This document shows positions 1 to 63,299 of a DNA stretch of 63,299 nucleotides, piece after piece (position 1 is the stretch's first letter; each line of letters opens with the position of its first letter). The DNA is from a virus, in the IMG/VR virus record IMGVR_UViG_3300025536_000016, positions 1 to 63,299 of that record. One strand, written 5' to 3'. The translations under genes were made by a program, and so were the position numbers. The notes under the pieces were generated by a model, which did not search any database, was not told where the DNA came from, and saw only the letters and a list, made by a program, of their open reading frames with translations.

Positions 1-112
1 ATCGGAGGCTCTGACGAAAAGGCTTCTGAACAATACTGCTGGTATTTTCTGGGAGCCGATTCCCAGATTCAGGGCATCCCGCATTTCGGGCTTCGGGGCA
101 CCATCGAGGGAT
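1..112. repeat. Direct terminal repeat, left copy
   Basis: Bases 1-112 match 63188-63299 at 111 of 112 positions; base 12 is T here and G in the right copy. The repeat lies inside one reading frame and the difference is silent (both codons are Ser). This is what an assembler leaves when it closes a circular or circularly permuted genome. A true short terminal repeat is also possible but would have to lie inside a gene. Confidence 0.95.
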
Positions 113-495
113 TCAGAACGAAGCGTCAGGATTTCAAAGGAAAACCGAATTATAAGCTCGATATTTTCCTGAATTCTGACCGGAAATACATCATCCGTTC
201 CGGAATCGAAACAATCTTTACACGAGGGCTTCTTTTGAATCTGACGGAATATCTCTCCTCCGGAAAGGATTTGAAAACTCCTCTGATTATCGGAGTGAAA
301 AGAGGAGAGGGAAACGTCGTTTTCAATCAGACCTTTGGCGATGACGACAAAGTGATTCGGGCAGATTGGGATAAAGACATGAAGCTCCTCCCTCTCATCT
401 GGGAACTTCAAAAAAATCTTGGTCAAAATCTCGATGAAGCGAATTGCGAGGAATTGAGACCGAAGGAAAAGGGAGCGAAGAAAAATGAAAAATAA
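1..495 (+). CDS. Hypothetical protein, 3' part (5' part at 63131-63299)
   Basis: Frame 1 is open from base 1 to the stop at 493-495 and continues the frame that starts with ATG at 63131. Joined across the repeat, the product is 183 residues. It is mixed alpha/beta with no signal peptide or membrane segment and ends in a Lys/Glu-rich tail. I do not recognise the family. It follows the DUF3150-like gene and a small membrane protein and overlaps the next gene by 11 bases, so it links the 57-63 kb module to the nucleotide genes in one transcript direction. Confidence 0.8.
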   Translation: MGGSDEKASEQYCWYFLGADSQIQGIPHFGLRGTIEGFRTKRQDFKGKPNYKLDIFLNSDRKYIIRSGIETIFTRGLLLNLTEYLSSGKDLKTPLIIGVKRGEGNVVFNQTFGDDDKVIRADWDKDMKLLPLIWELQKNLGQNLDEANCEELRPKEKGAKKNEK

Positions 496-922
496 TTTCC
501 CAGCACTCGATTTTCTGAATCCGGAATCAGGACTTAAACCCCCTGATTCCGAAATCATTTCGCAAGATAGAGAGGGAAATAAAATCTTCGTCAAAAATGG
601 GAAAGTCTTTCTTAAATTAATGAGCGAGGATAAACCGAGAAATATTGGTTCTCTCTCCGAAAATAAAAAGATTTTTCGATGTGAAAGAAAGAGGAGAATT
701 CATTTGCACCGGATTTCTAATTCTTATGGTTTCAATCGAGAACTTATTGAATCCCTCCCAGAATTGGAAACGATTATTTTATCGGATGAACACGACAACT
801 TTACGGTTCCGGTTTCCCTGATAAAAAACGGCGTGATTATGAATTTCAAAAATTCATCAGATGGAAATCAATATGAGCTTCAATATTTCGTTTCCCTCCA
901 AAAACTAAAAGGACAAAAATAA
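485..922 (+). CDS. Hypothetical protein, 145 aa
   Basis: Starts with ATG inside the end of the previous gene, with the purine-rich stretch AAGGAAAAGGGAG upstream as ribosome site. The protein has a basic central segment (residues about 60-75, ERKRRIHLHR) and an otherwise soluble character. No motif I recognise. It is one base from the next gene, so translation is probably coupled. Confidence 0.75.
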   Translation: MKNNFPALDFLNPESGLKPPDSEIISQDREGNKIFVKNGKVFLKLMSEDKPRNIGSLSENKKIFRCERKRRIHLHRISNSYGFNRELIESLPELETIILSDEHDNFTVPVSLIKNGVIMNFKNSSDGNQYELQYFVSLQKLKGQK

Positions 923-923
923 A

Positions 924-1313
924 ATGGAACTCAAAGAACGATTAGAAACTATCATTGAGAAGCAAAGAAAATTTCAGAGATTATGCAACAAGCCCATTGA
1001 TTCAAAAGACCCATTTACCCAATCACTTTTATCTGAAACTTATCTTTTCAAACTAGTCGAGGAAGTGTTCGAGCTCAGGAAAACTTTTCCTTCTGCCCTG
1101 AATGATTCCTCCAAACATCAACCGGAAATCATCAGGGAGGAGCTATTGAAAGAGGGAGCCGATGTGATTCTCTTTTTTATTAATTTCTGTCTCGTCCATG
1201 AGGTCCAAATCGAGGAATTTTTTGATATAATCGAAAAAGTTCAAACCAATAATTTTCAGAAAAAATTCGCAACAATTAAGGAGCTAGAAAATGAAATCTT
1301 TCAGAACAGTTGA
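924..1313 (+). CDS. MazG/dUTPase-like all-alpha NTP pyrophosphohydrolase
   Basis: A 129-residue, mostly helical protein. The pair of acidic motifs LVEEVFEL (about residue 46) and EELLKEGADVILFF (about 75-88) matches the metal-binding E-x3-E / E-x3-D pattern of the all-alpha NTP pyrophosphatases, the fold shared by MazG and dimeric dUTPases. Such enzymes hydrolyse dUTP or other non-canonical dNTPs to the monophosphate and PPi. Neighbours are a ThyA-like enzyme and a dNMP kinase, so a role in shaping the dNTP pool is likely. The exact substrate cannot be read from the sequence. Confidence 0.65.
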   Translation: MELKERLETIIEKQRKFQRLCNKPIDSKDPFTQSLLSETYLFKLVEEVFELRKTFPSALNDSSKHQPEIIREELLKEGADVILFFINFCLVHEVQIEEFFDIIEKVQTNNFQKKFATIKELENEIFQNS

Positions 1314-1998
1314 CCTTATGCTTCGAGAGCTGATTCCAATGCTTAAGAATCAAAATCCGATTCCCTCCAGACTAGGGAATCAGCACGAGATTCTTAACTG
1401 GAGCTATAAAATCGAAACTCCCTCCCGTCCTTTTTCCTTTCGGGAAATCAATCAGAATTATGCAAGAAATTTTGTGAACTTTATCCTCTCTTTCGACAAA
1501 CCGACTGAGATGCATGAACATCGGCAAAACCTGATGAAAATCAATCCGAAAGTTTCAAGATTTCTTGACACGGAAAAATACGAGGAAATCTTTCCGGAGG
1601 GAAATTCCGTTCTCTATCCCTCGAAATTAAAATCCGGATATTTACCAGCAATCGAGGAATTGAAAAAGCGACCGGATTCCAGACGAGCGATTGTTCCGAT
1701 GTTGACCGAATCAGATTCAAGGCTTCTCGGAGCCCTCGATGGAGGAGAATCAATTACTTTAGAATTTTCGTGCACGGAATCTTTCGCTTTCTTTATCCGG
1801 AATGAAACCTTAAATCTCCATATTAATATGCGGAGTCAAAACATGCTGGGGGTTTTCCCTTATGATTGGTTTCTCTGGGTGAATCTTTTGGAGAGGACTT
1901 GGGTTGAACATTTTCCGAAATTCCAGATGGGCGAAATCTCCTCAAATATCACATTCTGTCATATTTACGAAGAAAAGAAGCCAGAATCGGCTAAATAG
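1291..1998 (+). CDS. Thymidylate synthase (ThyA) superfamily enzyme, possible dUMP/dCMP hydroxymethylase
   Basis: 235 residues. The segment around residues 128-195 follows the ThyA core: SRRAIV (phosphate-binding arginines), then FSCTESFAFFI with a Cys near residue 161 at the catalytic position, then LHINMRSQNMLGVFPYDWF, matching the family pattern mRS-x-D-x3-G-x-p-x-D with N for D. The phage also encodes ThyX (14309-15121), so a second methylating thymidylate synthase would be redundant. The same fold makes 5-hydroxymethyl-dUMP or -dCMP in phages with modified DNA. It overlaps the previous gene by 23 bases and has AAGGAG as ribosome site. Family fairly sure; activity is inference. Confidence 0.6.
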   Translation: MKSFRTVDLMLRELIPMLKNQNPIPSRLGNQHEILNWSYKIETPSRPFSFREINQNYARNFVNFILSFDKPTEMHEHRQNLMKINPKVSRFLDTEKYEEIFPEGNSVLYPSKLKSGYLPAIEELKKRPDSRRAIVPMLTESDSRLLGALDGGESITLEFSCTESFAFFIRNETLNLHINMRSQNMLGVFPYDWFLWVNLLERTWVEHFPKFQMGEISSNITFCHIYEEKKPESAK

Positions 1999-2012
1999 GG
2001 TTCATAGAATCG

Positions 2013-2028
2013 AGCCAGATGGCTTTTT
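2013..2028 (+). other. Short stem-loop with T-run between genes
   Basis: AGCC-AGAT-GGCT followed by TTTT lies in the 89-base spacer behind the ThyA-like gene. The four-base stem is weak for a terminator and the next gene follows about 60 bases later in the same direction, so at most partial termination or a processing site is expected. The 3' end of the spacer (ATGATGAGATTCAGG, then AATCGAGGATAAA) resembles the 3' end of the hammerhead leaders but lacks the rest of that core. Confidence 0.3.
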
Positions 2029-2087
2029 ATCCCTGAGTCCTTATGATGAGATTCAGGAAAAATTAAAGAATCGAGGATAAACTTAAA

Positions 2088-2597
2088 ATGAATAATCAAA
2101 TCAGACCAACTATAATTCTGGAGGGAATCGACAGAGCAGGAAAAACGACTTTTGCGAATTCCCTGATTGAAGAATTCGGCTTCGCATATTTCCATCCATC
2201 GAAGCCCATAAATCCGGAGGGATTTTTCCAGAGAGAGGAAATCAATTATCGGCTCTCCCTTTTATTTGAAAACTGCATAATTGACCGGAGCCCGATTTCA
2301 CACTTCGCCTACGATAATCGCGTAGATTTTTCTTTCTTCGAGAATTGGAGAATCAACACGGAAATTTATATTTTAATCTTTCTTCCTTCAAACCGGTTCA
2401 TCAGAGAAGCTCATCCGGATAACCAAAGAATGATTACGATAAACGAACGATATAAAATCGTCGCTTCAAAACTTCCTCATCATTGCCATAAAATCGAATA
2501 CGACAATTTTGCGGAATTGAATTCCCTCCTCGACCAGTACAGAGCACATTTTAGAAAATATAATTCCGGAGAACAAAAAGGAGCTTTCCAGAAATGA
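2088..2597 (+). CDS. Deoxynucleoside monophosphate kinase-like P-loop protein
   Basis: 169 residues. A Walker A motif close to the N-terminus (ILEGIDRAGKTTFA) resembles thymidylate kinases (GxDGxGKT with A for G), followed by CIIDRSPISH, which fits the D-R-S/Y signature of that family. dNMP kinases move phosphate from ATP to dNMP so that the dNDP can enter the pool. A phage kinase next to a ThyA-like enzyme often acts on the modified monophosphate. AATCGAGGATAAA precedes the start. It overlaps the glycosyltransferase gene by four bases. Confidence 0.7.
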   Translation: MNNQIRPTIILEGIDRAGKTTFANSLIEEFGFAYFHPSKPINPEGFFQREEINYRLSLLFENCIIDRSPISHFAYDNRVDFSFFENWRINTEIYILIFLPSNRFIREAHPDNQRMITINERYKIVASKLPHHCHKIEYDNFAELNSLLDQYRAHFRKYNSGEQKGAFQK

Positions 2598-3643
2598 AAA
2601 TTTTATTAATTCCCTCTTTTTCAATGCGTTCCTATTCAGAGGAGAAATGGTTCCTCACAAGGGATGCTCACGGCAATCAAGCAGCAGCTTTCTCGAAATA
2701 TCTGAATCAATTAGGACATGATGTAGATGTTTTAATTCCCTCGAAAAATGATTTAGACACGATGCCGAATTTCTTTCAGGATTCCTTTTTGATTCCTGAT
2801 TCATTTTACTCGGTTTCCATTAAAGACCAGAGGCATAATTTCAAATCGAAAGATTTATTGAAAACTCGGTATAATGTGATATTTACGGGGCACATTGAAT
2901 ATGTCGAATTCCTCCGGAAACTTTATCCTGATTCCAGAATCATTTCAGTTTTCACTCATGGACCCCTGATGAATAGAGAATATAAGTTCCGGAACAGGAA
3001 AAATATTCTCCAATCTGATTTGGTTCTCTATAATTTCAGGAAAGATTTAATCGAGGATTTAATCAGGGAATTCGGCGAGGATAAATTCCAGGCTTGTTAT
3101 CGTTATTCTGATGTTTCCTTATCAACCTATGCTTTGGATTTGAAACCGAGAAAAAACACAATCCTGATGCCATCTCGATTAAATGACCGGACGCGTTATA
3201 ATCTCGAAAATCTGAATATATTTTTTAAGAAATTGAAGAATGACGGGTTCGAGATTTACTACACAGACCCGAATGAATCAAGTCTTTTTTTCGAGGGAAC
3301 TTTAATCCATCAGATAAATCGCTTTGAATGGCTTTATCTCCTCCGGAAAATGGACTATATTTTTATTCCCTATGATACGGAAACAACTTTTTCTGCGATT
3401 CAGAATGAAGCAATGCTGATGGGAACAAAGATTATAACCCAAAGACCGAAGCACCATTATTCGAGATTGAGTGTTCATTCTCAGTTGTATTTCGAGGAGG
3501 GAAATTTTGAGTCATTGGATAATCCGAAATTATCCGGATATGACCAGTACGATATGTCAATCGAAGCGAAAAAATCTTTCTCGATTGATTCCAATTACAC
3601 GAACAGATTATTTCTCGGAGGTGAACCAAGTGACTTCTTATAA
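2594..3643 (+). CDS. Glycosyltransferase-like protein (GT-B fold)
   Basis: 349 residues. The start LLIPSFSMRSYSEEKWF with HGNQAAAFSKYLNQLGHDV is typical of the N-terminal Rossmann domain of GT-B transferases. In the C-terminal half, ILMPSRLNDRTRYNLE is followed by FIPYDTETTFSAIQNEAMLMGTKII, in the place of the family's nucleotide-sugar-binding E-x7-E region. It may add a sugar to modified DNA bases or to a surface structure. Its place between a dNMP kinase and a methyltransferase in the replication block favours DNA. No signal peptide or membrane segment. Acceptor unknown. Confidence 0.6.
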   Translation: MKILLIPSFSMRSYSEEKWFLTRDAHGNQAAAFSKYLNQLGHDVDVLIPSKNDLDTMPNFFQDSFLIPDSFYSVSIKDQRHNFKSKDLLKTRYNVIFTGHIEYVEFLRKLYPDSRIISVFTHGPLMNREYKFRNRKNILQSDLVLYNFRKDLIEDLIREFGEDKFQACYRYSDVSLSTYALDLKPRKNTILMPSRLNDRTRYNLENLNIFFKKLKNDGFEIYYTDPNESSLFFEGTLIHQINRFEWLYLLRKMDYIFIPYDTETTFSAIQNEAMLMGTKIITQRPKHHYSRLSVHSQLYFEEGNFESLDNPKLSGYDQYDMSIEAKKSFSIDSNYTNRLFLGGEPSDFL

Positions 3644-4325
3644 TCCGGAATTTTATAAATCAATCGAAAGAAGCTCTACGATTGGAGCTTTCAAAATCAT
3701 TCCTCTCGTTCTGAAAAATATCAGCGATAGAGGATGGAAAATAAAATCAATTCTTGACGTTGGCTGCGGGACTGGTTCGTGGCTGAAAGTCGCAAAAGAA
3801 TTCGATTCGGAAATCAGGATTAAAGGAATTGATTTTGATGTTCCTCCGGAATCTCTTTTGATAGAAAAAGAGGAGTTTGAAATCGTCAACCTCCGAAGCC
3901 CTTTCTTTATCGGACAATCTAACGGGTATGATTTAACAATCTCCCTCGAAGTCGCAGAACATCTGGAGGAGGAATTCTCCGATTCGTTCATTCAATCATT
4001 GACACGAACGACGGACTTGATTCTTTTTTCTGCAGCGATTCCTCATCAAAAGGGAACGAATCATGTCAATTGCCAATTTCCTTCATATTGGAAAAAGAAA
4101 TTCGTGAAATACAATTTCTTTTGTGTCGACACGATTCGCCCTTTAATCTGGAATGATGAGGATATAAAATTCTGGTACAAACAAAATATAATGATATTTT
4201 ACCGGATGAATAAGGAAAAAGATTTGAGCTTCGGGAAATTGAACGACGGGCTTTATCCTTCATTTTATGGAGCTGATTTAGTTCATCCGGAAATGTTGAA
4301 ACAAGTTATTGAGGAAAAAATATAA
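3630..4325 (+). CDS. SAM-dependent methyltransferase (class I)
   Basis: I choose GTG at 3630 because CGGAGGTGA sits six bases upstream and because the longer open frame would lie wholly inside the glycosyltransferase gene. The 231-residue product has the class I motif ILDVGCGTGSWL (about residues 36-47), acidic KGIDFD as motif II, and DLTISLEVAEHLEEE as motif IV/post-I. It resembles methyltransferase type 11/12 proteins found beside phage glycosyltransferases. The target (small molecule, sugar or base) cannot be told. It is followed without a gap by the polymerase gene. Confidence 0.75.
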   Translation: MTSYNPEFYKSIERSSTIGAFKIIPLVLKNISDRGWKIKSILDVGCGTGSWLKVAKEFDSEIRIKGIDFDVPPESLLIEKEEFEIVNLRSPFFIGQSNGYDLTISLEVAEHLEEEFSDSFIQSLTRTTDLILFSAAIPHQKGTNHVNCQFPSYWKKKFVKYNFFCVDTIRPLIWNDEDIKFWYKQNIMIFYRMNKEKDLSFGKLNDGLYPSFYGADLVHPEMLKQVIEEKI

Positions 4326-6392
4326 ATGATTGTAAATCAAGAAAATTTTGAGGAAGCACTTGATTTAATAACCGAGGACGAGTGCGTTGTTGATACGGAA
4401 ACCGAGGGGCTTGATGTCTGGAATAAACACAAGCAGTGCGGGATTGGGATTTGTAATTCGAGATTTGAAACGGCGTATTTTCCGTTTCGACATAAAAATA
4501 ATTTAGAGAAAATGCCGATGCTGAATTTCTTCTCTGATGAAAATGAAATGAATCTCCCTCTCGAATATCTCCCTCGTATTTTTGAACGCCTGAATCGCGT
4601 TAAAACAATAATAGGACATAACATAAAGTTCGACTTAGTCGCTCTTTTGGGAGATGGTTTTCATCTGGAGGAATCCCAGAAAATCGAGGACACCATGGCT
4701 CTCGCGAGATTATATTTTCCGGGCAGATTCGATAGGTTAAATCTGGAAACTGTCTCAATGAAAGTTTTGAATCTCGATGAAAAGTGGAAATCAATCTTTG
4801 TTCAATATTTGAAGAAAAACAAGATTGACCATAACTACGACATGGGAGACCCCGCAATCGTTGGAGATTATTGCGAAAAAGATTGTCTCAACACCGCTCG
4901 TGTAAGAATCTGGATGAGGGATAAAATATCGCGAATGGATATGGATGAGCTTTATCTTCAAGAATCGGCTGTAACGCTTGCTTATTGGGAAATGGAACAG
5001 GTCGGGCTTCCTTTCGATTCTGATTATCTGGAATCGAGAATCCCTCTTTTGAAAGATAAACTTATCCGGATTGAAGCGGATATTCATTTTCTCTGCAAAG
5101 AGCATTATGAGGAATCAGGGAAAAAATACACGAAGTTCGATATTTTATCCAATAACCAGCTCGATGAAGTAATGATGGAGCTCGGAATTGAATCTTTCAC
5201 GAAAACCCCAACTGGGCAGAATCAATGGGATGTTACTAATCTCCTCAGAATCGAACATCCGATTGCAAAAATGATTCTCGATTTCAGGGCGATGGATAAA
5301 ATGCTCGGAACTTATTTCCTCCCTCTCCGAGAATGGAAGGACGGGAGAGTTCATCCGAATATTGTTTCTGCTGGCCCGATTACAGGACGCGGGGCTTGTA
5401 GAAATCCGAATCTCCAGAATCTTTCAAGAAAGAAAATTTTCATCGAGGGAGAGGAACTGAACGAAGAAGCAATGGACGCCGTCCGAGCAATGCTTGGAGC
5501 GAAATCCGGAGTCGAGAATACGGACGTCGTTCAGGGAAAAGCCTTTTCCGGATTGATGGGCTATTCTCAATCGAAAGAGGACGACTCGGAAACCCTTTCA
5601 ACTTCGGAAGTCCGGAGATTATATATTCCTCCGGAGGATTATTATTTTTATACGATTGATTATTCTCAGATGGAAATGAGGGTTTTCGCAGATTATGTTC
5701 AGGATGAATCATTGACGGCGCTTCTGGAATCCTCAGATTTTGATTTCCATTCACACGTCGCAAAAGAAGTCTGGAATACTTCGGAAAAATCCGATTTATG
5801 GAAATTCTACCGAGTTCTCGCGAAACAGATTAATTTCGGTCTGATTTATGGAATCGGAGACGGGAAATTGGCAACTCAGATTCATAAAACAATTGATGAA
5901 GCGAGAATTTATAAAGCGGAATATTTCGCGAGATTCCCGAAAGCCCTCGGATTCATGGAGAAAGTCAAACAGACGATATGCTCAAGGGGCTGGGTAAAAA
6001 ATCGGTTCAATCGGAGATATTATATTGAAGCAGAAAAAGCTTACAAAGGAGTAAATTATCTCGTTCAGGGAACAAGCGCTGATATTGTGAAAAATAGAAT
6101 CGTTGCTTGTCAGAACTTTATTAAAAAAGAAAAACCATTATCAAAATTAGTAGTTCCCGTTCATGATGAGGCTATCTTTTTCGCCCATAAATCCGAACAT
6201 CGGCAAATCATTCCATATTTCAAAGGAATCATGGAGGAAAGATGTATACAAACATTTTTACCGACTTCGGTTGCAAGAGCGAAAACTTCATGGGCTGATA
6301 AAAAAGATATTTGTATCGAGTGTTTTGAATATTTGAAAGAGGAGAAATGTAATAATGACAAATGCGTCAGCTACAAACCAGAATCAGAATAG
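4326..6392 (+). CDS. polA: Family A DNA polymerase with 3'-5' exonuclease domain
   Basis: 688 residues: the replicative polymerase. The exonuclease domain has Exo I (VVDTETEGLD, near residue 20), Exo II (IIGHNIKFDLVAL, about 95-107) and Exo III (YCEKDCLNTA). The polymerase domain has motif A YTIDYSQMEMR (about 441-451), the O-helix R-x3-K-x3-F-x3-YG in RVLAKQINFGLIYG (about 496) and motif C VPVHDEAIF (about 611). Phe at the O-helix position is the form found in E. coli Pol I. No 5'-nuclease domain: a separate FEN-like gene lies at 28508. The C-terminus is Cys-rich (CIECF, CNNDKC) and overlaps the deaminase gene by 38 bases. Confidence 0.95.
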   Translation: MIVNQENFEEALDLITEDECVVDTETEGLDVWNKHKQCGIGICNSRFETAYFPFRHKNNLEKMPMLNFFSDENEMNLPLEYLPRIFERLNRVKTIIGHNIKFDLVALLGDGFHLEESQKIEDTMALARLYFPGRFDRLNLETVSMKVLNLDEKWKSIFVQYLKKNKIDHNYDMGDPAIVGDYCEKDCLNTARVRIWMRDKISRMDMDELYLQESAVTLAYWEMEQVGLPFDSDYLESRIPLLKDKLIRIEADIHFLCKEHYEESGKKYTKFDILSNNQLDEVMMELGIESFTKTPTGQNQWDVTNLLRIEHPIAKMILDFRAMDKMLGTYFLPLREWKDGRVHPNIVSAGPITGRGACRNPNLQNLSRKKIFIEGEELNEEAMDAVRAMLGAKSGVENTDVVQGKAFSGLMGYSQSKEDDSETLSTSEVRRLYIPPEDYYFYTIDYSQMEMRVFADYVQDESLTALLESSDFDFHSHVAKEVWNTSEKSDLWKFYRVLAKQINFGLIYGIGDGKLATQIHKTIDEARIYKAEYFARFPKALGFMEKVKQTICSRGWVKNRFNRRYYIEAEKAYKGVNYLVQGTSADIVKNRIVACQNFIKKEKPLSKLVVPVHDEAIFFAHKSEHRQIIPYFKGIMEERCIQTFLPTSVARAKTSWADKKDICIECFEYLKEEKCNNDKCVSYKPESE

Positions 6393-6849
6393 GCTTTCAT
6401 GGGATGAATATTTTTTCTCTATTCTGGATAAATTGAAAGAAAGAGGAACATGCCCTCGGAGACAATGTTCCGCCCTGATAACGGATGATAAATTTCATAT
6501 TTTATCAACCGGTTACAATGGAGCTCCCTCCGGAATTGATAATTGCATCGAACATCCGTGCGGAGGTCAGGATGACGAAAAGGGAGACACGAGAAATTGT
6601 ATTGCCCTCCATGCGGAAGAAAACGCCGTCCTCCATCTGGAGGGAAATTCAAGATTCGCTCATTATCTTTATTGCACGAATCTCCCTTGTTTTCATTGTG
6701 CAAAGATAATTTCTCAAAGTTCAGTCAAAGTCGTAATCTATGAGGAAGATTATGCGGATAAAAGAGGTCTGGATTTACTAATCAAAAAAGGAACTCTCGT
6801 GTTTCAATATGCGAGAATAAATCGAGGAAGAATACCATGTCAAAATTAA
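6355..6849 (+). CDS. dCMP deaminase
   Basis: 164 residues with the zinc site of the cytidine/deoxycytidylate deaminase family: HAEENAVLH gives the His and catalytic Glu, and CTNLPCFHCAK gives the two Cys ligands. ALITDDKFHILSTGYNGAPSG is the usual N-terminal core of phage dCMP deaminases, which convert dCMP to dUMP and so feed thymidylate (or hydroxymethyl-dUMP) synthesis. GAGGAG precedes the start. It overlaps both the polymerase gene and the clamp gene. Confidence 0.92.
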   Translation: MTNASATNQNQNRLSWDEYFFSILDKLKERGTCPRRQCSALITDDKFHILSTGYNGAPSGIDNCIEHPCGGQDDEKGDTRNCIALHAEENAVLHLEGNSRFAHYLYCTNLPCFHCAKIISQSSVKVVIYEEDYADKRGLDLLIKKGTLVFQYARINRGRIPCQN

Positions 6850-7967
6850 CAATAAATCGAGAAAAACTACTAAAGAAATTGAAATTTATCGGAGGGATTC
6901 AAAAGGAACAGGACGCGAAAATCCTGATTCGAGGATTCAGGGACGAGTTATTCGATGGAAAACAACTTGAGTTTATTTCCTATCAGAATAATTTTATTGC
7001 AAAGAATTATTTCATGAATGAGGAATTTTTCAGTTACGACGAGGAGTTTGAATTTATGCTTCCCGTGAAAAAATTCATTCAATTAATTTCCCTGATGAAT
7101 CAGGAAGAAATAAAGATTTCGATTTCACCGACAAAGATTTTAATCGAGTCTGGAAAGTCGAAACATTCAATGAATCTTTCTCTGGAGAAATTTCCGGAAA
7201 TTCATAACGAGATTTCATTCAATGAAATAATCTCCATTAATTCCGAGAAATTGAAGCAGCAGCTTGAAATGACTTCGCTCTCCATGAGTAAAATCGAATC
7301 GGCTCAATTTCAGCTCCGAGCGTTCGAGATGAGGATTACACCGGATTATCTTCAATTCTCCTCTTGTGATGGACGACAAGCCTCAAGAGCACGGCTTCAT
7401 GATGGATTTGAGTTATCAAATGATGAAGAAATAAAAATAACTTTTTCCTTTGAATCATTGGACAAAATTAAATCTTTCCTGATGGACAAGAATTCTGAGA
7501 TTGAAATTTCTCTCTCTCCGTCTTATATTAAATTTAATTCCGGAAAATCCGAGTTATTTATTAACCAAGGATTTTCAAACTTTCCTGATGTAGATAAACT
7601 ATTTTTTGATACTCCAGCAATGAAGGTCGAAATTGACAACGGTGAATTCTCAAGATTATTGAGATTGGTCAAAATCTCTGAGGACGCGCTTAATCAACAG
7701 ATAGTGTTCCGAATGAAAGATAACAGGTTTTTTATCGAACTTCGTTCCTCATTCGGAGAGGGACAGGAATTTTTTACAATTGATTATCCGAAAGAGGAAA
7801 GAAAATTTTCTTTGAACGATAAATCCCTAATTGAATATTTAATGAAGTTTCCGGAAAGAAAATCAAGCCTTAAAATATTTGATGACATTAGATTTCCGGT
7901 AAATTTGCTAATGGAGATGGACAATCAAGATTTTGAATTATCCCTCTTTCCTTTAAGGACTGATTAG
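6837..7967 (+). CDS. dnaN: DNA polymerase sliding clamp (beta-clamp-like)
   Basis: 376 residues, the usual length of bacterial beta clamps, with three repeats visible as alternating short strands. The N-terminal repeat (MSKLTINREKLLKKLKFIGG) and the middle segment with FSSCDGRQASRARL match the DnaN pattern in which a TDGxRL-like element ends a repeat. A phage-borne clamp paired with a family A polymerase is less common than with family B or C polymerases. The gene ends the first replication block and is followed by a 233-base structured spacer. Confidence 0.8.
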   Translation: MSKLTINREKLLKKLKFIGGIQKEQDAKILIRGFRDELFDGKQLEFISYQNNFIAKNYFMNEEFFSYDEEFEFMLPVKKFIQLISLMNQEEIKISISPTKILIESGKSKHSMNLSLEKFPEIHNEISFNEIISINSEKLKQQLEMTSLSMSKIESAQFQLRAFEMRITPDYLQFSSCDGRQASRARLHDGFELSNDEEIKITFSFESLDKIKSFLMDKNSEIEISLSPSYIKFNSGKSELFINQGFSNFPDVDKLFFDTPAMKVEIDNGEFSRLLRLVKISEDALNQQIVFRMKDNRFFIELRSSFGEGQEFFTIDYPKEERKFSLNDKSLIEYLMKFPERKSSLKIFDDIRFPVNLLMEMDNQDFELSLFPLRTD

Positions 7968-7980
7968 TCTATAATAGTTT

Positions 7981-8162
7981 CGATGTCTACCAAACATCGG
8001 TTGAAAAATCCGAACCACGAATCGGCACATATTATTTTTAGATTTACGTATAGCCTGTAAATTTAAGTTAATGCTTCAAACTTCTAAGGGTGGTACCTCA
8101 GAGGATAAAGAGGTTTGATTCGTGGACTCTTTTGGAGCATTAACTTATTTTTAACAGGCTAT
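7981..8162 (+). promoter_or_regulatory. Highly structured 5' leader RNA with predicted long-range kissing helix
   Basis: Three stem-loops are visible. CGATGT/ACATCG lies at 7981-7999. CCGA/TCGG at 8010-8025 has loop ACCACGAA. A long hairpin is made of ATAGCCTGT and AGTTAATGCT (8050-8075) pairing with AGCATTAACT and ACAGGCTAT (8136-8162), then TCAAAC/GTTTGA, then CTTCTAAGG/CCTCAGAGG around loop GTGGTA. The 3' bulge of the long hairpin carries TTCGTGG (8119-8125), a perfect complement of CCACGAA in the second loop. A T-run follows the long hairpin. TATAAT at 7970-7975 may be a -10 box. The layout suggests a riboregulator or attenuator for the replication-initiator gene. Confidence 0.55.
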
Positions 8163-8192
8163 GTTTTTTCTACTCTACTTTTTATAGGATAA
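8115..8192 (+). CDS. Possible 25-aa hydrophobic leader peptide
   Basis: TTG at 8115 stands 10 bases behind GAGGATAAAG (8101-8110), the same ribosome-site motif and spacing used by many genes here, and opens a 25-codon frame ending nine bases before the next ATG. The peptide is strongly hydrophobic (SINLFLTGYVFSTLLFIG) and would fit one membrane segment. Its site lies inside the long hairpin of the leader, so translation would open that structure. It may equally be a chance open frame. Confidence 0.25.
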   Translation: MIRGLFWSINLFLTGYVFSTLLFIG

Positions 8193-8200
8193 AAAATAAT

Positions 8201-9034
8201 ATGTCAGCTACAGTCGTAGTCCCGAATCAACAAGATATTGATTTAGACTTTGAATTGGAGAATCTTTCCGAGCCATTCGTAATGATTCCCAATCTCGTTG
8301 CTCAAAATCTTGATATGTCCCTCGAAGCACTCGGAGCTTTAACAAGAATGCTTTCTTATTCAAAGAATTTCAAATTCAAGCTATCTTGGCTCCAGAAAGC
8401 GTGGGGCATCGGGCGTGATAAGCTAAAAAATATCATCAAGGAATTGAAGAATCTCGGATTCATCAAATTCGTTTCAAAAAGAACCCCTGATAACACGAAG
8501 TTCTCCGGATGGAAATGGTTTCTCTCCAATAAACCGGTGTTCAAATCAAAGGGAATCGAAAAGGAAATCCAGAAAGACGGATTTTCAGTATCTCTGGAGG
8601 AAGATAAAAACCAGAGTGACGAGATTTCAGACTCTCTGAATATCAGTAACTCATTAAGAAAGACTAGATTGAAAGATAAGAAGAAAAATAATAAAAAGAA
8701 AACTTTCATCTCTCCGGATTTCGAGTTAACACATGTTCTGATTGAATGGACTCAGAAAACCTTTGAAAAGAAAATCCCTCTCAAAGAATTGATATTTCAA
8801 ACAGATTTATTTATTCAGGAATATTTAGACTCCGGAATCGAAAGAACCTCATGGACACGGTCTTGGATGACTTGGATAAAAAACGCCGTTTCATGGGATA
8901 AGATAAATTATGAAAATCTTGATGAATCCGAGAAAGTTTTAACCCCGCCGAAAGATGTAAATCAATATATTGTGAAAAGACCGAAAGATTGGTGGAAAAC
9001 GAAACCGAAGGCTGAGGAGGAACTGCCGCTCTAA
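8201..9034 (+). CDS. Replication initiator / helicase-loader-like protein with winged-helix domain
   Basis: 277 residues. Residues about 35-100 (MSLEALGALTRMLSYSKNFKFKL, then WGIGRDKLKNIIKELKNLGFI) look like the N-terminal winged helix of phage replication initiator and replisome-organiser proteins. A Lys-rich linker (KDKKKNNKKK, about 155) leads to a C-terminal domain rich in Trp. It lies directly before the primase-helicase gene, which suggests it brings that helicase to the origin. The structured leader upstream suggests controlled expression. Confidence 0.6.
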   Translation: MSATVVVPNQQDIDLDFELENLSEPFVMIPNLVAQNLDMSLEALGALTRMLSYSKNFKFKLSWLQKAWGIGRDKLKNIIKELKNLGFIKFVSKRTPDNTKFSGWKWFLSNKPVFKSKGIEKEIQKDGFSVSLEEDKNQSDEISDSLNISNSLRKTRLKDKKKNNKKKTFISPDFELTHVLIEWTQKTFEKKIPLKELIFQTDLFIQEYLDSGIERTSWTRSWMTWIKNAVSWDKINYENLDESEKVLTPPKDVNQYIVKRPKDWWKTKPKAEEELPL

Positions 9035-9128
9035 TGCTGTTTCCTTCGAGCAGGATGGATTTTCTCCCTCTGGAATGATTCATCCATCGAATCTAAGTTT
9101 TATAGTCAGAAATCGAGGATAAAAAAGA

Positions 9129-11237
9129 ATGAATAAATTAGATGAAATATTGAGTCATCTGAATAATGTTAAGCCGAGAGGAGAGGATTTTACAGCGCAA
9201 TGTCCAATACATGCTGATAGTAAAAATTCTTTCTCGATATTCAAAGCTTATGATGGGAATTATATTCCATTTTGCCATGCTGGTTGTTCCCTTGAGGAAA
9301 TCAGAGATTGGCTTAAATCCCTGAATCTTAATTTCAAATTCAAAGATAAGGGAATAACAAATATTTACCAATATTATTCTCCGGATGGAGAGGAGACATT
9401 TCAATGCTGCCGTTATTTCCCGAAAGATTTTAAGCAGAGAAGAAAATCCGGCGATAAGTGGGTCTGGGATTTGAAGGGCGTAGAATTGACTTTATACCGG
9501 CTTCCGGAATTGATAACCTCTGAAATATCGAGGGCGGTCTTTATTACGGAGGGAGAAAAGGATTGCGATAGATTGATTTCAAATAGCTTGATTTCCGTTT
9601 CTCCTCCTCTCGGAGCAGGGAAATGGAAGGAAACTTATAATAAGTTCCTGAAAGACAGGACGGTGTATATTGTTGAGGATAACGACTCGGAGGAAAAGAA
9701 ATTTGCCGGTCAGAAAGGAGCCCTCAAGATTGCAGAATCCCTCGTCAAAGATGGGCATAAAAATCTAAAAATTATTTCCTTCAAAGAATATCAGGGAATA
9801 AAAGATGTTTCGGATTTTCTGGATTCTCATTCAATGGATGAGCTAAAAGAATTAATTAAAAAGACTCCAAAATTTGAATTCTCCCAGATTGAAGAAAAAC
9901 CAGTAATAAAACCGGAAGCTCATTATCAATTACCCGCAGCTCCGCTTCTCGAATTGGAGATAATAAATTCATGTTTGGCGGATAATACACTTTTCCTCCG
10001 AGCCTATGAGTTTATTGATTTCAATTCTTTTTATCTTCCAATCCATAAAAGAGCCTGGCAAATTGCGACTGCTTCATACGAACACCAAGCTTTCGTTGAT
10101 AAGAATCTTGTCCTCTCGAAAATGATTGATGAGGGAAAGGAATCATTAAGGTTATTCGAGGAGAAATTAACAGGAGTATGTCTTTCGTATTATCAGTTTG
10201 AAATCTATTGTCGAGATATTCAAATGAAATCCCGTCTCCGGAATCTCATTAAATTATCTGATGATTTCTCCCAGAAAGCACGGGAGGCTCCAAGCGAAGA
10301 ATTATTCGAGCAATTTGAACAACAGGTCTTTTCTTTGACAAATTCTCTGGAGGAAAATCCGGACGGAGATTTTGAGGATTTAGGACAGGCGGTTTCTGAT
10401 ACGATTCATAAGGCTGAAAGTTTTACGGGAGAACTTCTCGGAATCTCCTCCGGATATACAGACCTTGATGAAAAGACTTCAGGGCTTCAGAAAGAGGATT
10501 TGATTATTATTGCAGCCCGTCCTTCGATGGGTAAAACTTCTCTTGCGACGGACATCATATCGAACACAATTCCGGATAATCTGAAAGTCGCTTTCTTTAC
10601 TTTGGAGATGTCCAAAGAACAAGTCGTCAATAAAATCATTTCTCAAAATCTGGAGATTCCTGCCCAGAGAATTAAAAAGTGGGATTTATCATTTCAGGAA
10701 AAAGAAGATGTTCAGAATTTCAAAAGTCAGATTTTAGATTCAAATATTAAAATCAATTTCAAACCCGGCATCAACATCGTTCAGATGAAAAGAAGCCTCC
10801 GGAGATTGGTTTCCAAAATCGGACCTCTGGATTTAATCGTAATTGATTATCTTCAGCTCATGGGAACTTATGGAAAATATGAATCCAAAGAAAAAGCGGT
10901 CTCCGATATATCGAAAGGATTGAAGGAAGTTGCTCGTGAGTTCAAGTGCCCAGTAATCGCTCTCTCACAACTGAATAGAAAACCGGAGGAAAGAAAGGGA
11001 GACCATAAACCCATCATGAGTGACTTGAGAGAATCCGGAGCAATCGAGCAGGATGCAGATATTATCATCTTTCTTTATCGAGAGGATTATTACAAAAAGG
11101 ACACGGAAAATCAGGGTGTGACGGAGGGAATTATTTCCAAAAATCGGCAAGGACCGACGGGAAGCTTTTATCTCCAGTTCATCAAGGAATATACTCATTT
11201 TGAGAACTCGACTTTTCAAAATGATGGTTCATTCTAA
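9129..11237 (+). CDS. Primase-helicase: CHC2-type zinc domain, TOPRIM and DnaB-like helicase
   Basis: 702 residues. The N-terminal zinc site has C-x2-H (CPIH, Cys near 25) and FCHAGCS. TOPRIM follows with VFITEGEKDCDRL (about 140) and VYIVEDNDSEEK. Then comes a DnaB N-terminal-like helical segment (PLLELEIINSCLADN, from about 272) and a RecA-type helicase with Walker A ARPSMGKTSLA (Lys near 470) and Walker B LDLIVIDYLQLM. It should prime and unwind at the fork. Having a DnaB N-terminal domain as well as TOPRIM makes it longer than T7 gp4-type proteins. The 94-base spacer before it holds GATGGAT/ATCCATC and an AATCGAGGATAAA leader. Confidence 0.92.
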   Translation: MNKLDEILSHLNNVKPRGEDFTAQCPIHADSKNSFSIFKAYDGNYIPFCHAGCSLEEIRDWLKSLNLNFKFKDKGITNIYQYYSPDGEETFQCCRYFPKDFKQRRKSGDKWVWDLKGVELTLYRLPELITSEISRAVFITEGEKDCDRLISNSLISVSPPLGAGKWKETYNKFLKDRTVYIVEDNDSEEKKFAGQKGALKIAESLVKDGHKNLKIISFKEYQGIKDVSDFLDSHSMDELKELIKKTPKFEFSQIEEKPVIKPEAHYQLPAAPLLELEIINSCLADNTLFLRAYEFIDFNSFYLPIHKRAWQIATASYEHQAFVDKNLVLSKMIDEGKESLRLFEEKLTGVCLSYYQFEIYCRDIQMKSRLRNLIKLSDDFSQKAREAPSEELFEQFEQQVFSLTNSLEENPDGDFEDLGQAVSDTIHKAESFTGELLGISSGYTDLDEKTSGLQKEDLIIIAARPSMGKTSLATDIISNTIPDNLKVAFFTLEMSKEQVVNKIISQNLEIPAQRIKKWDLSFQEKEDVQNFKSQILDSNIKINFKPGINIVQMKRSLRRLVSKIGPLDLIVIDYLQLMGTYGKYESKEKAVSDISKGLKEVAREFKCPVIALSQLNRKPEERKGDHKPIMSDLRESGAIEQDADIIIFLYREDYYKKDTENQGVTEGIISKNRQGPTGSFYLQFIKEYTHFENSTFQNDGSF

Positions 11238-11238
11238 G

Positions 11239-11471
11239 TGAAACAAATGTTTCATGAGAGAAACAGATTCCGGAGGATTTCTGATGAAAACTTAGAAAGT
11301 GTTAAAAATTGACAATTTAGGGAAAATTAAATGATTGAAAAAACAAGCACTTATAGAGATGAAAAATCGAGTAATATCATTACATGGATTATGAGTCAAA
11401 AAGCCATCTGACTCGAACTATCGAGAAAGCGTTTTATTTTCAATAACTTATGGACACTATTTTTTGTTTCA
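11239..11471 (+). promoter_or_regulatory. Duplicated intergenic control element, copy A
   Basis: This gene-free stretch (11238-11510) matches 48102-48333 block by block with almost no change in spacing. The blocks are a TGAAAC-N4-GTTTCA palindrome (11239-11254), TGTTAAAAATTGACA (11300-11314), ACATGGATTAT (11382-11392), CTCGAACTATCGAGAAAGC (11412-11430; CTCGA/TCGAG hairpin then a T-rich run) and TTTTGTTTCA (11462-11471). Offsets between blocks are 61, 82, 30 and 50 here and 61, 81, 30 and 50 in copy B. The block is bounded by inverted TGAAAC/GTTTCA half-sites. No clear -10 box was found. Promoter-operator, origin or a binding platform are all possible. Confidence 0.75.
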
Positions 11472-11510
11472 TAAAAATAGTCTAAAATTTGATAAATCGA
11501 GGTATAAATT

Positions 11511-11972
11511 ATGACGATAAAAAGATATTTACAACAGGATAAATTAGGGAATATTTCCTCCGGAGAAAAAGAATTTCTCCTCAATCATGTGTGCGATACG
11601 ATGGATAAAGTTCGGGCTCGTTTCGAGGAATGTATCCGCCTGAATTTCGGAAAAAAGAAAGTCCTCTATGTTTCAACAATGGTTTCAATTATTGAAAAAC
11701 ATTTCGTCTGGAATATTTCCGTCCGGATGGGAATGCGTTTCAAATCCTCCAGAGAATTAAAAAAAGTTTCTAATTGGGTTCCGGAGGATAAAAGAAAAAT
11801 TTTTGAATTGATGGATGAATACTATAAATATGTCGGCTCAAAAAATCTGGAATTCGAGAGTCGGCTTGAATATGAAACCTCCGTTCACTTCAATAAAAAA
11901 TTGAGCTATGAGGAAATAGAATCTCTTTACGACGATACGAAAAATAAATTTGAAAATGGGGTAATCGAATAA
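11511..11972 (+). CDS. Hypothetical protein, 153 aa
   Basis: A charged, mainly helical protein with no motif I recognise. It has a Lys-rich patch at FGKKKVL and a C-terminal acidic helix. AATCGAGGTATAAATT precedes the start, a variant of the common leader. It is the first gene behind control element A and overlaps the nuclease-like gene by one base (TAATG), so the two are probably translated together. Confidence 0.75.
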   Translation: MTIKRYLQQDKLGNISSGEKEFLLNHVCDTMDKVRARFEECIRLNFGKKKVLYVSTMVSIIEKHFVWNISVRMGMRFKSSRELKKVSNWVPEDKRKIFELMDEYYKYVGSKNLEFESRLEYETSVHFNKKLSYEEIESLYDDTKNKFENGVIE

Positions 11973-12424
11973 TGAGCTACTCTGAATCATGGCTTGATGA
12001 GATTTTGAAAAAAAATCCTCAATTGAAAGTAAAAGAGGATAGATTGATAAATCCTCCGGTTATTCACGCCGCTCCATCTGCTCAACCCAAGGGAATGAAT
12101 AAACTTGAATTGAGATATAGTTATTTTTTACAGAATCAATTTCTCGGAGGAGAAATTATTAAATGGATGCACGAGCCGTTTAATCTCAGATTGGCAAATC
12201 CTAAGTGCCATTATAAAATTGATTTCCTCGTGATAAATCTCCAGATGGAAATTGAGCTTCATGAAACCAAGGGCGAATGGGTAGATGGAGATGCTCTTGT
12301 GAAATTCAAAGTCGCTGCAAAAGAGTTTCCTTTCTTTCGCTGGAAGTGGGTAACAGAGGAACTTGGAGTCTTTGTTTATCGCGAACTCTGGAACGGTTCG
12401 TGGTTGAAAGAATCTCAGAAATAG
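11972..12424 (+). CDS. DUF1064-like PD-(D/E)XK nuclease candidate
   Basis: 150 residues. The core reads MNKLELRYSYFLQNQFLGGEI, then CHYKIDFLVI and MEIELHETKGEW, the order E...D...(E)-x-K of the restriction-endonuclease-like fold (Asp about 88, Glu/Lys about 101-106). DUF1064 proteins have this layout and are often found in phages as putative Holliday-junction or recombination nucleases. It is followed by a strong terminator, so it closes the operon begun at 11511. The family call rests on motif order only. Confidence 0.6.
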   Translation: MSYSESWLDEILKKNPQLKVKEDRLINPPVIHAAPSAQPKGMNKLELRYSYFLQNQFLGGEIIKWMHEPFNLRLANPKCHYKIDFLVINLQMEIELHETKGEWVDGDALVKFKVAAKEFPFFRWKWVTEELGVFVYRELWNGSWLKESQK

Positions 12425-12515
12425 TATAATATCTTTTTGAATCTGAGAAAGAATTGAAGTTTAATTCCTCTCTCGGTTTCCCTACCTGATAATCAATTAT
12501 CCTCGATTTATGGTA

Positions 12516-12552
12516 AAAGGGCTTTCAGATGAAATTTATCTGAAAGCCTTTT
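12516..12552 (+). terminator. Intrinsic terminator
   Basis: GGCTTTCAGAT (12520-12530) pairs perfectly with ATCTGAAAGCC (12538-12548) around a seven-base loop and is followed by TTTTCGGG. Flanking A and T bases extend the stem. It lies behind the 11511-12424 operon and just before a promoter, so it separates two transcription units. Confidence 0.85.
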
Positions 12553-12563
12553 CGGGTTGTTGA

Positions 12564-12616
12564 TGTTAAAATTTCACATTTTTTATCTTGAATTAAAATT
12601 CAATCTCAGTTAAAAT
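12564..12616 (+). promoter_or_regulatory. Promoter with upstream TGTNAANNNTTNACA operator
   Basis: TGTTAAAATTTCACA (12564-12578) is a 15-base palindromic site of the family found nine times in this genome. It is followed by -35 TTGAAT (12588-12593), a 17-base spacer and -10 TAAAAT (12611-12616). It lies between a terminator and the gene at 12662 and should drive the 12.6-15.9 kb genes. Confidence 0.75.
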
Positions 12617-12661
12617 TTTTCATTGGAAGAAATTCCAAGATTAAGAATCGAGGATAAAAGA

Positions 12662-13441
12662 ATGAAAAAAGAATTTATACGAGGAGTTTTAGAGTTAACT
12701 AACGGGCCGATTTCCCTGAATGATTTCGAGAAAACGGAACATCCGGATATTTATAAGCTGAAGGAAAAGGCAGCATTAAGTGGGCATGAGTGGGTTTATT
12801 TCAATGGGTTTGATTATATTGAAATTAATCCTCTCCTCTATGGAGCCTTTCAGGAATTGAACCAGCTTGATAATTTCAATCAATTTGATAATGTTTCCGA
12901 TAAGGAACTTTATGTTGCGAAGAATCACGTCAAGAAATATATTGATGAAGGAAACTGGGTTGACGCGATGCTTTTCATTTCGGAAAGAGTTGGTTTTATG
13001 GTTTATCTGGATAATTTCGATAAAATTCCGGATGACCAGAAATATGATGCTTTTATTAATCTTTATACAAGATGTGATTTCGGTTTCCATCTTTTGAAAG
13101 ACCATTATCGAAAGATATTTGATTACGCGCATCTCTCGAAAGAAAGAGAGGAAAGATTGAATAAATTAAAAGGGAAATTCGGAGAGAAAAAGAAGTTCCG
13201 GATTTTTCACGGCGTTTCCTATGATTTCCCTGTTTATGATTATTACTCGTGGACTTTGAATGAAATGACCGCTCAATTCTTCGCTTATAGATATTCCAAT
13301 TTCGGTGAAATCCTACAAAAAGATATTTTATTCAAAGACGCCGTCGACTACTTATCTGATAGAAATGAGGAGGAGATTCTTTTTTCTCCATCAGATACAT
13401 TTTTGAAACTTATGTTTAGAAACAAGGAGGAGGGAGAATAA
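12662..13441 (+). CDS. Hypothetical protein, 259 aa
   Basis: ATG at 12662 is chosen because it stands behind AATCGAGGATAAAAGA; an upstream start would fall in the promoter's initial transcribed region. The protein is rich in aromatic and acidic residues (EWVYFNGFDYIEINPLLYG, then YDFPVYDYYSW) with no known motif. It is the first gene of its operon and overlaps the next by one base. Confidence 0.75.
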   Translation: MKKEFIRGVLELTNGPISLNDFEKTEHPDIYKLKEKAALSGHEWVYFNGFDYIEINPLLYGAFQELNQLDNFNQFDNVSDKELYVAKNHVKKYIDEGNWVDAMLFISERVGFMVYLDNFDKIPDDQKYDAFINLYTRCDFGFHLLKDHYRKIFDYAHLSKEREERLNKLKGKFGEKKKFRIFHGVSYDFPVYDYYSWTLNEMTAQFFAYRYSNFGEILQKDILFKDAVDYLSDRNEEEILFSPSDTFLKLMFRNKEEGE

Positions 13442-13911
13442 TGTCAGAATTTGTTCATGATATGGGAACTGATTTTCAAGTCTTTCTTGATTCCCTCGAT
13501 AATAAACCAAAATACACGGAGCAGGAGCTTTTGGAAAAGATGGGCTATGAAGCTTATCAATTCACACAGGCATCGAATTTCCTGATTAAATATTCCTCAT
13601 CCATTCAAAAGAGGAGAGTTAAAATCAGGACGATACTTCTTGCGAAACGACCGGATTTAATCCAGAATCCGAAATTAAAAGCCCATCTGGAAAAATGCTT
13701 CGAGGATATAAAATTCAAACCAACAAAAGAGGATATTGATTCTTTTATTGAATTGGAACTCGGAGACATTCATTCCCAGATGCAGAAGGCTTCGGAAAGA
13801 ATGAAAGCTTCTGAAAAACTCCATGATATGTATCAGAAGCAACTTTCGTGGTACCAGTCAGTTTTGAAAAGAGAAACCGCCGAATGGATGGCTTCCAATC
13901 GAGGAACTTAA
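13441..13911 (+). CDS. Hypothetical helical protein, 156 aa
   Basis: Soluble and mainly helical; the C-terminal third (MQKASERMKASEKLHDMYQK) looks like a coiled coil. The start overlaps the previous stop (TAATG) and GGAGGAGGG precedes it. No recognised domain. It lies two genes upstream of ThyX. Confidence 0.75.
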   Translation: MSEFVHDMGTDFQVFLDSLDNKPKYTEQELLEKMGYEAYQFTQASNFLIKYSSSIQKRRVKIRTILLAKRPDLIQNPKLKAHLEKCFEDIKFKPTKEDIDSFIELELGDIHSQMQKASERMKASEKLHDMYQKQLSWYQSVLKRETAEWMASNRGT

Positions 13912-13913
13912 TC

Positions 13914-14312
13914 ATGAGAAAATCGAAAATCACTGATATGCCATTACTCGATTTCCTGAAAGAAATTTCTCCGGATGAAGTTATCCTTCATCCTCATCAG
14001 GAAAAATTACTGGACGCGATTTCTGAGGGAAAGAGATTGGTTATAAATCAACCTCGGAGATATGGAACTGCTGTCCTTGATGAATTAATCAGGGAAAGAA
14101 CAAATGGCGAATCGAAATATAGACCAATCGGAAAATATCCGGTTTTCTGTATCGTCAGTCGTAAGGATGGAAAAGTTGTTTCTCATTGGTCATGTGAGGA
14201 ACCCGATGTCGAGGAGTTCAAAAATAGTTCGATTAAAAGAGGGAATCTTGTGGAAGTCTTTCCGCACGATGAATACTGGGAAAAATATAAAAGAGGAGAA
14301 TTCAATAAATGA
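13914..14312 (+). CDS. Hypothetical protein, 132 aa
   Basis: ATG at 13914 is preferred over upstream in-frame starts because CGAGGAACTTAATC lies in front of it. The protein has a basic patch at residues about 44-52 (VINQPRRYG) and a central beta-rich stretch (KYPVFCIVSRKDGKVVSHWS). No known family. It overlaps the thyX gene by four bases (ATGA). Confidence 0.7.
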   Translation: MRKSKITDMPLLDFLKEISPDEVILHPHQEKLLDAISEGKRLVINQPRRYGTAVLDELIRERTNGESKYRPIGKYPVFCIVSRKDGKVVSHWSCEEPDVEEFKNSSIKRGNLVEVFPHDEYWEKYKRGEFNK

Positions 14313-15121
14313 AAATCAAGGTTTTAGACAATGGATACGTAAGATTGGTGGAATCTTATGGCAGAGGCGATGCCGGAATCATGGAGGCAGGAATCATCGA
14401 AGCAGCGAGACAATCTACGCAGGGAAATTTCAGGGGCTGGGATATTTGGCACTGCGGGACTTGCGGAAATAATTTCAAATCGAAAATCAATCATGACATT
14501 TCCGGAGGACTCGATGAGTTGAGTTCAAGTTCATTGGTCATCTGTAAACAGAAGAATTGGTCGAATGATGAAAAACTTCTCGGATTTCTTTTTAATAATG
14601 AACCGAAGCATTCGACACCTTTTGAATTTTGCGGATTGATTATTGAAGTTCAAGCTCCGATTTTCGTATTCAGGGAATGGCACCGGCACCGGACTCAAAG
14701 CTATAATGAGATGAGTGCAAGATATGCGCCTCTCCCTGACATGAATTATGTTCCGGATAAAGAAAGATTATTCCTTACTCAGAATGAGAATAAACAGGCT
14801 CAAGCAATATCCGGAAGTAAGCAACTCGATGATAATTATGCAGAAGGATGGTTGAGCGAATTGGCTATTTTATATGAACGTGCTGAAAAGGTTTATCAAT
14901 ATGGGCTTGATGTAGGGATTCCGAAAGAAGTCGCCCGAGTCGTCCTCCCAGTAGGAAGATATTCAAAGATGAGAGCTTCTGCTAATCTCCTCAATTGGTT
15001 GAAATTCTTATCTTTGAGAATGGACTCAAAGGCTCAATGGGAAATCAGACAATATGCGAATGCTGTTGCTGAAATCATTTCAAATGAATTTCCTAAAACT
15101 TGGTCTCAATTCAAAAAATAA
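14309..15121 (+). CDS. thyX: Flavin-dependent thymidylate synthase ThyX
   Basis: 270 residues carrying the ThyX signature R-H-R-x2-S-x-N-E-x-S-x-R-Y as RHRTQSYNEMSARY. ThyX methylates dUMP to dTMP using FAD and methylene-tetrahydrofolate. The end (RVVLPVGRYSKMRASANLLNWLKFL) also fits the family. An N-terminal insert with C-x2-C (WHCGTCGNNF, about residue 50) is unusual. Because this enzyme can make dTMP, the ThyA-like gene at 1291 is free for another reaction. Confidence 0.95.
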   Translation: MKIKVLDNGYVRLVESYGRGDAGIMEAGIIEAARQSTQGNFRGWDIWHCGTCGNNFKSKINHDISGGLDELSSSSLVICKQKNWSNDEKLLGFLFNNEPKHSTPFEFCGLIIEVQAPIFVFREWHRHRTQSYNEMSARYAPLPDMNYVPDKERLFLTQNENKQAQAISGSKQLDDNYAEGWLSELAILYERAEKVYQYGLDVGIPKEVARVVLPVGRYSKMRASANLLNWLKFLSLRMDSKAQWEIRQYANAVAEIISNEFPKTWSQFKK

Positions 15122-15135
15122 TCCGGAGAAATTCA

Positions 15136-15537
15136 ATGTCAGAAAACTTAGAAAAACACGACCCGATAAATCCCTCTCATTATAAGAAAAATCCCTCTGG
15201 GCTCGAATGTATTCACATTACTCGGCACATGGGATTCAATACGGGAAACGCCGTAAAGTATCTCTGGAGATATGAGGAGAAAGATTTGATTATTGCTTTG
15301 AAAAAAGCAGTCTGGTATTTAGAGGATTTGAAAGAACATCATTATATTTCTGCGATGTTCCCAATCGTCGCTCTGGATGGAGGAATGATTGAGGAGATTG
15401 TTTCCGGATTCCATTCCGAGAATATACAGCAAGCTCTCCGGTTTCTCCTCAATTCCAGATTGCCAATGACTCCTTTGAATCTTCAATATGTAATCGGCTT
15501 GATAAATAAAGAAATCGAGGAATTAGGTAAATTTTAA
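15136..15537 (+). CDS. DUF3310 family protein
   Basis: 133 residues. PSHYKKNPSGLECIHITRHMGFNTGNAVKYLWRY is split by the motif HYK-x6-GLECI and the K-Y-L-W-R segment that define DUF3310, a small family common in phages and sometimes labelled nucleotide-kinase-like without proof. I take ATG 15136 (behind CCGGAGAAATTCA) rather than the upstream start that overlaps thyX. It sits among nucleotide metabolism genes. Confidence 0.8.
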   Translation: MSENLEKHDPINPSHYKKNPSGLECIHITRHMGFNTGNAVKYLWRYEEKDLIIALKKAVWYLEDLKEHHYISAMFPIVALDGGMIEEIVSGFHSENIQQALRFLLNSRLPMTPLNLQYVIGLINKEIEELGKF

Positions 15538-15538
15538 T

Positions 15539-15877
15539 ATGCCAACGAAAAGAAAAACAAAATATAGTTCATCTCGCTCAATCTCATTGACGGATTTGAA
15601 ATATCGTAACCGCCTGAAAGTCCGTTCAAAGAATCGAGATAATAAAATCGAGGATTTGAGGGAGTGTCCCTCCTGTCATTCAAAATCCGGTTATTATCAT
15701 GAGTCCTTTCATGAATCCATCGAGAGAGAAATAAGTTCTTTCCGGAAAAATTCAAAATCGAAAATCGAGATTGAAGTTAAATCCGAAATCTGGAAATCAA
15801 ATATTTATTTCTGTCTCGAATGCCATACTCCGATTGCTTATCATCGAGAGGAGGAGAAAAAGGAAGAAAACAAATAA
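15539..15877 (+). CDS. Small zinc-ribbon-like protein, 112 aa
   Basis: A basic N-terminus (PTKRKTKYSSSRS) is followed by CPSC (about residue 43) and CLEC (about 92), a pair of C-x2-C knuckles that could hold one zinc ion, and a Glu/Lys-rich tail. Function unknown; nucleic-acid binding is plausible. A promoter begins at the next base, so this is the end of its operon. Confidence 0.7.
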   Translation: MPTKRKTKYSSSRSISLTDLKYRNRLKVRSKNRDNKIEDLRECPSCHSKSGYYHESFHESIEREISSFRKNSKSKIEIEVKSEIWKSNIYFCLECHTPIAYHREEEKKEENK

Positions 15878-15878
15878 A

Positions 15879-15930
15879 TGTTAAAGTTTCACATTTTATT
15901 CTTGACAAGCTATTTCTAATATGAGAGGAT
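15879..15930 (+). promoter_or_regulatory. Promoter with operator, extended -10
   Basis: TGTTAAAGTTTCACA (15879-15893) is followed by -35 TTGACA (15902-15907), a 17-base spacer ending in TGA, and -10 GAGGAT (15925-15930). The same arrangement (operator, 8-10 bases, TTGACW, 17 bases, TGA before the -10) recurs at 57251 and 61620. It drives the gene at 15979 and the hammerhead behind it. Confidence 0.8.
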
Positions 15931-15978
15931 GTCTTTCAAGGGAGAGAATCCCAAAATTAAAAATCAAGGATAAAGAAA

Positions 15979-16263
15979 ATGTTAAATCCGGAAAGTGTCA
16001 AAGTGGTGAAAAATGAAATCGAAATCATGAGGAATGAAGTTAAAGAAGGTTTCCGACGAACTCGGGTAATTAATTCGACAACGATACAGGCGACGAATCA
16101 GGGAGTCAATGGTTATGGAGGAAAGGTTTTCTATTATTACATCAGTGTTAAAGATGACGAAGGAAAAGTCACTTGGTCGAATTCTTCCTCTCGATTGAAT
16201 GAAATCCTTTCTTGGTATTCTAAGAGAATCAAGACCCTTAATTCTAAGAATCAAATCCATTAA
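15979..16263 (+). CDS. Hypothetical protein, 94 aa
   Basis: A small soluble protein with a helical N-terminus and a beta-rich middle (YGGKVFYYYISVKDD). The leader AATCAAGGATAAAGAAA precedes the ATG. It is the first gene after an operator-controlled promoter, and its stop codon is three bases before hammerhead ribozyme 1. No family recognised. Confidence 0.75.
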   Translation: MLNPESVKVVKNEIEIMRNEVKEGFRRTRVINSTTIQATNQGVNGYGGKVFYYYISVKDDEGKVTWSNSSSRLNEILSWYSKRIKTLNSKNQIH

Positions 16264-16266
16264 ATA

Positions 16267-16320
16267 GACCGAAACTCCCTCCTCTGGGAGTCATGGAGTT
16301 AATCTCCATCTGATGAGGTC
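16267..16320 (+). ncRNA. Type II hammerhead ribozyme 1
   Basis: The parts are stem II strand GACC, core GAAA, stem III CUCCC/GGGAG with loop UCCUCU, U-C cleavage site (predicted cut between 16292 and 16293), stem I AUGGAG/CUCCAU with loop UUAAU, core CUGAUGA, and stem II strand GGUC. The open helix is stem II, which makes it type II. Its stem II pair GACC/GGUC replaces the GAAC/GUUC of the other three copies, a compensatory change. It lies between a stop codon and the AATCGAGGATAAA leader of the next gene. Confidence 0.95.
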
Positions 16321-16347
16321 AGATTAAAAAATCGAGGATAAAAGAAA

Positions 16348-16782
16348 ATGGAAAAAATTCAGAAAACACGGATTGAAAAAGTCTCGGATTTGAAACCGGG
16401 CGACGTTATTTACAAATTTGAAAGATGGTCTTATGAAAAGAATCTCAAAGCTGAGAAACCTTTACCGGTCATCAATTTTCATCGAATCTTTGTTATCTCA
16501 AATGTTCATTTATCGGAGGGAGGAAAATGGCTTTTCGATTATCGGAAACACGACCGGCTTTCTTCATCGAACGGAGACCACTTGAAAGTCATCAGGGCTT
16601 TGGCGGAAAGAAAAGTTTGTGAGGGCGGAACATTCGGGTGCAATCAGAGAATTCCGGAAAAGGGCGAATTCTTTCATTCGGAAATCTGGAGACTGGACAC
16701 GATTCGGAATTCGGTTTCTCCCTCTTATAATTATTCCGGAGTGATTCTTTACAAAAATCCGGCTTATGATTTGATGCATTAA
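16348..16782 (+). CDS. Hypothetical protein, 144 aa
   Basis: Begins behind AATCGAGGATAAAAGAAA, downstream of hammerhead 1, so the cleaved mRNA for this gene would start with the 3' part of the ribozyme. The N-terminus KVSDLKPGDVIYKFERWSYE suggests a small beta-barrel-like domain, followed by CEGGTFGCNQRIPEKGEFFH with two Cys and a His that might bind metal. No family recognised. Confidence 0.75.
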   Translation: MEKIQKTRIEKVSDLKPGDVIYKFERWSYEKNLKAEKPLPVINFHRIFVISNVHLSEGGKWLFDYRKHDRLSSSNGDHLKVIRALAERKVCEGGTFGCNQRIPEKGEFFHSEIWRLDTIRNSVSPSYNYSGVILYKNPAYDLMH

Positions 16783-16805
16783 TCAGGGAGAAAGAATTTT
16801 AATAA

Positions 16806-17075
16806 ATGAGGATAGAAGATTTCAAAAAATCGAAAGAATACAGGGACTACATAGTCCCTCAACATCCGTATTATGAATGCCTCATCTCTCTTAATCGAGA
16901 TGGGTTTTTATGTTATAAATTAATAGTGATTATTAAGAGGGGTTATAATTCGTATTCGATTTATAATCTCTTAAATAGTCCTGATGGTTCAATCCAGATT
17001 AAGCACGATTCTTCCTCGATGACGGATTTGGACGTGTTTAAGTTTCTATTGAATCTCTTTTCAAAAGAGGGTTAA
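16806..17075 (+). CDS. Hypothetical protein, 89 aa
   Basis: A small protein rich in Tyr and Ser (KRGYNSYSIYNLLNSPDGSI). It has a weak ribosome site (GGGAGAAAG about 10 bases upstream). No motif or membrane segment. Tightly placed between two other small genes. Confidence 0.65.
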   Translation: MRIEDFKKSKEYRDYIVPQHPYYECLISLNRDGFLCYKLIVIIKRGYNSYSIYNLLNSPDGSIQIKHDSSSMTDLDVFKFLLNLFSKEG

Positions 17076-17080
17076 AAATT

Positions 17081-17314
17081 ATGCCAAATTTAGAAGAAAT
17101 CAAGAATTTGAAATTAAAAACAATTCTGGAAAGTCTTTCCGGAACAGAATGTTTTTCATGTGGTTCGAGGAAGGGGGCGAAGATGAGTCACTGCAGACCC
17201 TGCTACTTTGCGCTTCCTCCGGAAATGAGAAAGAATCTTTATAATCGAGTCGGTTCGGGTTATGAGGAAGCTTTCAAAGAATCCCTTATCTTTCTGGAGG
17301 AAAGGAAGTCATGA
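17081..17314 (+). CDS. Small zinc-finger-like protein, 77 aa
   Basis: CFSCGSRKGAKMSHCRPCYF (from about residue 26) holds two C-x2-C pairs 11 residues apart, a likely single-zinc site. It belongs to a run of small Cys-pair proteins in the 15-22 kb region. It overlaps the SLOG-like gene by four bases. Function unknown. Confidence 0.7.
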   Translation: MPNLEEIKNLKLKTILESLSGTECFSCGSRKGAKMSHCRPCYFALPPEMRKNLYNRVGSGYEEAFKESLIFLEERKS

Positions 17315-17718
17315 AGATAGGCTTTACTTCGCCCAGAGAGGGGGTTTCCTCCGTTCAGATTCGGACTTTAATCCGATTACTCGGATTGTTCGATTTGAAA
17401 GAGGGAGACGAAGTTCACCACGGCTGCTGTATCGGAGGAGATGAGAAGATTCATGAGCTCATCAGAGAATATTATCCGGATGTTTCGATTATTGGGCATC
17501 CTCCGATATTGACGAAATTCATTTCCCAGATAACAGATTTCGACGAGCTCCGGCTTCCTCTGGATTTCCTCCATCGAAACAAGGAAATCGTAAATGAAAC
17601 GGATATTTTAATCGCCCTTCCATCCGGCCCCGAAGTAATTCGTTCCGGAACATGGGCAACTATTCGGTATGCTCTGAAAGGTAGCAAATCAGTTTATATC
17701 ATCAGAGAGGAAAATTAA
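17311..17718 (+). CDS. SLOG/LOG-like Rossmann-fold protein
   Basis: 135 residues. KIGFTSPREGVSSVQIRTLI, then HHGCCIGGDEKIHELI and ETDILIALPSGPEVIRSGTWATIRYA, follow the pattern of SLOG-superfamily proteins (DprA/LOG-like), where glycine-rich turns bind a nucleotide or related ligand. The G-T-W-A-T-I-R-Y-A end matches the family's PGG-x-GT element in relaxed form. In phages such proteins are proposed sensors or nucleotide-processing enzymes. Confidence 0.6.
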   Translation: MKIGFTSPREGVSSVQIRTLIRLLGLFDLKEGDEVHHGCCIGGDEKIHELIREYYPDVSIIGHPPILTKFISQITDFDELRLPLDFLHRNKEIVNETDILIALPSGPEVIRSGTWATIRYALKGSKSVYIIREEN

Positions 17719-17720
17719 TA

Positions 17721-18068
17721 ATGGTTGATAAAATAGCCAAGATAGATAAAAAAGATGAAATTGATTCTCAATCCATCCAGAACATTGAAAATCTCATCAA
17801 AGTTGTCCTATTCACGGGAAAATATCTGAAATTCCGGATTGAATATCATCGAATCGAAGATACACGGGACTACTTCATTTTTACTTTATTCAGGAACGAA
17901 AAGCCGTGGAGAGTAATCGGAGGAGTTTCCGAAACTTTATATTATTTTCTCGGAGCTTATGAGCAGGAATACAATGAAACGGTTGATGTGAATTCCCTCA
18001 AAAAGAGAATGGATAATTATTCCCTGAATCATCAAATTAACTGGTCATCCGAGAAAGTATTTTATTAA
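17721..18068 (+). CDS. Hypothetical protein, 115 aa
   Basis: Acidic N-terminus (KIDKKDEIDSQ), a central beta-strand region (KFRIEYHRIEDTRDYFIFTLF) and a helical end. No recognised motif. It is separated by two bases from the SLOG-like gene and by 12 from the UDG-like gene. Confidence 0.7.
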   Translation: MVDKIAKIDKKDEIDSQSIQNIENLIKVVLFTGKYLKFRIEYHRIEDTRDYFIFTLFRNEKPWRVIGGVSETLYYFLGAYEQEYNETVDVNSLKKRMDNYSLNHQINWSSEKVFY

Positions 18069-18080
18069 AAGATTAAAAGA

Positions 18081-18536
18081 ATGAAAAGATTAATATTCTT
18101 ACAAAATACATATTCGGAAAAATATCAGGGAAAGGAATTTCCCAGAGACGAATGGTGGAGAGGATTCAAAAAAGGATTGGCTTTCCGGAATCTCGAAAAG
18201 ATATTTGCGATAAATCTCCGGAGAGACATGGTCTGGAATCTCACACCGATTGCGGGAAAGGATTCCTCCTCGATTCTTCCTCCGGATTTTCATTATATCG
18301 AGGACGCAATTATTAAACATAGACCAAAATATGTTGTCGCTTGTGGTCTGAAAGCAATCTCTGCTCTGGATTTGGTTCTGGATAAAAATCTTTTAGGAAT
18401 CACGCATCCGAGCTACAGATTCAATACTGAGGATTATTTTCTCCAATTGAGATTTTTGGTCAATCTCAATCTGGAGGGAAAATATAAGGCTTTTCCCGTC
18501 AAAGGGCAAAAGGAATTAAAACTAACGCAGCTATAA
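18081..18536 (+). CDS. Uracil-DNA-glycosylase-fold protein (tentative)
   Basis: 151 residues. RPKYVVACGLKAISALDLVL is like the strand-loop-helix of family 4/5 uracil-DNA glycosylases (rP-x-hhhhlG-x-A), and GITHPSYRF resembles their second catalytic loop (HPS-x-R). The N-terminal water-activating motif is not obvious (NLTPIAGKDSS may stand for it). If the phage carries uracil-derived bases, an active UDG would be harmful, so a variant role is possible. Medium-low confidence. Confidence 0.45.
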   Translation: MKRLIFLQNTYSEKYQGKEFPRDEWWRGFKKGLAFRNLEKIFAINLRRDMVWNLTPIAGKDSSSILPPDFHYIEDAIIKHRPKYVVACGLKAISALDLVLDKNLLGITHPSYRFNTEDYFLQLRFLVNLNLEGKYKAFPVKGQKELKLTQL

Positions 18537-18559
18537 ATCAATAAATCGAGGATAAAAGA

Positions 18560-19180
18560 ATGATTGTAAAATATGGAGATTCAGAGGATAGTCCGGAAAG
18601 AGACGCCCTCATATTGGAGATATTACCGAAAGAGACTTTGATTTCAAAAATCATTGAGCCTCAGATTGAGGAACATCTTTTTGAAGCATTGGCAGAATGT
18701 GTAATGGGAGAACTTCAAATCTTTAGAATGTACCCGAAAAAGATTGGTTCTCAACCCATTGAGGAGAAAATTAAAACATTCGACCCGACGAATAACGAGA
18801 CCTGTTTCATGGGAAAAGGATTCAAATCAAATGATGAGCTTCAGGATGTAGAACTGGTGAAATATCGAAAAGCAATTGGCACCATTCCGCATTATGTCTG
18901 GGGAAACGTCACGCTCCTCGAAATCTGGGGAGGAGACCATTTTGAAGATTATCCGGATATGGTCATTGGCGCGTTTGAATATGCTTTCAGATTGAGAGAC
19001 GAGTGCCCGAAAATAAAATTCTACACGAATCCTCTTTTCAAGAATGAGAAATCAAAAGAGTTCAAATTATCCCAAAAACAAAAGGATGAAAAAGAGTTTC
19101 TCGATGATTTACTGGCAAGAGCTCTGGTATATGGTGTGAAAAGTGTCGAACAGGCTCGGAGAGATAGAAAGAGGAGATAA
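18560..19180 (+). CDS. Hypothetical protein, 206 aa
   Basis: Starts behind AATCGAGGATAAAAGA. Acidic, mixed secondary structure, with a Lys/Glu-rich helical C-terminus ending in RRDRKRR, possibly for nucleic-acid contact. No family recognised. Four bases separate it from the next start. Confidence 0.75.
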   Translation: MIVKYGDSEDSPERDALILEILPKETLISKIIEPQIEEHLFEALAECVMGELQIFRMYPKKIGSQPIEEKIKTFDPTNNETCFMGKGFKSNDELQDVELVKYRKAIGTIPHYVWGNVTLLEIWGGDHFEDYPDMVIGAFEYAFRLRDECPKIKFYTNPLFKNEKSKEFKLSQKQKDEKEFLDDLLARALVYGVKSVEQARRDRKRR

Positions 19181-19184
19181 TAAA

Positions 19185-20063
19185 ATGGGTTGGGCAAAAA
19201 GAAATCGAAATAAAATCTCTCCGGAAATGAAGCGTAAAATTCTCGGAGAAACAATCAACATCATTTATGATAAAATCCCTAAGGTTAAATGCCAGGGGCA
19301 CTGTCATCCCTTCTGTTCCGCAATCGCAATGGAACCTATCGAGAAAGAGCTCATCGAAGAAAAACACGGTTCTTTCCCTGATGGATATGAATTCCTCGAT
19401 GGAGGAGTAAGGTGCGGAAGTTTAACTTCGGATAATAAATGTTCAATCTATGATAAGCGACCTTTGATTTGTAGATTATACGGCGCAACAAAAACAATGA
19501 TGAGCTGCCCGTTAAATTGTGAAGTCGAGGGAGAACAACTCGATGTCGAGGAAGTGAATCGTTTATTTATCGAAATGAAGTTTCTCAATCTGGAATATTA
19601 TTTCCCGAAAAGAGCAGAAGAATTAATGTCCCTCGTCAATTCCGGAAAGGGTGTTGATTTGGAAAAATATTGTGGAGTCCATCTCTTTAATGTTCCGGAG
19701 GAGTTATGGCGAGATGATATGACGGAAAAGAGTGAACACCGGAAAATCCGGAAAACTCTCGAATCGAAAGCCGGTAGGAAATTGACCGAGAAAGATTTCG
19801 AGCTCCATCAGTTCAAAAAGAAAATAAAGATATATTCGGAGATAAAAAACATTCTGGATAATCCCAATGTTTCAGGGAATCAACAAATCAATCTTTTTAA
19901 TCTCGATGGATGGAAAAAGGATAGAGGAGATAAACCACAAAAGATTGATGATATTCAATCATTCTTCAAAAGTGATTTAATTAAATTGAGTGTTCCGGAA
20001 TTATGGAAACTTCTTTTCGATGAGGATATAAAAGATATTAATCAGGAAGTTTCAGGAATATAA
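19185..20063 (+). CDS. YkgJ-family zinc/iron-cluster-binding protein with extra C-terminal domain
   Basis: ATG at 19185 is preferred because GAGGAGATAATAAA precedes it. Residues about 35-110 have the Cys pattern of the YkgJ (UPF0153) family: KCQGHCHPFC, then CGSLTSDNKCSIYDKRPLICRLYG. These proteins are thought to bind zinc or an iron-sulfur cluster and have no settled function. At 292 residues it is longer than usual. The C-terminal half (from about 190) is Lys-rich and helical and might be a separate partner-binding domain. Confidence 0.7.
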   Translation: MGWAKRNRNKISPEMKRKILGETINIIYDKIPKVKCQGHCHPFCSAIAMEPIEKELIEEKHGSFPDGYEFLDGGVRCGSLTSDNKCSIYDKRPLICRLYGATKTMMSCPLNCEVEGEQLDVEEVNRLFIEMKFLNLEYYFPKRAEELMSLVNSGKGVDLEKYCGVHLFNVPEELWRDDMTEKSEHRKIRKTLESKAGRKLTEKDFELHQFKKKIKIYSEIKNILDNPNVSGNQQINLFNLDGWKKDRGDKPQKIDDIQSFFKSDLIKLSVPELWKLLFDEDIKDINQEVSGI

Positions 20064-20070
20064 AAATCTT

Positions 20071-20571
20071 ATGAATGAAGAAACAGAAGTAGATTCACAA
20101 GCGATTGAAGAAATAGAAGAATTAAAAATTGATATTCTTCCTCCGGAGAAACCGAAAAAGGTAAAGGGAAACCTAAAGGATAAAAAGACGAGCAAAGGTA
20201 AACCGACTCCGAAGCATATAATCGCTGCAATCATTGGGGCATATCTCTCCGGAAAGTATCAATCGCAACTCGAAATCGCGGACGCCGTAGGGACATCAAT
20301 CTCGAATGTAGAAAACACAATCTCCTCGATTCCGAAAGAATATATTATTCTCAAAGATGAGGCGGTCAATCAGAGAATAGCTTTGAAAGTTGTTGAATTT
20401 ATCGAGGAGGGCTTTGAATCATTGAAACATCTTGATAATCATTTCCGGAATGAAGCATGGTTGATGAATCAGGACGCAGAACAACTCGGAAAGCTTTACG
20501 GAATCAAGGCTGATAAGATACGAATGATTATGGAAGCAATCGAAAGAGCCAATCGTTCCGGAGGAGAGTAA
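20071..20571 (+). CDS. HTH protein, terminase small subunit candidate
   Basis: 166 residues. A disordered acidic/basic N-terminus (residues 1-50) leads to a helix-turn-helix (SQLEIADAVGTSISNVENTI, about 72-91) and a helical end rich in charged residues. Small terminase subunits have an N-terminal HTH followed by an oligomerisation helix, and the large subunit lies 3 kb downstream in the same direction. It could also be a transcription regulator, perhaps the one that reads the nine palindromic operators. The two roles cannot be separated here. Confidence 0.5.
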   Translation: MNEETEVDSQAIEEIEELKIDILPPEKPKKVKGNLKDKKTSKGKPTPKHIIAAIIGAYLSGKYQSQLEIADAVGTSISNVENTISSIPKEYIILKDEAVNQRIALKVVEFIEEGFESLKHLDNHFRNEAWLMNQDAEQLGKLYGIKADKIRMIMEAIERANRSGGE

Positions 20572-20572
20572 A

Positions 20573-20920
20573 ATGTCAGATATTAATCCAGAGAGAAAAT
20601 ATTTTACAGATACGGAAATTTTGAATTATCTCCTCGATTGGATGAGGAGAAATCAATCAGAACCATTCGTTTATGGGCACAGATTAGGTTCTCAGTTAAT
20701 TAAGGTTGGAAGGATGAGAGAGGGAATCAATCTTGAATTATGGAAAGAACATCAGAAAATCATGAAAGAGGTCGAAGAAGCTCAACAAAGAGAAGATATT
20801 GCCAATTTCGTGAAATTTCCTCATTCGATTCAATTGTGTGAATATTGTGGAGGATTTGAAAGGCATAAACCCAAGTGTCCTCGCTTAAAAGAATTAATGG
20901 CTTCAAAGGATGGTAAATAA
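20573..20920 (+). CDS. Small protein with C-terminal Cys/His zinc site, 115 aa
   Basis: LCEYCGGFERHKPKCPRL (about residues 85-102) gives C-x2-C-x5-H-x3-C, a likely zinc knuckle. The N-terminal two thirds are helical (EILNYLLDWMRRNQSE). It starts one base after the HTH gene. Function unknown. Confidence 0.7.
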   Translation: MSDINPERKYFTDTEILNYLLDWMRRNQSEPFVYGHRLGSQLIKVGRMREGINLELWKEHQKIMKEVEEAQQREDIANFVKFPHSIQLCEYCGGFERHKPKCPRLKELMASKDGK

Positions 20921-20948
20921 ACATCATGATAAATGATAAGGACTTGAA

Positions 20949-20972
20949 GATAAAAGACGATTAGGCTCGATT
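20949..20972 (+). repeat. Intergenic repeat, AAAAGACGATTAGGCTCGA family
   Basis: These 24 bases are identical to 34826-34849, and 19 of them recur at 48260-48278 inside control element B. In the other copies the GGCTC start pairs with a following GAGCC; here the right arm is changed (GTAGAGAGG) and the stem is lost. The copy sits directly before the ribosome site of the small gene at 20987. Confidence 0.7.
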
Positions 20973-20986
20973 GTAGAGAGGAAGGA

Positions 20987-21148
20987 ATGAAGATTTTAGA
21001 CAGATTAATATTGATTTTTAGGATTTTGGAGAATTTATTCAAATTTCTCTATGATTTTTTCTGGGGCTTGAGTGAAATCATTCTCCAGATTAAAACTTAT
21101 CTGAATCTTAGGAATCCGGAGGATAACCATAAAAAGCATGATAGTTAA
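20987..21148 (+). CDS. Small membrane-associated protein, 53 aa
   Basis: ATG at 20987 with GAGAGGAAGGA as ribosome site. The product has a hydrophobic, aromatic stretch (LLILIFRI-like start, then FKFLYDFFWGLSEIIL) and a polar tail, suggesting an amphipathic or membrane helix. It overlaps the next gene by 11 bases. No family recognised. Confidence 0.6.
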   Translation: MKILDRLILIFRILENLFKFLYDFFWGLSEIILQIKTYLNLRNPEDNHKKHDS

Positions 21149-21374
21149 ATGCACGAATTGTGGAAAAGAGGAGAATGTAACAGATGCTTGGATGGGCGCC
21201 GCCCTTGAATTCGAGCATAATTGGAAGATTCTCCCAGATTTGGAGTTCGCCACTTGCGGAGATTGCAATAAATCTCTGGATGATATAAATAAATTGAGGG
21301 AAATATGCGAAAATATCGGAAAGGAATCAAACAACCTCCAGTTAAATCTCTCAGTTGGGACGAATGGCTCCTGA
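21138..21374 (+). CDS. Small zinc-ribbon-like protein, 78 aa
   Basis: KCTNCGKEENV (residues 4-14) and TCGDCNKS (about 39-46) give two C-x2-C knuckles, a typical zinc ribbon. The overlap with the preceding small gene suggests coupled translation. Function unknown. Confidence 0.7.
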   Translation: MIVKCTNCGKEENVTDAWMGAALEFEHNWKILPDLEFATCGDCNKSLDDINKLREICENIGKESNNLQLNLSVGTNGS

Positions 21375-21421
21375 TAATCATCGCTTTATTGATGTTTATT
21401 TCAGGATTTATTAGAATTTGA
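21305..21421 (+). CDS. Single-pass small membrane protein, 38 aa
   Basis: A 38-codon frame overlaps the end of the zinc-ribbon gene. GAGGGAAAT precedes ATG 21305. The basic N-terminus (MRKYRKGIKQ) is followed by a transmembrane segment (WLLIIIALLMFISGFIRI), the pattern of an N-in single-pass protein. Overlapping small membrane frames are typical of phage lysis or host-interaction genes, but the lysis genes seem to be at 54-57 kb. Confidence 0.45.
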   Translation: MRKYRKGIKQPPVKSLSWDEWLLIIIALLMFISGFIRI

Positions 21422-21504
21422 TACAATATCTCATCTGTGAAAGATATTGAAAAATCAACCACTTAGTTAAAAGGTGCCACCGGAGAGTATCAGAGGAGTG
21501 AAAC

Positions 21505-21756
21505 ATGGAGAAAGTGCAGAAAAGCCCATTCGATTCAAAGGAAGATTATTTGAAATTCATGAGTGAATTTCTTGGAGTATCTGAGGAGAATTCAAAGCTC
21601 AGAATGGAGGATATTAAATTCTTTGAGGAGAGAGGATTTAATTTCAGGGAATCAATAAACCGCTGTCTCGATATGAACTACGGTTTTACAAAGACAGAAT
21701 ATTTTCTAAATCTCCCAGAGGAAAAACAGAATAGTGATAAATTAATTTTAAGATAG
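21505..21756 (+). CDS. Hypothetical acidic protein, 83 aa
   Basis: Starts behind CAGAGGAGTGAAAC. Helical, charged, with no motif recognised. The 83-base spacer before it holds a short GGTGCCACC segment and no clear promoter. Confidence 0.65.
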   Translation: MEKVQKSPFDSKEDYLKFMSEFLGVSEENSKLRMEDIKFFEERGFNFRESINRCLDMNYGFTKTEYFLNLPEEKQNSDKLILR

Positions 21757-21768
21757 GAGGATGAATAA

Positions 21769-21939
21769 ATGTTAAAAAGTCAGGTTAGAAATTATGCAGC
21801 AGCAAATGGTGTTGTTGCGAAATATTCAGGGAGGAGTCGCCAATGGCATTTCTCGAAAAACCGAATCCAAGTCTCCAGAGGGCACAAGGATTTAACACAA
21901 AAGAAATTGGATAATAGTTTCCAAAAATTCAATCAATAA
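21769..21939 (+). CDS. Small basic protein, 56 aa
   Basis: ATG 21769 follows AGGAGGATGAATAA. The product is basic and rich in Arg, Lys and Ser (YSGRSRQWHFSKNRIQVSRG), suggesting nucleic-acid binding or a short beta-hairpin protein. No family recognised. Confidence 0.6.
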   Translation: MLKSQVRNYAAANGVVAKYSGRSRQWHFSKNRIQVSRGHKDLTQKKLDNSFQKFNQ

Positions 21940-21953
21940 TCGAGGGAAAATCA

Positions 21954-22181
21954 ATGAAAAATAAAATCAAGGAATATAGTGCTTTGATTCATAAAATCAG
22001 GAAGAAAATAAATGATTTTACGAAATCGGTATATCCTGAATATAACGAAATCTTTCATCAGGTTTTCGCGGAGTTTGATTGCCCGACCTCTCCGATAAAA
22101 TTATGTATTTTTGAATTATCGGAGAAAGGTATTCCTGAAAGGTGTCTGTTCTGCCATCTTTCCGTAAATAGAAATAAATAG
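21954..22181 (+). CDS. Hypothetical protein, 75 aa
   Basis: Behind AATCGAGGGAAAATCA. A Lys-rich helical N-terminus and a C-terminal CLFCH that might pair with the Cys at about residue 47 or 55 to bind metal. No family recognised. Confidence 0.65.
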   Translation: MKNKIKEYSALIHKIRKKINDFTKSVYPEYNEIFHQVFAEFDCPTSPIKLCIFELSEKGIPERCLFCHLSVNRNK

Positions 22182-22195
22182 AGAGGATAATAATT

Positions 22196-22492
22196 ATGCA
22201 TCCAGTAACTCCGGTCTTTCCGGATAATATTTGTAAACATCCCAAAAAGGGCGAAGAATCATTCTGTCCTGATTGCGGAGAGGTTTTTGTCGCAGAGAAG
22301 CAGGAGGAATATCAAACACTCCCTGTGATTTATATCGAGGGAGGAAACTCCTGCATCTCGCGTTGGGAATTATCAGAGGAGGAGATAAAGCACATTATCG
22401 AAACGAAATCAATTTATCTCATTCAATCGAATTTCGGTAAAGCAATCGCTCCAATGATGATTTCTTGCTTTCCGGATGGGAGGGAAATATAA
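22196..22492 (+). CDS. Small zinc-binding-like protein, 98 aa
   Basis: ICKHPKKGEESFCPDCGEVF (residues about 12-31) offers C-x-H and C-x2-C ligands for a zinc knuckle. The rest is alpha/beta. It ends two bases before the AAA+ gene and is part of the run of small Cys-pair proteins between 15 and 22 kb. Confidence 0.7.
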   Translation: MHPVTPVFPDNICKHPKKGEESFCPDCGEVFVAEKQEEYQTLPVIYIEGGNSCISRWELSEEEIKHIIETKSIYLIQSNFGKAIAPMMISCFPDGREI

Positions 22493-22494
22493 TC

Positions 22495-23388
22495 ATGATT
22501 CAGGAAATCAATTCAGAACAACTAAATCTTAACCCGAATCGGCTTTATAATAATCCGACCGGATGGTTCAAAGATGGAGATACATATAGCCCGATTCCGG
22601 CTTATTCAAAAGTCCTTGATTCAGGGATTTATTTCATCCAGATAAACGAGGGTGCTTTAGCCTTCACAAAAACGGAATTATCTACGGATGAGATATTCGA
22701 GATTGGTAACACAATTTCAGATAAGGTTTTAATTTCCCTCGATAATTTCTGGGCGAAGGAATCCGAAATCAAAAAGGGAGGAATCACTTATAAGCGAGGC
22801 TTCCTCTTTCATGGGAAACCGGGCTGTGGTAAGACGACGCTCCTAAATCAAATCTCCCAACATTTAATCCAGAGGGACGGAATAGTTATTGTTGGTTCGG
22901 AGCCAAATCTAACAATTGAGGCTTTAACCCAATTGAGGAGAATCGAACCGACGAGAAAGCTCGCTGTATTATGGGAGGACTTTGAAGGATTCCTGAATGG
23001 GTTCGGCGAAGAAAATCTTCTCTCGCTCTTCGATGGTCAACGGCAAGTTGATAATGTGATTCATATCTGCACGACGAATTATCTGGATGATATTCCTCAC
23101 AGATTCAAATCCCGCCCGAGCCGAATTGATGAAGTCATCGAAATTGAGCCTCCGACCGAGGAAGCCCGATTGATTTTCTTGGCTAAATTATTCAAGAAAT
23201 ATGATAAAGAATTCTTTGATGGAGATTATTGGCTGAAGGATACGGAAGGGATGCCATTCGCTCATATCAAGGAACTTTTTATCTCCGTGAAAATCCTCGA
23301 TTATGATTACAAAACCACTCTGGAAAGATTGAAATCAAATATCAATCAGAATGATTCAGACGGGAGCGGAGTGTTCGGAAAGGATTAA
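22495..23388 (+). CDS. AAA+ ATPase, 297 aa
   Basis: ATG 22495 is chosen over an upstream start inside the previous gene. Walker A is FHGKPGCGKTTLL (about residues 105-117), Walker B LAVLWEDFEGF, sensor 1 ICTTNYLDDI and an Arg-rich stretch (RFKSRPSRIDEV) that would hold the arginine finger. This is a single-domain AAA+ of the type seen in phages and in BCS1/FtsH-like groups. Lying just before the terminase, it may act in DNA handling, but no partner is evident. Confidence 0.8.
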   Translation: MIQEINSEQLNLNPNRLYNNPTGWFKDGDTYSPIPAYSKVLDSGIYFIQINEGALAFTKTELSTDEIFEIGNTISDKVLISLDNFWAKESEIKKGGITYKRGFLFHGKPGCGKTTLLNQISQHLIQRDGIVIVGSEPNLTIEALTQLRRIEPTRKLAVLWEDFEGFLNGFGEENLLSLFDGQRQVDNVIHICTTNYLDDIPHRFKSRPSRIDEVIEIEPPTEEARLIFLAKLFKKYDKEFFDGDYWLKDTEGMPFAHIKELFISVKILDYDYKTTLERLKSNINQNDSDGSGVFGKD

Positions 23389-23416
23389 TTATTAAATCTG
23401 AGGAGAGATAAAAATA

Positions 23417-23623
23417 ATGTTCAACGGGAGCCCAGCTCAACAAAAATGTGATGAAACCTTAGAGCGATTAAAAGTCGCTCTAAGGGAATATGAGGAGGAG
23501 GGCAATCTTTTCGCAAAGAGTGTCACTATCCGGAGATTTGGGAATGGTAATTTGATGGATTTCGTAATTAATTTTACATCTGATAAAGAATCCCTGAAAG
23601 ACCAAATCAGTAAAAAGAAATGA
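23417..23623 (+). CDS. Hypothetical protein, 68 aa
   Basis: Preceded by GAGGAGAGATAAAAATA. A short protein with a helical N-terminus (CDETLERLKVALREYEEEG). It overlaps the terminase gene by four bases (ATGA). A small terminase-associated protein is possible but there is no direct evidence. Confidence 0.6.
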   Translation: MFNGSPAQQKCDETLERLKVALREYEEEGNLFAKSVTIRRFGNGNLMDFVINFTSDKESLKDQISKKK

Positions 23624-25386
23624 GTATATTATCCTCGATTAAACTTCCCTCGATGCTTCGGTTTCAAAAGACCGATGAAGAATTATTCCGTGAATATCAG
23701 GAAAAACAAAAACAAAAATCCATCCCGAAAATGTTTCAGACAGGTGAACCCGAATTAAAGGGATTAGCGAAAGAAGCAAAAGAAAAGATGGAGAAATTTA
23801 TTGCTGAGAATTCCAAATTCGTGCCCATTGTCGAATGGATTGAAAAGAACATGTATAATTGGAAAACTGTCAAGGAATATAAAGGGCAGTTCGATTATAC
23901 TCATGCGAAATTATTGGAGCTTCAAGATTATCAAAAAAGAATCCTGAATCATGTTCTCACTCCAAAGGATAATGGTAAATTTCCCTATCAGACAATAATC
24001 TGGTCTCAACCGAAGAAACACGGGAAAACCCAAATCGCGGCGTGTGTTGGAGGGTGGTGGAGTTGCATTATAGAGGCGCCTAATCTGATTTTAACCCTTG
24101 CGTCGAATCAGGAACAGAGCGCCGGTTTAATCTTCAAATCTGCTCGACCCAGTCTATTTGCCAAAGGCGGCAAAGTTCCCTTTCATACGACTTCAAAGCC
24201 GGAAATTATCCTCCCTAATGGAAGCACCTTTCAGGCAATCCCGAATAACTATGCTGGACAGGCAGGAGGAGATTATGGTTTAACCCTCTGGTCAGAACTT
24301 TGGACATATCGTCTTGAATCAGATTTCAGATTATTCGAGGAACTTCCGCCCGTCCCGACACGATTCAACTCGATTCGATGGATTGAGAGTTACGCAGGAT
24401 TCGAGGATGAATCCAAATTATTAAAAGATGAATATTTAAGAGTTTTTGAAGATACTTCAAAGGATGCAGTCGTTAAATCTCTCTCGAAATTCGGAAATGA
24501 GATTGAGCCCGTGCCAGGTCTGGAGGACATTCAATCTCGCGGGATTCCCTGTTGCTACCATATTCCGAAAGAAAAATTCTTTATTTTTTGGGACCACGAA
24601 ATCCGAGCAACATGGATTGACGATGAAGAAATCGCGGTTCAGAAATCCAACACTCGACACTCGACATTCGTCCGCCTGTGGCAGAATGATTGGCAGAGTT
24701 CTGAGGGAACTTTTATTTCTCCGGAGGAATTGGATGCCTGTAAAACCCTTGACGAGAGAGGAGACCTTTCACCGATGGTCATCGCAATTGATGCTTCTAT
24801 GAGGAATGACACGATTTCAATTGTCGGAGCATCGAAGAAAGAAGTCGAGTTATTCGGCAAAAAGATGGATAGATTCCGATTAAGATATTGCGAAATCTAT
24901 TCTCCGAAAAGAAATAAAAATTCTCCGGAACTGATTGCTCTCGGAGCCCATAAGCACGATGCTGATTTGGAGAAAATCATTATTCCGAAAATCGTCAATC
25001 TCTGGAATATGGGATTAATCCTCGGTTCCGTTTATTATGACCCGTTTCAGCTCCATTCCATCGCGATGAAGCTCCGAGAAATGGGAATCCCTTGTAAAGA
25101 ATTCAATCAGGGAAACATGAGATTATTGGCTGATACTCATCTCTGGAAAATCATCAACGAAAAAAGATTGGATTTATATCCTCATCCGGAACTTGAGGAA
25201 CACATGCTCTCCGCAAAGGCGAAAGAATATGAAAACGAGATGATTCGATTAATCAAGGGAACTGCAACAGAAGCGAAAAAGATTGATGCCGCCGTAGGTT
25301 TATCAATGGCGACTTATATGGCTTCAATCCTGAAAGATATTCCTCCGGATGAGGATGCTTCAGGAAGTTTTTCCTATGTAACGTAA
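23620..25386 (+). CDS. terL: Terminase large subunit
   Basis: 588 residues, the DNA-packaging motor. The ATPase has a phage-type Walker A (WSQPKKHGKTQIA, about residues 128-140) and Walker B region YGLTLWSELW. The nuclease half has MVIAIDASMRND (about 387), YYDPFQLHSIAM and a final acidic KIDAAVGLSMA, consistent with the RNase H-like site. It lies 4.8 kb before the portal gene, separated by ten small genes, which is a loose arrangement. The following 444 bases contain no protein gene. Confidence 0.92.
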   Translation: MSILSSIKLPSMLRFQKTDEELFREYQEKQKQKSIPKMFQTGEPELKGLAKEAKEKMEKFIAENSKFVPIVEWIEKNMYNWKTVKEYKGQFDYTHAKLLELQDYQKRILNHVLTPKDNGKFPYQTIIWSQPKKHGKTQIAACVGGWWSCIIEAPNLILTLASNQEQSAGLIFKSARPSLFAKGGKVPFHTTSKPEIILPNGSTFQAIPNNYAGQAGGDYGLTLWSELWTYRLESDFRLFEELPPVPTRFNSIRWIESYAGFEDESKLLKDEYLRVFEDTSKDAVVKSLSKFGNEIEPVPGLEDIQSRGIPCCYHIPKEKFFIFWDHEIRATWIDDEEIAVQKSNTRHSTFVRLWQNDWQSSEGTFISPEELDACKTLDERGDLSPMVIAIDASMRNDTISIVGASKKEVELFGKKMDRFRLRYCEIYSPKRNKNSPELIALGAHKHDADLEKIIIPKIVNLWNMGLILGSVYYDPFQLHSIAMKLREMGIPCKEFNQGNMRLLADTHLWKIINEKRLDLYPHPELEEHMLSAKAKEYENEMIRLIKGTATEAKKIDAAVGLSMATYMASILKDIPPDEDASGSFSYVT

Positions 25387-25392
25387 AATAAA

Positions 25393-25443
25393 TGTCAATA
25401 ATTGACAAATTTTGTTGAATTAATTTGAAAACTATGAGAATAT
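25393..25443 (+). promoter_or_regulatory. Promoter with operator ahead of the non-coding RNA region
   Basis: TGTCAATAATTGACA (25393-25407) is a perfect palindrome of the operator family. It is followed by -35 TTGAAT (25415-25420), 17 bases ending in TGA, and -10 GAATAT (25438-25443). No protein gene follows for almost 390 bases, so the promoter should make the structured RNA at 25490-25802. Confidence 0.7.
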
Positions 25444-25489
25444 AGTCTATTCCTTTGAAAAGAAAGGGATATTTGATTTTTGACAATTT

Positions 25490-25612
25490 AATATTTTTTC
25501 ATCTGGGTTGATGAGTCCTAGCTAGAGGGAGGAGAGAATAGGCCTCGTATTTCATTCTTTATCCTCGGCGATTCTTTCTTTCCTGATTCATCAATCCAGA
25601 TGAAAAAATATT
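25490..25612 (+). ncRNA. Long hairpin RNA with loop complementary to the phage ribosome-binding leader
   Basis: 28 bases (25490-25517) pair without a gap with 25585-25612 (two G-U pairs). After a bulge CTAGCTAG, 14 more bases (25526-25539) pair with 25571-25584. The 31-base loop contains ATTCTTTATCCTCG (25554-25567), the exact complement of CGAGGATAAAGAAT, the ribosome-site leader directly before ATG 57740 and nearly that of many other genes. This could be an antisense regulator of translation. A plain protective hairpin is the alternative. Confidence 0.7.
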
Positions 25613-25617
25613 GATAT

Positions 25618-25746
25618 TCAGGGAGAATGCGGAAAGGTCTACAACTTTAGGACGCTGGTTCAAATCCAGCCTGCGGAGAAATCCAAAGTAGCTCAGATGG
25701 ATAGAGCGGAAGTCTTACCCGACTTTTCAAAATCTTGTCTCCCTGA
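25618..25746 (+). tRNA. Permuted tRNA-like element (3' half precedes 5' half)
   Basis: The 3' half comes first: anticodon-stem strand ACTTT (25644-25648), variable loop AGGAC, T-stem GCTGG/CCAGC around TTCAAAT, acceptor strand CTGCGGA (25671-25677). Five bases after G78 the 5' half starts: acceptor TCCAAAG (25682-25688), TA, D-arm GCTC-AGATGGATA-GAGC, anticodon-stem strand GAAGT (25709-25713), then CTTACCC. GAAGT pairs with ACTTT. The acceptor strands pair at five of seven positions. The outer flanks close it: GACTTTTC (25721-25728) with GAAAGGTC (25632-25639), and TCTCCCTGA (25738-25746) with TCAGGGAGA (25618-25626). No linear tRNA can be drawn. Anticodon undecided (UAC, UAA or CUA, depending on the joining point). 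Confidence 0.6.
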
Positions 25747-25762
25747 TTTAATCGTTATTTTC

Positions 25763-25802
25763 GGATGGTTTTAGGACGATGAAAAATAAAAGAAAACCAT
25801 CC
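25763..25802 (+). other. Perfect 10-bp stem-loop
   Basis: GGATGGTTTT pairs with AAAACCATCC around a 20-base loop. No T-run follows on the + strand, so it is not a standard terminator. TTTAGGACG, at its left edge, repeats nine bases of the permuted tRNA's anticodon-variable region (25646-25654), which may be chance. It is the last structured element before the leader of the gene at 25831. Confidence 0.6.
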
Positions 25803-25830
25803 AAAAAATAAATTAAATCGAGGATAAACG

Positions 25831-26295
25831 ATGAAAAAATTTGAAAAGGCAACGACGTTCGAGCGGAAGGGAAAATTAGCCCCTCCTCCAAAGAACGAAG
25901 AAGTCTGGATGAACGATAAATATCAGGTCAATCTAAGGATTGCAGGGAAAATGGAAAATGGAGATTTGATTCATCTTTCCATTAAACGTCGTGACAAAGA
26001 GGCGATTCATGATTGGAGGGATTTTCAGGAAATCAAGAACATGCTTTGTGGAAAAGAAACTTGTGCACTTGAAATATATCCTCCGGAATCGAAATTAGTC
26101 GACACGGCGAATCAATATCATCTCTGGGTTTTTGATTCCGGAGATTATTTTCCATTCATGTTTCAGATGCGGGTAGTTTCTGAGGATGAATCAATCGGCA
26201 ATAAGCAAAGACCGTTTGAAATCAAACCTCCGGATTTAGTATCTCCGGAAAGGATGAAAGAACTGGTCGAGAAATACAAAAAAGAGTTGGAGTAA
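25831..26295 (+). CDS. DUF7694-like protein, 154 aa
   Basis: The centre reads IKRRDKEAIHDWRDFQEIKN, then ALEIYPPESKLVDTANQYHL-WVFDSGDYFPF, a pattern I recall from a widespread phage family (DUF7694) of unknown function with conserved I-H-D-W and A-N-Q-Y-H-L-W. It starts behind AATCGAGGATAAACG and is the first protein gene after the non-coding RNA region. Confidence 0.7.
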   Translation: MKKFEKATTFERKGKLAPPPKNEEVWMNDKYQVNLRIAGKMENGDLIHLSIKRRDKEAIHDWRDFQEIKNMLCGKETCALEIYPPESKLVDTANQYHLWVFDSGDYFPFMFQMRVVSEDESIGNKQRPFEIKPPDLVSPERMKELVEKYKKELE

Positions 26296-26299
26296 AATT

Positions 26300-26383
26300 A
26301 TGGAAAGACGTGGTTTATTTTTAGTCGTGATTTCGGTTTTTCTGGGAATCTTCATTAGCATAGGCTACGTCTTTTCCAGATAA
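26300..26383 (+). CDS. 27-aa single-pass membrane peptide
   Basis: ATG 26300 lies four bases after the previous stop, with GGAGTAAAATT as ribosome site. The peptide has three charged N-terminal residues then a hydrophobic run (LFLVVISVFLGIFISIGYVF) ending in SR. The clear basic-hydrophobic layout and good ribosome site argue for a real micro-gene. Function unknown. Confidence 0.5.
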   Translation: MERRGLFLVVISVFLGIFISIGYVFSR

Positions 26384-26410
26384 TCAATAAATCAATCAGA
26401 GGATAAAAGA

Positions 26411-26929
26411 ATGAAAAATTATAGTATTTACATAGCTGCTTCATGGAAACATAGGCACGCTGTCGAAATGTTAACTTCTCTTTTGAGAAAATCAGGACAC
26501 GAGATTTTCTCATTCGTGGAGAACAATCATCTGGAGGGGCAGAAGGGATTCGACTTCGAGGAATGGGTTAAAACCCAAGATGCCTATGATTCTTTTCAAT
26601 ACGATTCCAAATCAGCCATGGCTGCCGATATTACAATTTATATTGCTCCCTCCGGAAAGGATGCCGCCGCTGAAGTGGGAATGGCTTATTCCTCCGGAAA
26701 AATCATTCTGGGATTATGGGCAAAGGGCGAGGATTTTGGCTTGATGCGAAGGATGTTCGATTCTTGGTTTGATAATCATCAATCATTACTTGAATTCATT
26801 CAGGAATTACGACAGCCAATTTCTGCCGAGAAAGATTATATCGTCGAAAGAATCGAGGAAGCCCATCCTAAAGATTCAAAAAATTTCCCTAAATCTGTCA
26901 TGGATTTACCCATTCAATCAATCTATTAA
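26411..26929 (+). CDS. Nucleoside 2-deoxyribosyltransferase-like protein
   Basis: 172 residues. IYIAASWKHRHAVEMLTSLL, then ADITIYIAPSGKDAAAEVGMAY and SGKIILGLW, match the NDT-like fold: the Glu of AAEVG is the place of the catalytic nucleophile. Such enzymes exchange bases on deoxyribose or hydrolyse dNMPs, and phage members are suspected of nucleotide salvage or modified-base metabolism. It starts behind a variant leader (AATCAGAGGATAAAAGA). Confidence 0.7.
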   Translation: MKNYSIYIAASWKHRHAVEMLTSLLRKSGHEIFSFVENNHLEGQKGFDFEEWVKTQDAYDSFQYDSKSAMAADITIYIAPSGKDAAAEVGMAYSSGKIILGLWAKGEDFGLMRRMFDSWFDNHQSLLEFIQELRQPISAEKDYIVERIEEAHPKDSKNFPKSVMDLPIQSIY

Positions 26930-26956
26930 ATCGAGGATAAAAAGGAAGAAAAAAGA

Positions 26957-27283
26957 ATGCAAGAAACTATAAAAGAATTAGGTAATGATGTTGAAAATCT
27001 GGATGATATGATGTTCGAGGTCATGAATCCGGAGACACTTAAAGAAATGAAGGACACGGAGCTTGAATCAATCATAATTGATTTAGAATATCTTTACAAA
27101 GAAATCGTCAAGCCCTTCTATGAGAATCAGAAAAATGTCATCTCCGAATTAATCCGGAGAAAGGGAGTCGACCATTATTTTCAGGATGAGGAAACCGGCG
27201 CTGTCCTGAAAACCTCTCCGAAAGACGGAACTTTCGTGTCATTTTTCCCTTATCAAATCCAGAGAACACGGTTCTCTGGATGA
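26957..27283 (+). CDS. Hypothetical protein, 108 aa
   Basis: Mostly helical and acidic (residues 1-65), then a short basic/beta end (DHYFQDEETGAVLKTSPKDG). The AATCGAGGATAAA leader lies 13 bases further upstream than usual (26932-26944), and a second purine run, GGAAGAAAAAAGA, is closer to the ATG. No family recognised. Confidence 0.7.
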   Translation: MQETIKELGNDVENLDDMMFEVMNPETLKEMKDTELESIIIDLEYLYKEIVKPFYENQKNVISELIRRKGVDHYFQDEETGAVLKTSPKDGTFVSFFPYQIQRTRFSG

Positions 27284-27364
27284 GGAAGCAAAACAATCCC
27301 TCTCGAATAAGGATGCGGAAGAAAAAGGTTTTATCTTGAAACTGGGAGACCGGAGAAAGAAAAA

Positions 27365-27712
27365 ATGATAATCCTCATTGGAGATTCAGGAATCGGTTCT
27401 CTCGCCCGGCATATTATTCATTATCTCAGAGCTCATGGTTTCCATCCTGTTTTAAGTTCCGAGGTTCCTGACGCGACTCCTGTCCCGAATTTCGACTCAT
27501 TTAGGAAGATTCTACACAACGCGTTCGGAGGAATAAATCCTCCGGACATTTCGAGAGAAAAATTTCTAATCGAGGAAAAGAAATCCAGAGGAGGAAAATC
27601 TTTTCATCAGGTGAATTCAAATTCATTTTTCAAGAAAGAAAATTATTCGGAGAGGAAATCAAAGATTGATTATAAAAGATTCAATCGGAAATCTCCGAGG
27701 TTCAGATTTTAG
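27365..27712 (+). CDS. Hypothetical protein, 115 aa
   Basis: The N-terminus IILIGDSGIGSLARHIIHYLRAHGFHPV has a glycine-rich strand-turn-helix like a Rossmann or response-type fold, but no complete nucleotide-binding motif. The C-terminus is basic and disordered (KIDYKRFNRKSPRFRF), suggesting nucleic-acid contact. Preceded by CCGGAGAAAGAAAAA. Confidence 0.65.
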   Translation: MIILIGDSGIGSLARHIIHYLRAHGFHPVLSSEVPDATPVPNFDSFRKILHNAFGGINPPDISREKFLIEEKKSRGGKSFHQVNSNSFFKKENYSERKSKIDYKRFNRKSPRFRF

Positions 27713-27836
27713 GGTTGCGGAGTCATTCTCCGCTTGAGCCAAGAATGGAATCAACCAGTGAGAACGGGGTTAGGTGGCTGACTAAATATAATTACCCCGT
27801 CCATTAATTAAATCGAGGATAAAAGAGGATAAAAGA
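27713..27836 (+). other. Structured leader with duplicated ribosome-site motif
   Basis: GCGGAG/CTCCGC (27717-27733) sits inside GGTT/AACC, and ACGGGGT (27764-27770) pairs with ACCCCGT (27794-27800). Near the gene, GAGGATAAAA occurs twice in tandem, so two ribosome-binding options exist. The structure may control the gene at 27837. No known RNA class recognised. Confidence 0.4.
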
Positions 27837-28511
27837 ATGAAAAACATCAAAGAAGTTAAAATAGAGATTCCGGAACAAATGAAGCATCTCAAATCGGAGA
27901 GAGGTTTTCCCGTTCCCTTTATCGTTCTGATTGATAATCAGGGAAAAGCCCATTTCAAAATCAATGACGATGAGAAATATAAAAAATGTGTCTATGAACA
28001 ATTGTGCCCAATCTGCGGATTAGAACTTTATGAGGACATGTGGTTTATCGGGGGGCCACAATCGGCTTTTAATCCGGTTGGAGTGTTTATTGATTCTCCC
28101 GTTCATAAAGTCTGCGGGACTTATTCCCTCAGAGTATGCCCCTATCTCGCAACAAAAAATTATAATTCTCTGGATGACGAAAAGACGGAAAAATATCTTT
28201 CCAAAATCAAAACTCCCAAAGCACTTTTTGTTGACCAGACGATGATTCCGGATAAACCGAAGATTTTTATTTTTGCGAGGGTTCCGGAGTTCGGAACTAA
28301 GGCTTCTCCTCATAGCGCTAGTGGCTTTTATCTCGTCCCTCGTCGTCCCTACTTAGAAATAGAGATATGGAATCATGGAGAGGAATTAAATCCATCTGAC
28401 TCGATTGAGAGCATGAAGGAATACAAATCTTATTTGATGAATGATGAAAAATTCCTCATAATCTCAAAATCATTTACTAAATCTCCAGCACACGAGGTTT
28501 CCCAGACATGA
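27837..28511 (+). CDS. Hypothetical Cys-rich phage protein, 224 aa
   Basis: CPICGLELYEDMWFIGG (about residue 60) and HKVCGTYSLRVCPYLA (about 91-106) supply C-x2-C and H-x2-C, a likely zinc site. The overall pattern (VPFIVLID at the start, C-P-I-C, V-C-P-Y-L) resembles an unnamed conserved phage family. It overlaps the next gene by four bases. Confidence 0.65.
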   Translation: MKNIKEVKIEIPEQMKHLKSERGFPVPFIVLIDNQGKAHFKINDDEKYKKCVYEQLCPICGLELYEDMWFIGGPQSAFNPVGVFIDSPVHKVCGTYSLRVCPYLATKNYNSLDDEKTEKYLSKIKTPKALFVDQTMIPDKPKIFIFARVPEFGTKASPHSASGFYLVPRRPYLEIEIWNHGEELNPSDSIESMKEYKSYLMNDEKFLIISKSFTKSPAHEVSQT

Positions 28512-29371
28512 TTTTAATAGATTTCAATCAGATAATGATTTCTAATGCTTCAATTCTATTTCAGAAAGAGGAGAACAAAGAAAATTTTCCTTTCGATGAT
28601 TTCAGATTCATGGTTTTGAATTCCCTCCGGAAATATAATTCCGAGTTTCGGGAATATGGAAAACTGATTATTTGTTGCGAAGGTGCTTTCAAGGAAAAGA
28701 ATTGCTGGCGCCATGAAGAATTCGAGTTTTATAAATATTCTCGGAGGGAAAAATTCTCTACATTCTGGGGTAAAGTTTATCAGGAATTCGATAAACTGAT
28801 AAAAGAATTTCAGGAAAACATTTATTTCCCTCTGATGAGAATCCGGAATTGTGAAGCTGATGATGTAATAGGGATTTTATCCCTCGAAACATTAGAGAAA
28901 TCGGTTATTATCTCAGCAGACAAAGATTTTCAACAACTCCAGAATAAACCGAATATTTTCCAATACGACCCGCTCGGCAAGAGATGGATTAAATGCCCGA
29001 ATCCGAAAATATTTTTGAAGGAACAAATCATCAAGGGAGATAGAAGCGATGGCATACCGAATTGCTTATCTCCGGATGATTCTTTCGCAAAGGGAATCCG
29101 CCAAAAGACGATTTTCCAGACGAAACTTTCAAAATGGATTTATCAGCGTCCCGAGCAATTTCTCGATAAACAGTGTCAGGAATATTATCAGAGAAATAAA
29201 AAATTGATTTTCTTCCATGAAATACCAGCAGAATATAAAGAAAGAATCCTAAATGATTTCTCCTCTCGAATCCTGAACCTGAGTTCCCAGAGGAGAGAAA
29301 ATCAGATGAGGGATTATTTCAATGAAAACGGGTTTATAAAGTTTCTTGAAAAGATGGAGGACTTTGTCTAA
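28508..29371 (+). CDS. FEN/T4 RNase H-like 5'-3' nuclease
   Basis: 287 residues. ILIDFNQIMIS gives the first catalytic Asp; NCEADDVIGIL and VIISADKDFQQLQ give the central acidic cluster; IIKGDRSDGIPN gives the last metal ligands and the helix-turn region. These are the motifs of flap endonucleases and T4 RNase H, which remove RNA primers and flaps. This supplies the 5' nuclease missing from the phage's family A polymerase. Confidence 0.88.
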   Translation: MILIDFNQIMISNASILFQKEENKENFPFDDFRFMVLNSLRKYNSEFREYGKLIICCEGAFKEKNCWRHEEFEFYKYSRREKFSTFWGKVYQEFDKLIKEFQENIYFPLMRIRNCEADDVIGILSLETLEKSVIISADKDFQQLQNKPNIFQYDPLGKRWIKCPNPKIFLKEQIIKGDRSDGIPNCLSPDDSFAKGIRQKTIFQTKLSKWIYQRPEQFLDKQCQEYYQRNKKLIFFHEIPAEYKERILNDFSSRILNLSSQRRENQMRDYFNENGFIKFLEKMEDFV

Positions 29372-29595
29372 TGTATCTGACTCAAAAATTAATTGATGAG
29401 ATAAATAAATCGAGTCTGAATCTTAAAAAGAAAGAGGATTCAATCACGGCGTTAATGAGGATTGAATCCAATCGAGGAGCAAACTTCTCTCCGGAGGGAG
29501 AAGTTCTTTCAGAGTTCTTTATCTGGGATAGAACTGTAGAAGGTCAAGAATTCTGGGTTGAAATAAATGAGGCTATCTTTCTGAAAGTCAATTAA
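29371..29595 (+). CDS. Hypothetical protein, 74 aa
   Basis: Small and charged with a beta-rich end (FFIWDRTVEGQEFWVEIN). It overlaps the nuclease stop by one base (TAATG). It is the last gene before the promoter of the structural region. No family recognised. Confidence 0.65.
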   Translation: MYLTQKLIDEINKSSLNLKKKEDSITALMRIESNRGANFSPEGEVLSEFFIWDRTVEGQEFWVEINEAIFLKVN

Positions 29596-29605
29596 ATATC
29601 CCTGA

Positions 29606-29634
29606 TTGACATGAAAGATTTATTTGATTAAATT
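29606..29634 (+). promoter_or_regulatory. Promoter ahead of the structural genes
   Basis: -35 TTGACA (29606-29611), 17 bases, -10 TAAATT (29629-29634). Unlike six other promoters here it has no TGTNAANNNTTNACA operator, so it may be unregulated by that factor or be the late promoter. Confidence 0.7.
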
Positions 29635-29652
29635 CTAATCTGAGGTAAAGAA

Positions 29653-30021
29653 ATGTCTCGAACACTGTTGATTATTACATTGATATTTATCCTTTTTTCA
29701 ATCGGATGTCTTACGGTGTCAATAATCCTAATCTATAAAACCATAAAGGAGTTAATGAGGAAAATGGGTACTTTTGAAACAAGAATGCAAGGCGTTTTAA
29801 CGGCGGTCAAGGAAGCAAAAGAACATCTCAAAAATGTTCAGCAAGCTTTTGATGATTATAAAGCGAACAACGAATCCGTGACCGGTTCAGAGGACGAGCT
29901 CCTCGAAATCGAACGGGAACTCGGTCTCGCGCAGGACGCGCTTCCTGATACGGATATTCCGGCGGAAGGGACGGGCGAAACGGGAACGGGAGAGGGAGAA
30001 ACCGACGGCGGCGAAGGTTAA
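29653..30021 (+). CDS. Small membrane-anchored protein with acidic Gly-rich tail, 122 aa
   Basis: Residues 5-29 (LLIITLIFILFSIGCLTVSI and following) form one transmembrane segment. A helical, probably coiled-coil middle and a Gly/Glu/Thr-rich tail (GTGETGTGEGETDGGEG) follow. Codons in the tail are much more GC-rich than around it (GCGGAAGGGACGGGCG). An intrinsic terminator follows directly, so this gene forms a short unit. Function unknown. Confidence 0.7.
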   Translation: MSRTLLIITLIFILFSIGCLTVSIILIYKTIKELMRKMGTFETRMQGVLTAVKEAKEHLKNVQQAFDDYKANNESVTGSEDELLEIERELGLAQDALPDTDIPAEGTGETGTGEGETDGGEG

Positions 30022-30055
30022 TCGAATCTCCGGATAAAACCGAATAGCGATAATA

Positions 30056-30095
30056 AAAAGTAGCTCTGATTAATTTATAATCGGGCTACTTTTTT
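30056..30095 (+). terminator. Intrinsic terminator
   Basis: AAAAGTAGC (30056-30064) pairs with GCTACTTTT, and CTGATTA with TAATCGG inside it, around a five-base loop; a T-run follows. It lies between the small membrane-protein gene and the portal gene. No clear promoter is seen in the 44 bases that remain before the portal, so read-through or antitermination may matter. Confidence 0.8.
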
Positions 30096-30139
30096 CATAT
30101 TTTACAAATCTGATAAAAAAGGATTAAAATTCTCACACT

Positions 30140-31828
30140 ATGACGCATCCATTGATAAAATCGAAAAGCTTAGGATTTAATACTTTGAAACAGCAACTCT
30201 CTCTTTCCAAAGATGAGAAATTAATTTTTGATAGTTTTCTGAAAGCTTATCGAGGAGATTACTGGCGAAGTTCAAAAGGATTCCTCGGGCCCCTCATTGC
30301 CCAGAACTCTCAGAAAATGTTCAAGGATAGATTCGTTTCTCGAAATATCATTGGTGAAATCATTAACACAATCTCTGATTCCTTCCTCAAATCTCCGAAT
30401 TGGTATATTGAAAAGGGAGGAGAAAAATTATCGAATGAAAGCGATAAACCGAAAATAAAAGATACTCCGGATAATCCGGATAATCCAGATAATCCGGAAA
30501 CCCCTCCTCCAGATAATCCGGAGGATTCCCAATTGAAGGACACGAAAGACAAGATTGATAAAATCCTCTCGAAATTCTGGGAAAAACAAAATCTTGAGCA
30601 GAAGCTCCAGAAAGCATTTAATTCGAGACTCGTCGCCTCCAGAGGAGGGCTGAGGGTTTATATCCCTAATTCAAAGAAAAAGAATCTCAATAAGTTATCT
30701 CTCGATGATATTAGAACGTGTCTGGATTCCATCAGAATCGAGCACATTAAACCGGAACGGTCGCGAATGATGGATGACGAGGGCGACAAGCTTTCAATCG
30801 TCTCCTACACGAAAAAATTGGATTATGATACGAACGAGGATGCGGAAATAATCGAATTCTCTTTTGTCGATGATAACGGAAAAACCATCATTGGAGTTGT
30901 TTCCGATAAACAGACGGAAACATTCTCGATTGAGGCTCTTGCTTCAACCCCAGTCGAAAATCGAGACACGAAAAAGAAAGATATTTCAACCGGCTTGAAT
31001 CTGGATTCAGAGACAACATTTTTTGAAATCTCCGGAGAACCTTTCGTCTCGGAACAGCTCATGGAGCTATCCGCCTTCCTGAATCTTGTTCTCACTTTGG
31101 CAGCAATTGGAATTTTTGAAACTGGATTTCAGGAAATCATTACAACGAACACTCAATTCAAAACGGAAAAAATCCTCAATGAAAAAACCGGTAAGATGGA
31201 AGATGTTCCCGTAGGATTAGAACGTGGCGGAGCGATGATTCAGAATTTCAAAGGAATTGAAAAAATTGATTTGGAATCAGGGAAAAAGGAAAGACACGAG
31301 CCGAAGGTTACAATTAAAGACCCTGTTCCAATGGAGAATTTCGTTCTCGCGAAACAAATAGCCTATGAATCCTGTCTTGAGGAAGCCGGTCAGCAATATA
31401 AGCTCATCTCCGGAGATGCGATGGCATCGGCAGTTTCGAGGATTCAGGCAATGGCAGGATTTTATCTCCGGATAAAGAAGTTCAAAGCTGATATTGATTC
31501 ATTAGGCTCGTGGGTTCTGACAACGATTTTGAAATTCATCGGATTAAATCCTAAAAATGGTCTGGATGATTTCCGAGTCGTTTTTGATTCCAAGATTGAC
31601 ATTGGCCCATTAACCCCAGAGGAAAAGAATTTTATTATTTCAATGGTGAATAATAAAATCATTTCCAAAGAAACAGCCCGTGTATTATTGAACATTGATA
31701 ATCCTACTTTGGAGAATCTATTGATTGAAAACGAGGAAGCTGCTGCGACTGAAAAGGAAATCGGAAAGGAAAAGAAGCTTCAGGAAATCCGCCCAGCTAA
31801 TTCCGGATTCCCTCCATCGAATCAATGA
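30140..31828 (+). CDS. Portal protein
   Basis: 562 residues. The start (FDSFLKAYRGDYWRSSKGF, then RNIIGEIINTISDSFLKSPNW) and the middle (NRDTKKKDISTGL, PVPMENFVLAKQIAYESCLE) fit phage portal proteins of the SPP1/HK97-like group that form the dodecameric DNA gate at the capsid vertex. A Pro/Asn/Asp repeat (DNPDNPDNPE, about residues 115-130) is an odd flexible insert. It is followed by scaffold-like and capsid genes, which supports the call. Confidence 0.8.
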   Translation: MTHPLIKSKSLGFNTLKQQLSLSKDEKLIFDSFLKAYRGDYWRSSKGFLGPLIAQNSQKMFKDRFVSRNIIGEIINTISDSFLKSPNWYIEKGGEKLSNESDKPKIKDTPDNPDNPDNPETPPPDNPEDSQLKDTKDKIDKILSKFWEKQNLEQKLQKAFNSRLVASRGGLRVYIPNSKKKNLNKLSLDDIRTCLDSIRIEHIKPERSRMMDDEGDKLSIVSYTKKLDYDTNEDAEIIEFSFVDDNGKTIIGVVSDKQTETFSIEALASTPVENRDTKKKDISTGLNLDSETTFFEISGEPFVSEQLMELSAFLNLVLTLAAIGIFETGFQEIITTNTQFKTEKILNEKTGKMEDVPVGLERGGAMIQNFKGIEKIDLESGKKERHEPKVTIKDPVPMENFVLAKQIAYESCLEEAGQQYKLISGDAMASAVSRIQAMAGFYLRIKKFKADIDSLGSWVLTTILKFIGLNPKNGLDDFRVVFDSKIDIGPLTPEEKNFIISMVNNKIISKETARVLLNIDNPTLENLLIENEEAAATEKEIGKEKKLQEIRPANSGFPPSNQ

Positions 31829-31846
31829 TAGTTTACAAATAAGATT

Positions 31847-31921
31847 TTATCAGTTATTTTATCTTTAGATGCCACTTGTCGAGCAAGCCCGACATCTAAA
31901 AATCCTGATAAGTTGTAGGGC
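31847..31921 (+). other. Structured leader RNA before the scaffold-like gene
   Basis: TTATCAG (31847) pairs with CTGATAA (31905-31911), TTTAGATG (31864-31871) with CATCTAAA (31893-31900), and CTTG with CAAG at the tip. GCCC in the apical part can pair with GGGC in TAGGGCA at 31917-31923, a possible pseudoknot; TAGGGCA occurs again at 31986-31992. The 193-base spacer holds no gene. Confidence 0.5.
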
Positions 31922-32021
31922 AACAAAATCAGAAAGGGAATTTTCGCTATTTGAAATATATCTCTTTTTCTTTTGTCATTTCGTGTAGGGCACTAAATAA
32001 AATCTGAGGAGAAATTGATAT

Positions 32022-32876
32022 ATGATATGCAAAGGTAAGTATTCAAAGAAAGAGGATATTCCGGATGGTTTAGATTCAGAATTTGAATTGCGGAATGGCG
32101 AATACTATTTGAAAGAGTCAGCGATTGATGGAGGAGACGAGATTTTTGCCAGTGGAGCTGTTGCAAACAAAACTCGTGCGATGAATCAATTAAAGACGAA
32201 GAAAGAGGAACTTGAGGATGCAAAGGAAACCATCAAGGAATTAGAGGAGAAAGTTAAATCCTCGAATGTCAAAGATGGAACGGTCCTTTCTCCGGAGGAA
32301 GCGAAAACTTGGAAAGCCTATCAGGAGCTAGGGGCACTGAAAGACGTCAAGAAAATGGTCGAGGAATTTCCCCAATTGACCGAAAAATTGACGAACATTT
32401 CCGAAACGGGTTCTCTGGAGCAATTCTCGAAAGATTCAGGATTAAATCTTGATGTTCTGAAAGATTGGAAATTTGATAAAACAAAAGGTGAAGGAATCGA
32501 GTTCTTTCTCAAGGATGATATTCAGAAAATCAAAGGGGTTGATACGAAAGTAAAAGTCCCAATGGCGCGACTGAAAGAAAAGGATGAAACTTCCGGCGAG
32601 GTCAAAGTCACGGAACATCCCGTTCTCGATGTAGCAAAGAAAAGGTTATCCTATTATCAAGTTGAAGCCTTGACAAAAGCTTCACCAAATCAGGATTCAA
32701 AAATCGTTCTGAATAATTCTCCGGAGGATTCAAATAATATTTACATTCCGAATCTCGGCTCCGGCGGAAATGAAGTAAACAATTCTGGCGACGGCAAAAA
32801 GGAAAAACCTGTTGATACTTTCAATAAGGAAAGGGACTCAAAACCCAGCCCGTTTGACCCGCCAAAAACGACTTAA
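32022..32876 (+). CDS. Scaffold-like capsid assembly protein
   Basis: 284 residues, acidic and highly charged. Residues about 50-85 (TRAMNQLKTKKEELEDAKETIKEL) form a coiled coil, and the C-terminus is disordered and Lys/Pro-rich. Length, composition and position between portal and major capsid protein fit a scaffolding protein. No cleavage protease is encoded nearby. Confidence 0.65.
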   Translation: MICKGKYSKKEDIPDGLDSEFELRNGEYYLKESAIDGGDEIFASGAVANKTRAMNQLKTKKEELEDAKETIKELEEKVKSSNVKDGTVLSPEEAKTWKAYQELGALKDVKKMVEEFPQLTEKLTNISETGSLEQFSKDSGLNLDVLKDWKFDKTKGEGIEFFLKDDIQKIKGVDTKVKVPMARLKEKDETSGEVKVTEHPVLDVAKKRLSYYQVEALTKASPNQDSKIVLNNSPEDSNNIYIPNLGSGGNEVNNSGDGKKEKPVDTFNKERDSKPSPFDPPKTT

Positions 32877-32902
32877 TTCTTAGATAATGAGGAAATAAAA
32901 TA

Positions 32903-33544
32903 ATGATTCGAGAAACTTTTAAGGATATTTCATTGCCTCCTTTCGTTCACAGTCGTCATAGCTTACAGCGGGATAATGGGCGCCAGATTGATTGGTCACT
33001 TGTGACTAATAGATTCATGAAAGGTGCTTTCGTTGTGACGATGAATGCGGCGGCATTAGCAGCAGCAACTTCAATAACAGTCCTTCCGCTTCCGAAAGCA
33101 CTTAAGGCTGGACAGGTCATTGATTTCGGAGGAGCAAAATTCGCGAGAGTTACGGCTGATACAGCCGCTGGCGAAGTCACGGTTCCGGTAGCAGCTTTGG
33201 GAGTTGCTCTCGGAGGAACAGAAACTTCTTGGCTTGGTGGTCGAGGAGGAAAATTCATTCCTGCGGGAACGGAAATGGATTTATTATCATCAGGGAAAAT
33301 CGTTCCCTCGATTCTCGCAACCGGCGGTGTTACCTGCTACTGCTTACTCGCGACTGATGCTTCAGAGGATATGCCCTCGGATGGAATGGGAGCCTACGGG
33401 GTTTTCGTTGGAGGAAATTTCTTTGAAAATCTCCTACCGGCAGCGATTAAAGCGTCATCGACAACGATTGATTCCAACTTCAAGACGGAATTAAGAGCTC
33501 GCGGTGGCTCATGGCAGTTCTTTCAATATTCAGACAACACTTAA
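32903..33544 (+). CDS. Head decoration-like / structural protein, 213 aa
   Basis: Ala-, Gly- and Thr-rich and beta-rich (FVVTMNAAALAAATSITVL, AGQVIDFGGAKFARV). This composition with a position just before the major capsid protein is typical of lambda gpD-type decoration or head-stabilising proteins. No direct motif. Confidence 0.55.
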   Translation: MIRETFKDISLPPFVHSRHSLQRDNGRQIDWSLVTNRFMKGAFVVTMNAAALAAATSITVLPLPKALKAGQVIDFGGAKFARVTADTAAGEVTVPVAALGVALGGTETSWLGGRGGKFIPAGTEMDLLSSGKIVPSILATGGVTCYCLLATDASEDMPSDGMGAYGVFVGGNFFENLLPAAIKASSTTIDSNFKTELRARGGSWQFFQYSDNT

Positions 33545-33609
33545 AATCTAAAAACTTTTAGGTCTGATTCTATAAAAGATTAAAAGATTATTTAGAGGAG
33601 ATTAACAAA

Positions 33610-34749
33610 ATGGAATTTGATTTGAGGGATGCTATAGCTGCTTTAGATTCAGGTGATGTCTTTGAAACTGCTAACGGCGCCCGACCTGCAAATGATTATC
33701 TGGGAAACAAAATCCTTCCTAATGTCAATATGGATGAATACGACGTGAGCGGAGGCTCATTGACGATTCAAACCACAATGGCCGGACTTCAGGGAATGGA
33801 TTCGGTTCCTGCGGAAGGTGGATATGCGGAAATGTCCACTTATAAAGGAAATACCGGTAAAATCGGAATCGGAGGAGTTATTCCGGAAAGAATGCTTCGG
33901 CAACTCCAGACTTGGATGCTCCGAATGACCGCTGAAAGAAAGGACACGACTTCCTTGATTCAGGAAACCGGAATGAATTTCTATAACAAGATTATCGTTC
34001 AAGCTATCCTCGATAGAGAGGAATGGCTTAAATGGCAAGTCTTGACGACCGGCAAATTGGATTGGACTTTCAATGGAATCAATCTGAAAGCCGATTATGG
34101 CGTGCCTACGACGAATTTCTTGTCCGCTCAAACCGGCAACAATCGTTACGGCGGAACGACTTCTCAACTTTGGGCGGATATTTATAAGCTCTACGAAATC
34201 CTCAATTGGGAGATTTCTGCTTTCTTTGTCCATCCGAAATTGTTAAGAGATATTATGGCTAACGCTCTCGTTAACCAGCTTCAATTCGTTTCCCAGAACA
34301 CGGCGACGGGAGTCTTTTCCTTCACTCGAAGAATCGCAGTGAACGGCGTCAATATCACTTCGCCCGACCCGAGAGACCAGCTGACTTTGATTGCTTATGG
34401 AAAGGAAGGAACGGTTCGCGATTCTTCCAATCTGGAAGGAATCAAGAAAGTTCCTTTCCTTACTCCGGGCGCGCTCGTTGCAATCGGAAAACCCATTGAT
34501 TCTTCAAATGTGTTCATGGTTGCCGGTCAAGGTTCGACAGTTCCTCCGGAATTGGATTCTCCGGTTCGTCTCGGATATGGACACGTCGCTCCGACAACTG
34601 AGGGCGGTGGCAGACCCGGACGCTGGGGTAAAATCTGGGTTCCGGAAAATGAACCGGAAAAAATCTATTCGAGAGGAGTAGATAATTTCTTACCGGTTCT
34701 GGAAGCGGAAAAACGCCTCGCAGTCGCTTCATCCCAATTGATGAGCTAA
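33610..34749 (+). CDS. Major capsid protein
   Basis: 379 residues. Mixed alpha/beta with an N-terminal arm, no membrane segment, and codon use richer in GC than most neighbours (for example CTCGGATATGGACACGTCGC), as expected for a highly expressed gene. The order portal, scaffold, decoration, this gene, connectors points to an HK97-fold capsid protein. A strong GAGGAGATTAACAAA leader precedes it and a long hairpin follows. Confidence 0.75.
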   Translation: MEFDLRDAIAALDSGDVFETANGARPANDYLGNKILPNVNMDEYDVSGGSLTIQTTMAGLQGMDSVPAEGGYAEMSTYKGNTGKIGIGGVIPERMLRQLQTWMLRMTAERKDTTSLIQETGMNFYNKIIVQAILDREEWLKWQVLTTGKLDWTFNGINLKADYGVPTTNFLSAQTGNNRYGGTTSQLWADIYKLYEILNWEISAFFVHPKLLRDIMANALVNQLQFVSQNTATGVFSFTRRIAVNGVNITSPDPRDQLTLIAYGKEGTVRDSSNLEGIKKVPFLTPGALVAIGKPIDSSNVFMVAGQGSTVPPELDSPVRLGYGHVAPTTEGGGRPGRWGKIWVPENEPEKIYSRGVDNFLPVLEAEKRLAVASSQLMS

Positions 34750-34755
34750 TCCCTT

Positions 34756-34812
34756 GATGATTCGATATTCAGGGAGGGTTTCCCGAAAGGTAAATCTTTC
34801 CTGAATATCATC
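34756..34812 (+). other. Hairpin behind the major capsid gene
   Basis: ATATTCAGG (34765-34773) pairs with CCTGAATAT (34800-34808), extended by GATG/CATC outside a five-base bulge. No T-run follows. It may protect the 3' end of the abundant capsid mRNA or act as a weak terminator. Confidence 0.6.
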
Positions 34813-34825
34813 ATGAGGAGATAAG

Positions 34826-34858
34826 GATAAAAGACGATTAGGCTCGATTTATGGAGCC
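34826..34858 (+). repeat. Intergenic stem-loop repeat with GGCTC-GATTTATG-GAGCC
   Basis: The left 24 bases are identical to 20949-20972. GGCTC (34841-34845) pairs with GAGCC (34854-34858) around GATTTATG. The same loop and nearly the same stem occur at 61342-61357. It lies in the 152-base spacer between the capsid gene and the next gene, ahead of a TTGAGGAGAAATTA ribosome site. Confidence 0.7.
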
Positions 34859-34901
34859 GACTTCCCAGCAAGAATTTAATAAATTGAGGAGAAATTAAGA
34901 T

Positions 34902-35366
34902 ATGTCAGAGGAAAACACAGAAAAAGTTCAAATGGTTGAATTCGAGGTCAAGGAAAATTTTAATGACCCGAAAAATCAGCTCCATTATGGAAGGGGGCTT
35001 TGGCCTCTCGATAAAGAAACCGCCAAAAGATTTCAAAAAGAAGGTCGAGGGAAAATTACAAGCCAAACTCTCCAGAATGAAGCCTTTCTTGAAGCAAAAG
35101 CCGATGCAGAAAAGAAAGAGGAAGATTTTCAGAAATTAACGGCGCCCGGTCAGGGAACGGATTCAACTGATGAGGAATCAGAGGAAGAAACCGGAGAAGC
35201 GACGGAGCTTCCGGAAAACACTCCGGAAAGAGAATTATTAATCTCCGGAGGATTGGACACCATCGAAAAATTAAAGAATGCTTCTGAGGAAGATATTTTG
35301 AAGATTGAAGGCATCGGCGGCGTCAAGGCAACGAAAATCGGTCTTTTCCTTTCTGAATTAAAATAA
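34902..35366 (+). CDS. Head protein with C-terminal helix-hairpin-helix, 154 aa
   Basis: The middle is disordered and rich in Glu, Thr and Gly. Residues about 112-154 (LLISGGLDTIEKLKNASEED, then ILKIEGIGGVKATKIGLFL) form an HhH-type fold with G-I-G-G turn. Similar small HhH-ended proteins stand right after capsid genes in many siphoviruses and may contact DNA at the head-tail junction. Role inferred from position. Confidence 0.6.
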   Translation: MSEENTEKVQMVEFEVKENFNDPKNQLHYGRGLWPLDKETAKRFQKEGRGKITSQTLQNEAFLEAKADAEKKEEDFQKLTAPGQGTDSTDEESEEETGEATELPENTPERELLISGGLDTIEKLKNASEEDILKIEGIGGVKATKIGLFLSELK

Positions 35367-35430
35367 ATCTGGAATGGGGGTTACAGATTTTTAATTTTGA
35401 TGAGGAGAGGAAAAAGGGAGCGGGATTTTT

Positions 35431-35850
35431 ATGAAGCAAACTCAGATTGAAGCTCTTTCGGGAGGAGAGTTCACAACTCAGGAGCTAACTTATATCCGGA
35501 GAATCGTAATTGATAAAAGTTTCTCCGAGATAAAAAATCTCGTTCCTCTTTTAACCCTTTTCGATGACCAAGACCCGCCCGTTGTCCTTCCTGATGAGGA
35601 ACAATCAGAAAGAAAGCTGATGAGGTCTCACGTGAAAGTTTATTTTGATAAGTTCCTCGATGGAACTGTTAAAGTAAAGGGCGGAAAACGTGGCTCGGAT
35701 TTCGATAATACACGGGACAAGATGGATTTACGAAGGGAAGTCCGGAGAATGCTCCAGCTTCCGAGTTTGACTGATGAAGAATTGGCGGATTTGGATAGAA
35801 TTTATTTCTCTGAATCCTCGAACTCCGTTCCTTCATCGAGGAGCTTTTGA
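35431..35850 (+). CDS. Head-tail connector-like protein, 139 aa
   Basis: Helical and charged; residues about 60-110 (RKLMRSHVKVYFDKFLDGTV, KGGKRGSDFDNTRDKMDL). The place, directly after the HhH head protein, is that of gp6/gp15-type adaptors. No clear motif. The preceding 64 bases hold AATCTG/CAGATT, a weak stem followed by T-rich sequence. Confidence 0.5.
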   Translation: MKQTQIEALSGGEFTTQELTYIRRIVIDKSFSEIKNLVPLLTLFDDQDPPVVLPDEEQSERKLMRSHVKVYFDKFLDGTVKVKGGKRGSDFDNTRDKMDLRREVRRMLQLPSLTDEELADLDRIYFSESSNSVPSSRSF

Positions 35851-35858
35851 TTAATTAA

Positions 35859-36185
35859 ATGCCTAATCTAACAGAAGCAATATTTACAGAATTGGAAGTG
35901 AATCGAATCCTCGAATTAGGTGAAGATTCGACTTTGAGCGTGAAAAAAGGTTCCGGTTCTTGGTCTGATATTCCGGATGGCTGGTTCTTTGAACAAGTCG
36001 ACCAAAGACCCTCTGGAGGAAAGAAATTTTATAGATTGTCCGTTGCTGATATTGAGGGAACACGTTCCCAGATACTCGCGACTATGGACACTGCGAAAGT
36101 GAATCTGAGGGAATATAAGGTAACTGATAAAGATGCTCCAATCGGAGAAACACGAGAATGGATTATTGAACTTTTACCATTATAA
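35859..36185 (+). CDS. Head-tail connector-like protein, 108 aa
   Basis: Small, beta-rich (STLSVKKGSGSWSDIPDGWF, KFYRLSVADIEG). It begins eight bases after the previous stop and is five bases from the next gene. The run of five compact genes here is the standard head completion/stopper block. Confidence 0.5.
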   Translation: MPNLTEAIFTELEVNRILELGEDSTLSVKKGSGSWSDIPDGWFFEQVDQRPSGGKKFYRLSVADIEGTRSQILATMDTAKVNLREYKVTDKDAPIGETREWIIELLPL

Positions 36186-36190
36186 AATTA

Positions 36191-36610
36191 ATGAGAATAA
36201 CCGTTAAAATTCCTCAGAAATTATTGAAAATCAAATCTCGATTCTATCAAGCAATGAATCGGGCTTCTTTGAAAATCGAAGATATTGGCTTAAAGGGAAT
36301 TCAGAATTCCATTAAAAAGAGATGGTTCAGGACGGGAAATTCCCTAAATAAAGTCACTTCTCAGAGGGTTGATGTTTCTCCGGAAAAGAAAGAGATAAAT
36401 TTTATCAGCGGAACTAATTATGATATATTCGGAGAGTACGGAACGGGAAAAAGGGGCTCTTCAAGTCAACCGGAATTTACTCCAAGCGGATGGGTTTATG
36501 GAACTTCGATAATGGGAATGGATTCAAGATTCATGTTTCATACGGGAATCGAGGAAGTGCTTCCGGAGATAAACGAGAAATTTGTTTCTGAAATGATGAA
36601 GGCATTATGA
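36191..36610 (+). CDS. HK97 gp10-like tail-completion protein, 139 aa
   Basis: MNRASLKIEDIGLKGIQNSI, then RTGNSLNKVTSQRVDVSP, NYDIFGEYGTG and PEFTPSGWVYG resemble HK97 gp10-like proteins, where R-T-G-x-L and the Y-x2-x2-E-Y-G-T segment are common. They lie between head and tail genes and help join the tail. It overlaps the next gene by four bases. Confidence 0.65.
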   Translation: MRITVKIPQKLLKIKSRFYQAMNRASLKIEDIGLKGIQNSIKKRWFRTGNSLNKVTSQRVDVSPEKKEINFISGTNYDIFGEYGTGKRGSSSQPEFTPSGWVYGTSIMGMDSRFMFHTGIEEVLPEINEKFVSEMMKAL

Positions 36611-37185
36611 AAACTTTAGCCCCGAATACGGGAGAAATCATCAATCAATGTAAATTAATCCTTCAAGGAATTAATTTTGCCGTTAACCCCGACATTGATA
36701 CTGCCGTTCCTCCGAAATATAATGTCTTTCCTGAATGGATAGAATCCTTTGATAATGGGAACAACCCAGACGCCCTTAGAAGCGATTTAGACACCTATTC
36801 AGATGTTGTCGAGGGAGTGAATGTGACACTCGGTCGAGTCAATTCTTGGTTAATAGATGAATTATCAATAACTTCCTCTGATATTCCCTTAAAATCGAAT
36901 ATTCTGAACGATAAACAGCCGAGAAAAAAAAGAGTCGAAAGATTATTAAGATTGTTCTATTTTTATCAATACAAGGGCGACGGAGTGACTTATGTCCGGA
37001 GGGTTATTGATTTAGCGAGAGAAGCTTTCAATAAACCCGCTCTTGGATTCTCAGAACCGAAGTCGAATTTTATCGAGTCGGTTTCTGATTTACAAGTTCC
37101 CTTAATATCAGAGGGAGATTTCAACGGCATCATCGCTTATATTCGAGGGTGTCAATTACGGGTAACCACAATAGAGCCAAGGTAA
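36607..37185 (+). CDS. Tail terminator-like protein, 192 aa
   Basis: Position between the gp10-like protein and the tail tube protein is that of the tail terminator (lambda gpU type). The protein has an N-terminal helix-strand unit (GEIINQCKLILQGINFAVNP) and a Lys/Arg patch (QPRKKRVERLLRLFYFYQYK). No sequence motif confirms the role. Confidence 0.5.
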   Translation: MKTLAPNTGEIINQCKLILQGINFAVNPDIDTAVPPKYNVFPEWIESFDNGNNPDALRSDLDTYSDVVEGVNVTLGRVNSWLIDELSITSSDIPLKSNILNDKQPRKKRVERLLRLFYFYQYKGDGVTYVRRVIDLAREAFNKPALGFSEPKSNFIESVSDLQVPLISEGDFNGIIAYIRGCQLRVTTIEPR

Positions 37186-37218
37186 AGCTGGCTAATTTTA
37201 AGATAGGAGTAAAAAATT

Positions 37219-37992
37219 ATGTACGGTTCATTTCAGGGAGAGATTTTCTTAGCTGAAAGAAGTGTCGGTGGCAATCCGGTTTTACCTTATGAAAGTATTG
37301 GCGATGCCAATGTTTTCGATGTAGGAAACTCGGTTGACAAGTTAACGGTAAAGGAATCAATTTCCGGATTCAGAAAAACGGCGGTCTCCGTCATCACTGG
37401 TCAGGAAAACACTTTTACCATCAATTTCAGGGATATTAAGCCCATCAATTTCGCAATCTTGGCTCTCGGATTGGTCATTGATGTTGCGGGTTCTACGGTC
37501 ACAAATGAGGCTTTTCCAACGGGGCTCGCGGTCGGCGATGTTCTTTTCCTCGATAAGCCGGGAAAAGTTTCCGCAATTACTCTGATGGATAATACCGGTT
37601 CTCCGGTAACTCTGGTTCTCGGAACACATTTCGAGCACGATGGTTATGGAAAAATCGTTATCAAATCTTTAGGAGGATTGACCCAGCCTTTGAAAGCTTC
37701 GACTTATACCGTTGTCGCGATTCAGAAAGTTCCGATTCAGATTCAGTCTCCTCCGGAAAGAGCTCTTTTGTTCAATGGAGTCAACACCGCGGAATTCAAT
37801 TCTGATGGCACATTCAAAAGAGTTCGATTGATTTATTATCGGATTCGTTTCAACCCCGTCGAAACGATGAACTGGATTCAGGAATCCGATGCCCTGAGCC
37901 TTCCTGTTACGGGCGATATTCTGGAGGACCCGACAAAAATCCAGAGCTCGACCCAATCGAAAGTCGGCGAATTAATTTATTTGGATGCATAA
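37219..37992 (+). CDS. Major tail tube protein
   Basis: 257 residues, beta-rich, Gly/Val/Thr-rich, with evenly spaced strands (FTINFRDIKPINFAILALGL, TYTVVAIQKVPIQIQ). Strong codon bias like the capsid gene. It is followed by a tail-assembly-chaperone frameshift pair and the tape measure, the order that identifies tail tube proteins in siphoviruses. Confidence 0.75.
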   Translation: MYGSFQGEIFLAERSVGGNPVLPYESIGDANVFDVGNSVDKLTVKESISGFRKTAVSVITGQENTFTINFRDIKPINFAILALGLVIDVAGSTVTNEAFPTGLAVGDVLFLDKPGKVSAITLMDNTGSPVTLVLGTHFEHDGYGKIVIKSLGGLTQPLKASTYTVVAIQKVPIQIQSPPERALLFNGVNTAEFNSDGTFKRVRLIYYRIRFNPVETMNWIQESDALSLPVTGDILEDPTKIQSSTQSKVGELIYLDA

Positions 37993-38005
37993 TCCGGATA
38001 AAAAT

Positions 38006-38069
38006 CTGGGTTCCGAATTCTGTAAGCCATCTTATTCGGAATCCAGAATTTTCATTTCTCAAGATGGCT
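38006..38069 (+). other. H-type pseudoknot between tail tube and chaperone genes
   Basis: CTGGGTTCCGAAT (38006-38018) pairs with ATTCGGAATCCAG (38034-38046) over 13 bp with one G-U. Within its 15-base loop, AGCCATCTT (38025-38033) is the perfect complement of AAGATGGCT (38061-38069). Both helices can coexist only as a pseudoknot. AATTTTC follows the first helix, so it may also end transcripts of the tail tube gene. Confidence 0.65.
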
Positions 38070-38109
38070 AAAATCAAATAAAATAAAATAGGTTAGATAG
38101 GAGATAAAG

Positions 38110-38649
38110 ATGGCTAGAAAAGCAGCAAAACCGGAAGAACAAGCCGGATTCGATTCGGGTGAAAATATCCTGAATCCGAAATCAAAAATGATTTTGATTC
38201 AGGGAGAGGAAATCGAAATCAAAAAATGGAATCTTGGGCAATTGACGGAATTAGGAACGGAAATCGCTCAAATGGTTATTACCCTCCAAGATGTTCAGGG
38301 AGACGCCGGCATGGTTATTGCGGTTCTCTCCTCGAAACTTCCCTTTGTGAATAAAGTCGCCCAGATGACTTTGAATAAGGATGAAGAATTCTGTAAAACA
38401 ATTGATGGAGACGAGCTCCTCGATTTATACGAGGCTTGCTCGGAACTCAACAAAAGTTTTTTTCTCAGATTCAAGAATCTGCTACCGGAGGGAATCACAA
38501 ATCTGGTCTCAAATCAAAAGTCGCCGGAAACTTCACAGGAAACGCAGGAAGTAGGGATAACTGGTTTGACCTCGTTGACCGACTTACAAAATCTGGGCAC
38601 CAATTCATCAGAGGAAAAGATTCCGGAGGAAAATATCAAGGAATCCTAG
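38110..38649 (+). CDS. Tail assembly chaperone (gpG-like), zero-frame product
   Basis: 179 residues. Acidic and helical in its N-terminal two thirds, with a low-complexity C-terminus rich in Gln, Thr and Ser after residue 125. It lies between tail tube and tape measure and overlaps a second frame in the -1 register, the classic gpG/gpGT layout. Seven T bases at 38457-38463 in the frame T TTT TTT give the slip site. Confidence 0.75.
   Translation: MARKAAKPEEQAGFDSGENILNPKSKMILIQGEEIEIKKWNLGQLTELGTEIAQMVITLQDVQGDAGMVIAVLSSKLPFVNKVAQMTLNKDEEFCKTIDGDELLDLYEACSELNKSFFLRFKNLLPEGITNLVSNQKSPETSQETQEVGITGLTSLTDLQNLGTNSSEEKIPEENIKES
38457..38480 (+). other. Programmed -1 frameshift site
   Basis: T TTT TTT (38457-38463) in the zero frame lets both P-site and A-site tRNAs re-pair after slipping back one base. 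Three bases on, AGATTC-AA-GAATCT (38467-38480) can form a compact hairpin that would help pausing. The site lies inside the region where the -1 frame is open, before the zero frame ends. Confidence 0.7.
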
Positions 38650-38843
38650 GCTATGATTTAGACCAATTTGAGTGGTTCTTGGAATCCTCTGAAAGGTCGA
38701 GAGCAATCGAAAGGGCGGAATTCATTGAGGATATGTGCTTAGCAGTAAGAACAGTTCTTGCAAAACCGGAAGAGGTTAAACGCAGTATTGAGAAGGTGAA
38801 AAGGAATGCCTACCAGAGAAGAAAAGTTAAAAGTAGGAGTTGA
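38463..38843 (+). CDS. gpT-like extension of the tail assembly chaperone (reached by -1 frameshift)
   Basis: From the slip site the -1 frame is open for 126 codons to 38843 and would extend the chaperone to about 244 residues. The extension is basic and helical towards its end (LAKPEEVKRSIEKVKRNAYQ) like tape-measure-binding T domains. It has no ATG or ribosome site of its own, which supports frameshifting rather than separate initiation. It overlaps the tape measure start by 38 bases. Confidence 0.65.
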   Translation, partial: SQIQESATGGNHKSGLKSKVAGNFTGNAGSRDNWFDLVDRLTKSGHQFIRGKDSGGKYQGILGYDLDQFEWFLESSERSRAIERAEFIEDMCLAVRTVLAKPEEVKRSIEKVKRNAYQRRKVKSRS

Positions 38844-41800
38844 AATCGGGCTCGATGGAGGAGAGAATCTTTCCGAGCTTGAGGACAGACTTGAACGTCT
38901 CAAGAATGTAAATAACACAAAGGTAAAAGCACTTGAATCCGGATTCAATGATTTAGATAAACGCGTAAAAGCGACTAATAAATCAGCCCTCGAATTGGTT
39001 TCAACAATCAGCAAATTAAATCGTGGCGGGGCGGGATTGGATAAACAGACCCAATCCGCCACGAAAGCCCAATTAGCCCAAGAAAAATTAAATATTTCTG
39101 CTCGGAAATTGGAACAGCAGCAACAGAAATTAGATGCTCAGCAGATAAAAATATCCTCCTCATTCGATAGGGCTTCCAATTCTCAGAAACGTGCTGACCA
39201 AGAAACCCAGAGATTAGCAAATTCTCAAAAGAGATTGGAGATTCAAACCCAGAAATTGAATTCTCAATTATCTAATCAGGGATATGATAAGTACTCGAAA
39301 ACAATCTCTCAGATTCAGTCGAATATTGATAAACTGGGGTCATCCATCGAGTCGGCAGGGAAAAAGCTCACAGTCGGTCTTACAGCGCCCATAATCGCAG
39401 CAGGAATCGCATCCTCCAAGTTCGCAGGAGACCTTGAGGAATCAATTGCGGAGATTTCAACAATTGCTCCTCAGATTGACACGAAAAAATTAAATTCCCA
39501 GATAACGGATATTTCGACACGAATCCCAATTGCTGCGAATGATTTAGCCGCCGCGATTTATAATATTTTCTCCTCGATTGATGTTAATCAAGACCAAGCG
39601 GTCGGTTTGGCAGAGATTTTCGCAAAAGGAGCACGAGCCGCAAAAACTGATGTCGACACATTCGGAACAGCAATTCTGGGAGTCATCAATGCTTATAAAT
39701 TGGATGTTTCCCAAGCTTCGGAAGTCTCCGATATTTTCTTTAATACGGTCAATAAAGGTGTCATCAATGGACAGGAATTGGCAACGAATCTGGGGCAGGT
39801 CACACAAAGCGCAAAAAATGCCGGTGTTTCCTTTAAGGATTTGGGAGCCTTTATCGCTGCCGTTACGAAAGAGGGAGGAAACGCCGCTCAGAATGTCAAT
39901 AATCTGAATAATGTCTTTTCAAAGATTGTTACTCCTGATTCTCAGAAAGCATTAGATAATCTTTTAGGAAAAAATTCCACAGTCGATGCTCAAGGGAATT
40001 TCCTCCCAATCATTGATGTTCTGGATAAATTAAAAGCGAAATTAGATACTTTTTCCCAATCGGATAAAGCAAAGGCATTACAGGATATATTCCCAGACCT
40101 CCAAGCACGGACGGGTGTTCTGACATTAATTTCTCAATTGGATTTCCTCCGAGAAACGATGGCTTTGAATGAATCTCAAGCAGGTTCTACGGAAAAAGCT
40201 TATCAGAAAATGGTCGCGACGACAAATGCCCAATTTACTTTATTGAAGAATATTGCGATTGCAGCTCTTGTCTCAATCGGAAATTCTCTCCTCCCTGTTC
40301 TCGTTCCTTTATTCCAGAAATTAGGAGATATTATTTTATATCTCACTGGTCAATTTAATAATCTTTCTGAACCAGTAAAAGAATTTCTCGGAGTGATTGC
40401 TGTCATCGCTGCCGCGATTGGCCCAGTCCTCGTTGTCATTGGAGGAATAATTTCCTTTATTACTCCATTGATAGGAACTCTCGGAACTCTATTCTCCGTT
40501 CTCGGAACAATCGGAGGGGCACTGGTTTCTCTGGGAGGATTCATTTCATCTTTCATCGGTTTAATCGGAACTGCCGGCTTAACGAGTTCCGTAACCGCCC
40601 TCGTTTCCGTTCTCGGAACAACCTTGATTGCTGCTTTAGGTGCTGCAGCGATTGCTCTCGCAAAAGTGATTCTTGCAATCGTTGTGATAACCGCCGTAGT
40701 GGCTGCCGTAGTCGCCGCCGTATCCGCAGCGCTTTATATCCTTTATCGAGTTTGGCAGAAAAATATCGGAGGGATTCAGGAAAAAACCTACGCCGCATTT
40801 AACGCGATTAAAACTTTTGTCATCTCGACTTTTAATCAACTTAAAGCATTATTTTTAGAAATCCTCCCTTATCTCGAACAACTGGTTGAAACGACTCTAT
40901 CGGCGATTGAGGAATTCTGGGCCCTTTATGGAGACCAGATTGTGTCAGTCGCGACAGTCTGGTGGAACTACATAAAAACTTTTATTACGGAAACGATAAA
41001 TATTATCGCAAAGGTTATAAAAGGGGTTCTTCAAATCATCAATGGAGATTGGGAGGGCGCGTGGGATTCGATTGGTTCAATTGTAAATAGCGCGTTCAAA
41101 TTAATTGGCACGATTATCGGAGCGGGAGTCCGGATAATCCTTGAAATGATTTGGGGTTTGATTAAGGGACTTTTTATCCTCTGGGTAAAATTTCAGGAAG
41201 CCGGTACTCGATTGGGAGAAGCCCTCATCAATGGAATCGTCAACGCCGTTAAAAATAACGGATGGGAGATTCTTGCCGCGATTGAACTTGCCGTTCTGGA
41301 TGCTTCACAGGGTTTCCCTCGACTCGGAGCCTATATCGGCGGAAAGCTCTGGGATTCGATTAAAAGTGGTTTCTTTGGAGAATCACAAAATAATCCTTTG
41401 ACGATTACTCCATCAACGACGACTAATCAGGATGGAGGATTATCAATTTCAGCTTCAGCCAGTGCAACGGCGACTCTTACTCCGAGTGCTCCGACTGGTA
41501 AATTCTCCGGAGGCGGAGGAGGAAAGAAACGCGGAGGAGGCGGAGGAGGAGGAAAGGGTTCCAAGAGTAAAAGAGATTTCGAGCCAATTGACGCGAATCT
41601 TTTAGCCCAGAACGAGGCAGCATTAAAACAGGTTGAATCCCAGATTGAAGCAAATATTTCTGCTCTCGATAGAGCACGAGAATTGACTAAATTCTTTGGA
41701 ACGGAAATCGGTTCCGTGTTCAGGATTGAAGGAATCGCAGCATCTGATTATTACGATAAACTCCGGAGAGAAAGAGAGGATAATTTTAATGCCGAGATTT

Positions 41801-43593
41801 TTGATTTAGAGAGGAAGAAAGCCCGTGCGGAATTGATTCTCTCGAAAATGAAGCCCGGAGGTTCTAAAGATAATCAGAGAGATTTTGATAAAGCTCAGGC
41901 AGATGTCACGAAACTTCAATCGGAAATTGATTTGAAGAAAGCGGAGCTGACGAAAGAACAAATCAAATTGAATAATGAGGAATTTGATTCAATCCTCGAA
42001 AAGGCTGCCGCGACTGAGGAATTGACGAGAACATTGTTGGAATTGAACAATGAAACCCGAAAGGTAGGAGATTTCGATTTATCAAAAGAATTCGACTCAA
42101 AATTGGAACAGAACAAGTTGGATTTACAGGGCGCTAGAAGGGCATTAGAGGACGCTCAGTTCCTTTCTACGGATGACCCTATGAAACCCATCCTGATTGA
42201 GCGTTATCAACTCTTAATCAAGAATCTGATAAAACAACAGGAATTAATTGAGTCCATCAAACAGCAGAAAGAATCTCAGCTCGATTTCAATGTCGGAGAG
42301 GAAGAATTAAATAAAATCCTCGATAAAAGACAATCGGCTCTGGAGAATTTGAATCGAGCCCTCGAAGCTTCCGGAGCAGATGAGGATGCTTCCACAAAAG
42401 CGCGTCGCGACCTGATGAAAGCTTATGAGGGAGATATTGATAAAGTTATCGCGAGATTAGAATTTCTTGCGACGATTTTGAAAAATCCCGCGGCGCAGAA
42501 AGCTCTGGAATCCTTCAAACAACAAAGGTCTCAAGATAGAACAGTTCCTTTCTCCGAGAAATTGAGAGATGTTCAAAGACCATTGGAAGATTCGCTTCAA
42601 TCGAGGGATAGAAGATTAGCCGATGTTGAAACTTCCGGAAAATCGGATATTGAGAAACAACTTTCTCGATTGGCAATCATCAAGGAAACAACTGCTGAAT
42701 TATTGAAACAAGCTGATGCTTATGTCGCTCTTGCTCAACAATCAGGGAATCCGAAAATAATCGCTGATGCGGAAGCTGCTCGCGACGCAATCCGGAAAAT
42801 GAGCTTAGAGACTCAGAATTTCTCTACTCAATTGAAGAATACAGCGATTGATGCTTTCGCAACAGGATTCAATAATTTCCTTCAAGATTTGGTCTCGGGT
42901 TCGGTTTCCGCAGGAGATGCCCTTTTGAATTTTGCTGCATCCTTCATTCAAGCGATTCAGCAGATAATTATTCAGATGCTGGCGTTAATGGCGATTAAAG
43001 CAATCCTGAAAGCTTTCGGAATTGATATTCCGATTTCTTTAGGAGGGGCAGGAGCCGGTGGCAAGAAGGATGGAGGAACAGCTGCTTCTCTGAGAGGATT
43101 CGCGGATGGCGGAAACGCTTATATGGGAAACACTCTCATCGGTTCCGGAGGATTGATTCAGGGAGCCGGAGGCCCTCGTTCTGATTCGATTATGACTTAT
43201 TTTCCGGCAGCAAAAACTTTTGGAAGAACGTCAGATACGGAATTCATCCTTGATGCTCAGACAACGAAAAATGTCGGCATCTCGAAATTGAATGCACTTC
43301 TCTCCTCAAAAGGAAGAAACTTTGATAGAATGTTCGGACTGGGTTTTGCTGATGGAGGCGCCGCTTCCGGAGTATCGGACGCAATCGGAGATTCTATTTC
43401 TCAGATTGGAGCTCCTGATTTATCAGGGAATCCGGTCAATGCTAATTTCAATCAATTGAATTATATTGGTAAAAAATCAATCGAGGAAGTTATTGCAGAC
43501 CACGGAATGTCCTCTGATGGAGATAGATTATTCGTTAATCAATTTACTCGAAATGAGGGAAAAATCCGAGCTCGATTGGGGTTGAAAAAATAA
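38806..43593 (+). CDS. Tape measure protein
   Basis: 1595 residues; at about 1.5 angstrom per residue it would set a tail near 240 nm. N-terminal coiled coils (residues about 80-180) are followed by a TP901-type core (LEESIAEISTIAPQI, FGTAILGVINAYKLDVSQAS, ATNLGQVTQSAKNAGVSF; about 207-370). Several hydrophobic membrane-spanning stretches lie at about 490-650 (VKEFLGVIAVIAAAIGPVLV and on). A Gly/Lys linker (GGGGKKRGGGGGGGKG, about 903) separates these from a second coiled coil and a C-terminal domain. One more hydrophobic run is near 1390. Confidence 0.92.
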   Translation: MPTREEKLKVGVEIGLDGGENLSELEDRLERLKNVNNTKVKALESGFNDLDKRVKATNKSALELVSTISKLNRGGAGLDKQTQSATKAQLAQEKLNISARKLEQQQQKLDAQQIKISSSFDRASNSQKRADQETQRLANSQKRLEIQTQKLNSQLSNQGYDKYSKTISQIQSNIDKLGSSIESAGKKLTVGLTAPIIAAGIASSKFAGDLEESIAEISTIAPQIDTKKLNSQITDISTRIPIAANDLAAAIYNIFSSIDVNQDQAVGLAEIFAKGARAAKTDVDTFGTAILGVINAYKLDVSQASEVSDIFFNTVNKGVINGQELATNLGQVTQSAKNAGVSFKDLGAFIAAVTKEGGNAAQNVNNLNNVFSKIVTPDSQKALDNLLGKNSTVDAQGNFLPIIDVLDKLKAKLDTFSQSDKAKALQDIFPDLQARTGVLTLISQLDFLRETMALNESQAGSTEKAYQKMVATTNAQFTLLKNIAIAALVSIGNSLLPVLVPLFQKLGDIILYLTGQFNNLSEPVKEFLGVIAVIAAAIGPVLVVIGGIISFITPLIGTLGTLFSVLGTIGGALVSLGGFISSFIGLIGTAGLTSSVTALVSVLGTTLIAALGAAAIALAKVILAIVVITAVVAAVVAAVSAALYILYRVWQKNIGGIQEKTYAAFNAIKTFVISTFNQLKALFLEILPYLEQLVETTLSAIEEFWALYGDQIVSVATVWWNYIKTFITETINIIAKVIKGVLQIINGDWEGAWDSIGSIVNSAFKLIGTIIGAGVRIILEMIWGLIKGLFILWVKFQEAGTRLGEALINGIVNAVKNNGWEILAAIELAVLDASQGFPRLGAYIGGKLWDSIKSGFFGESQNNPLTITPSTTTNQDGGLSISASASATATLTPSAPTGKFSGGGGGKKRGGGGGGGKGSKSKRDFEPIDANLLAQNEAALKQVESQIEANISALDRARELTKFFGTEIGSVFRIEGIAASDYYDKLRREREDNFNAEIFDLERKKARAELILSKMKPGGSKDNQRDFDKAQADVTKLQSEIDLKKAELTKEQIKLNNEEFDSILEKAAATEELTRTLLELNNETRKVGDFDLSKEFDSKLEQNKLDLQGARRALEDAQFLSTDDPMKPILIERYQLLIKNLIKQQELIESIKQQKESQLDFNVGEEELNKILDKRQSALENLNRALEASGADEDASTKARRDLMKAYEGDIDKVIARLEFLATILKNPAAQKALESFKQQRSQDRTVPFSEKLRDVQRPLEDSLQSRDRRLADVETSGKSDIEKQLSRLAIIKETTAELLKQADAYVALAQQSGNPKIIADAEAARDAIRKMSLETQNFSTQLKNTAIDAFATGFNNFLQDLVSGSVSAGDALLNFAASFIQAIQQIIIQMLALMAIKAILKAFGIDIPISLGGAGAGGKKDGGTAASLRGFADGGNAYMGNTLIGSGGLIQGAGGPRSDSIMTYFPAAKTFGRTSDTEFILDAQTTKNVGISKLNALLSSKGRNFDRMFGLGFADGGAASGVSDAIGDSISQIGAPDLSGNPVNANFNQLNYIGKKSIEEVIADHGMSSDGDRLFVNQFTRNEGKIRARLGLKK

Positions 43594-44519
43594 TGTCATA
43601 TTACACAGGCACAGCAACTGATTATCTGGATTTATTGGATATTATCGCCGCGAAAGCCCTCTTAAATGATTGGGTTCTCGTAGAGGATAAAAGACCGACA
43701 ACTCCTCAAATAATCCTCAAGGGTGAAGCGGATTCCGGAACGGATGAAATCTATATTGGTCTTTTGGCTTATGCAAATGATTTGGCTGATTTATATGGGT
43801 TTTATCTTCAAGGATATACGGGTTATCAAGCAGGAGTTGCTTTCCATTCTCAGCAGGGAGCGATTCCGAATATCTCTCCGAATTTTACTCCGACGGTTCA
43901 GCTCTGGAATACTTCGATGCCATATTGGCTCGTAGTCAATAAGAGGAGAATCATTTGTGTCGTGAAGATTTCAACTCTTTATTTTGCTTTCCATCTGGGC
44001 TACATTCTTCCTTATGCCTCGGTCGGGCAATATCCTTATCCTCTCTGCATTGGGGGTTCCAATAATGTCGCTGGGAGATATGACGCCGTAGGAGACCCGG
44101 CAAGTGTTTTTCCGATTACATATCAAAATGGAAATCTGAGATTGAGAGAACAGAACGGCGTCTGGCAGAATTTCTCTAATTTCAGTAATCCGAATAGCTC
44201 GAACACGTGGCTCAATCGGAAAGGAACTTTCCCTTATGCGGAGAATCGAATAAGTAGCTATGTTGGATGGAAAAATGAATTAAAAGTTCCTAATTCCGGA
44301 GGAGATATTTTTAACATTCAACCGATTTTAATATTTGAATCATCAGGTGTAAATAATTCAAAAGGGAATATTTACGGACAATTTGATGGCTTATTCCATA
44401 TCGGAGGATTGGATAATGCTTCGGAAAATACTTTCAATATCGGAGGGAATGATTATATGGTATTTCAAAATATTTATAGAACATCTCCTCAAGATTTCTT
44501 TGCGATGAGGTTAACATAA
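43593..44519 (+). CDS. Tail protein, 308 aa
   Basis: The start YYTGTATDYLDLLDIIAAKALLNDWVLVE is related in layout to the next gene's start (S-x-x-P-T-I-L-D-L-I-D-A-L-R). Beta-rich and Asn/Tyr/Gly-rich thereafter. It overlaps the tape measure stop by one base. Position suggests distal tail or a tail-tip accessory subunit. No catalytic motif. Confidence 0.6.
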   Translation: MSYYTGTATDYLDLLDIIAAKALLNDWVLVEDKRPTTPQIILKGEADSGTDEIYIGLLAYANDLADLYGFYLQGYTGYQAGVAFHSQQGAIPNISPNFTPTVQLWNTSMPYWLVVNKRRIICVVKISTLYFAFHLGYILPYASVGQYPYPLCIGGSNNVAGRYDAVGDPASVFPITYQNGNLRLREQNGVWQNFSNFSNPNSSNTWLNRKGTFPYAENRISSYVGWKNELKVPNSGGDIFNIQPILIFESSGVNNSKGNIYGQFDGLFHIGGLDNASENTFNIGGNDYMVFQNIYRTSPQDFFAMRLT

Positions 44520-44520
44520 A

Positions 44521-45501
44521 ATGGCTTTTACATCTGGGAGTGCTCCAACAATTCTTGATTTGATTGATGCTTTGAGAGTCTTTGCGGTCGCTCAAGGATG
44601 GACGAATAATCATTATGGTTCTGATGGTTCAGGACAACGGCTCCATCTCTCGAAAGGAAGTTGTTTCGTTAATATCCGAGCTTGTGTCAATGAAACTTTT
44701 ACAGGAAACACGGAAGTTTTTGCAGCATCAAGTGGTTATGGATTATGGGTTAATCTCTCGACTGGATTCACCGGTTCCGGAACTGCTTGGTATAAACAAG
44801 CTGGTGCAAATTATGAAGTTTCCTCTGCGGTGAATAAATATCGTTATTCCGGAATCATGGGAAATAATACTTCCGTCAATTATTGGATTTTCGCTTTCTC
44901 GGATGTAATTTATTTAATCGTTGAAAATCCATCAGGGACTTATCATTGGTTAGGATTCGGAAATATTCAGAAAATCGGAGACTGGACGGGAGGAGCTTTC
45001 CTTTTCTCGAAACACCAAAGAAGCGAGGTTGTCACGACTAAAGTGATGCCATTTTCATATCCGATGTATATCGGTCTTGGTTCCGCCGAGATGCTGATTT
45101 ATGTTTCCGGATTCGATGGATTGACGGGATATGTTTCCGCTTATCCGGTCGGAACGGGAAATTTCATTTCTTATCGGTGCCTCGATGATATTCAATATAA
45201 ATCTGTCCTCTGGGAAGTTCCTCCTAATATCGCGACCGGAAAACCGATTATACTTCCCGTGAGTGCTATTATTCTGAGAGACACGGTATTTTCTTTCACA
45301 ATGCCATTTTCTATTGTTGGTAAATTTCAGGAATTGAATTTTATAAATTATCAGGGATTAATCCCTGCTTCGGATTATGACGACGGGACGGGAGCTCTTT
45401 ATAAGATTTTCCCTTTTCATCAGAAAGCAGACACGACTGCCATTTCAGGAACTCCGAATTCAACAACCGGAACTTTGGGTTTCGCGATTAAATCTAATTA
45501 G
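44521..45501 (+). CDS. Tail protein, 326 aa, paralogue-like of the preceding gene
   Basis: N-terminal ILDLIDALRVFAVAQGWTNN parallels the preceding protein's YLDLLDIIAAKALLNDWVLV, suggesting an old duplication with a shared attachment domain and different beta-rich ends (Gly/Ser/Tyr-rich). The second part could contact surface glycans. Role inferred from context. Confidence 0.55.
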   Translation: MAFTSGSAPTILDLIDALRVFAVAQGWTNNHYGSDGSGQRLHLSKGSCFVNIRACVNETFTGNTEVFAASSGYGLWVNLSTGFTGSGTAWYKQAGANYEVSSAVNKYRYSGIMGNNTSVNYWIFAFSDVIYLIVENPSGTYHWLGFGNIQKIGDWTGGAFLFSKHQRSEVVTTKVMPFSYPMYIGLGSAEMLIYVSGFDGLTGYVSAYPVGTGNFISYRCLDDIQYKSVLWEVPPNIATGKPIILPVSAIILRDTVFSFTMPFSIVGKFQELNFINYQGLIPASDYDDGTGALYKIFPFHQKADTTAISGTPNSTTGTLGFAIKSN

Positions 45502-45513
45502 TTGATAGGTTAA

Positions 45514-47256
45514 ATGAGCACAATAATTGGGAATATTTTAGATTCTGGATTTATCCTCGATGAAACGGGGCTTACTCCTCAAGTGTCTGAATTTCTGGAA
45601 GCGAATTTTCCCTTTGAGGTCGAAAATCCCAATCTCGCTTATTCAGGTTCCGGAATAACGAGTAATGTTCCAATCAGTGTCGAGTTTCAATCAATCGAGG
45701 GAAATATCCTTGAAACTTTCGGAGATTTATTTTTCAATCGGATTCACGTTGTTCCTGTTAAAATTGATGTAGGGAATCTCGCGAATAAGCAGACGAGAGA
45801 AATCGAGATATTTAATGCTTGGATTCTCGAATCCGCCGATTTGGACGCCGTGACTCCGAATGGAGTTCTTTCCGGAGTTGATTTTGATATTACTCCTCCA
45901 ATCTCATTTCCGCCATTGACGGGATTCTCTTTTGAATTGACAATCAACACGTCAGGGACGCCGGCTTTCAATGGATTTTATCAATTCGATTTTGGTTCAA
46001 AGAGTGCTCCGGACTTAACAGTACTCGGGCGAAGAATTATCCTCTTTCCATTCAGGCACAATTGGTCACAACTACCAAAAGAAGTTCTGGAATATTTAAC
46101 AACGATTCATGAGGGAACTTCGGATATGGAACAGGGAGTTAAACTAAGGCCCTTTCCGCGACGTAGAATCACTTATTTTCATTCACCAATAGAAGATGGA
46201 GACTTGGCGAATATTGCGGATAATCGTTCGGAATTGGAAGCTCTTCTTTATTCATGGATAAATCGAATTTTTGCTCTACCAATCTGGGAGGATGTCTCCG
46301 TTCTCCAGAATGATTTGGCTTCCGGTTCTTTGAATATTCCTCTCTCTACTGTCGGTCTGGATTATGACGAAGGGTCTTATGTGATTCTCTGGAAAGATTC
46401 AAAAACTTTTGAATTGATTGAGATTGAAACCGTCAATTCCGGTTCCCTCGGTTTGGCTCGAGCAACGGACCTAGAATGGAGCCAGGGGGCTTTAATCCTT
46501 CCCGCTCGATTATCACGATTAAACTCGGAAGTCGAGCTCTCTGGCGACACGGAGGAACATTTACAATTTGAAACGGAGTGGATTCTGGAATCAAATCAGA
46601 AATCAACAAATCGAATCGGAACTTATACCGCTTTGAGTTATCGAGGATTTCCCGTGTTCATGGAAACCAATCAATTGGATGATAAAATAAAGATTCAATT
46701 ATCAGAGAAAAATACTCAGATTGATTATGGTCTTTCGACACGGACGGTTATCCGAAAGGGATATAATCCTCGAAGCAGATTTTCAATCTTTCATCTGAAT
46801 TCAAATCGTTCGGAAATTAGTTCTTGGTACGGATTCCTCGAAAATCGAAGCGGAAAATTAAATCCTTGCTGGTACCCGACATGGGCGAGAGATTTTGAAC
46901 TATTAAATGTCGTTGCTTCGGGAGCGACTTCTATGGTTGTTCGAGGAAATAGATTCTCGAATATCTACGGAAAGGATTATGATAATTTTGGATTGAATAG
47001 GAGAGATATTTTAATCCGTTGGAAAGATAAAACCAACTTCTTTGTCCGGATTCTGAGTGCATCTCCCGTAGATGAAAATTCAGAAACTCTTTTATTAAAT
47101 GGAAGTTTCCCGAAAGAACTTCAAGTCGCTCAGGTTGATAGGATTTCTTTCATCCGGTTCGCAAGATTTGAATCAGATAATGTCGAGGTTACGAAGGAAA
47201 ATAATAATGTTTCTCGGTCAACGATAAATCTCCGAGAATTAGTCGCTTCAGAATAA
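45514..47256 (+). CDS. Distal tail / baseplate protein, 580 aa
   Basis: A long beta-rich protein without membrane segments. VVPVKIDVGNLANKQTREIE and RIILFPFRHNWSQLPKE in the first half and repeated W-containing strands later resemble the lambda gpM/HK97 tail-tip connector group combined with an immunoglobulin-like middle. It comes before the DUF2163-like gene as is usual for tail-tip complexes. Exact equivalence is uncertain. Confidence 0.5.
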   Translation: MSTIIGNILDSGFILDETGLTPQVSEFLEANFPFEVENPNLAYSGSGITSNVPISVEFQSIEGNILETFGDLFFNRIHVVPVKIDVGNLANKQTREIEIFNAWILESADLDAVTPNGVLSGVDFDITPPISFPPLTGFSFELTINTSGTPAFNGFYQFDFGSKSAPDLTVLGRRIILFPFRHNWSQLPKEVLEYLTTIHEGTSDMEQGVKLRPFPRRRITYFHSPIEDGDLANIADNRSELEALLYSWINRIFALPIWEDVSVLQNDLASGSLNIPLSTVGLDYDEGSYVILWKDSKTFELIEIETVNSGSLGLARATDLEWSQGALILPARLSRLNSEVELSGDTEEHLQFETEWILESNQKSTNRIGTYTALSYRGFPVFMETNQLDDKIKIQLSEKNTQIDYGLSTRTVIRKGYNPRSRFSIFHLNSNRSEISSWYGFLENRSGKLNPCWYPTWARDFELLNVVASGATSMVVRGNRFSNIYGKDYDNFGLNRRDILIRWKDKTNFFVRILSASPVDENSETLLLNGSFPKELQVAQVDRISFIRFARFESDNVEVTKENNNVSRSTINLRELVASE

Positions 47257-47257
47257 T

Positions 47258-48076
47258 ATGCCAACTTATAATTCATCAGAGATTTCGACCAGAGGAGGAG
47301 AACCCGTTGAATATGTGAGAATCACAATGGGTCAGGATGTTTATCGCTATACGACTTCTCCAATCGAGGAGGAATTATTTTTTGAATTATATTCTCCTCT
47401 CGATTATCAGAGGGATGCTCCGGAATTATCTCCGGAACTTTCTCAAAATCAATTAACGATTACGATGCCGAGAAATATTGATTTTCCCTCGATATTTCAG
47501 AAAGCCGCGCCGAGACAACAGATTTTCATTATCATTTATCGAAAGCACAGAGGAGCTTCCGATTCGGATGCAATCAGTTATTGGCAGGGAGGAATTGACG
47601 GAATATCTTTCAAGGGAGATATTGCTTCGATTATCTGTTCATCTCTGGAAACCCTTTTGAAAAGAGGAGGGCTCCGTTATCGCTTCTTTGCGAAATGTCG
47701 TTTCTATTTGGCTGATGGAAGATGCCCCGTTCCAGCGACTGCGATTACAACGGAAACCGTAATTACATCCGCTTCCGGTTCTCAAGTCTCCTCGCCAGAT
47801 TTCGACGCCCTCCCTGATGGATATTTTAAGTTCGGAGAATTGACGACTCCGGAACTTGAATCCAGATTCATTGTCGACCATGTTGGAGACACGCTCACTC
47901 TCATCGCTCCATTTCCGGAGAGCCCCGTTAACAAACTTTGTAAGGCGTTAGCGGGATGTGATTATACTCCAGAAACGTGCGACTCGAAGTTCGGAGCTTG
48001 GACAGATGACGGGAGAGATTGCGGATGCTTTGATTCTATTCCGGTTGATAATTTATTCCAAACAGGGATAAGATAA
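47258..48076 (+). CDS. DUF2163/gpL-like tail-tip protein with C-terminal Cys cluster
   Basis: 272 residues. EYVRITMGQDVYRYTTSPIE and LTITMPRNIDFPSIF resemble the phage BR0599/DUF2163 tail-tip family. The end has CRFYLADGRCPVP, then CKALAGCDYTPETC, CGCF: five or more Cys arranged like the C-terminal domain of lambda gpL, which binds an iron-sulfur cluster. It would sit in the tip between distal tail and central fibre. Confidence 0.65.
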   Translation: MPTYNSSEISTRGGEPVEYVRITMGQDVYRYTTSPIEEELFFELYSPLDYQRDAPELSPELSQNQLTITMPRNIDFPSIFQKAAPRQQIFIIIYRKHRGASDSDAISYWQGGIDGISFKGDIASIICSSLETLLKRGGLRYRFFAKCRFYLADGRCPVPATAITTETVITSASGSQVSSPDFDALPDGYFKFGELTTPELESRFIVDHVGDTLTLIAPFPESPVNKLCKALAGCDYTPETCDSKFGAWTDDGRDCGCFDSIPVDNLFQTGIR

Positions 48077-48101
48077 AGGAACTTTTTATCCTGATTCTCC
48101 A

Positions 48102-48333
48102 TGAAACAGTTGTATCAGATATGAAACACAAAAATGTGAAATTTTAACAGAAGCTTAAAAAGTGTTAAAAATTGACAATTTTCCGAAAATTAAGTAGTTG
48201 AAAATAAATGACTTGTGAATACAAAAATTTGGCTCATATAATCACATGGATTATATCGGAAAAGACGATTAGGCTCGAACTATCGAGAAAGCCTTTTGTT
48301 TTCAATCATTTAGAAGCACCAAATTTTGTTTCA
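48102..48333 (+). promoter_or_regulatory. Duplicated intergenic control element, copy B
   Basis: It matches 11239-11471 block by block: TGAAAC-N4-GTATCA (48102-48117), TGTTAAAAATTGACA (48163-48177), ACATGGATTAT (48244-48254), CTCGAACTATCGAGAAAGC (48274-48292) and TTTTGTTTCA (48324-48333). It has an extra operator TGTGAAATTTTAACA (48135-48149) and includes the 19-base repeat AAAAGACGATTAGGCTCGA (48260-48278). GGCT...AGCC with a T-rich run behind looks like a terminator or attenuator. It lies before the large tail-tip gene. Confidence 0.75.
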
Positions 48334-48362
48334 CAAACTAGTGAAAAATAGAGGGATATTTT

Positions 48363-51300
48363 ATGCCATTTTGGATAATCGCATTGGTCATTTTAGGAGC
48401 GACAATCGCCCTCAATGCTATTATGGCTTCCCGAATAAAACCGGAGAAAAGGAAGGCTGCGGGTCTCGGAGATTTCAATTTTCCTACGGCGCAGGAGAAC
48501 CGAGAAATCGCAGTTGTCGTTGGCACCATTCGGCAAGAATCTCCTAACTCAGTTTGGGATGGAGACCTCCTCACGGTTCCCGTAAAAAAGAAAGTTCCCA
48601 ATCCTGCTTTTTTCGGATTGACGAAAAAGACTATCGAAACTGGTCAATATAGATATTTTGTCGGAATGGCTCTTGTTCTCGGTCAGGGAGATGGCGGAGT
48701 AAAATTAAGAGAATTCCAGATTGATGATAAAGTCGTCTGGTCTGGGAATATTTCCTCCGGAACATTTTCTTTTGATAAATCTCAATTATTCGGAGGAGAG
48801 GAAAAAGAGGGAGGGTACGCCGGCACCTTCGATTATTACGGCGGTTCGTGGTCTCAAATTTATAATTCATATCTTGAGGCTCAATTGGCTGCCGCAGGAA
48901 CGAAAGCTCGGAATTGGAAAGGAGTAACTTATCTTGTTCAAAAAGGCCCGTCATCAGGGAGTGTCGGAGCGAATATTCCAAATGGTTATGTTGGTCTCTC
49001 GGAAAATCTCCGGAAATATTCTTTTGTCCTCGAAAGATTCCCAGACCATTTAGGGCAGACATCTTATTCAATCGTAAATTCTACTGATGCTAATCCAGTC
49101 GAATGGGCTTATGAGCTTTTAATCAATTTCGATTATGGAGCTAATATTCCCTCCTCCCAGATTGATATTAATACTTTCAAAGCCGCTGCACAAACTTGCT
49201 TCAATGAGGGAATCGGGCTTTCCGTTCTTTGGGACACTGACAGAGATATAACAGATGTTCTTCAAGATATAAATGAATTGATTGATGGAGCAATCTACGT
49301 TGACAGAACAACCGGTCTTTGGACTTGTAAATTAGCCCGAGCGGATTATGACATCGAGGATTTATTCGTCTTTGATGATAATAATGTAAAAGAGGAGATT
49401 AATTTTTCCACGAATACTTCAAAAGATGCTCCCTCTCAAATCGTTGTTCCTTTTATTGATAAATCCCAGAATTTCAAAACGAGAGAAGCTGATTTCAAAG
49501 ATTTAGCCCAGAGGAGAAATCAGGCAGCGCCGCTTCAAAAGAAAATTGATTTCTATGGCGTGGCAAACGGAATCGAAGCTTCCCGTCTTGCTTTTCGAGA
49601 AGCACGGGTTTTCGCGTCGAATCTCCGGACGGTTACTTTCAAATCAAATCGAACAGGACATTGGGTTCGACCGCTTTCCGTCTTTCTTTATCGGAGGATT
49701 GATAGAGATACGGGAGATTTAATAGAAGTCGTATTCAGGACAGGGCGCGTCAATGATGGAGAATTAATTGAGGGTTCGATTGAAATTGAAGCTTTAGAGG
49801 ATGTCTTTTCTCTGGGAACTCTCCATTATGACCCGCCCGGTGCTACTTCATGGACAAGTCCGAATGGAGCCCCTGTAGCGGTTGCTACTCAATATCTGGG
49901 TGAACAACCTTATTTTCTTTCAGAGAATCAGATTAAATTATGGGCTTTTGGGAGACAACCGAATGGAGCCCAGAGGAATTTTGATTTCTTTGCGAAAAAG
50001 AGTGCTGATTCAGTTTATATTCCGCAAATTTATTCCAATAACTTTGCAGTTACGGGAACGATAAATTCTGATTATAATCGAACGGGCGCGGTTGATTCCT
50101 CGAATTCCCTGATTATTGCAATCTCTGAGGGATTAGGAAGATTGGCAGCTGCTTCAGCAACGGAAATCGCTTCAGAGGGAAATAATCTTTTTCTTTTCGA
50201 GGATTCCGGAGAGATTTGTGCTTTTCAATCAATTACGGATAATGGAGATGGAACTGTTACCCTGAACAATGTCTGGCGAGGGCTTTATGACACGACAACA
50301 GAAAAACATTTATCCGGAACACGAATCTGGTTCTTTTCCTATGGACAGGCTCTCCCTGAAACCGGAGTTCTTTCGGGAACGACTTATAACGGAAAATTAT
50401 TGACGAATTCCCTTCAAGGTCAACTTCCTGTTGCAAGTGCGACGGCAGCGACATTTACTCCATCGAATCGTCAAGCGCGTCCTCTCCCTCCTCAAGATGT
50501 TCAAATCGGAGGAGTCGCGAATCCGGTCGCAATACCGGCAGCCGGTTCTAATATCTCGATTTCATGGAAGAATCGAAACAGGTTAACCCAAACTCAGATG
50601 CTGAATCAGAATGATGCTTCGGTTACATCTGAAATCGGAGTTTCCATCTCGATTAAAATCTACAATGGAGCAGGAACTTTATTAGCAACAAAAAATAATA
50701 TCTCCGGAACATCTTATAGTTATTTATCGGCTGACCAGACGACTGATGGAGCCGCCGCGGAAACCGCCTTAACATTCGTTATTTATTCAATGAGGAACGG
50801 AGTGTCATCCTATCAGGCTATCCGATTTGCGACTGCAAGGCCGTCTGGGTCTCCTGCAGCGGTTCTTCCTTCATTCACTCCAATCGGAACACCTCCCTCG
50901 CCATCTGACGCGACGACGAATGTTGCGGGAGTTCCGATTTCAGGAACACCGACTTCGACAAATAATACGCTTGTTTATAATTCGACTACGGGTTATCTCG
51001 AATGGGCTCCGGGCACCGGTTCAGGTTCTGCTTGGTTCACTGGTTCAGGAGTCCCAAGTTCCGGAACAGGAGTCAATAATGATTTATATCTGAACACCGT
51101 CAATGGAGATATTTATAAAAAAGTCGCCGGAGCTTGGGGTTCTCCGATTATGAACATTATGGGAATCGCCGGAACTCCTGGCACCGCTGGGGCAACCGGA
51201 GGGGTTTGGTTCAATGGTTCCGGTGTTCCCTCTGGAGGAGTTGGGGCAAATGGAGATTACTATATAAATATCCTCAATGATGATGTTTATTATAAAGCCG

Positions 51301-51944
51301 GAGGAGCATGGGGTTTCCTGATGAATATCAGAGGAGCTCCCGGTTCGACTGGTTCTACTGGCCCGACCGGTTCGACAGGGCCGGCTGGTTCTACTGGAAC
51401 TGCCGGAGCTGATGGAAATAAAATTTACTCGGGTTCCGGAGCTCCATCCGGAGGAACGGGAGTAAATGATGACATTTATATCAGGACTTCAAACTATGAT
51501 TTATATCAAAAGATTTCCGGAACATGGACGATAATCGGAAATATCAAAGGGAATCCCGCGAATGTCCGAGCAACGGTTAATCTGACAACCGCAAGTCTTG
51601 CGAATGGAGCAACAGATTTGGGAGTCGTAACCCTCGGAAAATCATTCAGGATTACGAAGATAGTTGTTGATAGAGCCTGTAGGGTTCGATTATATTCAAC
51701 CTCAGCTCTGAGAAGTGCTGATGCTTCGAGAGCTTTCGGAGATAGAAGTTATGTCGGAACTCAACACGGAATAATCACAGATATTTTATTAGATGCGATA
51801 ACGGGATTATCATGGGTCATGTCTCCGGAGGCAATGGGAAGCAATGTTGATTCTCCCTATATAACGGATGTTTATTATTCCGTTACTAATCTGAGTGGTT
51901 CGACACATACGATAGGCATTGATATAGATAATTTGGTAGAATAA
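48363..51944 (+). CDS. Central tail-tip / host-specificity protein (gpJ-like) with collagen-like repeats
   Basis: 1193 residues. The N-terminus has a hydrophobic segment (FWIIALVILGATIALNAIMA) followed by a domain like those of GTA and gpJ-type tip proteins (YFVGMALVLGQGDGGVKLRE, FVLERFPDHLGQTSYSIVNS). Residues about 990-1020 hold Gly-X-Y repeats (GAPGSTGSTGPTGSTGPAGS), a collagen-like trimer stalk. The C-terminal beta domain should reach the receptor. It has its own large control region upstream. Confidence 0.8.
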   Translation: MPFWIIALVILGATIALNAIMASRIKPEKRKAAGLGDFNFPTAQENREIAVVVGTIRQESPNSVWDGDLLTVPVKKKVPNPAFFGLTKKTIETGQYRYFVGMALVLGQGDGGVKLREFQIDDKVVWSGNISSGTFSFDKSQLFGGEEKEGGYAGTFDYYGGSWSQIYNSYLEAQLAAAGTKARNWKGVTYLVQKGPSSGSVGANIPNGYVGLSENLRKYSFVLERFPDHLGQTSYSIVNSTDANPVEWAYELLINFDYGANIPSSQIDINTFKAAAQTCFNEGIGLSVLWDTDRDITDVLQDINELIDGAIYVDRTTGLWTCKLARADYDIEDLFVFDDNNVKEEINFSTNTSKDAPSQIVVPFIDKSQNFKTREADFKDLAQRRNQAAPLQKKIDFYGVANGIEASRLAFREARVFASNLRTVTFKSNRTGHWVRPLSVFLYRRIDRDTGDLIEVVFRTGRVNDGELIEGSIEIEALEDVFSLGTLHYDPPGATSWTSPNGAPVAVATQYLGEQPYFLSENQIKLWAFGRQPNGAQRNFDFFAKKSADSVYIPQIYSNNFAVTGTINSDYNRTGAVDSSNSLIIAISEGLGRLAAASATEIASEGNNLFLFEDSGEICAFQSITDNGDGTVTLNNVWRGLYDTTTEKHLSGTRIWFFSYGQALPETGVLSGTTYNGKLLTNSLQGQLPVASATAATFTPSNRQARPLPPQDVQIGGVANPVAIPAAGSNISISWKNRNRLTQTQMLNQNDASVTSEIGVSISIKIYNGAGTLLATKNNISGTSYSYLSADQTTDGAAAETALTFVIYSMRNGVSSYQAIRFATARPSGSPAAVLPSFTPIGTPPSPSDATTNVAGVPISGTPTSTNNTLVYNSTTGYLEWAPGTGSGSAWFTGSGVPSSGTGVNNDLYLNTVNGDIYKKVAGAWGSPIMNIMGIAGTPGTAGATGGVWFNGSGVPSGGVGANGDYYINILNDDVYYKAGGAWGFLMNIRGAPGSTGSTGPTGSTGPAGSTGTAGADGNKIYSGSGAPSGGTGVNDDIYIRTSNYDLYQKISGTWTIIGNIKGNPANVRATVNLTTASLANGATDLGVVTLGKSFRITKIVVDRACRVRLYSTSALRSADASRAFGDRSYVGTQHGIITDILLDAITGLSWVMSPEAMGSNVDSPYITDVYYSVTNLSGSTHTIGIDIDNLVE

Positions 51945-51945
51945 T

Positions 51946-52785
51946 ATGGCATATAATTTAACAAGAACCACGGGTTATGCTTCCAACGTGAACGCGAGTT
52001 TTCGGGCAGGGTGTCAATTAATCCATGATACATTATTAGCCGGAGGATGGATTCAAACTTCCGATACTGGGCAGATAGATATTCCAACAGCAACGGCGCC
52101 CGGTAATGCTTCCGCAGGATATGAGATTTGGCGTTCCAATGAATCCGGAGGAGGGGTTCAGGAAATTTATCTCAGGATTGATTATATCGGAGGAAATTCC
52201 GCTTTTAATCAGATGGGAATTTCAGTTATCACTGGTTGGGCATCGAATGGTTCCGGAACAATTACGACGGGAGCGACGACAAGAACAACGGTCGCTTGGA
52301 ATAGTTCTTTTTCCTCTAGTCCTCAGCCATTTTTTGTCAGTGCAGGAGAGGGATTCTTTACGTGGTGGGGTCAGGGATTCTTTGGAGGAGTGATTGTTGA
52401 TAGATTGATTGATAACGCAGGAAACAAATTGAATGAATTAGGATTCATTTATTTTTATTATCTTAACGCCGTCGGTTATCAGCAACAATCTCAGGCTTCT
52501 AGTTATTTATTGGGAGCTTATACTCAAATAACTACTATTCCTAATTTACCGACGACTTCAAGTTCTCTCCAATTTGGAAGGGCAGGAATTGGTTTCTTTT
52601 TTGTTCAGAAAGCCGGATTCTCGAATCCTCTGAAATCCGCAATCATGAATGGAGCTGCCACTTCCACGATAAGTCAATTATATGATATTGTTCAAATTAA
52701 AATGTATGGAAATTATGTTAATTACATGATAGTTGGGAGTAGTTTCGCAGGAATAAGTAGCACCGCTCTTTTGAGAACATCTTGA
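51946..52785 (+). CDS. Receptor-binding / tail-fibre-like protein, 279 aa
   Basis: Paralogue of the next gene: both have an N-terminal helix, then W/M-IQT-x-DTGQI near residue 36 and GYEIWRSN near 60. Gly, Ser and Asn-rich with beta strands throughout, typical of trimeric tip proteins. It starts one base after the gpJ-like stop. Confidence 0.65.
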   Translation: MAYNLTRTTGYASNVNASFRAGCQLIHDTLLAGGWIQTSDTGQIDIPTATAPGNASAGYEIWRSNESGGGVQEIYLRIDYIGGNSAFNQMGISVITGWASNGSGTITTGATTRTTVAWNSSFSSSPQPFFVSAGEGFFTWWGQGFFGGVIVDRLIDNAGNKLNELGFIYFYYLNAVGYQQQSQASSYLLGAYTQITTIPNLPTTSSSLQFGRAGIGFFFVQKAGFSNPLKSAIMNGAATSTISQLYDIVQIKMYGNYVNYMIVGSSFAGISSTALLRTS

Positions 52786-52820
52786 GGAATTTTGATAATA
52801 AATGGTAGGTAAAATAAATT

Positions 52821-53672
52821 ATGTCAGCACAAACAGTTACGAGAGCTTTAATCAATGATACTGATGCGAATTTCAGATTATGGGGCAAAGCCATTTCTGA
52901 CCAGTTCGCAGCGGGAGGGATGATTCAAACCCCCGATACGGGACAGATAAATTGGGCGACGGTTCTCACTCCGGCGGCAGTTAGCACATATCAGGGATAT
53001 GAGATTTGGCGCTCGAATGACGCCGGAGGAAGTCTCGTTAACTGGTATATGAAAATCCAGTATGGAAGTAATTCAACAGCAGCAAACCAACCTCGTGTCT
53101 CGATTCAATTCGGCTGGGGAAGTAACGGTTCCGGAACATTGACGGGAACGACTAACACTGCAATGACTCCTCAATTGAATACGACCGCGACAACGACTCT
53201 GATGAATTGCAATTTATCAGTCGGCACCGGTTGGCACATTATGGTTCTCGGAACTGTTACGAATAATAATATGTTCTTTTCCGTCGAGAGAACACGAGAT
53301 TCTGCGAATGCTTTCCAGAATGAATTATTAATCGTTGCCCAAGATGCGAACACTTGGAAATCTCAAGTTTTGACTCAAACCGTCGCCTATCCTACGGAGT
53401 CGACAACGGCTGCTGCGATTATTCCTACTGCCGCAAATTCCGTTCAGGGAGGAGTAGTCGGATTAGGGCTTCAATTCGGAAATCGAGGAGGATTTACAAA
53501 TCCCTCGATGAATCTTTTTGGAGTCAATGCAAGTCAATTAGGTTCTGCTCAAACTCAATTGACAATCAATACTTATGGAGCTAATCATAATTATATTTTG
53601 AATCCTCCGAGCATTACCGGTCTCCAATTCGCCGGTATTTCGACAACGATGATTTTACAGAGGTTTGAATAA
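52821..53672 (+). CDS. Receptor-binding / tail-fibre-like protein, 283 aa (paralogue)
   Basis: Shares IQTPDTGQI and GYEIWRSN with the gene at 51946 but differs towards the C-terminus, as expected if a duplicated tip protein diversified for host range. It begins behind TAGGTAAAATAAATT, a weaker site than its neighbours have. One-base overlap with the next gene. Confidence 0.65.
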   Translation: MSAQTVTRALINDTDANFRLWGKAISDQFAAGGMIQTPDTGQINWATVLTPAAVSTYQGYEIWRSNDAGGSLVNWYMKIQYGSNSTAANQPRVSIQFGWGSNGSGTLTGTTNTAMTPQLNTTATTTLMNCNLSVGTGWHIMVLGTVTNNNMFFSVERTRDSANAFQNELLIVAQDANTWKSQVLTQTVAYPTESTTAAAIIPTAANSVQGGVVGLGLQFGNRGGFTNPSMNLFGVNASQLGSAQTQLTINTYGANHNYILNPPSITGLQFAGISTTMILQRFE

Positions 53673-54022
53673 TGCCAACGGGACAAGATATTCCGACAAC
53701 TCAATTCATGGCTTCTGCGAAAGTGGCGGTTTTCAATGAGTCAATAAGTTATCTGGGATATTACCAGACATATCAGCTCGGAGTCGTAATTCCTCAATTG
53801 ACTAATATTCGAGGGACATTTCAATTCGGAGTTGTGATTCCTCAATTGAATTATAATTATGTTGCTTATGCACTCGGAGTTTATCTTGGTTGGTTCCCTT
53901 ATCCTGATGCTCCCGTTGATTTGATTATTGATGCAATCGTTACTAATAATCCATTGACGACGGGCGAGGAGGTCATTTTAACACGTGGTCAGGATTTCCC
54001 GCGCGGAGACGGAAATCGTTAA
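53672..54022 (+). CDS. Tail-associated protein with internal repeat, 116 aa
   Basis: Contains a short repeat: YQLGVVIPQLTNI, then FQFGVVIPQLNYN and YALGVYLGW, about 18-19 residues apart, suggesting a small beta-repeat. Likely part of the tail tip or fibre attachment. No family recognised. Confidence 0.6.
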   Translation: MPTGQDIPTTQFMASAKVAVFNESISYLGYYQTYQLGVVIPQLTNIRGTFQFGVVIPQLNYNYVAYALGVYLGWFPYPDAPVDLIIDAIVTNNPLTTGEEVILTRGQDFPRGDGNR

Positions 54023-54024
54023 AT

Positions 54025-54052
54025 TTGAATTATTTGAGAAATCAAATATAAT
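54025..54052 (+). promoter_or_regulatory. Promoter
   Basis: -35 TTGAAT (54025-54030), 16 bases, -10 TATAAT (54047-54052), in the 83-base spacer before the gene at 54106. No TGTNAANNNTTNACA operator. It would drive the endolysin and membrane-protein genes. Confidence 0.6.
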
Positions 54053-54105
54053 CAAGAAGTCAAATTATAATTTGATAAATTAATTTAGAGGAGAATTAAA
54101 AAAGT

Positions 54106-54441
54106 ATGGCGGAAGTTTCAACAGAAGGAAAGACGAAACAGGCTGAGGCTCAAGCATCCTCATCCGGAGGGAATCAGGGTTCAGGGAATGCGAAAGTCGT
54201 TGACCCGAAAGTTGCAGGAGCAGAAGCTTCGGCAAAGAAAGGTTCGGATTCAAAGCCGGTTGATTATGATGAGTATGTCGCGAATCTGAATTCGGAAAAG
54301 AAAGTCGAGGGAGGAGAACAGGTTATCGCTTCCGGTCTCGATAAAGGGCGTCTCGTCAAAGATGACGGCTCGATTGATTATGAATCTCCGAGTCATTTGG
54401 AAAAGCGATTAGGCGGCGAGTTCGACACAATTCCTGAATAG
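54106..54441 (+). CDS. Disordered acidic protein, 111 aa
   Basis: Rich in Ala, Gly, Ser, Lys and Glu with no hydrophobic core (TKQAEAQASSSGGNQGSGNA), so probably intrinsically disordered. GAGGAGAATTAAAAAAGT precedes it. Position between tail and lysis genes; function unknown. Confidence 0.65.
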   Translation: MAEVSTEGKTKQAEAQASSSGGNQGSGNAKVVDPKVAGAEASAKKGSDSKPVDYDEYVANLNSEKKVEGGEQVIASGLDKGRLVKDDGSIDYESPSHLEKRLGGEFDTIPE

Positions 54442-54454
54442 GAATAATTTTTCA

Positions 54455-54492
54455 TTTGAGGAATCCGGAAAAAATTATCTGGATTCCTCAAA
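54455..54492 (+). other. Hairpin before the endolysin gene
   Basis: TTTGAGGAATCC (54455-54466) pairs perfectly with GGATTCCTCAAA (54481-54492), extended by three further pairs inside. The stem masks a GAGGA sequence. No T-run follows. It may stabilise the endolysin mRNA or limit transcription into it. Confidence 0.6.
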
Positions 54493-54515
54493 CCATCAAA
54501 AGAGAGGATAATTTC

Positions 54516-55265
54516 ATGATTAAAGTTGGTTCCATAGGAAAGGATGTCATTCAATGGCAAGAGTTCCTAAAATTAAGCGGATATAATATTGGTTCATTGG
54601 ATGGGATTTTCGGCTCGAAAGTCGAATCCGCAACAAAAGAGTGGCAAAAAAAGAATGGATTAGAAGCCGATGGAATAGTTGGTTCTAACACGCTCCAGAA
54701 AGCCGGTCTTTCCGTCGTTGCTTCTCCCTCTCCGATAAATTCAAAATATTATCCTCCGAAGCCGGATTTTGCTTATCCGAATTCCACTCGGGTTCGTCAG
54801 TTATTCGGGAATTTCAGTTTCCGGAATAATAAAGGAAAAATTGAAATCCTCGATAACTGGGCAGGAAAGAATGTCGTTAAAGTTCGGATTCCTGAATTAA
54901 TCGGAGTTTATGGAGCTCCGAAAGATGGAATGATTGAGTTTCATAAATTGGGAGAGAATCAGCTCAAAGGGGCTTTCTCTGAAATTGGAGAAAAAGGTCT
55001 TGCCGATAGAATCATTTCATTTGGCGGAAGCTTTTATCCTCGATTCATCAGGGGTTCAGTAACAACTCTCTCCAATCATTCATGGGCGACGGCTTTGGAT
55101 TTGAATGCTCCGGAAAATTGGCTGGGTGAACGTCCCGCGTCAATCGGAGAAAAAGGTTCCCTCCTCGAATTGGTTCCAATCTTCAATAAGTGGGGCTTTT
55201 TCTGGGGCGGACATTATAACAAGCGTCTCGACGGGATGCATTTTGAATTGGCTAAATTACTATAA
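54516..55265 (+). CDS. Endolysin: peptidoglycan-binding domain plus M15 peptidase
   Basis: ATG 54516 is chosen behind GAGAGGATAATTTC. 249 residues. The N-terminal domain (VIQWQEFLKLSGYNIGSLDG, then KEWQKKNGLEADGIVG, about 10-60) is a PG_binding_1 unit. The C-terminal domain has SNHSWATALDLN (zinc ligands His near 188 and Asp near 195) and LDGMHFEL (His near 243), the M15 (VanY/L-Ala-D-Glu peptidase) pattern. It should cut cell-wall peptides. No signal peptide, so it needs a holin. Confidence 0.88.
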   Translation: MIKVGSIGKDVIQWQEFLKLSGYNIGSLDGIFGSKVESATKEWQKKNGLEADGIVGSNTLQKAGLSVVASPSPINSKYYPPKPDFAYPNSTRVRQLFGNFSFRNNKGKIEILDNWAGKNVVKVRIPELIGVYGAPKDGMIEFHKLGENQLKGAFSEIGEKGLADRIISFGGSFYPRFIRGSVTTLSNHSWATALDLNAPENWLGERPASIGEKGSLLELVPIFNKWGFFWGGHYNKRLDGMHFELAKLL

Positions 55266-55281
55266 GAGAGGAAATAAAATC

Positions 55282-55560
55282 ATGGATGGATTAAAAGATA
55301 TTGGCATCAATCTCGGCACGACAATCGGAAAACAAGTTCTCGTTTCCGAATTGAGAAAGAAAGGAAGAAAGCTTGTCGAAAAGGACACGAATAAAACTGG
55401 TTCTGATGATTTCGGAGGGCAAACTCTTCTCGCGGTCGCTGATGCCGTCGAGGCAATCGAATTTACGGAGAATCCGAAATCCCTGATGAATATCGGCAGA
55501 GCTTTTGAAGCAGCAGGTAAAAGGATTCAGGAAGAAGCGAAGAAAGCCGGCGTCCAATAA
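55282..55560 (+). CDS. Hypothetical protein, 92 aa
   Basis: ATG 55282 follows GAGAGGAAATAAAATC; longer upstream readings would lie within the endolysin. Helical, basic N-terminal half (ELRKKGRKLVEKDTNK), acidic/Ala-rich rest. No membrane segment. Its place between endolysin and membrane proteins suggests a lysis- or tail-related role but gives no proof. Confidence 0.65.
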   Translation: MDGLKDIGINLGTTIGKQVLVSELRKKGRKLVEKDTNKTGSDDFGGQTLLAVADAVEAIEFTENPKSLMNIGRAFEAAGKRIQEEAKKAGVQ

Positions 55561-55604
55561 AAATTTTTCGGTATTTTCAAATGTTTAGAGGAGGAACGAT
55601 TTAT

Positions 55605-55847
55605 ATGTCATTCAATTTATCTTTTACGGGCTCAAAGAAAGGAGTCCTGAAAGCAATCGAGGATGCTCCGGACAACGGGCAACCTCAAGTTCCGGAAGTG
55701 AAAGCACTTCTCAAATCGGAAGTCGAACAGATGCCCGAGAATTCCTATAACAATGGGATTTCAATCACAGCCTCTGGTCATGCGGATAATCAAAATCGCT
55801 ATATGAATATTGAAATCCGGATGGTCAAGCTTTCAATGGAGGAATAA
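55605..55847 (+). CDS. Hypothetical protein, 80 aa
   Basis: ATG 55605 is preferred because GAGGAGGAACGATTTAT precedes it. Beta-rich with a Lys-rich start; ISITASGHADNQNRYMNIEI could be a strand pair. No family recognised; the gene is five bases before the holin-like frame. Confidence 0.65.
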   Translation: MSFNLSFTGSKKGVLKAIEDAPDNGQPQVPEVKALLKSEVEQMPENSYNNGISITASGHADNQNRYMNIEIRMVKLSMEE

Positions 55848-55852
55848 AATCC

Positions 55853-56218
55853 GTGCAGGATAATCAAGTTCTCTACACTCTCAGGAACATTCCGCCGTGG
55901 CTTCCGGTCTTGTTCCTGATTGTCCTTTTTGTGATTCTTTATATCATTTATAAAGACCCATTCTTTAAGGATATAATCAGCGGGACTTTAATCGTCGCAT
56001 TTTTGACTTCAATCGGAATTAAATTAGCTCCGACACAGAGTCCGAAACTCGACACTCAATCTGGAGATATTAACATAAATCCGATTCCCAAAAATCCGGC
56101 AACGGAATCATCTCCAGAATCAAAACCTTTGAATGATTTATCAGAGGAAGAAATCCGAAATCTTCACCACGGATTGGAAAATCTGGAAGATAAAGGAAAT
56201 GAATCAGGAACGGAATAA
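55853..56218 (+). CDS. Holin-like protein, two membrane segments
   Basis: Starts with GTG behind AATGGAGGAATAAAATCC. 121 residues. Two hydrophobic stretches (WLPVLFLIVLFVILYIIY, about 16-33; DIISGTLIVAFLTSIGIKL, about 40-58) are followed by a charged, disordered C-terminus. Size, charge tail and position after the endolysin fit a class II holin or a tail-linked membrane protein. Confidence 0.55.
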   Translation: MQDNQVLYTLRNIPPWLPVLFLIVLFVILYIIYKDPFFKDIISGTLIVAFLTSIGIKLAPTQSPKLDTQSGDININPIPKNPATESSPESKPLNDLSEEEIRNLHHGLENLEDKGNESGTE

Positions 56219-56264
56219 AATACGATTGTGCTCTATTAGAAGGCAATGCAAGGGGGTTGTGGTT

Positions 56265-56726
56265 ATGAATGAGGAAGAACTTATCAGATTGATTTTTAGA
56301 TTTTTGTGGACCATGTTAATTTTCGGTTGCGCAATTCTATTAAGAAAAATAGTTAATCTTTTGGACAATAAAATTGTCTCCTCGATTTTCGGCTTCTTCT
56401 TTCGATGTCTCGGAGTATATGGAGGGATGATGCTCATCGCATGGATTTTTGATGTTTACTTTGGATTCAAGGTGTTTATCATCTCTCCTATCGTTAATTT
56501 TATTTGCTGGTCGTTTCCTTTTGTTTATCTCTCATATCTTTATTTGAATCTGAAAAATCAACCAAAAGAAATTCAAAATACAGATGGAGATGAAATCCCA
56601 AACCCCAAATATTTAAGCAAGGAAATGATTACATTTCACGCGGAGGAATTAATTAAAGCCCTCCAGCTTCAGGATTCGATTATCACGAAAATAAAACGGG
56701 ATATGAAAATGCGTTTTTTGAGGTAG
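56265..56726 (+). CDS. Multi-pass membrane protein, 153 aa
   Basis: ATG 56265 follows CAAGGGGGTTGTGGTT. Three or four hydrophobic segments are visible (LWTMLIFGCAILL, VYGGMMLIAWIFDVYFG, VNFICWSFPFVYLSYLYL). The C-terminal 50 residues are charged. It could be a second holin, an antiholin or a superinfection factor. No family recognised. Confidence 0.55.
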   Translation: MNEEELIRLIFRFLWTMLIFGCAILLRKIVNLLDNKIVSSIFGFFFRCLGVYGGMMLIAWIFDVYFGFKVFIISPIVNFICWSFPFVYLSYLYLNLKNQPKEIQNTDGDEIPNPKYLSKEMITFHAEELIKALQLQDSIITKIKRDMKMRFLR

Positions 56727-56736
56727 AATTTCTATT

Positions 56737-57246
56737 ATGACAGCGCTCCTGTTATTTTTATTTCAAGATAGTAGCTCTTTGAGCTCAACTCAGGAATCTA
56801 TGATTGAAAAAATCTTTATTCTCGTGGCTACTGCTGCAATAACTGGAGTTTCCACTTATCTCGCCACTCGTAGGAAAAATGAAGCTGATATTCAGAAGCT
56901 CGTTGCGGAAACAATCAAGACTTATGTCGAAGCAATGAATCAGATTCAGCAAATCAATAAGGAACTTCGTGCCTCCATCAAAGAACTAATGACGGATGTC
57001 GAAACTTGGCATAAATCCTATTTGAAAACGGATGAATTATTATCCGAAGCGACGAGAGGATTGTCAGATTGTTTAGATTCAAAGGATTGTCCCGAATGTG
57101 AGGAACTTTTAACGGAAGCTCTTGATTCCCTCCTCCAGATTCCGCCCCTTTTGAAAAATGTTCCGGATTCAGAACATTTTGCTTCCTCCATCATTAAGCT
57201 AAGCACAGAGATTTCCAGAAAAATAAATCGGAATCTCCCAGAATAA
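56737..57246 (+). CDS. Membrane-anchored coiled-coil protein, 169 aa (spanin-like or holin accessory)
   Basis: An N-terminal segment followed by a transmembrane stretch (IEKIFILVATAAITGVSTYL, about 24-43), then a long helical region (KLVAETIKTYVEAMNQIQQI) and a pair of Cys (CLDSKDCPEC). The N-in/C-out coiled-coil layout is like an inner-membrane spanin, but no lipoprotein partner was seen. The ribosome site is weak. A promoter with operator follows the stop. Confidence 0.5.
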   Translation: MTALLLFLFQDSSSLSSTQESMIEKIFILVATAAITGVSTYLATRRKNEADIQKLVAETIKTYVEAMNQIQQINKELRASIKELMTDVETWHKSYLKTDELLSEATRGLSDCLDSKDCPECEELLTEALDSLLQIPPLLKNVPDSEHFASSIIKLSTEISRKINRNLPE

Positions 57247-57250
57247 AAAA

Positions 57251-57303
57251 TGTCAAAATTTAACATTTTCTTTCTTGACATGCTCAAGGAAATATGAGAG
57301 TAT
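57251..57303 (+). promoter_or_regulatory. Promoter with operator, extended -10
   Basis: TGTCAAAATTTAACA (57251-57265), -35 TTGACA (57275-57280), 17 bases ending in TGA, -10 GAGTAT (57298-57303). It starts the operon with hammerhead 2 and the AAA+ gene and ends at the terminator near 59300. Confidence 0.8.
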
Positions 57304-57353
57304 GTATTTCAAGGGAATAACCCGAGACTAAAATTAAATCGAGGATAAAGAAA

Positions 57354-57659
57354 ATGAAAGCAAACACACACATCAACAACTTGGTAAATTTCGGACATCC
57401 GGTTCAGGTTTTAATCGACTTTTCGAGAATGAATAAAACGGAATTAAAATCTTTCCTGAAAGATTTGGAAGTCGACATGACGGGAATCAAGGGAGATAAA
57501 TCTTTGGCACTGGCGAGAATCACTTTTCGGGATTTCGTTGCTCAAAGTGGTAAATCAATTGATGGATGGGATTTCTCGGCTGACTTGGCAATCCTGAATG
57601 ATGAATTTGAATCCTATTCCGCGAGATTCGATTATATGGCTTCTCGGAAATACCGGTAA
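57354..57659 (+). CDS. Hypothetical protein, 101 aa
   Basis: Leader AATCGAGGATAAAGAAA. Soluble, with a helical segment (FSRMNKTELKSFLKDLEVDM) resembling a small SAP-like or HeH helix pair, not proven. The stop codon (57657-57659) is followed without a gap by hammerhead 2. It is a small first gene before a hammerhead, as at 15979. Confidence 0.7.
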   Translation: MKANTHINNLVNFGHPVQVLIDFSRMNKTELKSFLKDLEVDMTGIKGDKSLALARITFRDFVAQSGKSIDGWDFSADLAILNDEFESYSARFDYMASRKYR

Positions 57660-57711
57660 GAACGAAACCTCCCTCCGGAGGTCATGGAGTTAATCTCCAT
57701 CTGATGAGTTC
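57660..57711 (+). ncRNA. Type II hammerhead ribozyme 2
   Basis: GAAC, core GAAA, stem III CCUCC/GGAGG with loop CUCC, U-C site (predicted cut between 57683 and 57684), stem I AUGGAG/CUCCAU with loop UUAAU, core CUGAUGA, GUUC. It starts on the base after the preceding stop codon. The ATG inside CUGAUGAG is in frame with the AAA+ gene but has no ribosome site. Confidence 0.95.
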
Positions 57712-57739
57712 AGAACCAAATAAATCGAGGATAAAGAAT

Positions 57740-59269
57740 ATGTGCTTAGAAAATCAATTAATCAAAGATTTCAATAAAGGAATCAAAGTTTCGACCCCGT
57801 TATTTTCCATCAATTGCTTCGACCCTGAAATGCTCCTGAAAAATCTTTCGGAAAAATTAGTTCCTATCATCAACGATTTCGGCTCGAAGGAAAGACCCAT
57901 GATTCAATGGGATTGTGTTCGAGGATGGCAGGCAAGAAATAAATCCGCAATCGAAGCAATCGGAATGGCGCTGAATGGCGCGGAATTGGAGGACACATTC
58001 AATCCAGTCTCCTCCCTGAAATTGGCTCAGAATCTGCCGGAGGGTTCGATTCTCTTTCTTTTGAATGGTCATCTTTATTTCAAGGATGATTTTTCTTTTC
58101 TTCAAGCGTTCTGGAATCTCCGAGACACGTTCAAGGCAACGAATCGAGCCTGTGTGATTCTGACGAACTCTTTTATCCTTCCTCTGGAAATCCAGAACGA
58201 CGTTCTCATACTCGACGAGAAGTTACCTGATGAGGAGGATTTGAGGAATATCATCAAGGAATTGGCGGAGGAAAACGAAATCAAATTATCTGAGGAAGAT
58301 ATTGAAAAAGGAGTCGTTGCTCTGAAAGGATTGAGCGCTTTTCCTGCGGAACAATCCGTCGCCCTCTCTCTGGGAAAATCCGGACTGGATATTGAAAATC
58401 TTTGGAGCCGGAAAATCCAGAAAATCAATGAAACTCCCGGTCTCTCGGTTCACAAAGACGGTGCGAAATTTGAAAATCTCGGAGGATTGGAAGAAATCAA
58501 GAATCGGTTCTCTCGAATCATCAAAGGAAAAAAATCTCCAAAAGTGATTGTCTGGATTGATGAAATCGAAAAGGCAATGGCGGGAGCGGGAACGGAATCC
58601 TCCGGAACAACTATGGACCAGCTCGGAGTCCTCCTCAATGAATTCGTAGAAAAGGATTATTCGGGTTCGGTCTTCGTAGGAGTTCCGGGCGCCGCTAAAT
58701 CCGCCCTCGCGAAAGCAATCGGAAATGAGGCTGAAGTGATAACCATCAAATTAGACCTCGGAGAAATGAAAGGACAATTCGTTGGATTATCGGAGGAAAG
58801 AATCCGGACGGGAATGAAAGTTATTGAAGCAGTCGGAGGATTCGGAGGGGCTTTCTTTGTGGCAACCTCGAATGACATCTCCTCGATTAAACCGGAACTC
58901 CTCCGGAGATTCAAAAAAGGAGTCTGGTTCTTCGATTTACCGACACGAGAAGAAAGAGAAGTCATCTGGAAAATTTATTTGAAAAAATATGAATTCGACA
59001 TCAACCTCGTGAAATCAATCAGATTCGACGAAGGTTGGACGGGAGCGGAAATCGAGAACTGCTGCATGACGGCATGGGAGGAAGAAATTTCCATCGAGGA
59101 AGCTTCAAAATCAATCATTCCAGTTTCGGTCTCCGGAAAGGAACAGGTCGAAAGATTGAGGAACGAGGCGAATGGAAAATATTCCTCGACGAATTATGCG
59201 GGGGTTTATAATTCCTCAATGAATGATGTGAAATTCATCCAGCCGAAACGACGAATCGCGACGGACTAA
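57740..59269 (+). CDS. Ycf46-type AAA+ ATPase with permuted Walker motif order
   Basis: ATG 57740 is chosen behind AATCGAGGATAAAGAAT. 509 residues. The N-terminal half (ACVILTNSFILPLEIQNDVL, then LPDEEDLRNIIKELAEENEI) matches the regulatory part of Ycf46-like ATPases. Then VIVWIDEIEKAMAG, a Walker B (about 268-282), comes BEFORE the Walker A GVPGAAKSALAKAIG (about 314-328), followed by VGLSEERIRTG, sensor 1 FFVATSNDI, and RRF as arginine finger. Ordinary AAA+ proteins have A before B. Other phage proteins share this order as far as I recall. Likely a remodelling factor working with the DUF1257/DUF2997 genes downstream. Confidence 0.8.
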   Translation: MCLENQLIKDFNKGIKVSTPLFSINCFDPEMLLKNLSEKLVPIINDFGSKERPMIQWDCVRGWQARNKSAIEAIGMALNGAELEDTFNPVSSLKLAQNLPEGSILFLLNGHLYFKDDFSFLQAFWNLRDTFKATNRACVILTNSFILPLEIQNDVLILDEKLPDEEDLRNIIKELAEENEIKLSEEDIEKGVVALKGLSAFPAEQSVALSLGKSGLDIENLWSRKIQKINETPGLSVHKDGAKFENLGGLEEIKNRFSRIIKGKKSPKVIVWIDEIEKAMAGAGTESSGTTMDQLGVLLNEFVEKDYSGSVFVGVPGAAKSALAKAIGNEAEVITIKLDLGEMKGQFVGLSEERIRTGMKVIEAVGGFGGAFFVATSNDISSIKPELLRRFKKGVWFFDLPTREEREVIWKIYLKKYEFDINLVKSIRFDEGWTGAEIENCCMTAWEEEISIEEASKSIIPVSVSGKEQVERLRNEANGKYSSTNYAGVYNSSMNDVKFIQPKRRIATD

Positions 59270-59287
59270 GAATCCGGATTCATTCAG

Positions 59288-59320
59288 GGAGAGAGGAGGG
59301 AATTTTCTCTCCTCTTTTTC
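59288..59320 (+). terminator. Intrinsic terminator
   Basis: AGAGGAG (59292-59298) pairs with CTCCTCT (59309-59315), or GGAGAGA (59288-59294) with TCTCTCC (59306-59312); a T-run follows. It ends the AAA+ operon shortly before the next promoter. Confidence 0.7.
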
Positions 59321-59355
59321 CTTTCCCGATACTTGAAAAAATTATTTTCAAAAAA

Positions 59356-59407
59356 TGTGAAATTTTTACATTTTTCTATTGACAAGTAGATTCGACTAGT
59401 TTAGTAT
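59356..59407 (+). promoter_or_regulatory. Promoter with operator
   Basis: TGTGAAATTTTTACA (59356-59370), -35 TTGACA (59379-59384), 17 bases, -10 TAGTAT (59402-59407). It drives the kinase gene, hammerheads 3 and 4 and the DUF1257/DUF2997 genes. Confidence 0.8.
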
Positions 59408-59465
59408 TGATTTCAACGAGGAGAAATCCTCAGAGAAAAATTAAAAAAAATCGAGGATAAAGAAA

Positions 59466-59975
59466 ATGGAAAACACGAACGAAATCAAATCAACCGAAAC
59501 AACAAAGGAAATCATCTTTTTAATGGGTTTACCCGCAGCAGGAAAATCGACCGAGGGTCAGAAAGCTTTTGGTTCAACACACACCTTCATTGATTGCGAC
59601 GAAATCAAAAAATCTCATCCTGATTATAATCCGGCAGAAGCTTTCAAAGTTCACGAATGGTCGAAAATGGAAGAAGAAAAAGTTTGGCTGAAAGCCTTGA
59701 CGACGGACGGACAATTTGTCCTCGATGGAACGGGAACGAACGCAGAAAAAATGGTGCGAAGAATCAATCAGGCGAAGGCGATGGGATTCGAGACAAAATT
59801 ATTCTACGTGACATGCACTCTGGAAACCTCCATCCGACGGGCTCTCAAACGGGTTCGCCAGGTTCCTCTCGAAATGATTCAGGAAAAAGCCCTGAACATC
59901 GCGACTTCCTTTGAAATCGTTGCAAAATATGTTGACACGATTCAGGTGGTCGACAACAACACCGACACCAAATAA
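59466..59975 (+). CDS. P-loop kinase of the zeta-toxin / polynucleotide-kinase type (AAA_33)
   Basis: 169 residues. Walker A FLMGLPAAGKSTEG (about 19-32), then FIDCDEIKKSHPDYNPA with the D-x-D of zeta toxins and 5'-polynucleotide kinases, then VLDGTGTNAEKMVRRINQAK and the Arg-rich lid RRALKRVRQVP. Members phosphorylate RNA/DNA 5'-OH ends, tRNA or UDP-sugars. Its stop is six bases before hammerhead 3. Since hammerheads leave 5'-OH ends, an RNA 5'-kinase here would make sense, but the substrate is not shown by the sequence. Confidence 0.75.
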   Translation: MENTNEIKSTETTKEIIFLMGLPAAGKSTEGQKAFGSTHTFIDCDEIKKSHPDYNPAEAFKVHEWSKMEEEKVWLKALTTDGQFVLDGTGTNAEKMVRRINQAKAMGFETKLFYVTCTLETSIRRALKRVRQVPLEMIQEKALNIATSFEIVAKYVDTIQVVDNNTDTK

Positions 59976-59981
59976 TCCGGA

Positions 59982-60044
59982 GAACGAAACTCCGGAGGGA
60001 GAACCCCTCCGGAGTCATGGATTAAGAATCCATCTGATGAGTTC
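59982..60044 (+). ncRNA. Type II hammerhead ribozyme 3
   Basis: GAAC, GAAA, an extra-long perfect stem III CUCCGGAGGG/CCCUCCGGAG with loop AGAAC, U-C site (predicted cut between 60016 and 60017), stem I AUGGAUU/AAUCCAU with loop AAG, CUGAUGA, GUUC. Stems I and III differ in length and sequence from the other copies but stay fully paired, which is strong evidence of selection on structure. Confidence 0.95.
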
Positions 60045-60073
60045 AGGAAAATTAAAAATCGAGGATAAAGAAA

Positions 60074-60355
60074 ATGAAATCGGGCGAAGCAATCGGAATG
60101 GTCAAAGTTGGAAGGATGACTTCTGAGGGAAAATTTCAACCAGCAGAAGATACGGATGGCGGATGGATTGGAAGTGGTCAATTCGCAATCGAATTGGGAA
60201 ATAAAAATTATTATCTTGATTATTTTCATGTCGAGGATGTTTTTAGAAGAACGGCTAATGCAGTTGTTCCGAGATTGAAGAAACACGCAGGATTCGTTCT
60301 GACCTCGATTTCCATCGGTCAAACTCGGGGCTGGGTATTTATCATCTGCGATTAG
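60074..60355 (+). CDS. Hypothetical protein, 93 aa, lying between two hammerheads
   Basis: Leader AATCGAGGATAAAGAAA. Beta-rich, soluble (GQFAIELGNKNYYLDYFHVE). It is the only gene between hammerheads 3 and 4, so cutting by both would release a 362-base single-gene mRNA. The G of its TAG stop is the first base of hammerhead 4. No family recognised. Confidence 0.75.
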   Translation: MKSGEAIGMVKVGRMTSEGKFQPAEDTDGGWIGSGQFAIELGNKNYYLDYFHVEDVFRRTANAVVPRLKKHAGFVLTSISIGQTRGWVFIICD

Positions 60356-60406
60356 AACGAAACCCTCTCCGGAGGGTCTTGGAGTGAATCTCCAACTGAT
60401 GAGTTC
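60355..60406 (+). ncRNA. Type II hammerhead ribozyme 4, overlapping a stop codon
   Basis: GAAC, GAAA, stem III CCCUC/GAGGG with loop UCCG, U-C site (predicted cut between 60378 and 60379), stem I UUGGAG/CUCCAA with loop UGAAU, CUGAUGA, GUUC. The outer stem I pair is U-A here and A-U in the other copies, another compensatory change. Base 60355 is shared with the TAG stop of the gene before, so a terminating ribosome would cover the ribozyme. Confidence 0.95.
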
Positions 60407-60442
60407 AGATTGAAAAGATGGAGGAAAATTAAAAAAAATATT

Positions 60443-60886
60443 ATGTCACACGTCGCAACTATAAAAATGGAATTCAAGGATTTAGAATGCCTCAAACGGG
60501 CAGCTAAAAAATTGGGTCTGGAATTCAGGGAGAATCAAAAGAATTATAAATGGTACGGGACTCATGTTGGAGATTATCCGGTGCCGGAAGGATTCACCAA
60601 AGAGGACCTCGGAAAATGTGACCACGCGCTCTCCATTCCTCAAACAGAGGATAATTCCGGACGAGCTTATGAAGTCGGTGTGGTCGAAAATAAAACCGGA
60701 AAAGGTTACACTCTCCTCTGGGATTTCTGGCAGGGAGGATTCGGACTCCGGCAGAAAATCGGAGACAACGGAATTCAGCTCCAAAAGGAATACGCCGCAC
60801 AAGTCGCGGAAAAACACCTGAAAATTCAGGGTTATCAAGTCCGGAGAAAGATTCAGGGAAACAATATTTTAGTGGAGGGATATTAA
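60443..60886 (+). CDS. DUF1257 (Ycf35-like) protein
   Basis: ATG 60443, with GGAGGA about 20 bases upstream. 147 residues. MSHVATIKMEFKDLECLKRA is the DUF1257 start (M-S-H-x2-T-I-K then a helix), and the C-terminal LKIQGYQVRRKIQGN fits too. In cyanobacteria and in phages such genes tend to occur near Ycf46-type ATPases and DUF2997 genes; the function is unsettled. Same arrangement here. Confidence 0.75.
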   Translation: MSHVATIKMEFKDLECLKRAAKKLGLEFRENQKNYKWYGTHVGDYPVPEGFTKEDLGKCDHALSIPQTEDNSGRAYEVGVVENKTGKGYTLLWDFWQGGFGLRQKIGDNGIQLQKEYAAQVAEKHLKIQGYQVRRKIQGNNILVEGY

Positions 60887-60888
60887 TC

Positions 60889-61095
60889 ATGGCGAATCAA
60901 AAAGGAGTTATTACGGTCAATATCTCCGGAGAAAAAGATGTCGAGGTCGAAGTCTCGATTTCCGGAATCTCCGGAGGGAAATGCAAAGATATTACTCGAA
61001 ATATCGAACGGGCTCTGGGAACAACGACGAAGGACACGGAAACGGAAGAAATGAAAGGGAGGAAGATTTCAAATGTTAATCAGAATCGAGCCTAA
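60889..61095 (+). CDS. DUF2997-like small protein, 68 aa
   Basis: Directly behind the DUF1257 gene with GGAGGGATATTAATC as ribosome site. KGVITVNISGEKDVEVEVSI and a Gly/Cys segment (GISGGKCKDITRNIERALG) match the short DUF2997 proteins that accompany DUF1257. Overlaps the next gene by 23 bases. Confidence 0.65.
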   Translation: MANQKGVITVNISGEKDVEVEVSISGISGGKCKDITRNIERALGTTTKDTETEEMKGRKISNVNQNRA

Positions 61096-61330
61096 TCAAG
61101 ATGGCGAAATCGAAATGAAAATGATTTATTCTGATTCAATGCGCGGGATTCTGGAGGAGGGTTCTTCCTCCATCTCTCGGGCATCTCATGTTGAACCGAA
61201 TCCGGATAATTCTTGGTCAGCGGATATGAGCCCAATCGGAGGAGAATCTTTGAATGGCTTCGAGACACGAGAGGATGCGTTGAAAGCTGAAGTAAAATGG
61301 ATTAATGATAACTATCTCACGAGGGCATAA
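61073..61330 (+). CDS. Hypothetical protein, 85 aa
   Basis: ATG 61073 with AAAGGGAGGAAG upstream. Soluble; ends in a helix (EDALKAEVKWINDNYLTRA). Last gene of the operon before the hairpin GAGGGC/GCCCTC (61321-61339), which contains its stop codon. No family recognised. Confidence 0.7.
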   Translation: MLIRIEPNQDGEIEMKMIYSDSMRGILEEGSSSISRASHVEPNPDNSWSADMSPIGGESLNGFETREDALKAEVKWINDNYLTRA

Positions 61331-61360
61331 AAAGCCCTCCTGCTCGATTTATGGAGCCGA
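61321..61360 (+). repeat. Twin stem-loops; second is the GCTC-GATTTATG-GAGC repeat
   Basis: GAGGGC (61321-61326) pairs with GCCCTC (61334-61339) around the TAA stop. GCTC (61342-61345) pairs with GAGC (61354-61357) around GATTTATG; 20 bases from GCTCGATTTATGGAGCCGA onward match 34842-34860. It may be a processing or attenuation site. Confidence 0.65.
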
Positions 61361-61386
61361 GAAATAGAGGAAAAGAGGATAAAAGA

Positions 61387-61632
61387 ATGATAAAGAAAGT
61401 AAAATGGTCGAGAGTCGAGGATAAGGTGTTCAAATGGTTTTTCATGGGAGGAGAAGTCGCAACGATTTTTCGAGGTCAGGAATGGGTTTTGCTTTTCAAA
61501 AACTCGGACGTTCTCCACAAATTCGGAGATGACCTCGAACAGGCAAAGAAATTCGGAGAGGATTTGATAATCAGGGAAATGGCTTTCTTTCTGACGGGAT
61601 TCTTTCAGGAACTTAATAATGTAAAAATTTAA
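61387..61632 (+). CDS. Hypothetical protein, 81 aa
   Basis: ATG 61387 is chosen behind GAGGATAAAAGA. The N-terminal half is basic and beta-rich (KKVKWSRVEDKVFKWFFMGG), the C-terminal half helical. Its last codons form part of the next operator, so gene end and control site overlap. No family recognised. Confidence 0.7.
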   Translation: MIKKVKWSRVEDKVFKWFFMGGEVATIFRGQEWVLLFKNSDVLHKFGDDLEQAKKFGEDLIIREMAFFLTGFFQELNNVKI

Positions 61633-61670
61633 CATTTCTCATTGACTTCTTATGGAGCCTGTGAGATGAT
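61620..61670 (+). promoter_or_regulatory. Promoter with operator, overlapping a gene end
   Basis: TGTAAAAATTTAACA (61620-61634) includes the stop codon of the gene before. -35 TTGACT (61642-61647), 17 bases ending in TGA, -10 GATGAT (61665-61670). It drives the DUF3150-like gene and, across the genome join, the genes at 1-1998. Confidence 0.75.
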
Positions 61671-61719
61671 GCTTTCAGGGAGAAATCCCAGAGACAGAAA
61701 TAAATTTGAGGATAAAAAA

Positions 61720-62913
61720 ATGACGAATATTCAGAATCAAAATAATAAATCGAAATCAGTTCTTTTCGTTTCCTTGACGGGCGATTTGAACGCTGGCGCA
61801 AAAAGAATCGGAAACAATCCGGAACTCCTGAAACAAATCCCTGATGATTTGATTCCGGACTTGAAATCGAAGTTCGAGAAATATAATCCTTTGACGGAAA
61901 AGGGAATCGAACGAAAAGGGTTGTGCATGGAAAATATCAATCTCTATCAAAAATCTTTGGATGAGATTAAATCCGGATTGGTTACGACTCCGGCGAAAGT
62001 TTTCGACGCCGTTTCCGAAGCAGAAAATGTTGTTCAAAACACCGTCGTTCTGGAATTACACCTCGGCAGACCTTCTTTCGGAAAAGTTGTCAAGAATGAT
62101 GAACTCGAACACGCATACGGGATTGGAGAGGCTCTCCCTGAAACCCTCCGGAGTTGGGCGAAAATCATCGACACGAAGCACCTGAAACCTTATGACGCGG
62201 CTCGGAGCGGATTCATCGGCTGGTTGAAAGCGAAATCAATGCCCTCGGGTTTCCTCGCGAACGGGATGTATTTAGTTCCTCTCTCCCTGATTTCCCAGAT
62301 TGACGAGAAGATTGAAAAATTCCGCGAAGAACAGGACGCCTTCCTCAATGAATTTGAAGCGAAATACGAGGACATCAAACTCGAAGCGAAGGAAAAGAAT
62401 GCGAAGATTTATCGAGAATCAAATTATCTTCCTTTCTCGGAAATCCGGAAATTCTACAAGATTCAGGCAAAATATTTGACCTTGAATGTGCCCGCCGCCC
62501 TCGAAAAAGTCAACAAAGATTTGTTCGAGAAAGAAAAAGAAAAATCCAAACAGATGTGGGCAGACGCTGCAACCGATATTCGGGATGGATTGAGAGCGGG
62601 ATTCAAAGGATTAATCGACCACTTCGTTTCCAAACTCGGAAAGGATGATAAAGGAAAGAAACTGGTTTTTCACGGCTCGACGGTCGATAAACTGAAAGAT
62701 TTCGTTACGACCTTTCAGGATAGAAACTTAACGAACGACTCGGAACTGGCGGAACTGGCGAACCAAGCGAAAGCCCTGATTGAAAACGTCGACCCGAACT
62801 CCATCCGGAAAGATGACACCGTCCGGACAAATCTGGAGGAATCATTCAAAAAGATTCAAGAAGTTTCGGAAACCCTAATCGTTGCGAAAACCCGAAAAAT
62901 CCAGATGGATTAA
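61720..62913 (+). CDS. DUF3150-like protein, 397 aa
   Basis: ATG 61720 is chosen behind TTTGAGGATAAAAAA because the longer frame begins inside the -35 box. LFVSLTGDLNAGAKRIGN at the start and a long helical middle (EQDAFLNEFEAKYEDIKLEA) fit DUF3150, a phage family of unknown function often found with Ycf46-like ATPases. It is the longest gene of the 57-63 kb module after the ATPase. Confidence 0.65.
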   Translation: MTNIQNQNNKSKSVLFVSLTGDLNAGAKRIGNNPELLKQIPDDLIPDLKSKFEKYNPLTEKGIERKGLCMENINLYQKSLDEIKSGLVTTPAKVFDAVSEAENVVQNTVVLELHLGRPSFGKVVKNDELEHAYGIGEALPETLRSWAKIIDTKHLKPYDAARSGFIGWLKAKSMPSGFLANGMYLVPLSLISQIDEKIEKFREEQDAFLNEFEAKYEDIKLEAKEKNAKIYRESNYLPFSEIRKFYKIQAKYLTLNVPAALEKVNKDLFEKEKEKSKQMWADAATDIRDGLRAGFKGLIDHFVSKLGKDDKGKKLVFHGSTVDKLKDFVTTFQDRNLTNDSELAELANQAKALIENVDPNSIRKDDTVRTNLEESFKKIQEVSETLIVAKTRKIQMD

Positions 62914-62922
62914 TTATCTTTC

Positions 62923-62946
62923 GAGGAGGGATTAAAACCCCTCCTC
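62923..62946 (+). terminator. Hairpin, possible weak terminator
   Basis: GAGGAGGG (62923-62930) pairs with CCCTCCTC (62939-62946) around ATTAAAAC. The right side is followed by TCCCTTG rather than a T-run, so termination would be weak. It sits between the DUF3150-like gene and a small membrane-protein gene. Confidence 0.5.
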
Positions 62947-62967
62947 TCCCTTGAGGAGACTGAGAAA

Positions 62968-63111
62968 ATGAAAAGTAATTCAAACGCCAACTTCATAATA
63001 ATTTTCATCTTAATCGTTACAACTTTCTTTGTTGGATTTTTTTGGGGTTATAGTGAAGCAAGCGAATCGAATCTTCAGCAGATTAGAAAATTCAACTGTT
63101 ACGAAAAATAA
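62968..63111 (+). CDS. Single-pass small membrane protein, 47 aa
   Basis: ATG 62968 behind TTGAGGAGACTGAGAAA. Polar start (MKSNSNAN), transmembrane segment (FIIIFILIVTTFFVGFFWGY), then a charged end with one Cys. Clear ribosome site and fit to the gap make it likely real. Function unknown. Confidence 0.65.
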   Translation: MKSNSNANFIIIFILIVTTFFVGFFWGYSEASESNLQQIRKFNCYEK

Positions 63112-63130
63112 AATTGAGAGGATAAAGAAT

Positions 63131-63299
63131 ATGCAGAACGAAAAAACACTAGGATTTATTGAACTTCCGATTCCGAAAATGATATTTATCGGAGGCTCGG
63201 ACGAAAAGGCTTCTGAACAATACTGCTGGTATTTTCTGGGAGCCGATTCCCAGATTCAGGGCATCCCGCATTTCGGGCTTCGGGGCACCATCGAGGGAT
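63131..63299 (+). CDS. Hypothetical protein, 5' part (3' part at 1-495)
   Basis: ATG 63131 behind GAGAGGATAAAGAAT. The frame is open to the window end and continues in the copy at base 1, giving a 183-residue product (start ...LGFIELPIPKMIFIGGSDEK). The single repeat mismatch is silent. See the entry at 1-495. Confidence 0.8.
   Translation, partial: MQNEKTLGFIELPIPKMIFIGGSDEKASEQYCWYFLGADSQIQGIPHFGLRGTIEG
63188..63299. repeat. Direct terminal repeat, right copy
   Basis: 112 bases matching 1-112 except 63199 (G; T at base 12). The repeat shows the molecule closes on itself. Confidence 0.95.

Follow-up and report, generated by a model that had tools for sequence, protein, structure and literature searches.

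Type II hammerhead ribozymes have been described in bacteria and prophages (RF02276; Perreault et al. 2011, PMC3088659), where they form clusters flanking single phage genes. Prophage arrays of these elements cleave in vitro and in E. coli, and they have been proposed to process long phage transcripts into gene-length mRNAs (PMC3088659). Another hammerhead variant, HHphage, likewise lies between phage genes in the haloviruses HF1 and HF2, and a transcript 5′ end has been mapped within three nucleotides of its cut (PMC3088659); it differs in its variant core, and it is described by its 13-nt distance to the downstream start and not tied to a stop codon. The theta ribozymes of gut phages are also small, self-cleaving and involved in processing phage RNA, but they are HDV-like elements with a part in tRNA-based recoding (PMC10879173), not hammerheads at gene ends. 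Intrinsic terminators behind phage genes, too, place a hairpin 3′ end on the upstream mRNA shortly after the stop; however, they lie at a median of 21 nt from it and end transcription, whereas cutting by a hammerhead still allows synthesis of the downstream RNA. Both this class of ribozyme and its clustering in phages are thus already known. The term "stop codon" is absent from the text of PMC3088659, and adjacency to stop codons, the sharing of a base and a preference for UAA were not found in the literature searched, which covered few subscription papers; their priority is uncertain.

We analyzed a 63,299-nt stretch of viral DNA, referred to here as the window. A structural descriptor scan of both strands found four type II hammerheads and no more, each of them on the plus strand; an independent pattern recovered the identical four, with no hits in a reversed-pattern control. 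The elements and their neighboring genes are as follows.

15979–16263, + strand: gene ending in TAA (16261–16263), 3 nt before stem II of hammerhead 1
16267–16320, + strand: hammerhead 1, open stem II GACC/GGTC, stem III of 5 bp, stem I of 6 bp, predicted cut after 16292
16348–16782, + strand: gene starting 27 nt behind hammerhead 1, no match in Pfam or PHROGs
57354–57659, + strand: gene ending in TAA (57657–57659), directly abutting hammerhead 2 (gap 0)
57660–57711, + strand: hammerhead 2, stem II GAAC/GTTC, predicted cut after 57683
57740–59269, + strand: AAA ATPase gene, likely start at 57740, 28 nt behind hammerhead 2
59466–59975, + strand: P-loop kinase gene ending in TAA (59973–59975), 6 nt before hammerhead 3; Zeta toxin match of 55 bits, weak phage polynucleotide kinase match
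59982–60044, + strand: hammerhead 3, stem II GAAC/GTTC, stem III of 10 bp, predicted cut after 60016
60074–60355, + strand: gene between hammerheads 3 and 4, ending in TAG (60353–60355), whose G60355 also belongs to stem II of hammerhead 4 (gap −1)
60355–60406, + strand: hammerhead 4, stem II GAAC/GTTC, predicted cut after 60378
60443–60886, + strand: gene after hammerhead 4, weak DUF1257 match

All four copies carry the hammerhead core (CUGAUGA, GAAA and the GUC cleavage site), and in all four a 4-bp stem II is open while stems I (6 to 7 bp) and III (5 to 10 bp) are closed by loops, which is the type II arrangement. They share the architecture, core and possible loop I/tail pseudoknot of the elements described in PMC3088659, differing in stem II, which is about 2 bp long there. 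In hammerhead 1, loop I (TTAATC) can pair well with the tail (GATTAA); 4 bp are possible in hammerheads 3 and 4, and pairing is weak in hammerhead 2. Among the other phage copies surveyed below, 53% can form this pseudoknot compared with 35% of re-dealt sequences, which gives it moderate support only. In a search of the whole window, none of the four copies reaches the RF02276 gathering cut-off of 37 bits (hammerhead 4 scores 28.6 bits, E = 0.00096 for 551 nt). That cut-off is a detection threshold, and the window copies satisfy the architectural definition of the type. Nor do they have the GC-rich hairpin and U run of an intrinsic terminator, since stem III is followed by UC and stem I. Minimum-energy prediction, which ignores tertiary contacts, leaves stem II unformed in copies 2, 3 and 4 and gives copies 2 and 3 a rival hairpin CUGA/UCAG that could represent an inactive alternative fold. 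In hammerheads 1 to 4, the UCAG that can pair in this way with the core CUGA consists of stem II plus its tail, and this rival-hairpin motif occurs in 70% of the GACC group of surveyed copies.

The gaps between stop codon and stem II that the first-pass annotation had read from the window proved exact, at 3, 0, 6 and −1 nt for hammerheads 1 to 4. The corresponding distances from stop to predicted cut are 29, 24, 41 and 23 nt, and the next start codons lie 27 to 36 nt behind stem II. When a 52-nt element was placed at random in the phage's own same-strand spacers, with 15 nt or more reserved for a ribosome binding site, four gaps that are all 6 nt or less were expected by chance with p ~ 3.6e-5 (p = 0.078 for a single copy).

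A survey of other phages, proposed earlier as the check on this spacing, was then carried out by scanning IMG/VR with patterns that name ribozyme bases only and are blind to stop codons. It yielded 541 type II hammerheads after de-duplication and none in reversed-sequence controls; a contig 100% identical to the window over 7.9 kb (L002) was not counted as an independent relative. Stop trinucleotides are enriched directly upstream of stem II across the 541 copies, reaching 30% at offset −2, 16% at −3 and 9 to 13% at −4 to −7 over a baseline of ~4%, and the peak at −2 corresponds to TAG sharing the first G of stem II. Here the pattern introduces a bias: the scanned stem II sequences start with G, which makes one-base sharing possible mainly as UAG. 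The gene caller also errs at some high-GC loci (L304, L292, L357), and for this reason our conclusion rests on tests that do not use gene calls, with deposited annotation as a further check. One such test asked whether an open frame of 40 codons or more has its stop at −9 to −2. This is so in 58 to 90% of copies, depending on the stem II group, as against 0 to 9% when the test was shifted 20 to 100 nt upstream.

Gene calls give the same picture, with a gap of 6 nt or less in 322 of 399 copies and of −1 to 6 nt in 315 (79%); 112 share one base with the stop and 59 abut it. The upstream proteins fall into 327 BLASTP clusters, 77% of which are close, and the adjacency is therefore not one inherited arrangement. 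The earlier suggestion that the tight spacing looks selected is borne out to this extent: it recurs behind hundreds of unrelated protein families. In an independent sample, free of the pattern bias, 17 of 26 Rfam covariance-model matches in two bacterial phyla had a close gap. Placement within the footprint of a terminating ribosome thus exceeds chance in the survey, in the caller-free test and in the covariance-model sample. The rule is strong, not universal, and weaker at high GC: the caller-free test finds close stops in 66% of copies at 60% GC or above versus 96% below 40% GC. Among genome contigs, 61% of 59 copies are close, although these represent only 13 upstream clusters (46% of them close), and in the deposited annotation of the Streptomyces phages Hank144 and R4 the gaps range from 1 to 44 nt and once reach 272 nt. 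Neither of two further sources yielded an annotated check: PaP3, for which a variant hammerhead is reported in the literature, gave no match with our structural descriptor, and blastn of one hammerhead against annotated phages gave chance matches only.

The base just before stem II is an A in 95% of close copies, in 92% of far copies, in 83% of those preceded by an opposite-strand gene and in all 62 genome-contig copies; the base just behind stem II is likewise mostly A. Because it is kept in far copies and opposite-strand contexts too, the A ahead of stem II is part of the ribozyme; the elements described previously also have an A at Rfam model position 1 (PMC3088659). The UAA or UAG of an upstream gene can consequently double as the conserved unpaired 5′ A, with UAG adding the first G of stem II. 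Stop usage is skewed as well. Compared with the stops of same-contig genes before spacers of at least 15 nt, genes ending 0 to 6 nt from a ribozyme use UAA 127 times (83 expected) and UGA 36 times (63 expected; p ~ 8e-10); at far ribozymes, the same own-contig control revealed no skew. Both release factors recognize UAA; of the three stops, UGA is the leakiest. Given these release properties, the gain of UAA and loss of UGA fit a need for a clean end of translation before the fold.

Taking together the architecture, the four gaps, the close spacing seen again across hundreds of unrelated contexts, the A conserved before stem II, the preference for UAA and the presence or absence of a ribozyme exactly behind a stop, we favor a reading in which the type II hammerhead is probably a self-cleaving punctuation mark between cistrons, placed just outside the translated region under a passive constraint. 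The element would begin where upstream translation ends, with the conserved unpaired A and then stem II at its 5′ border. Its spacing would arise because the fold has to stay clear of the translated region while the spacer is minimal. The window copies presumably cut themselves. A cut ~23 to 41 nt past the stop would leave the upstream mRNA with a short 3′ end in which stem III forms a closing hairpin and which bears a 2′,3′-cyclic phosphate, and the downstream mRNA with a 5′-OH end that begins with the stem I hairpin, ~55 to 65 nt before the start codon. These hairpins may protect both products.

Compaction alone may explain much of the close spacing. If a phage deletes every spare base, a ribozyme would abut the stop simply as nothing else is needed there, and in line with this, the median length of ordinary same-strand spacers is 2 nt, the spacer that remains when the ribozyme is subtracted is ~27 nt and nearly all ribosome binding site, and gap frequency declines from the minimum. 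As the whole explanation, however, this is quite improbable. The gap and local packing are not significantly correlated (Spearman 0.08, p = 0.12), and the gap has an interquartile range of −1 to 4 nt against −4 to 66 nt for ordinary spacers; compaction does not predict the gain of UAA and loss of UGA; and in similar loci neither type III hammerheads nor terminator-like hairpins abut stops. A test of "slack", meaning close gaps despite at least 100 nt of room downstream, was withdrawn, as most of these apparently roomy cases conceal an uncalled small gene 10 to 40 nt behind the ribozyme.

The first-pass annotation had further proposed that a ribosome at the stop codon would cover stem II and the core. 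A terminating ribosome covers roughly 10 nt past the stop. Of the core it would accordingly reach GAAA, along with the 5′ strand of stem II, but not the CUGAUGA half, which lies ~40 to 50 nt downstream; the proposal holds to that extent. The annotation went on to suggest that cutting waits for the end of translation or is blocked by it. In such active coupling, a ribosome that is terminating or waiting in a queue would mask stem II and GAAA, and folding and cutting would follow only after ribosomes have cleared the upstream gene; cleavage would then possibly report the end of translation and spare a busy mRNA. Gaps of −1 to 5 nt do place these parts in or near the footprint, frequency falls sharply at 6 nt, and most ribozymes in loosely packed loci are still close (67%, n = 48). 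Terminator-like hairpins have to stay clear of the footprint; at the ribozyme loci their median distance to the stop is 21 nt, and only 12% fall at −1 to 6 nt. We nevertheless regard active coupling as unlikely: the distances have no clear optimum and mainly decay from the minimum gap, homologues differ in gap, the Streptomyces phages are loose, 42 ribozymes follow an opposite-strand gene, and termination is normally fast, so that the delay would probably be small unless ribosomes queue.

Other hammerhead types bear on the same question from two sides. Type I hammerheads (98 copies) hug or overlap stops at 0, −1, −4, −6 and −10, often holding the stop inside their 5′ strand, and at −10 the stop is the UGA of CUGAUGA itself, as active coupling would allow; against it, the 13 type III hammerheads with a same-strand upstream gene never come nearer than 19 nt to the stop. 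The upstream cleavage product ends in stem III for types I and II, which is not possible for type III, where a separate hairpin is often present: a stable fold lies directly upstream in 50% of type III copies versus 11% of shuffled sequences (n = 18, a small sample). We read this contrast as a pressure to give the upstream mRNA a hairpin 3′ end. At individual type III loci, a strong hairpin abuts the 5′ end in L489, L418, L421, L445, L463, L502, L436 and L453. At type I loci including L488, L496, L500, L514, L419 and L428, the end of the upstream gene overlaps the ribozyme, and the stop is a UAA just before the CUGAUGA core or the UGA inside it.

In its fullest form, the coupled arrangement would make stop codon and ribozyme one functional unit, with ribosome release licensing folding and cutting, each cistron being separated once it is no longer densely translated, and UAA being favored since clean, fast termination would set the timing. 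This remains a doubtful proposition. A plainer account fits the data as well, namely a ribozyme kept outside the translated region, minimal phage spacers and a 5′ A drawn from UAA or UAG. Under the favored reading of punctuation with a passive constraint, a terminating ribosome over the 5′ strand of stem II and GAAA would likely cause some passive interference, which need not be a regulatory switch.

Comparison of homologues reveals presence or absence of the element exactly behind the stop. L194 and L216 (96% identity) have the same TAA, with a ribozyme behind it in only one of the two, and L154 and L135 (96% identity) differ in the presence of a ribozyme behind the same C terminus, with the stops TGA and TAG. 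Where both homologues carry a ribozyme, their gaps frequently match, though not always (4 versus −1; 0 versus 10); closeness is retained while the exact number drifts. The survey thus bears out the expectation of nonrandom distances to the stop in other phages, with the qualification that the exact gap is not fixed. Copies can be dense: L108 has eight ribozymes in 3.6 kb, one behind nearly every gene. Further dense stretches of this kind occur in L086 (3 copies) and L151 (11 counted). In L108 and L086, many copies share the G of TAG.

Such clean presence and absence behind one stop, the great diversity of upstream genes (327 clusters) and the near-identical copies behind unrelated genes within one genome (in L108, and as hammerheads 2 and 4 of the window) would be expected if hammerheads were dispersed as short modules and joined to gene ends by recombination, perhaps via TAG/TAA microhomology, adjacency being merely the mode of insertion. 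We consider this origin very improbable as the reason for the rule, as it would not account for persisting closeness, stem sequences vary freely, like ordinary RNA evolution, and an unsystematic look noticed neither terminal repeats nor an element-linked mobility gene.

By holding across more than 300 unrelated families of upstream proteins, the placement rule links phage hammerheads to the point at which mRNA translation ends, and stop-codon bases that serve as ribozyme bases make the role of these elements testable with few point mutations. For annotators, the ribozymes offer a marker for true gene ends in phages; for synthetic biologists, they offer a natural layout for gene-by-gene cutting of mRNA.

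Several other features of the window are worth recording. The AAA ATPase gene, for which no relative was found in the viral contigs searched, has a frame that is open back to an AUG inside CUGAUGA of hammerhead 2 (57704–57740), and an alternative start within the ribozyme is possible. A 5′-OH RNA kinase would act on hammerhead products, a point of context for the P-loop kinase gene at 59466–59975. Genes for RtcB and for Ro60/TROVE were not found in the window. Behind the terminase gene lies a 440-nt non-coding gap with a long inverted repeat, CATCTGGGTTGATGA ... TCATCAATCCAGATG (window 25500–25750). Within the same gap, a Y-RNA-like (YrlA) structure with tRNA-like arms is matched at 25620–25747; its score of 50.1 bits (E 2.9e-8) falls short of the 69-bit cut-off.
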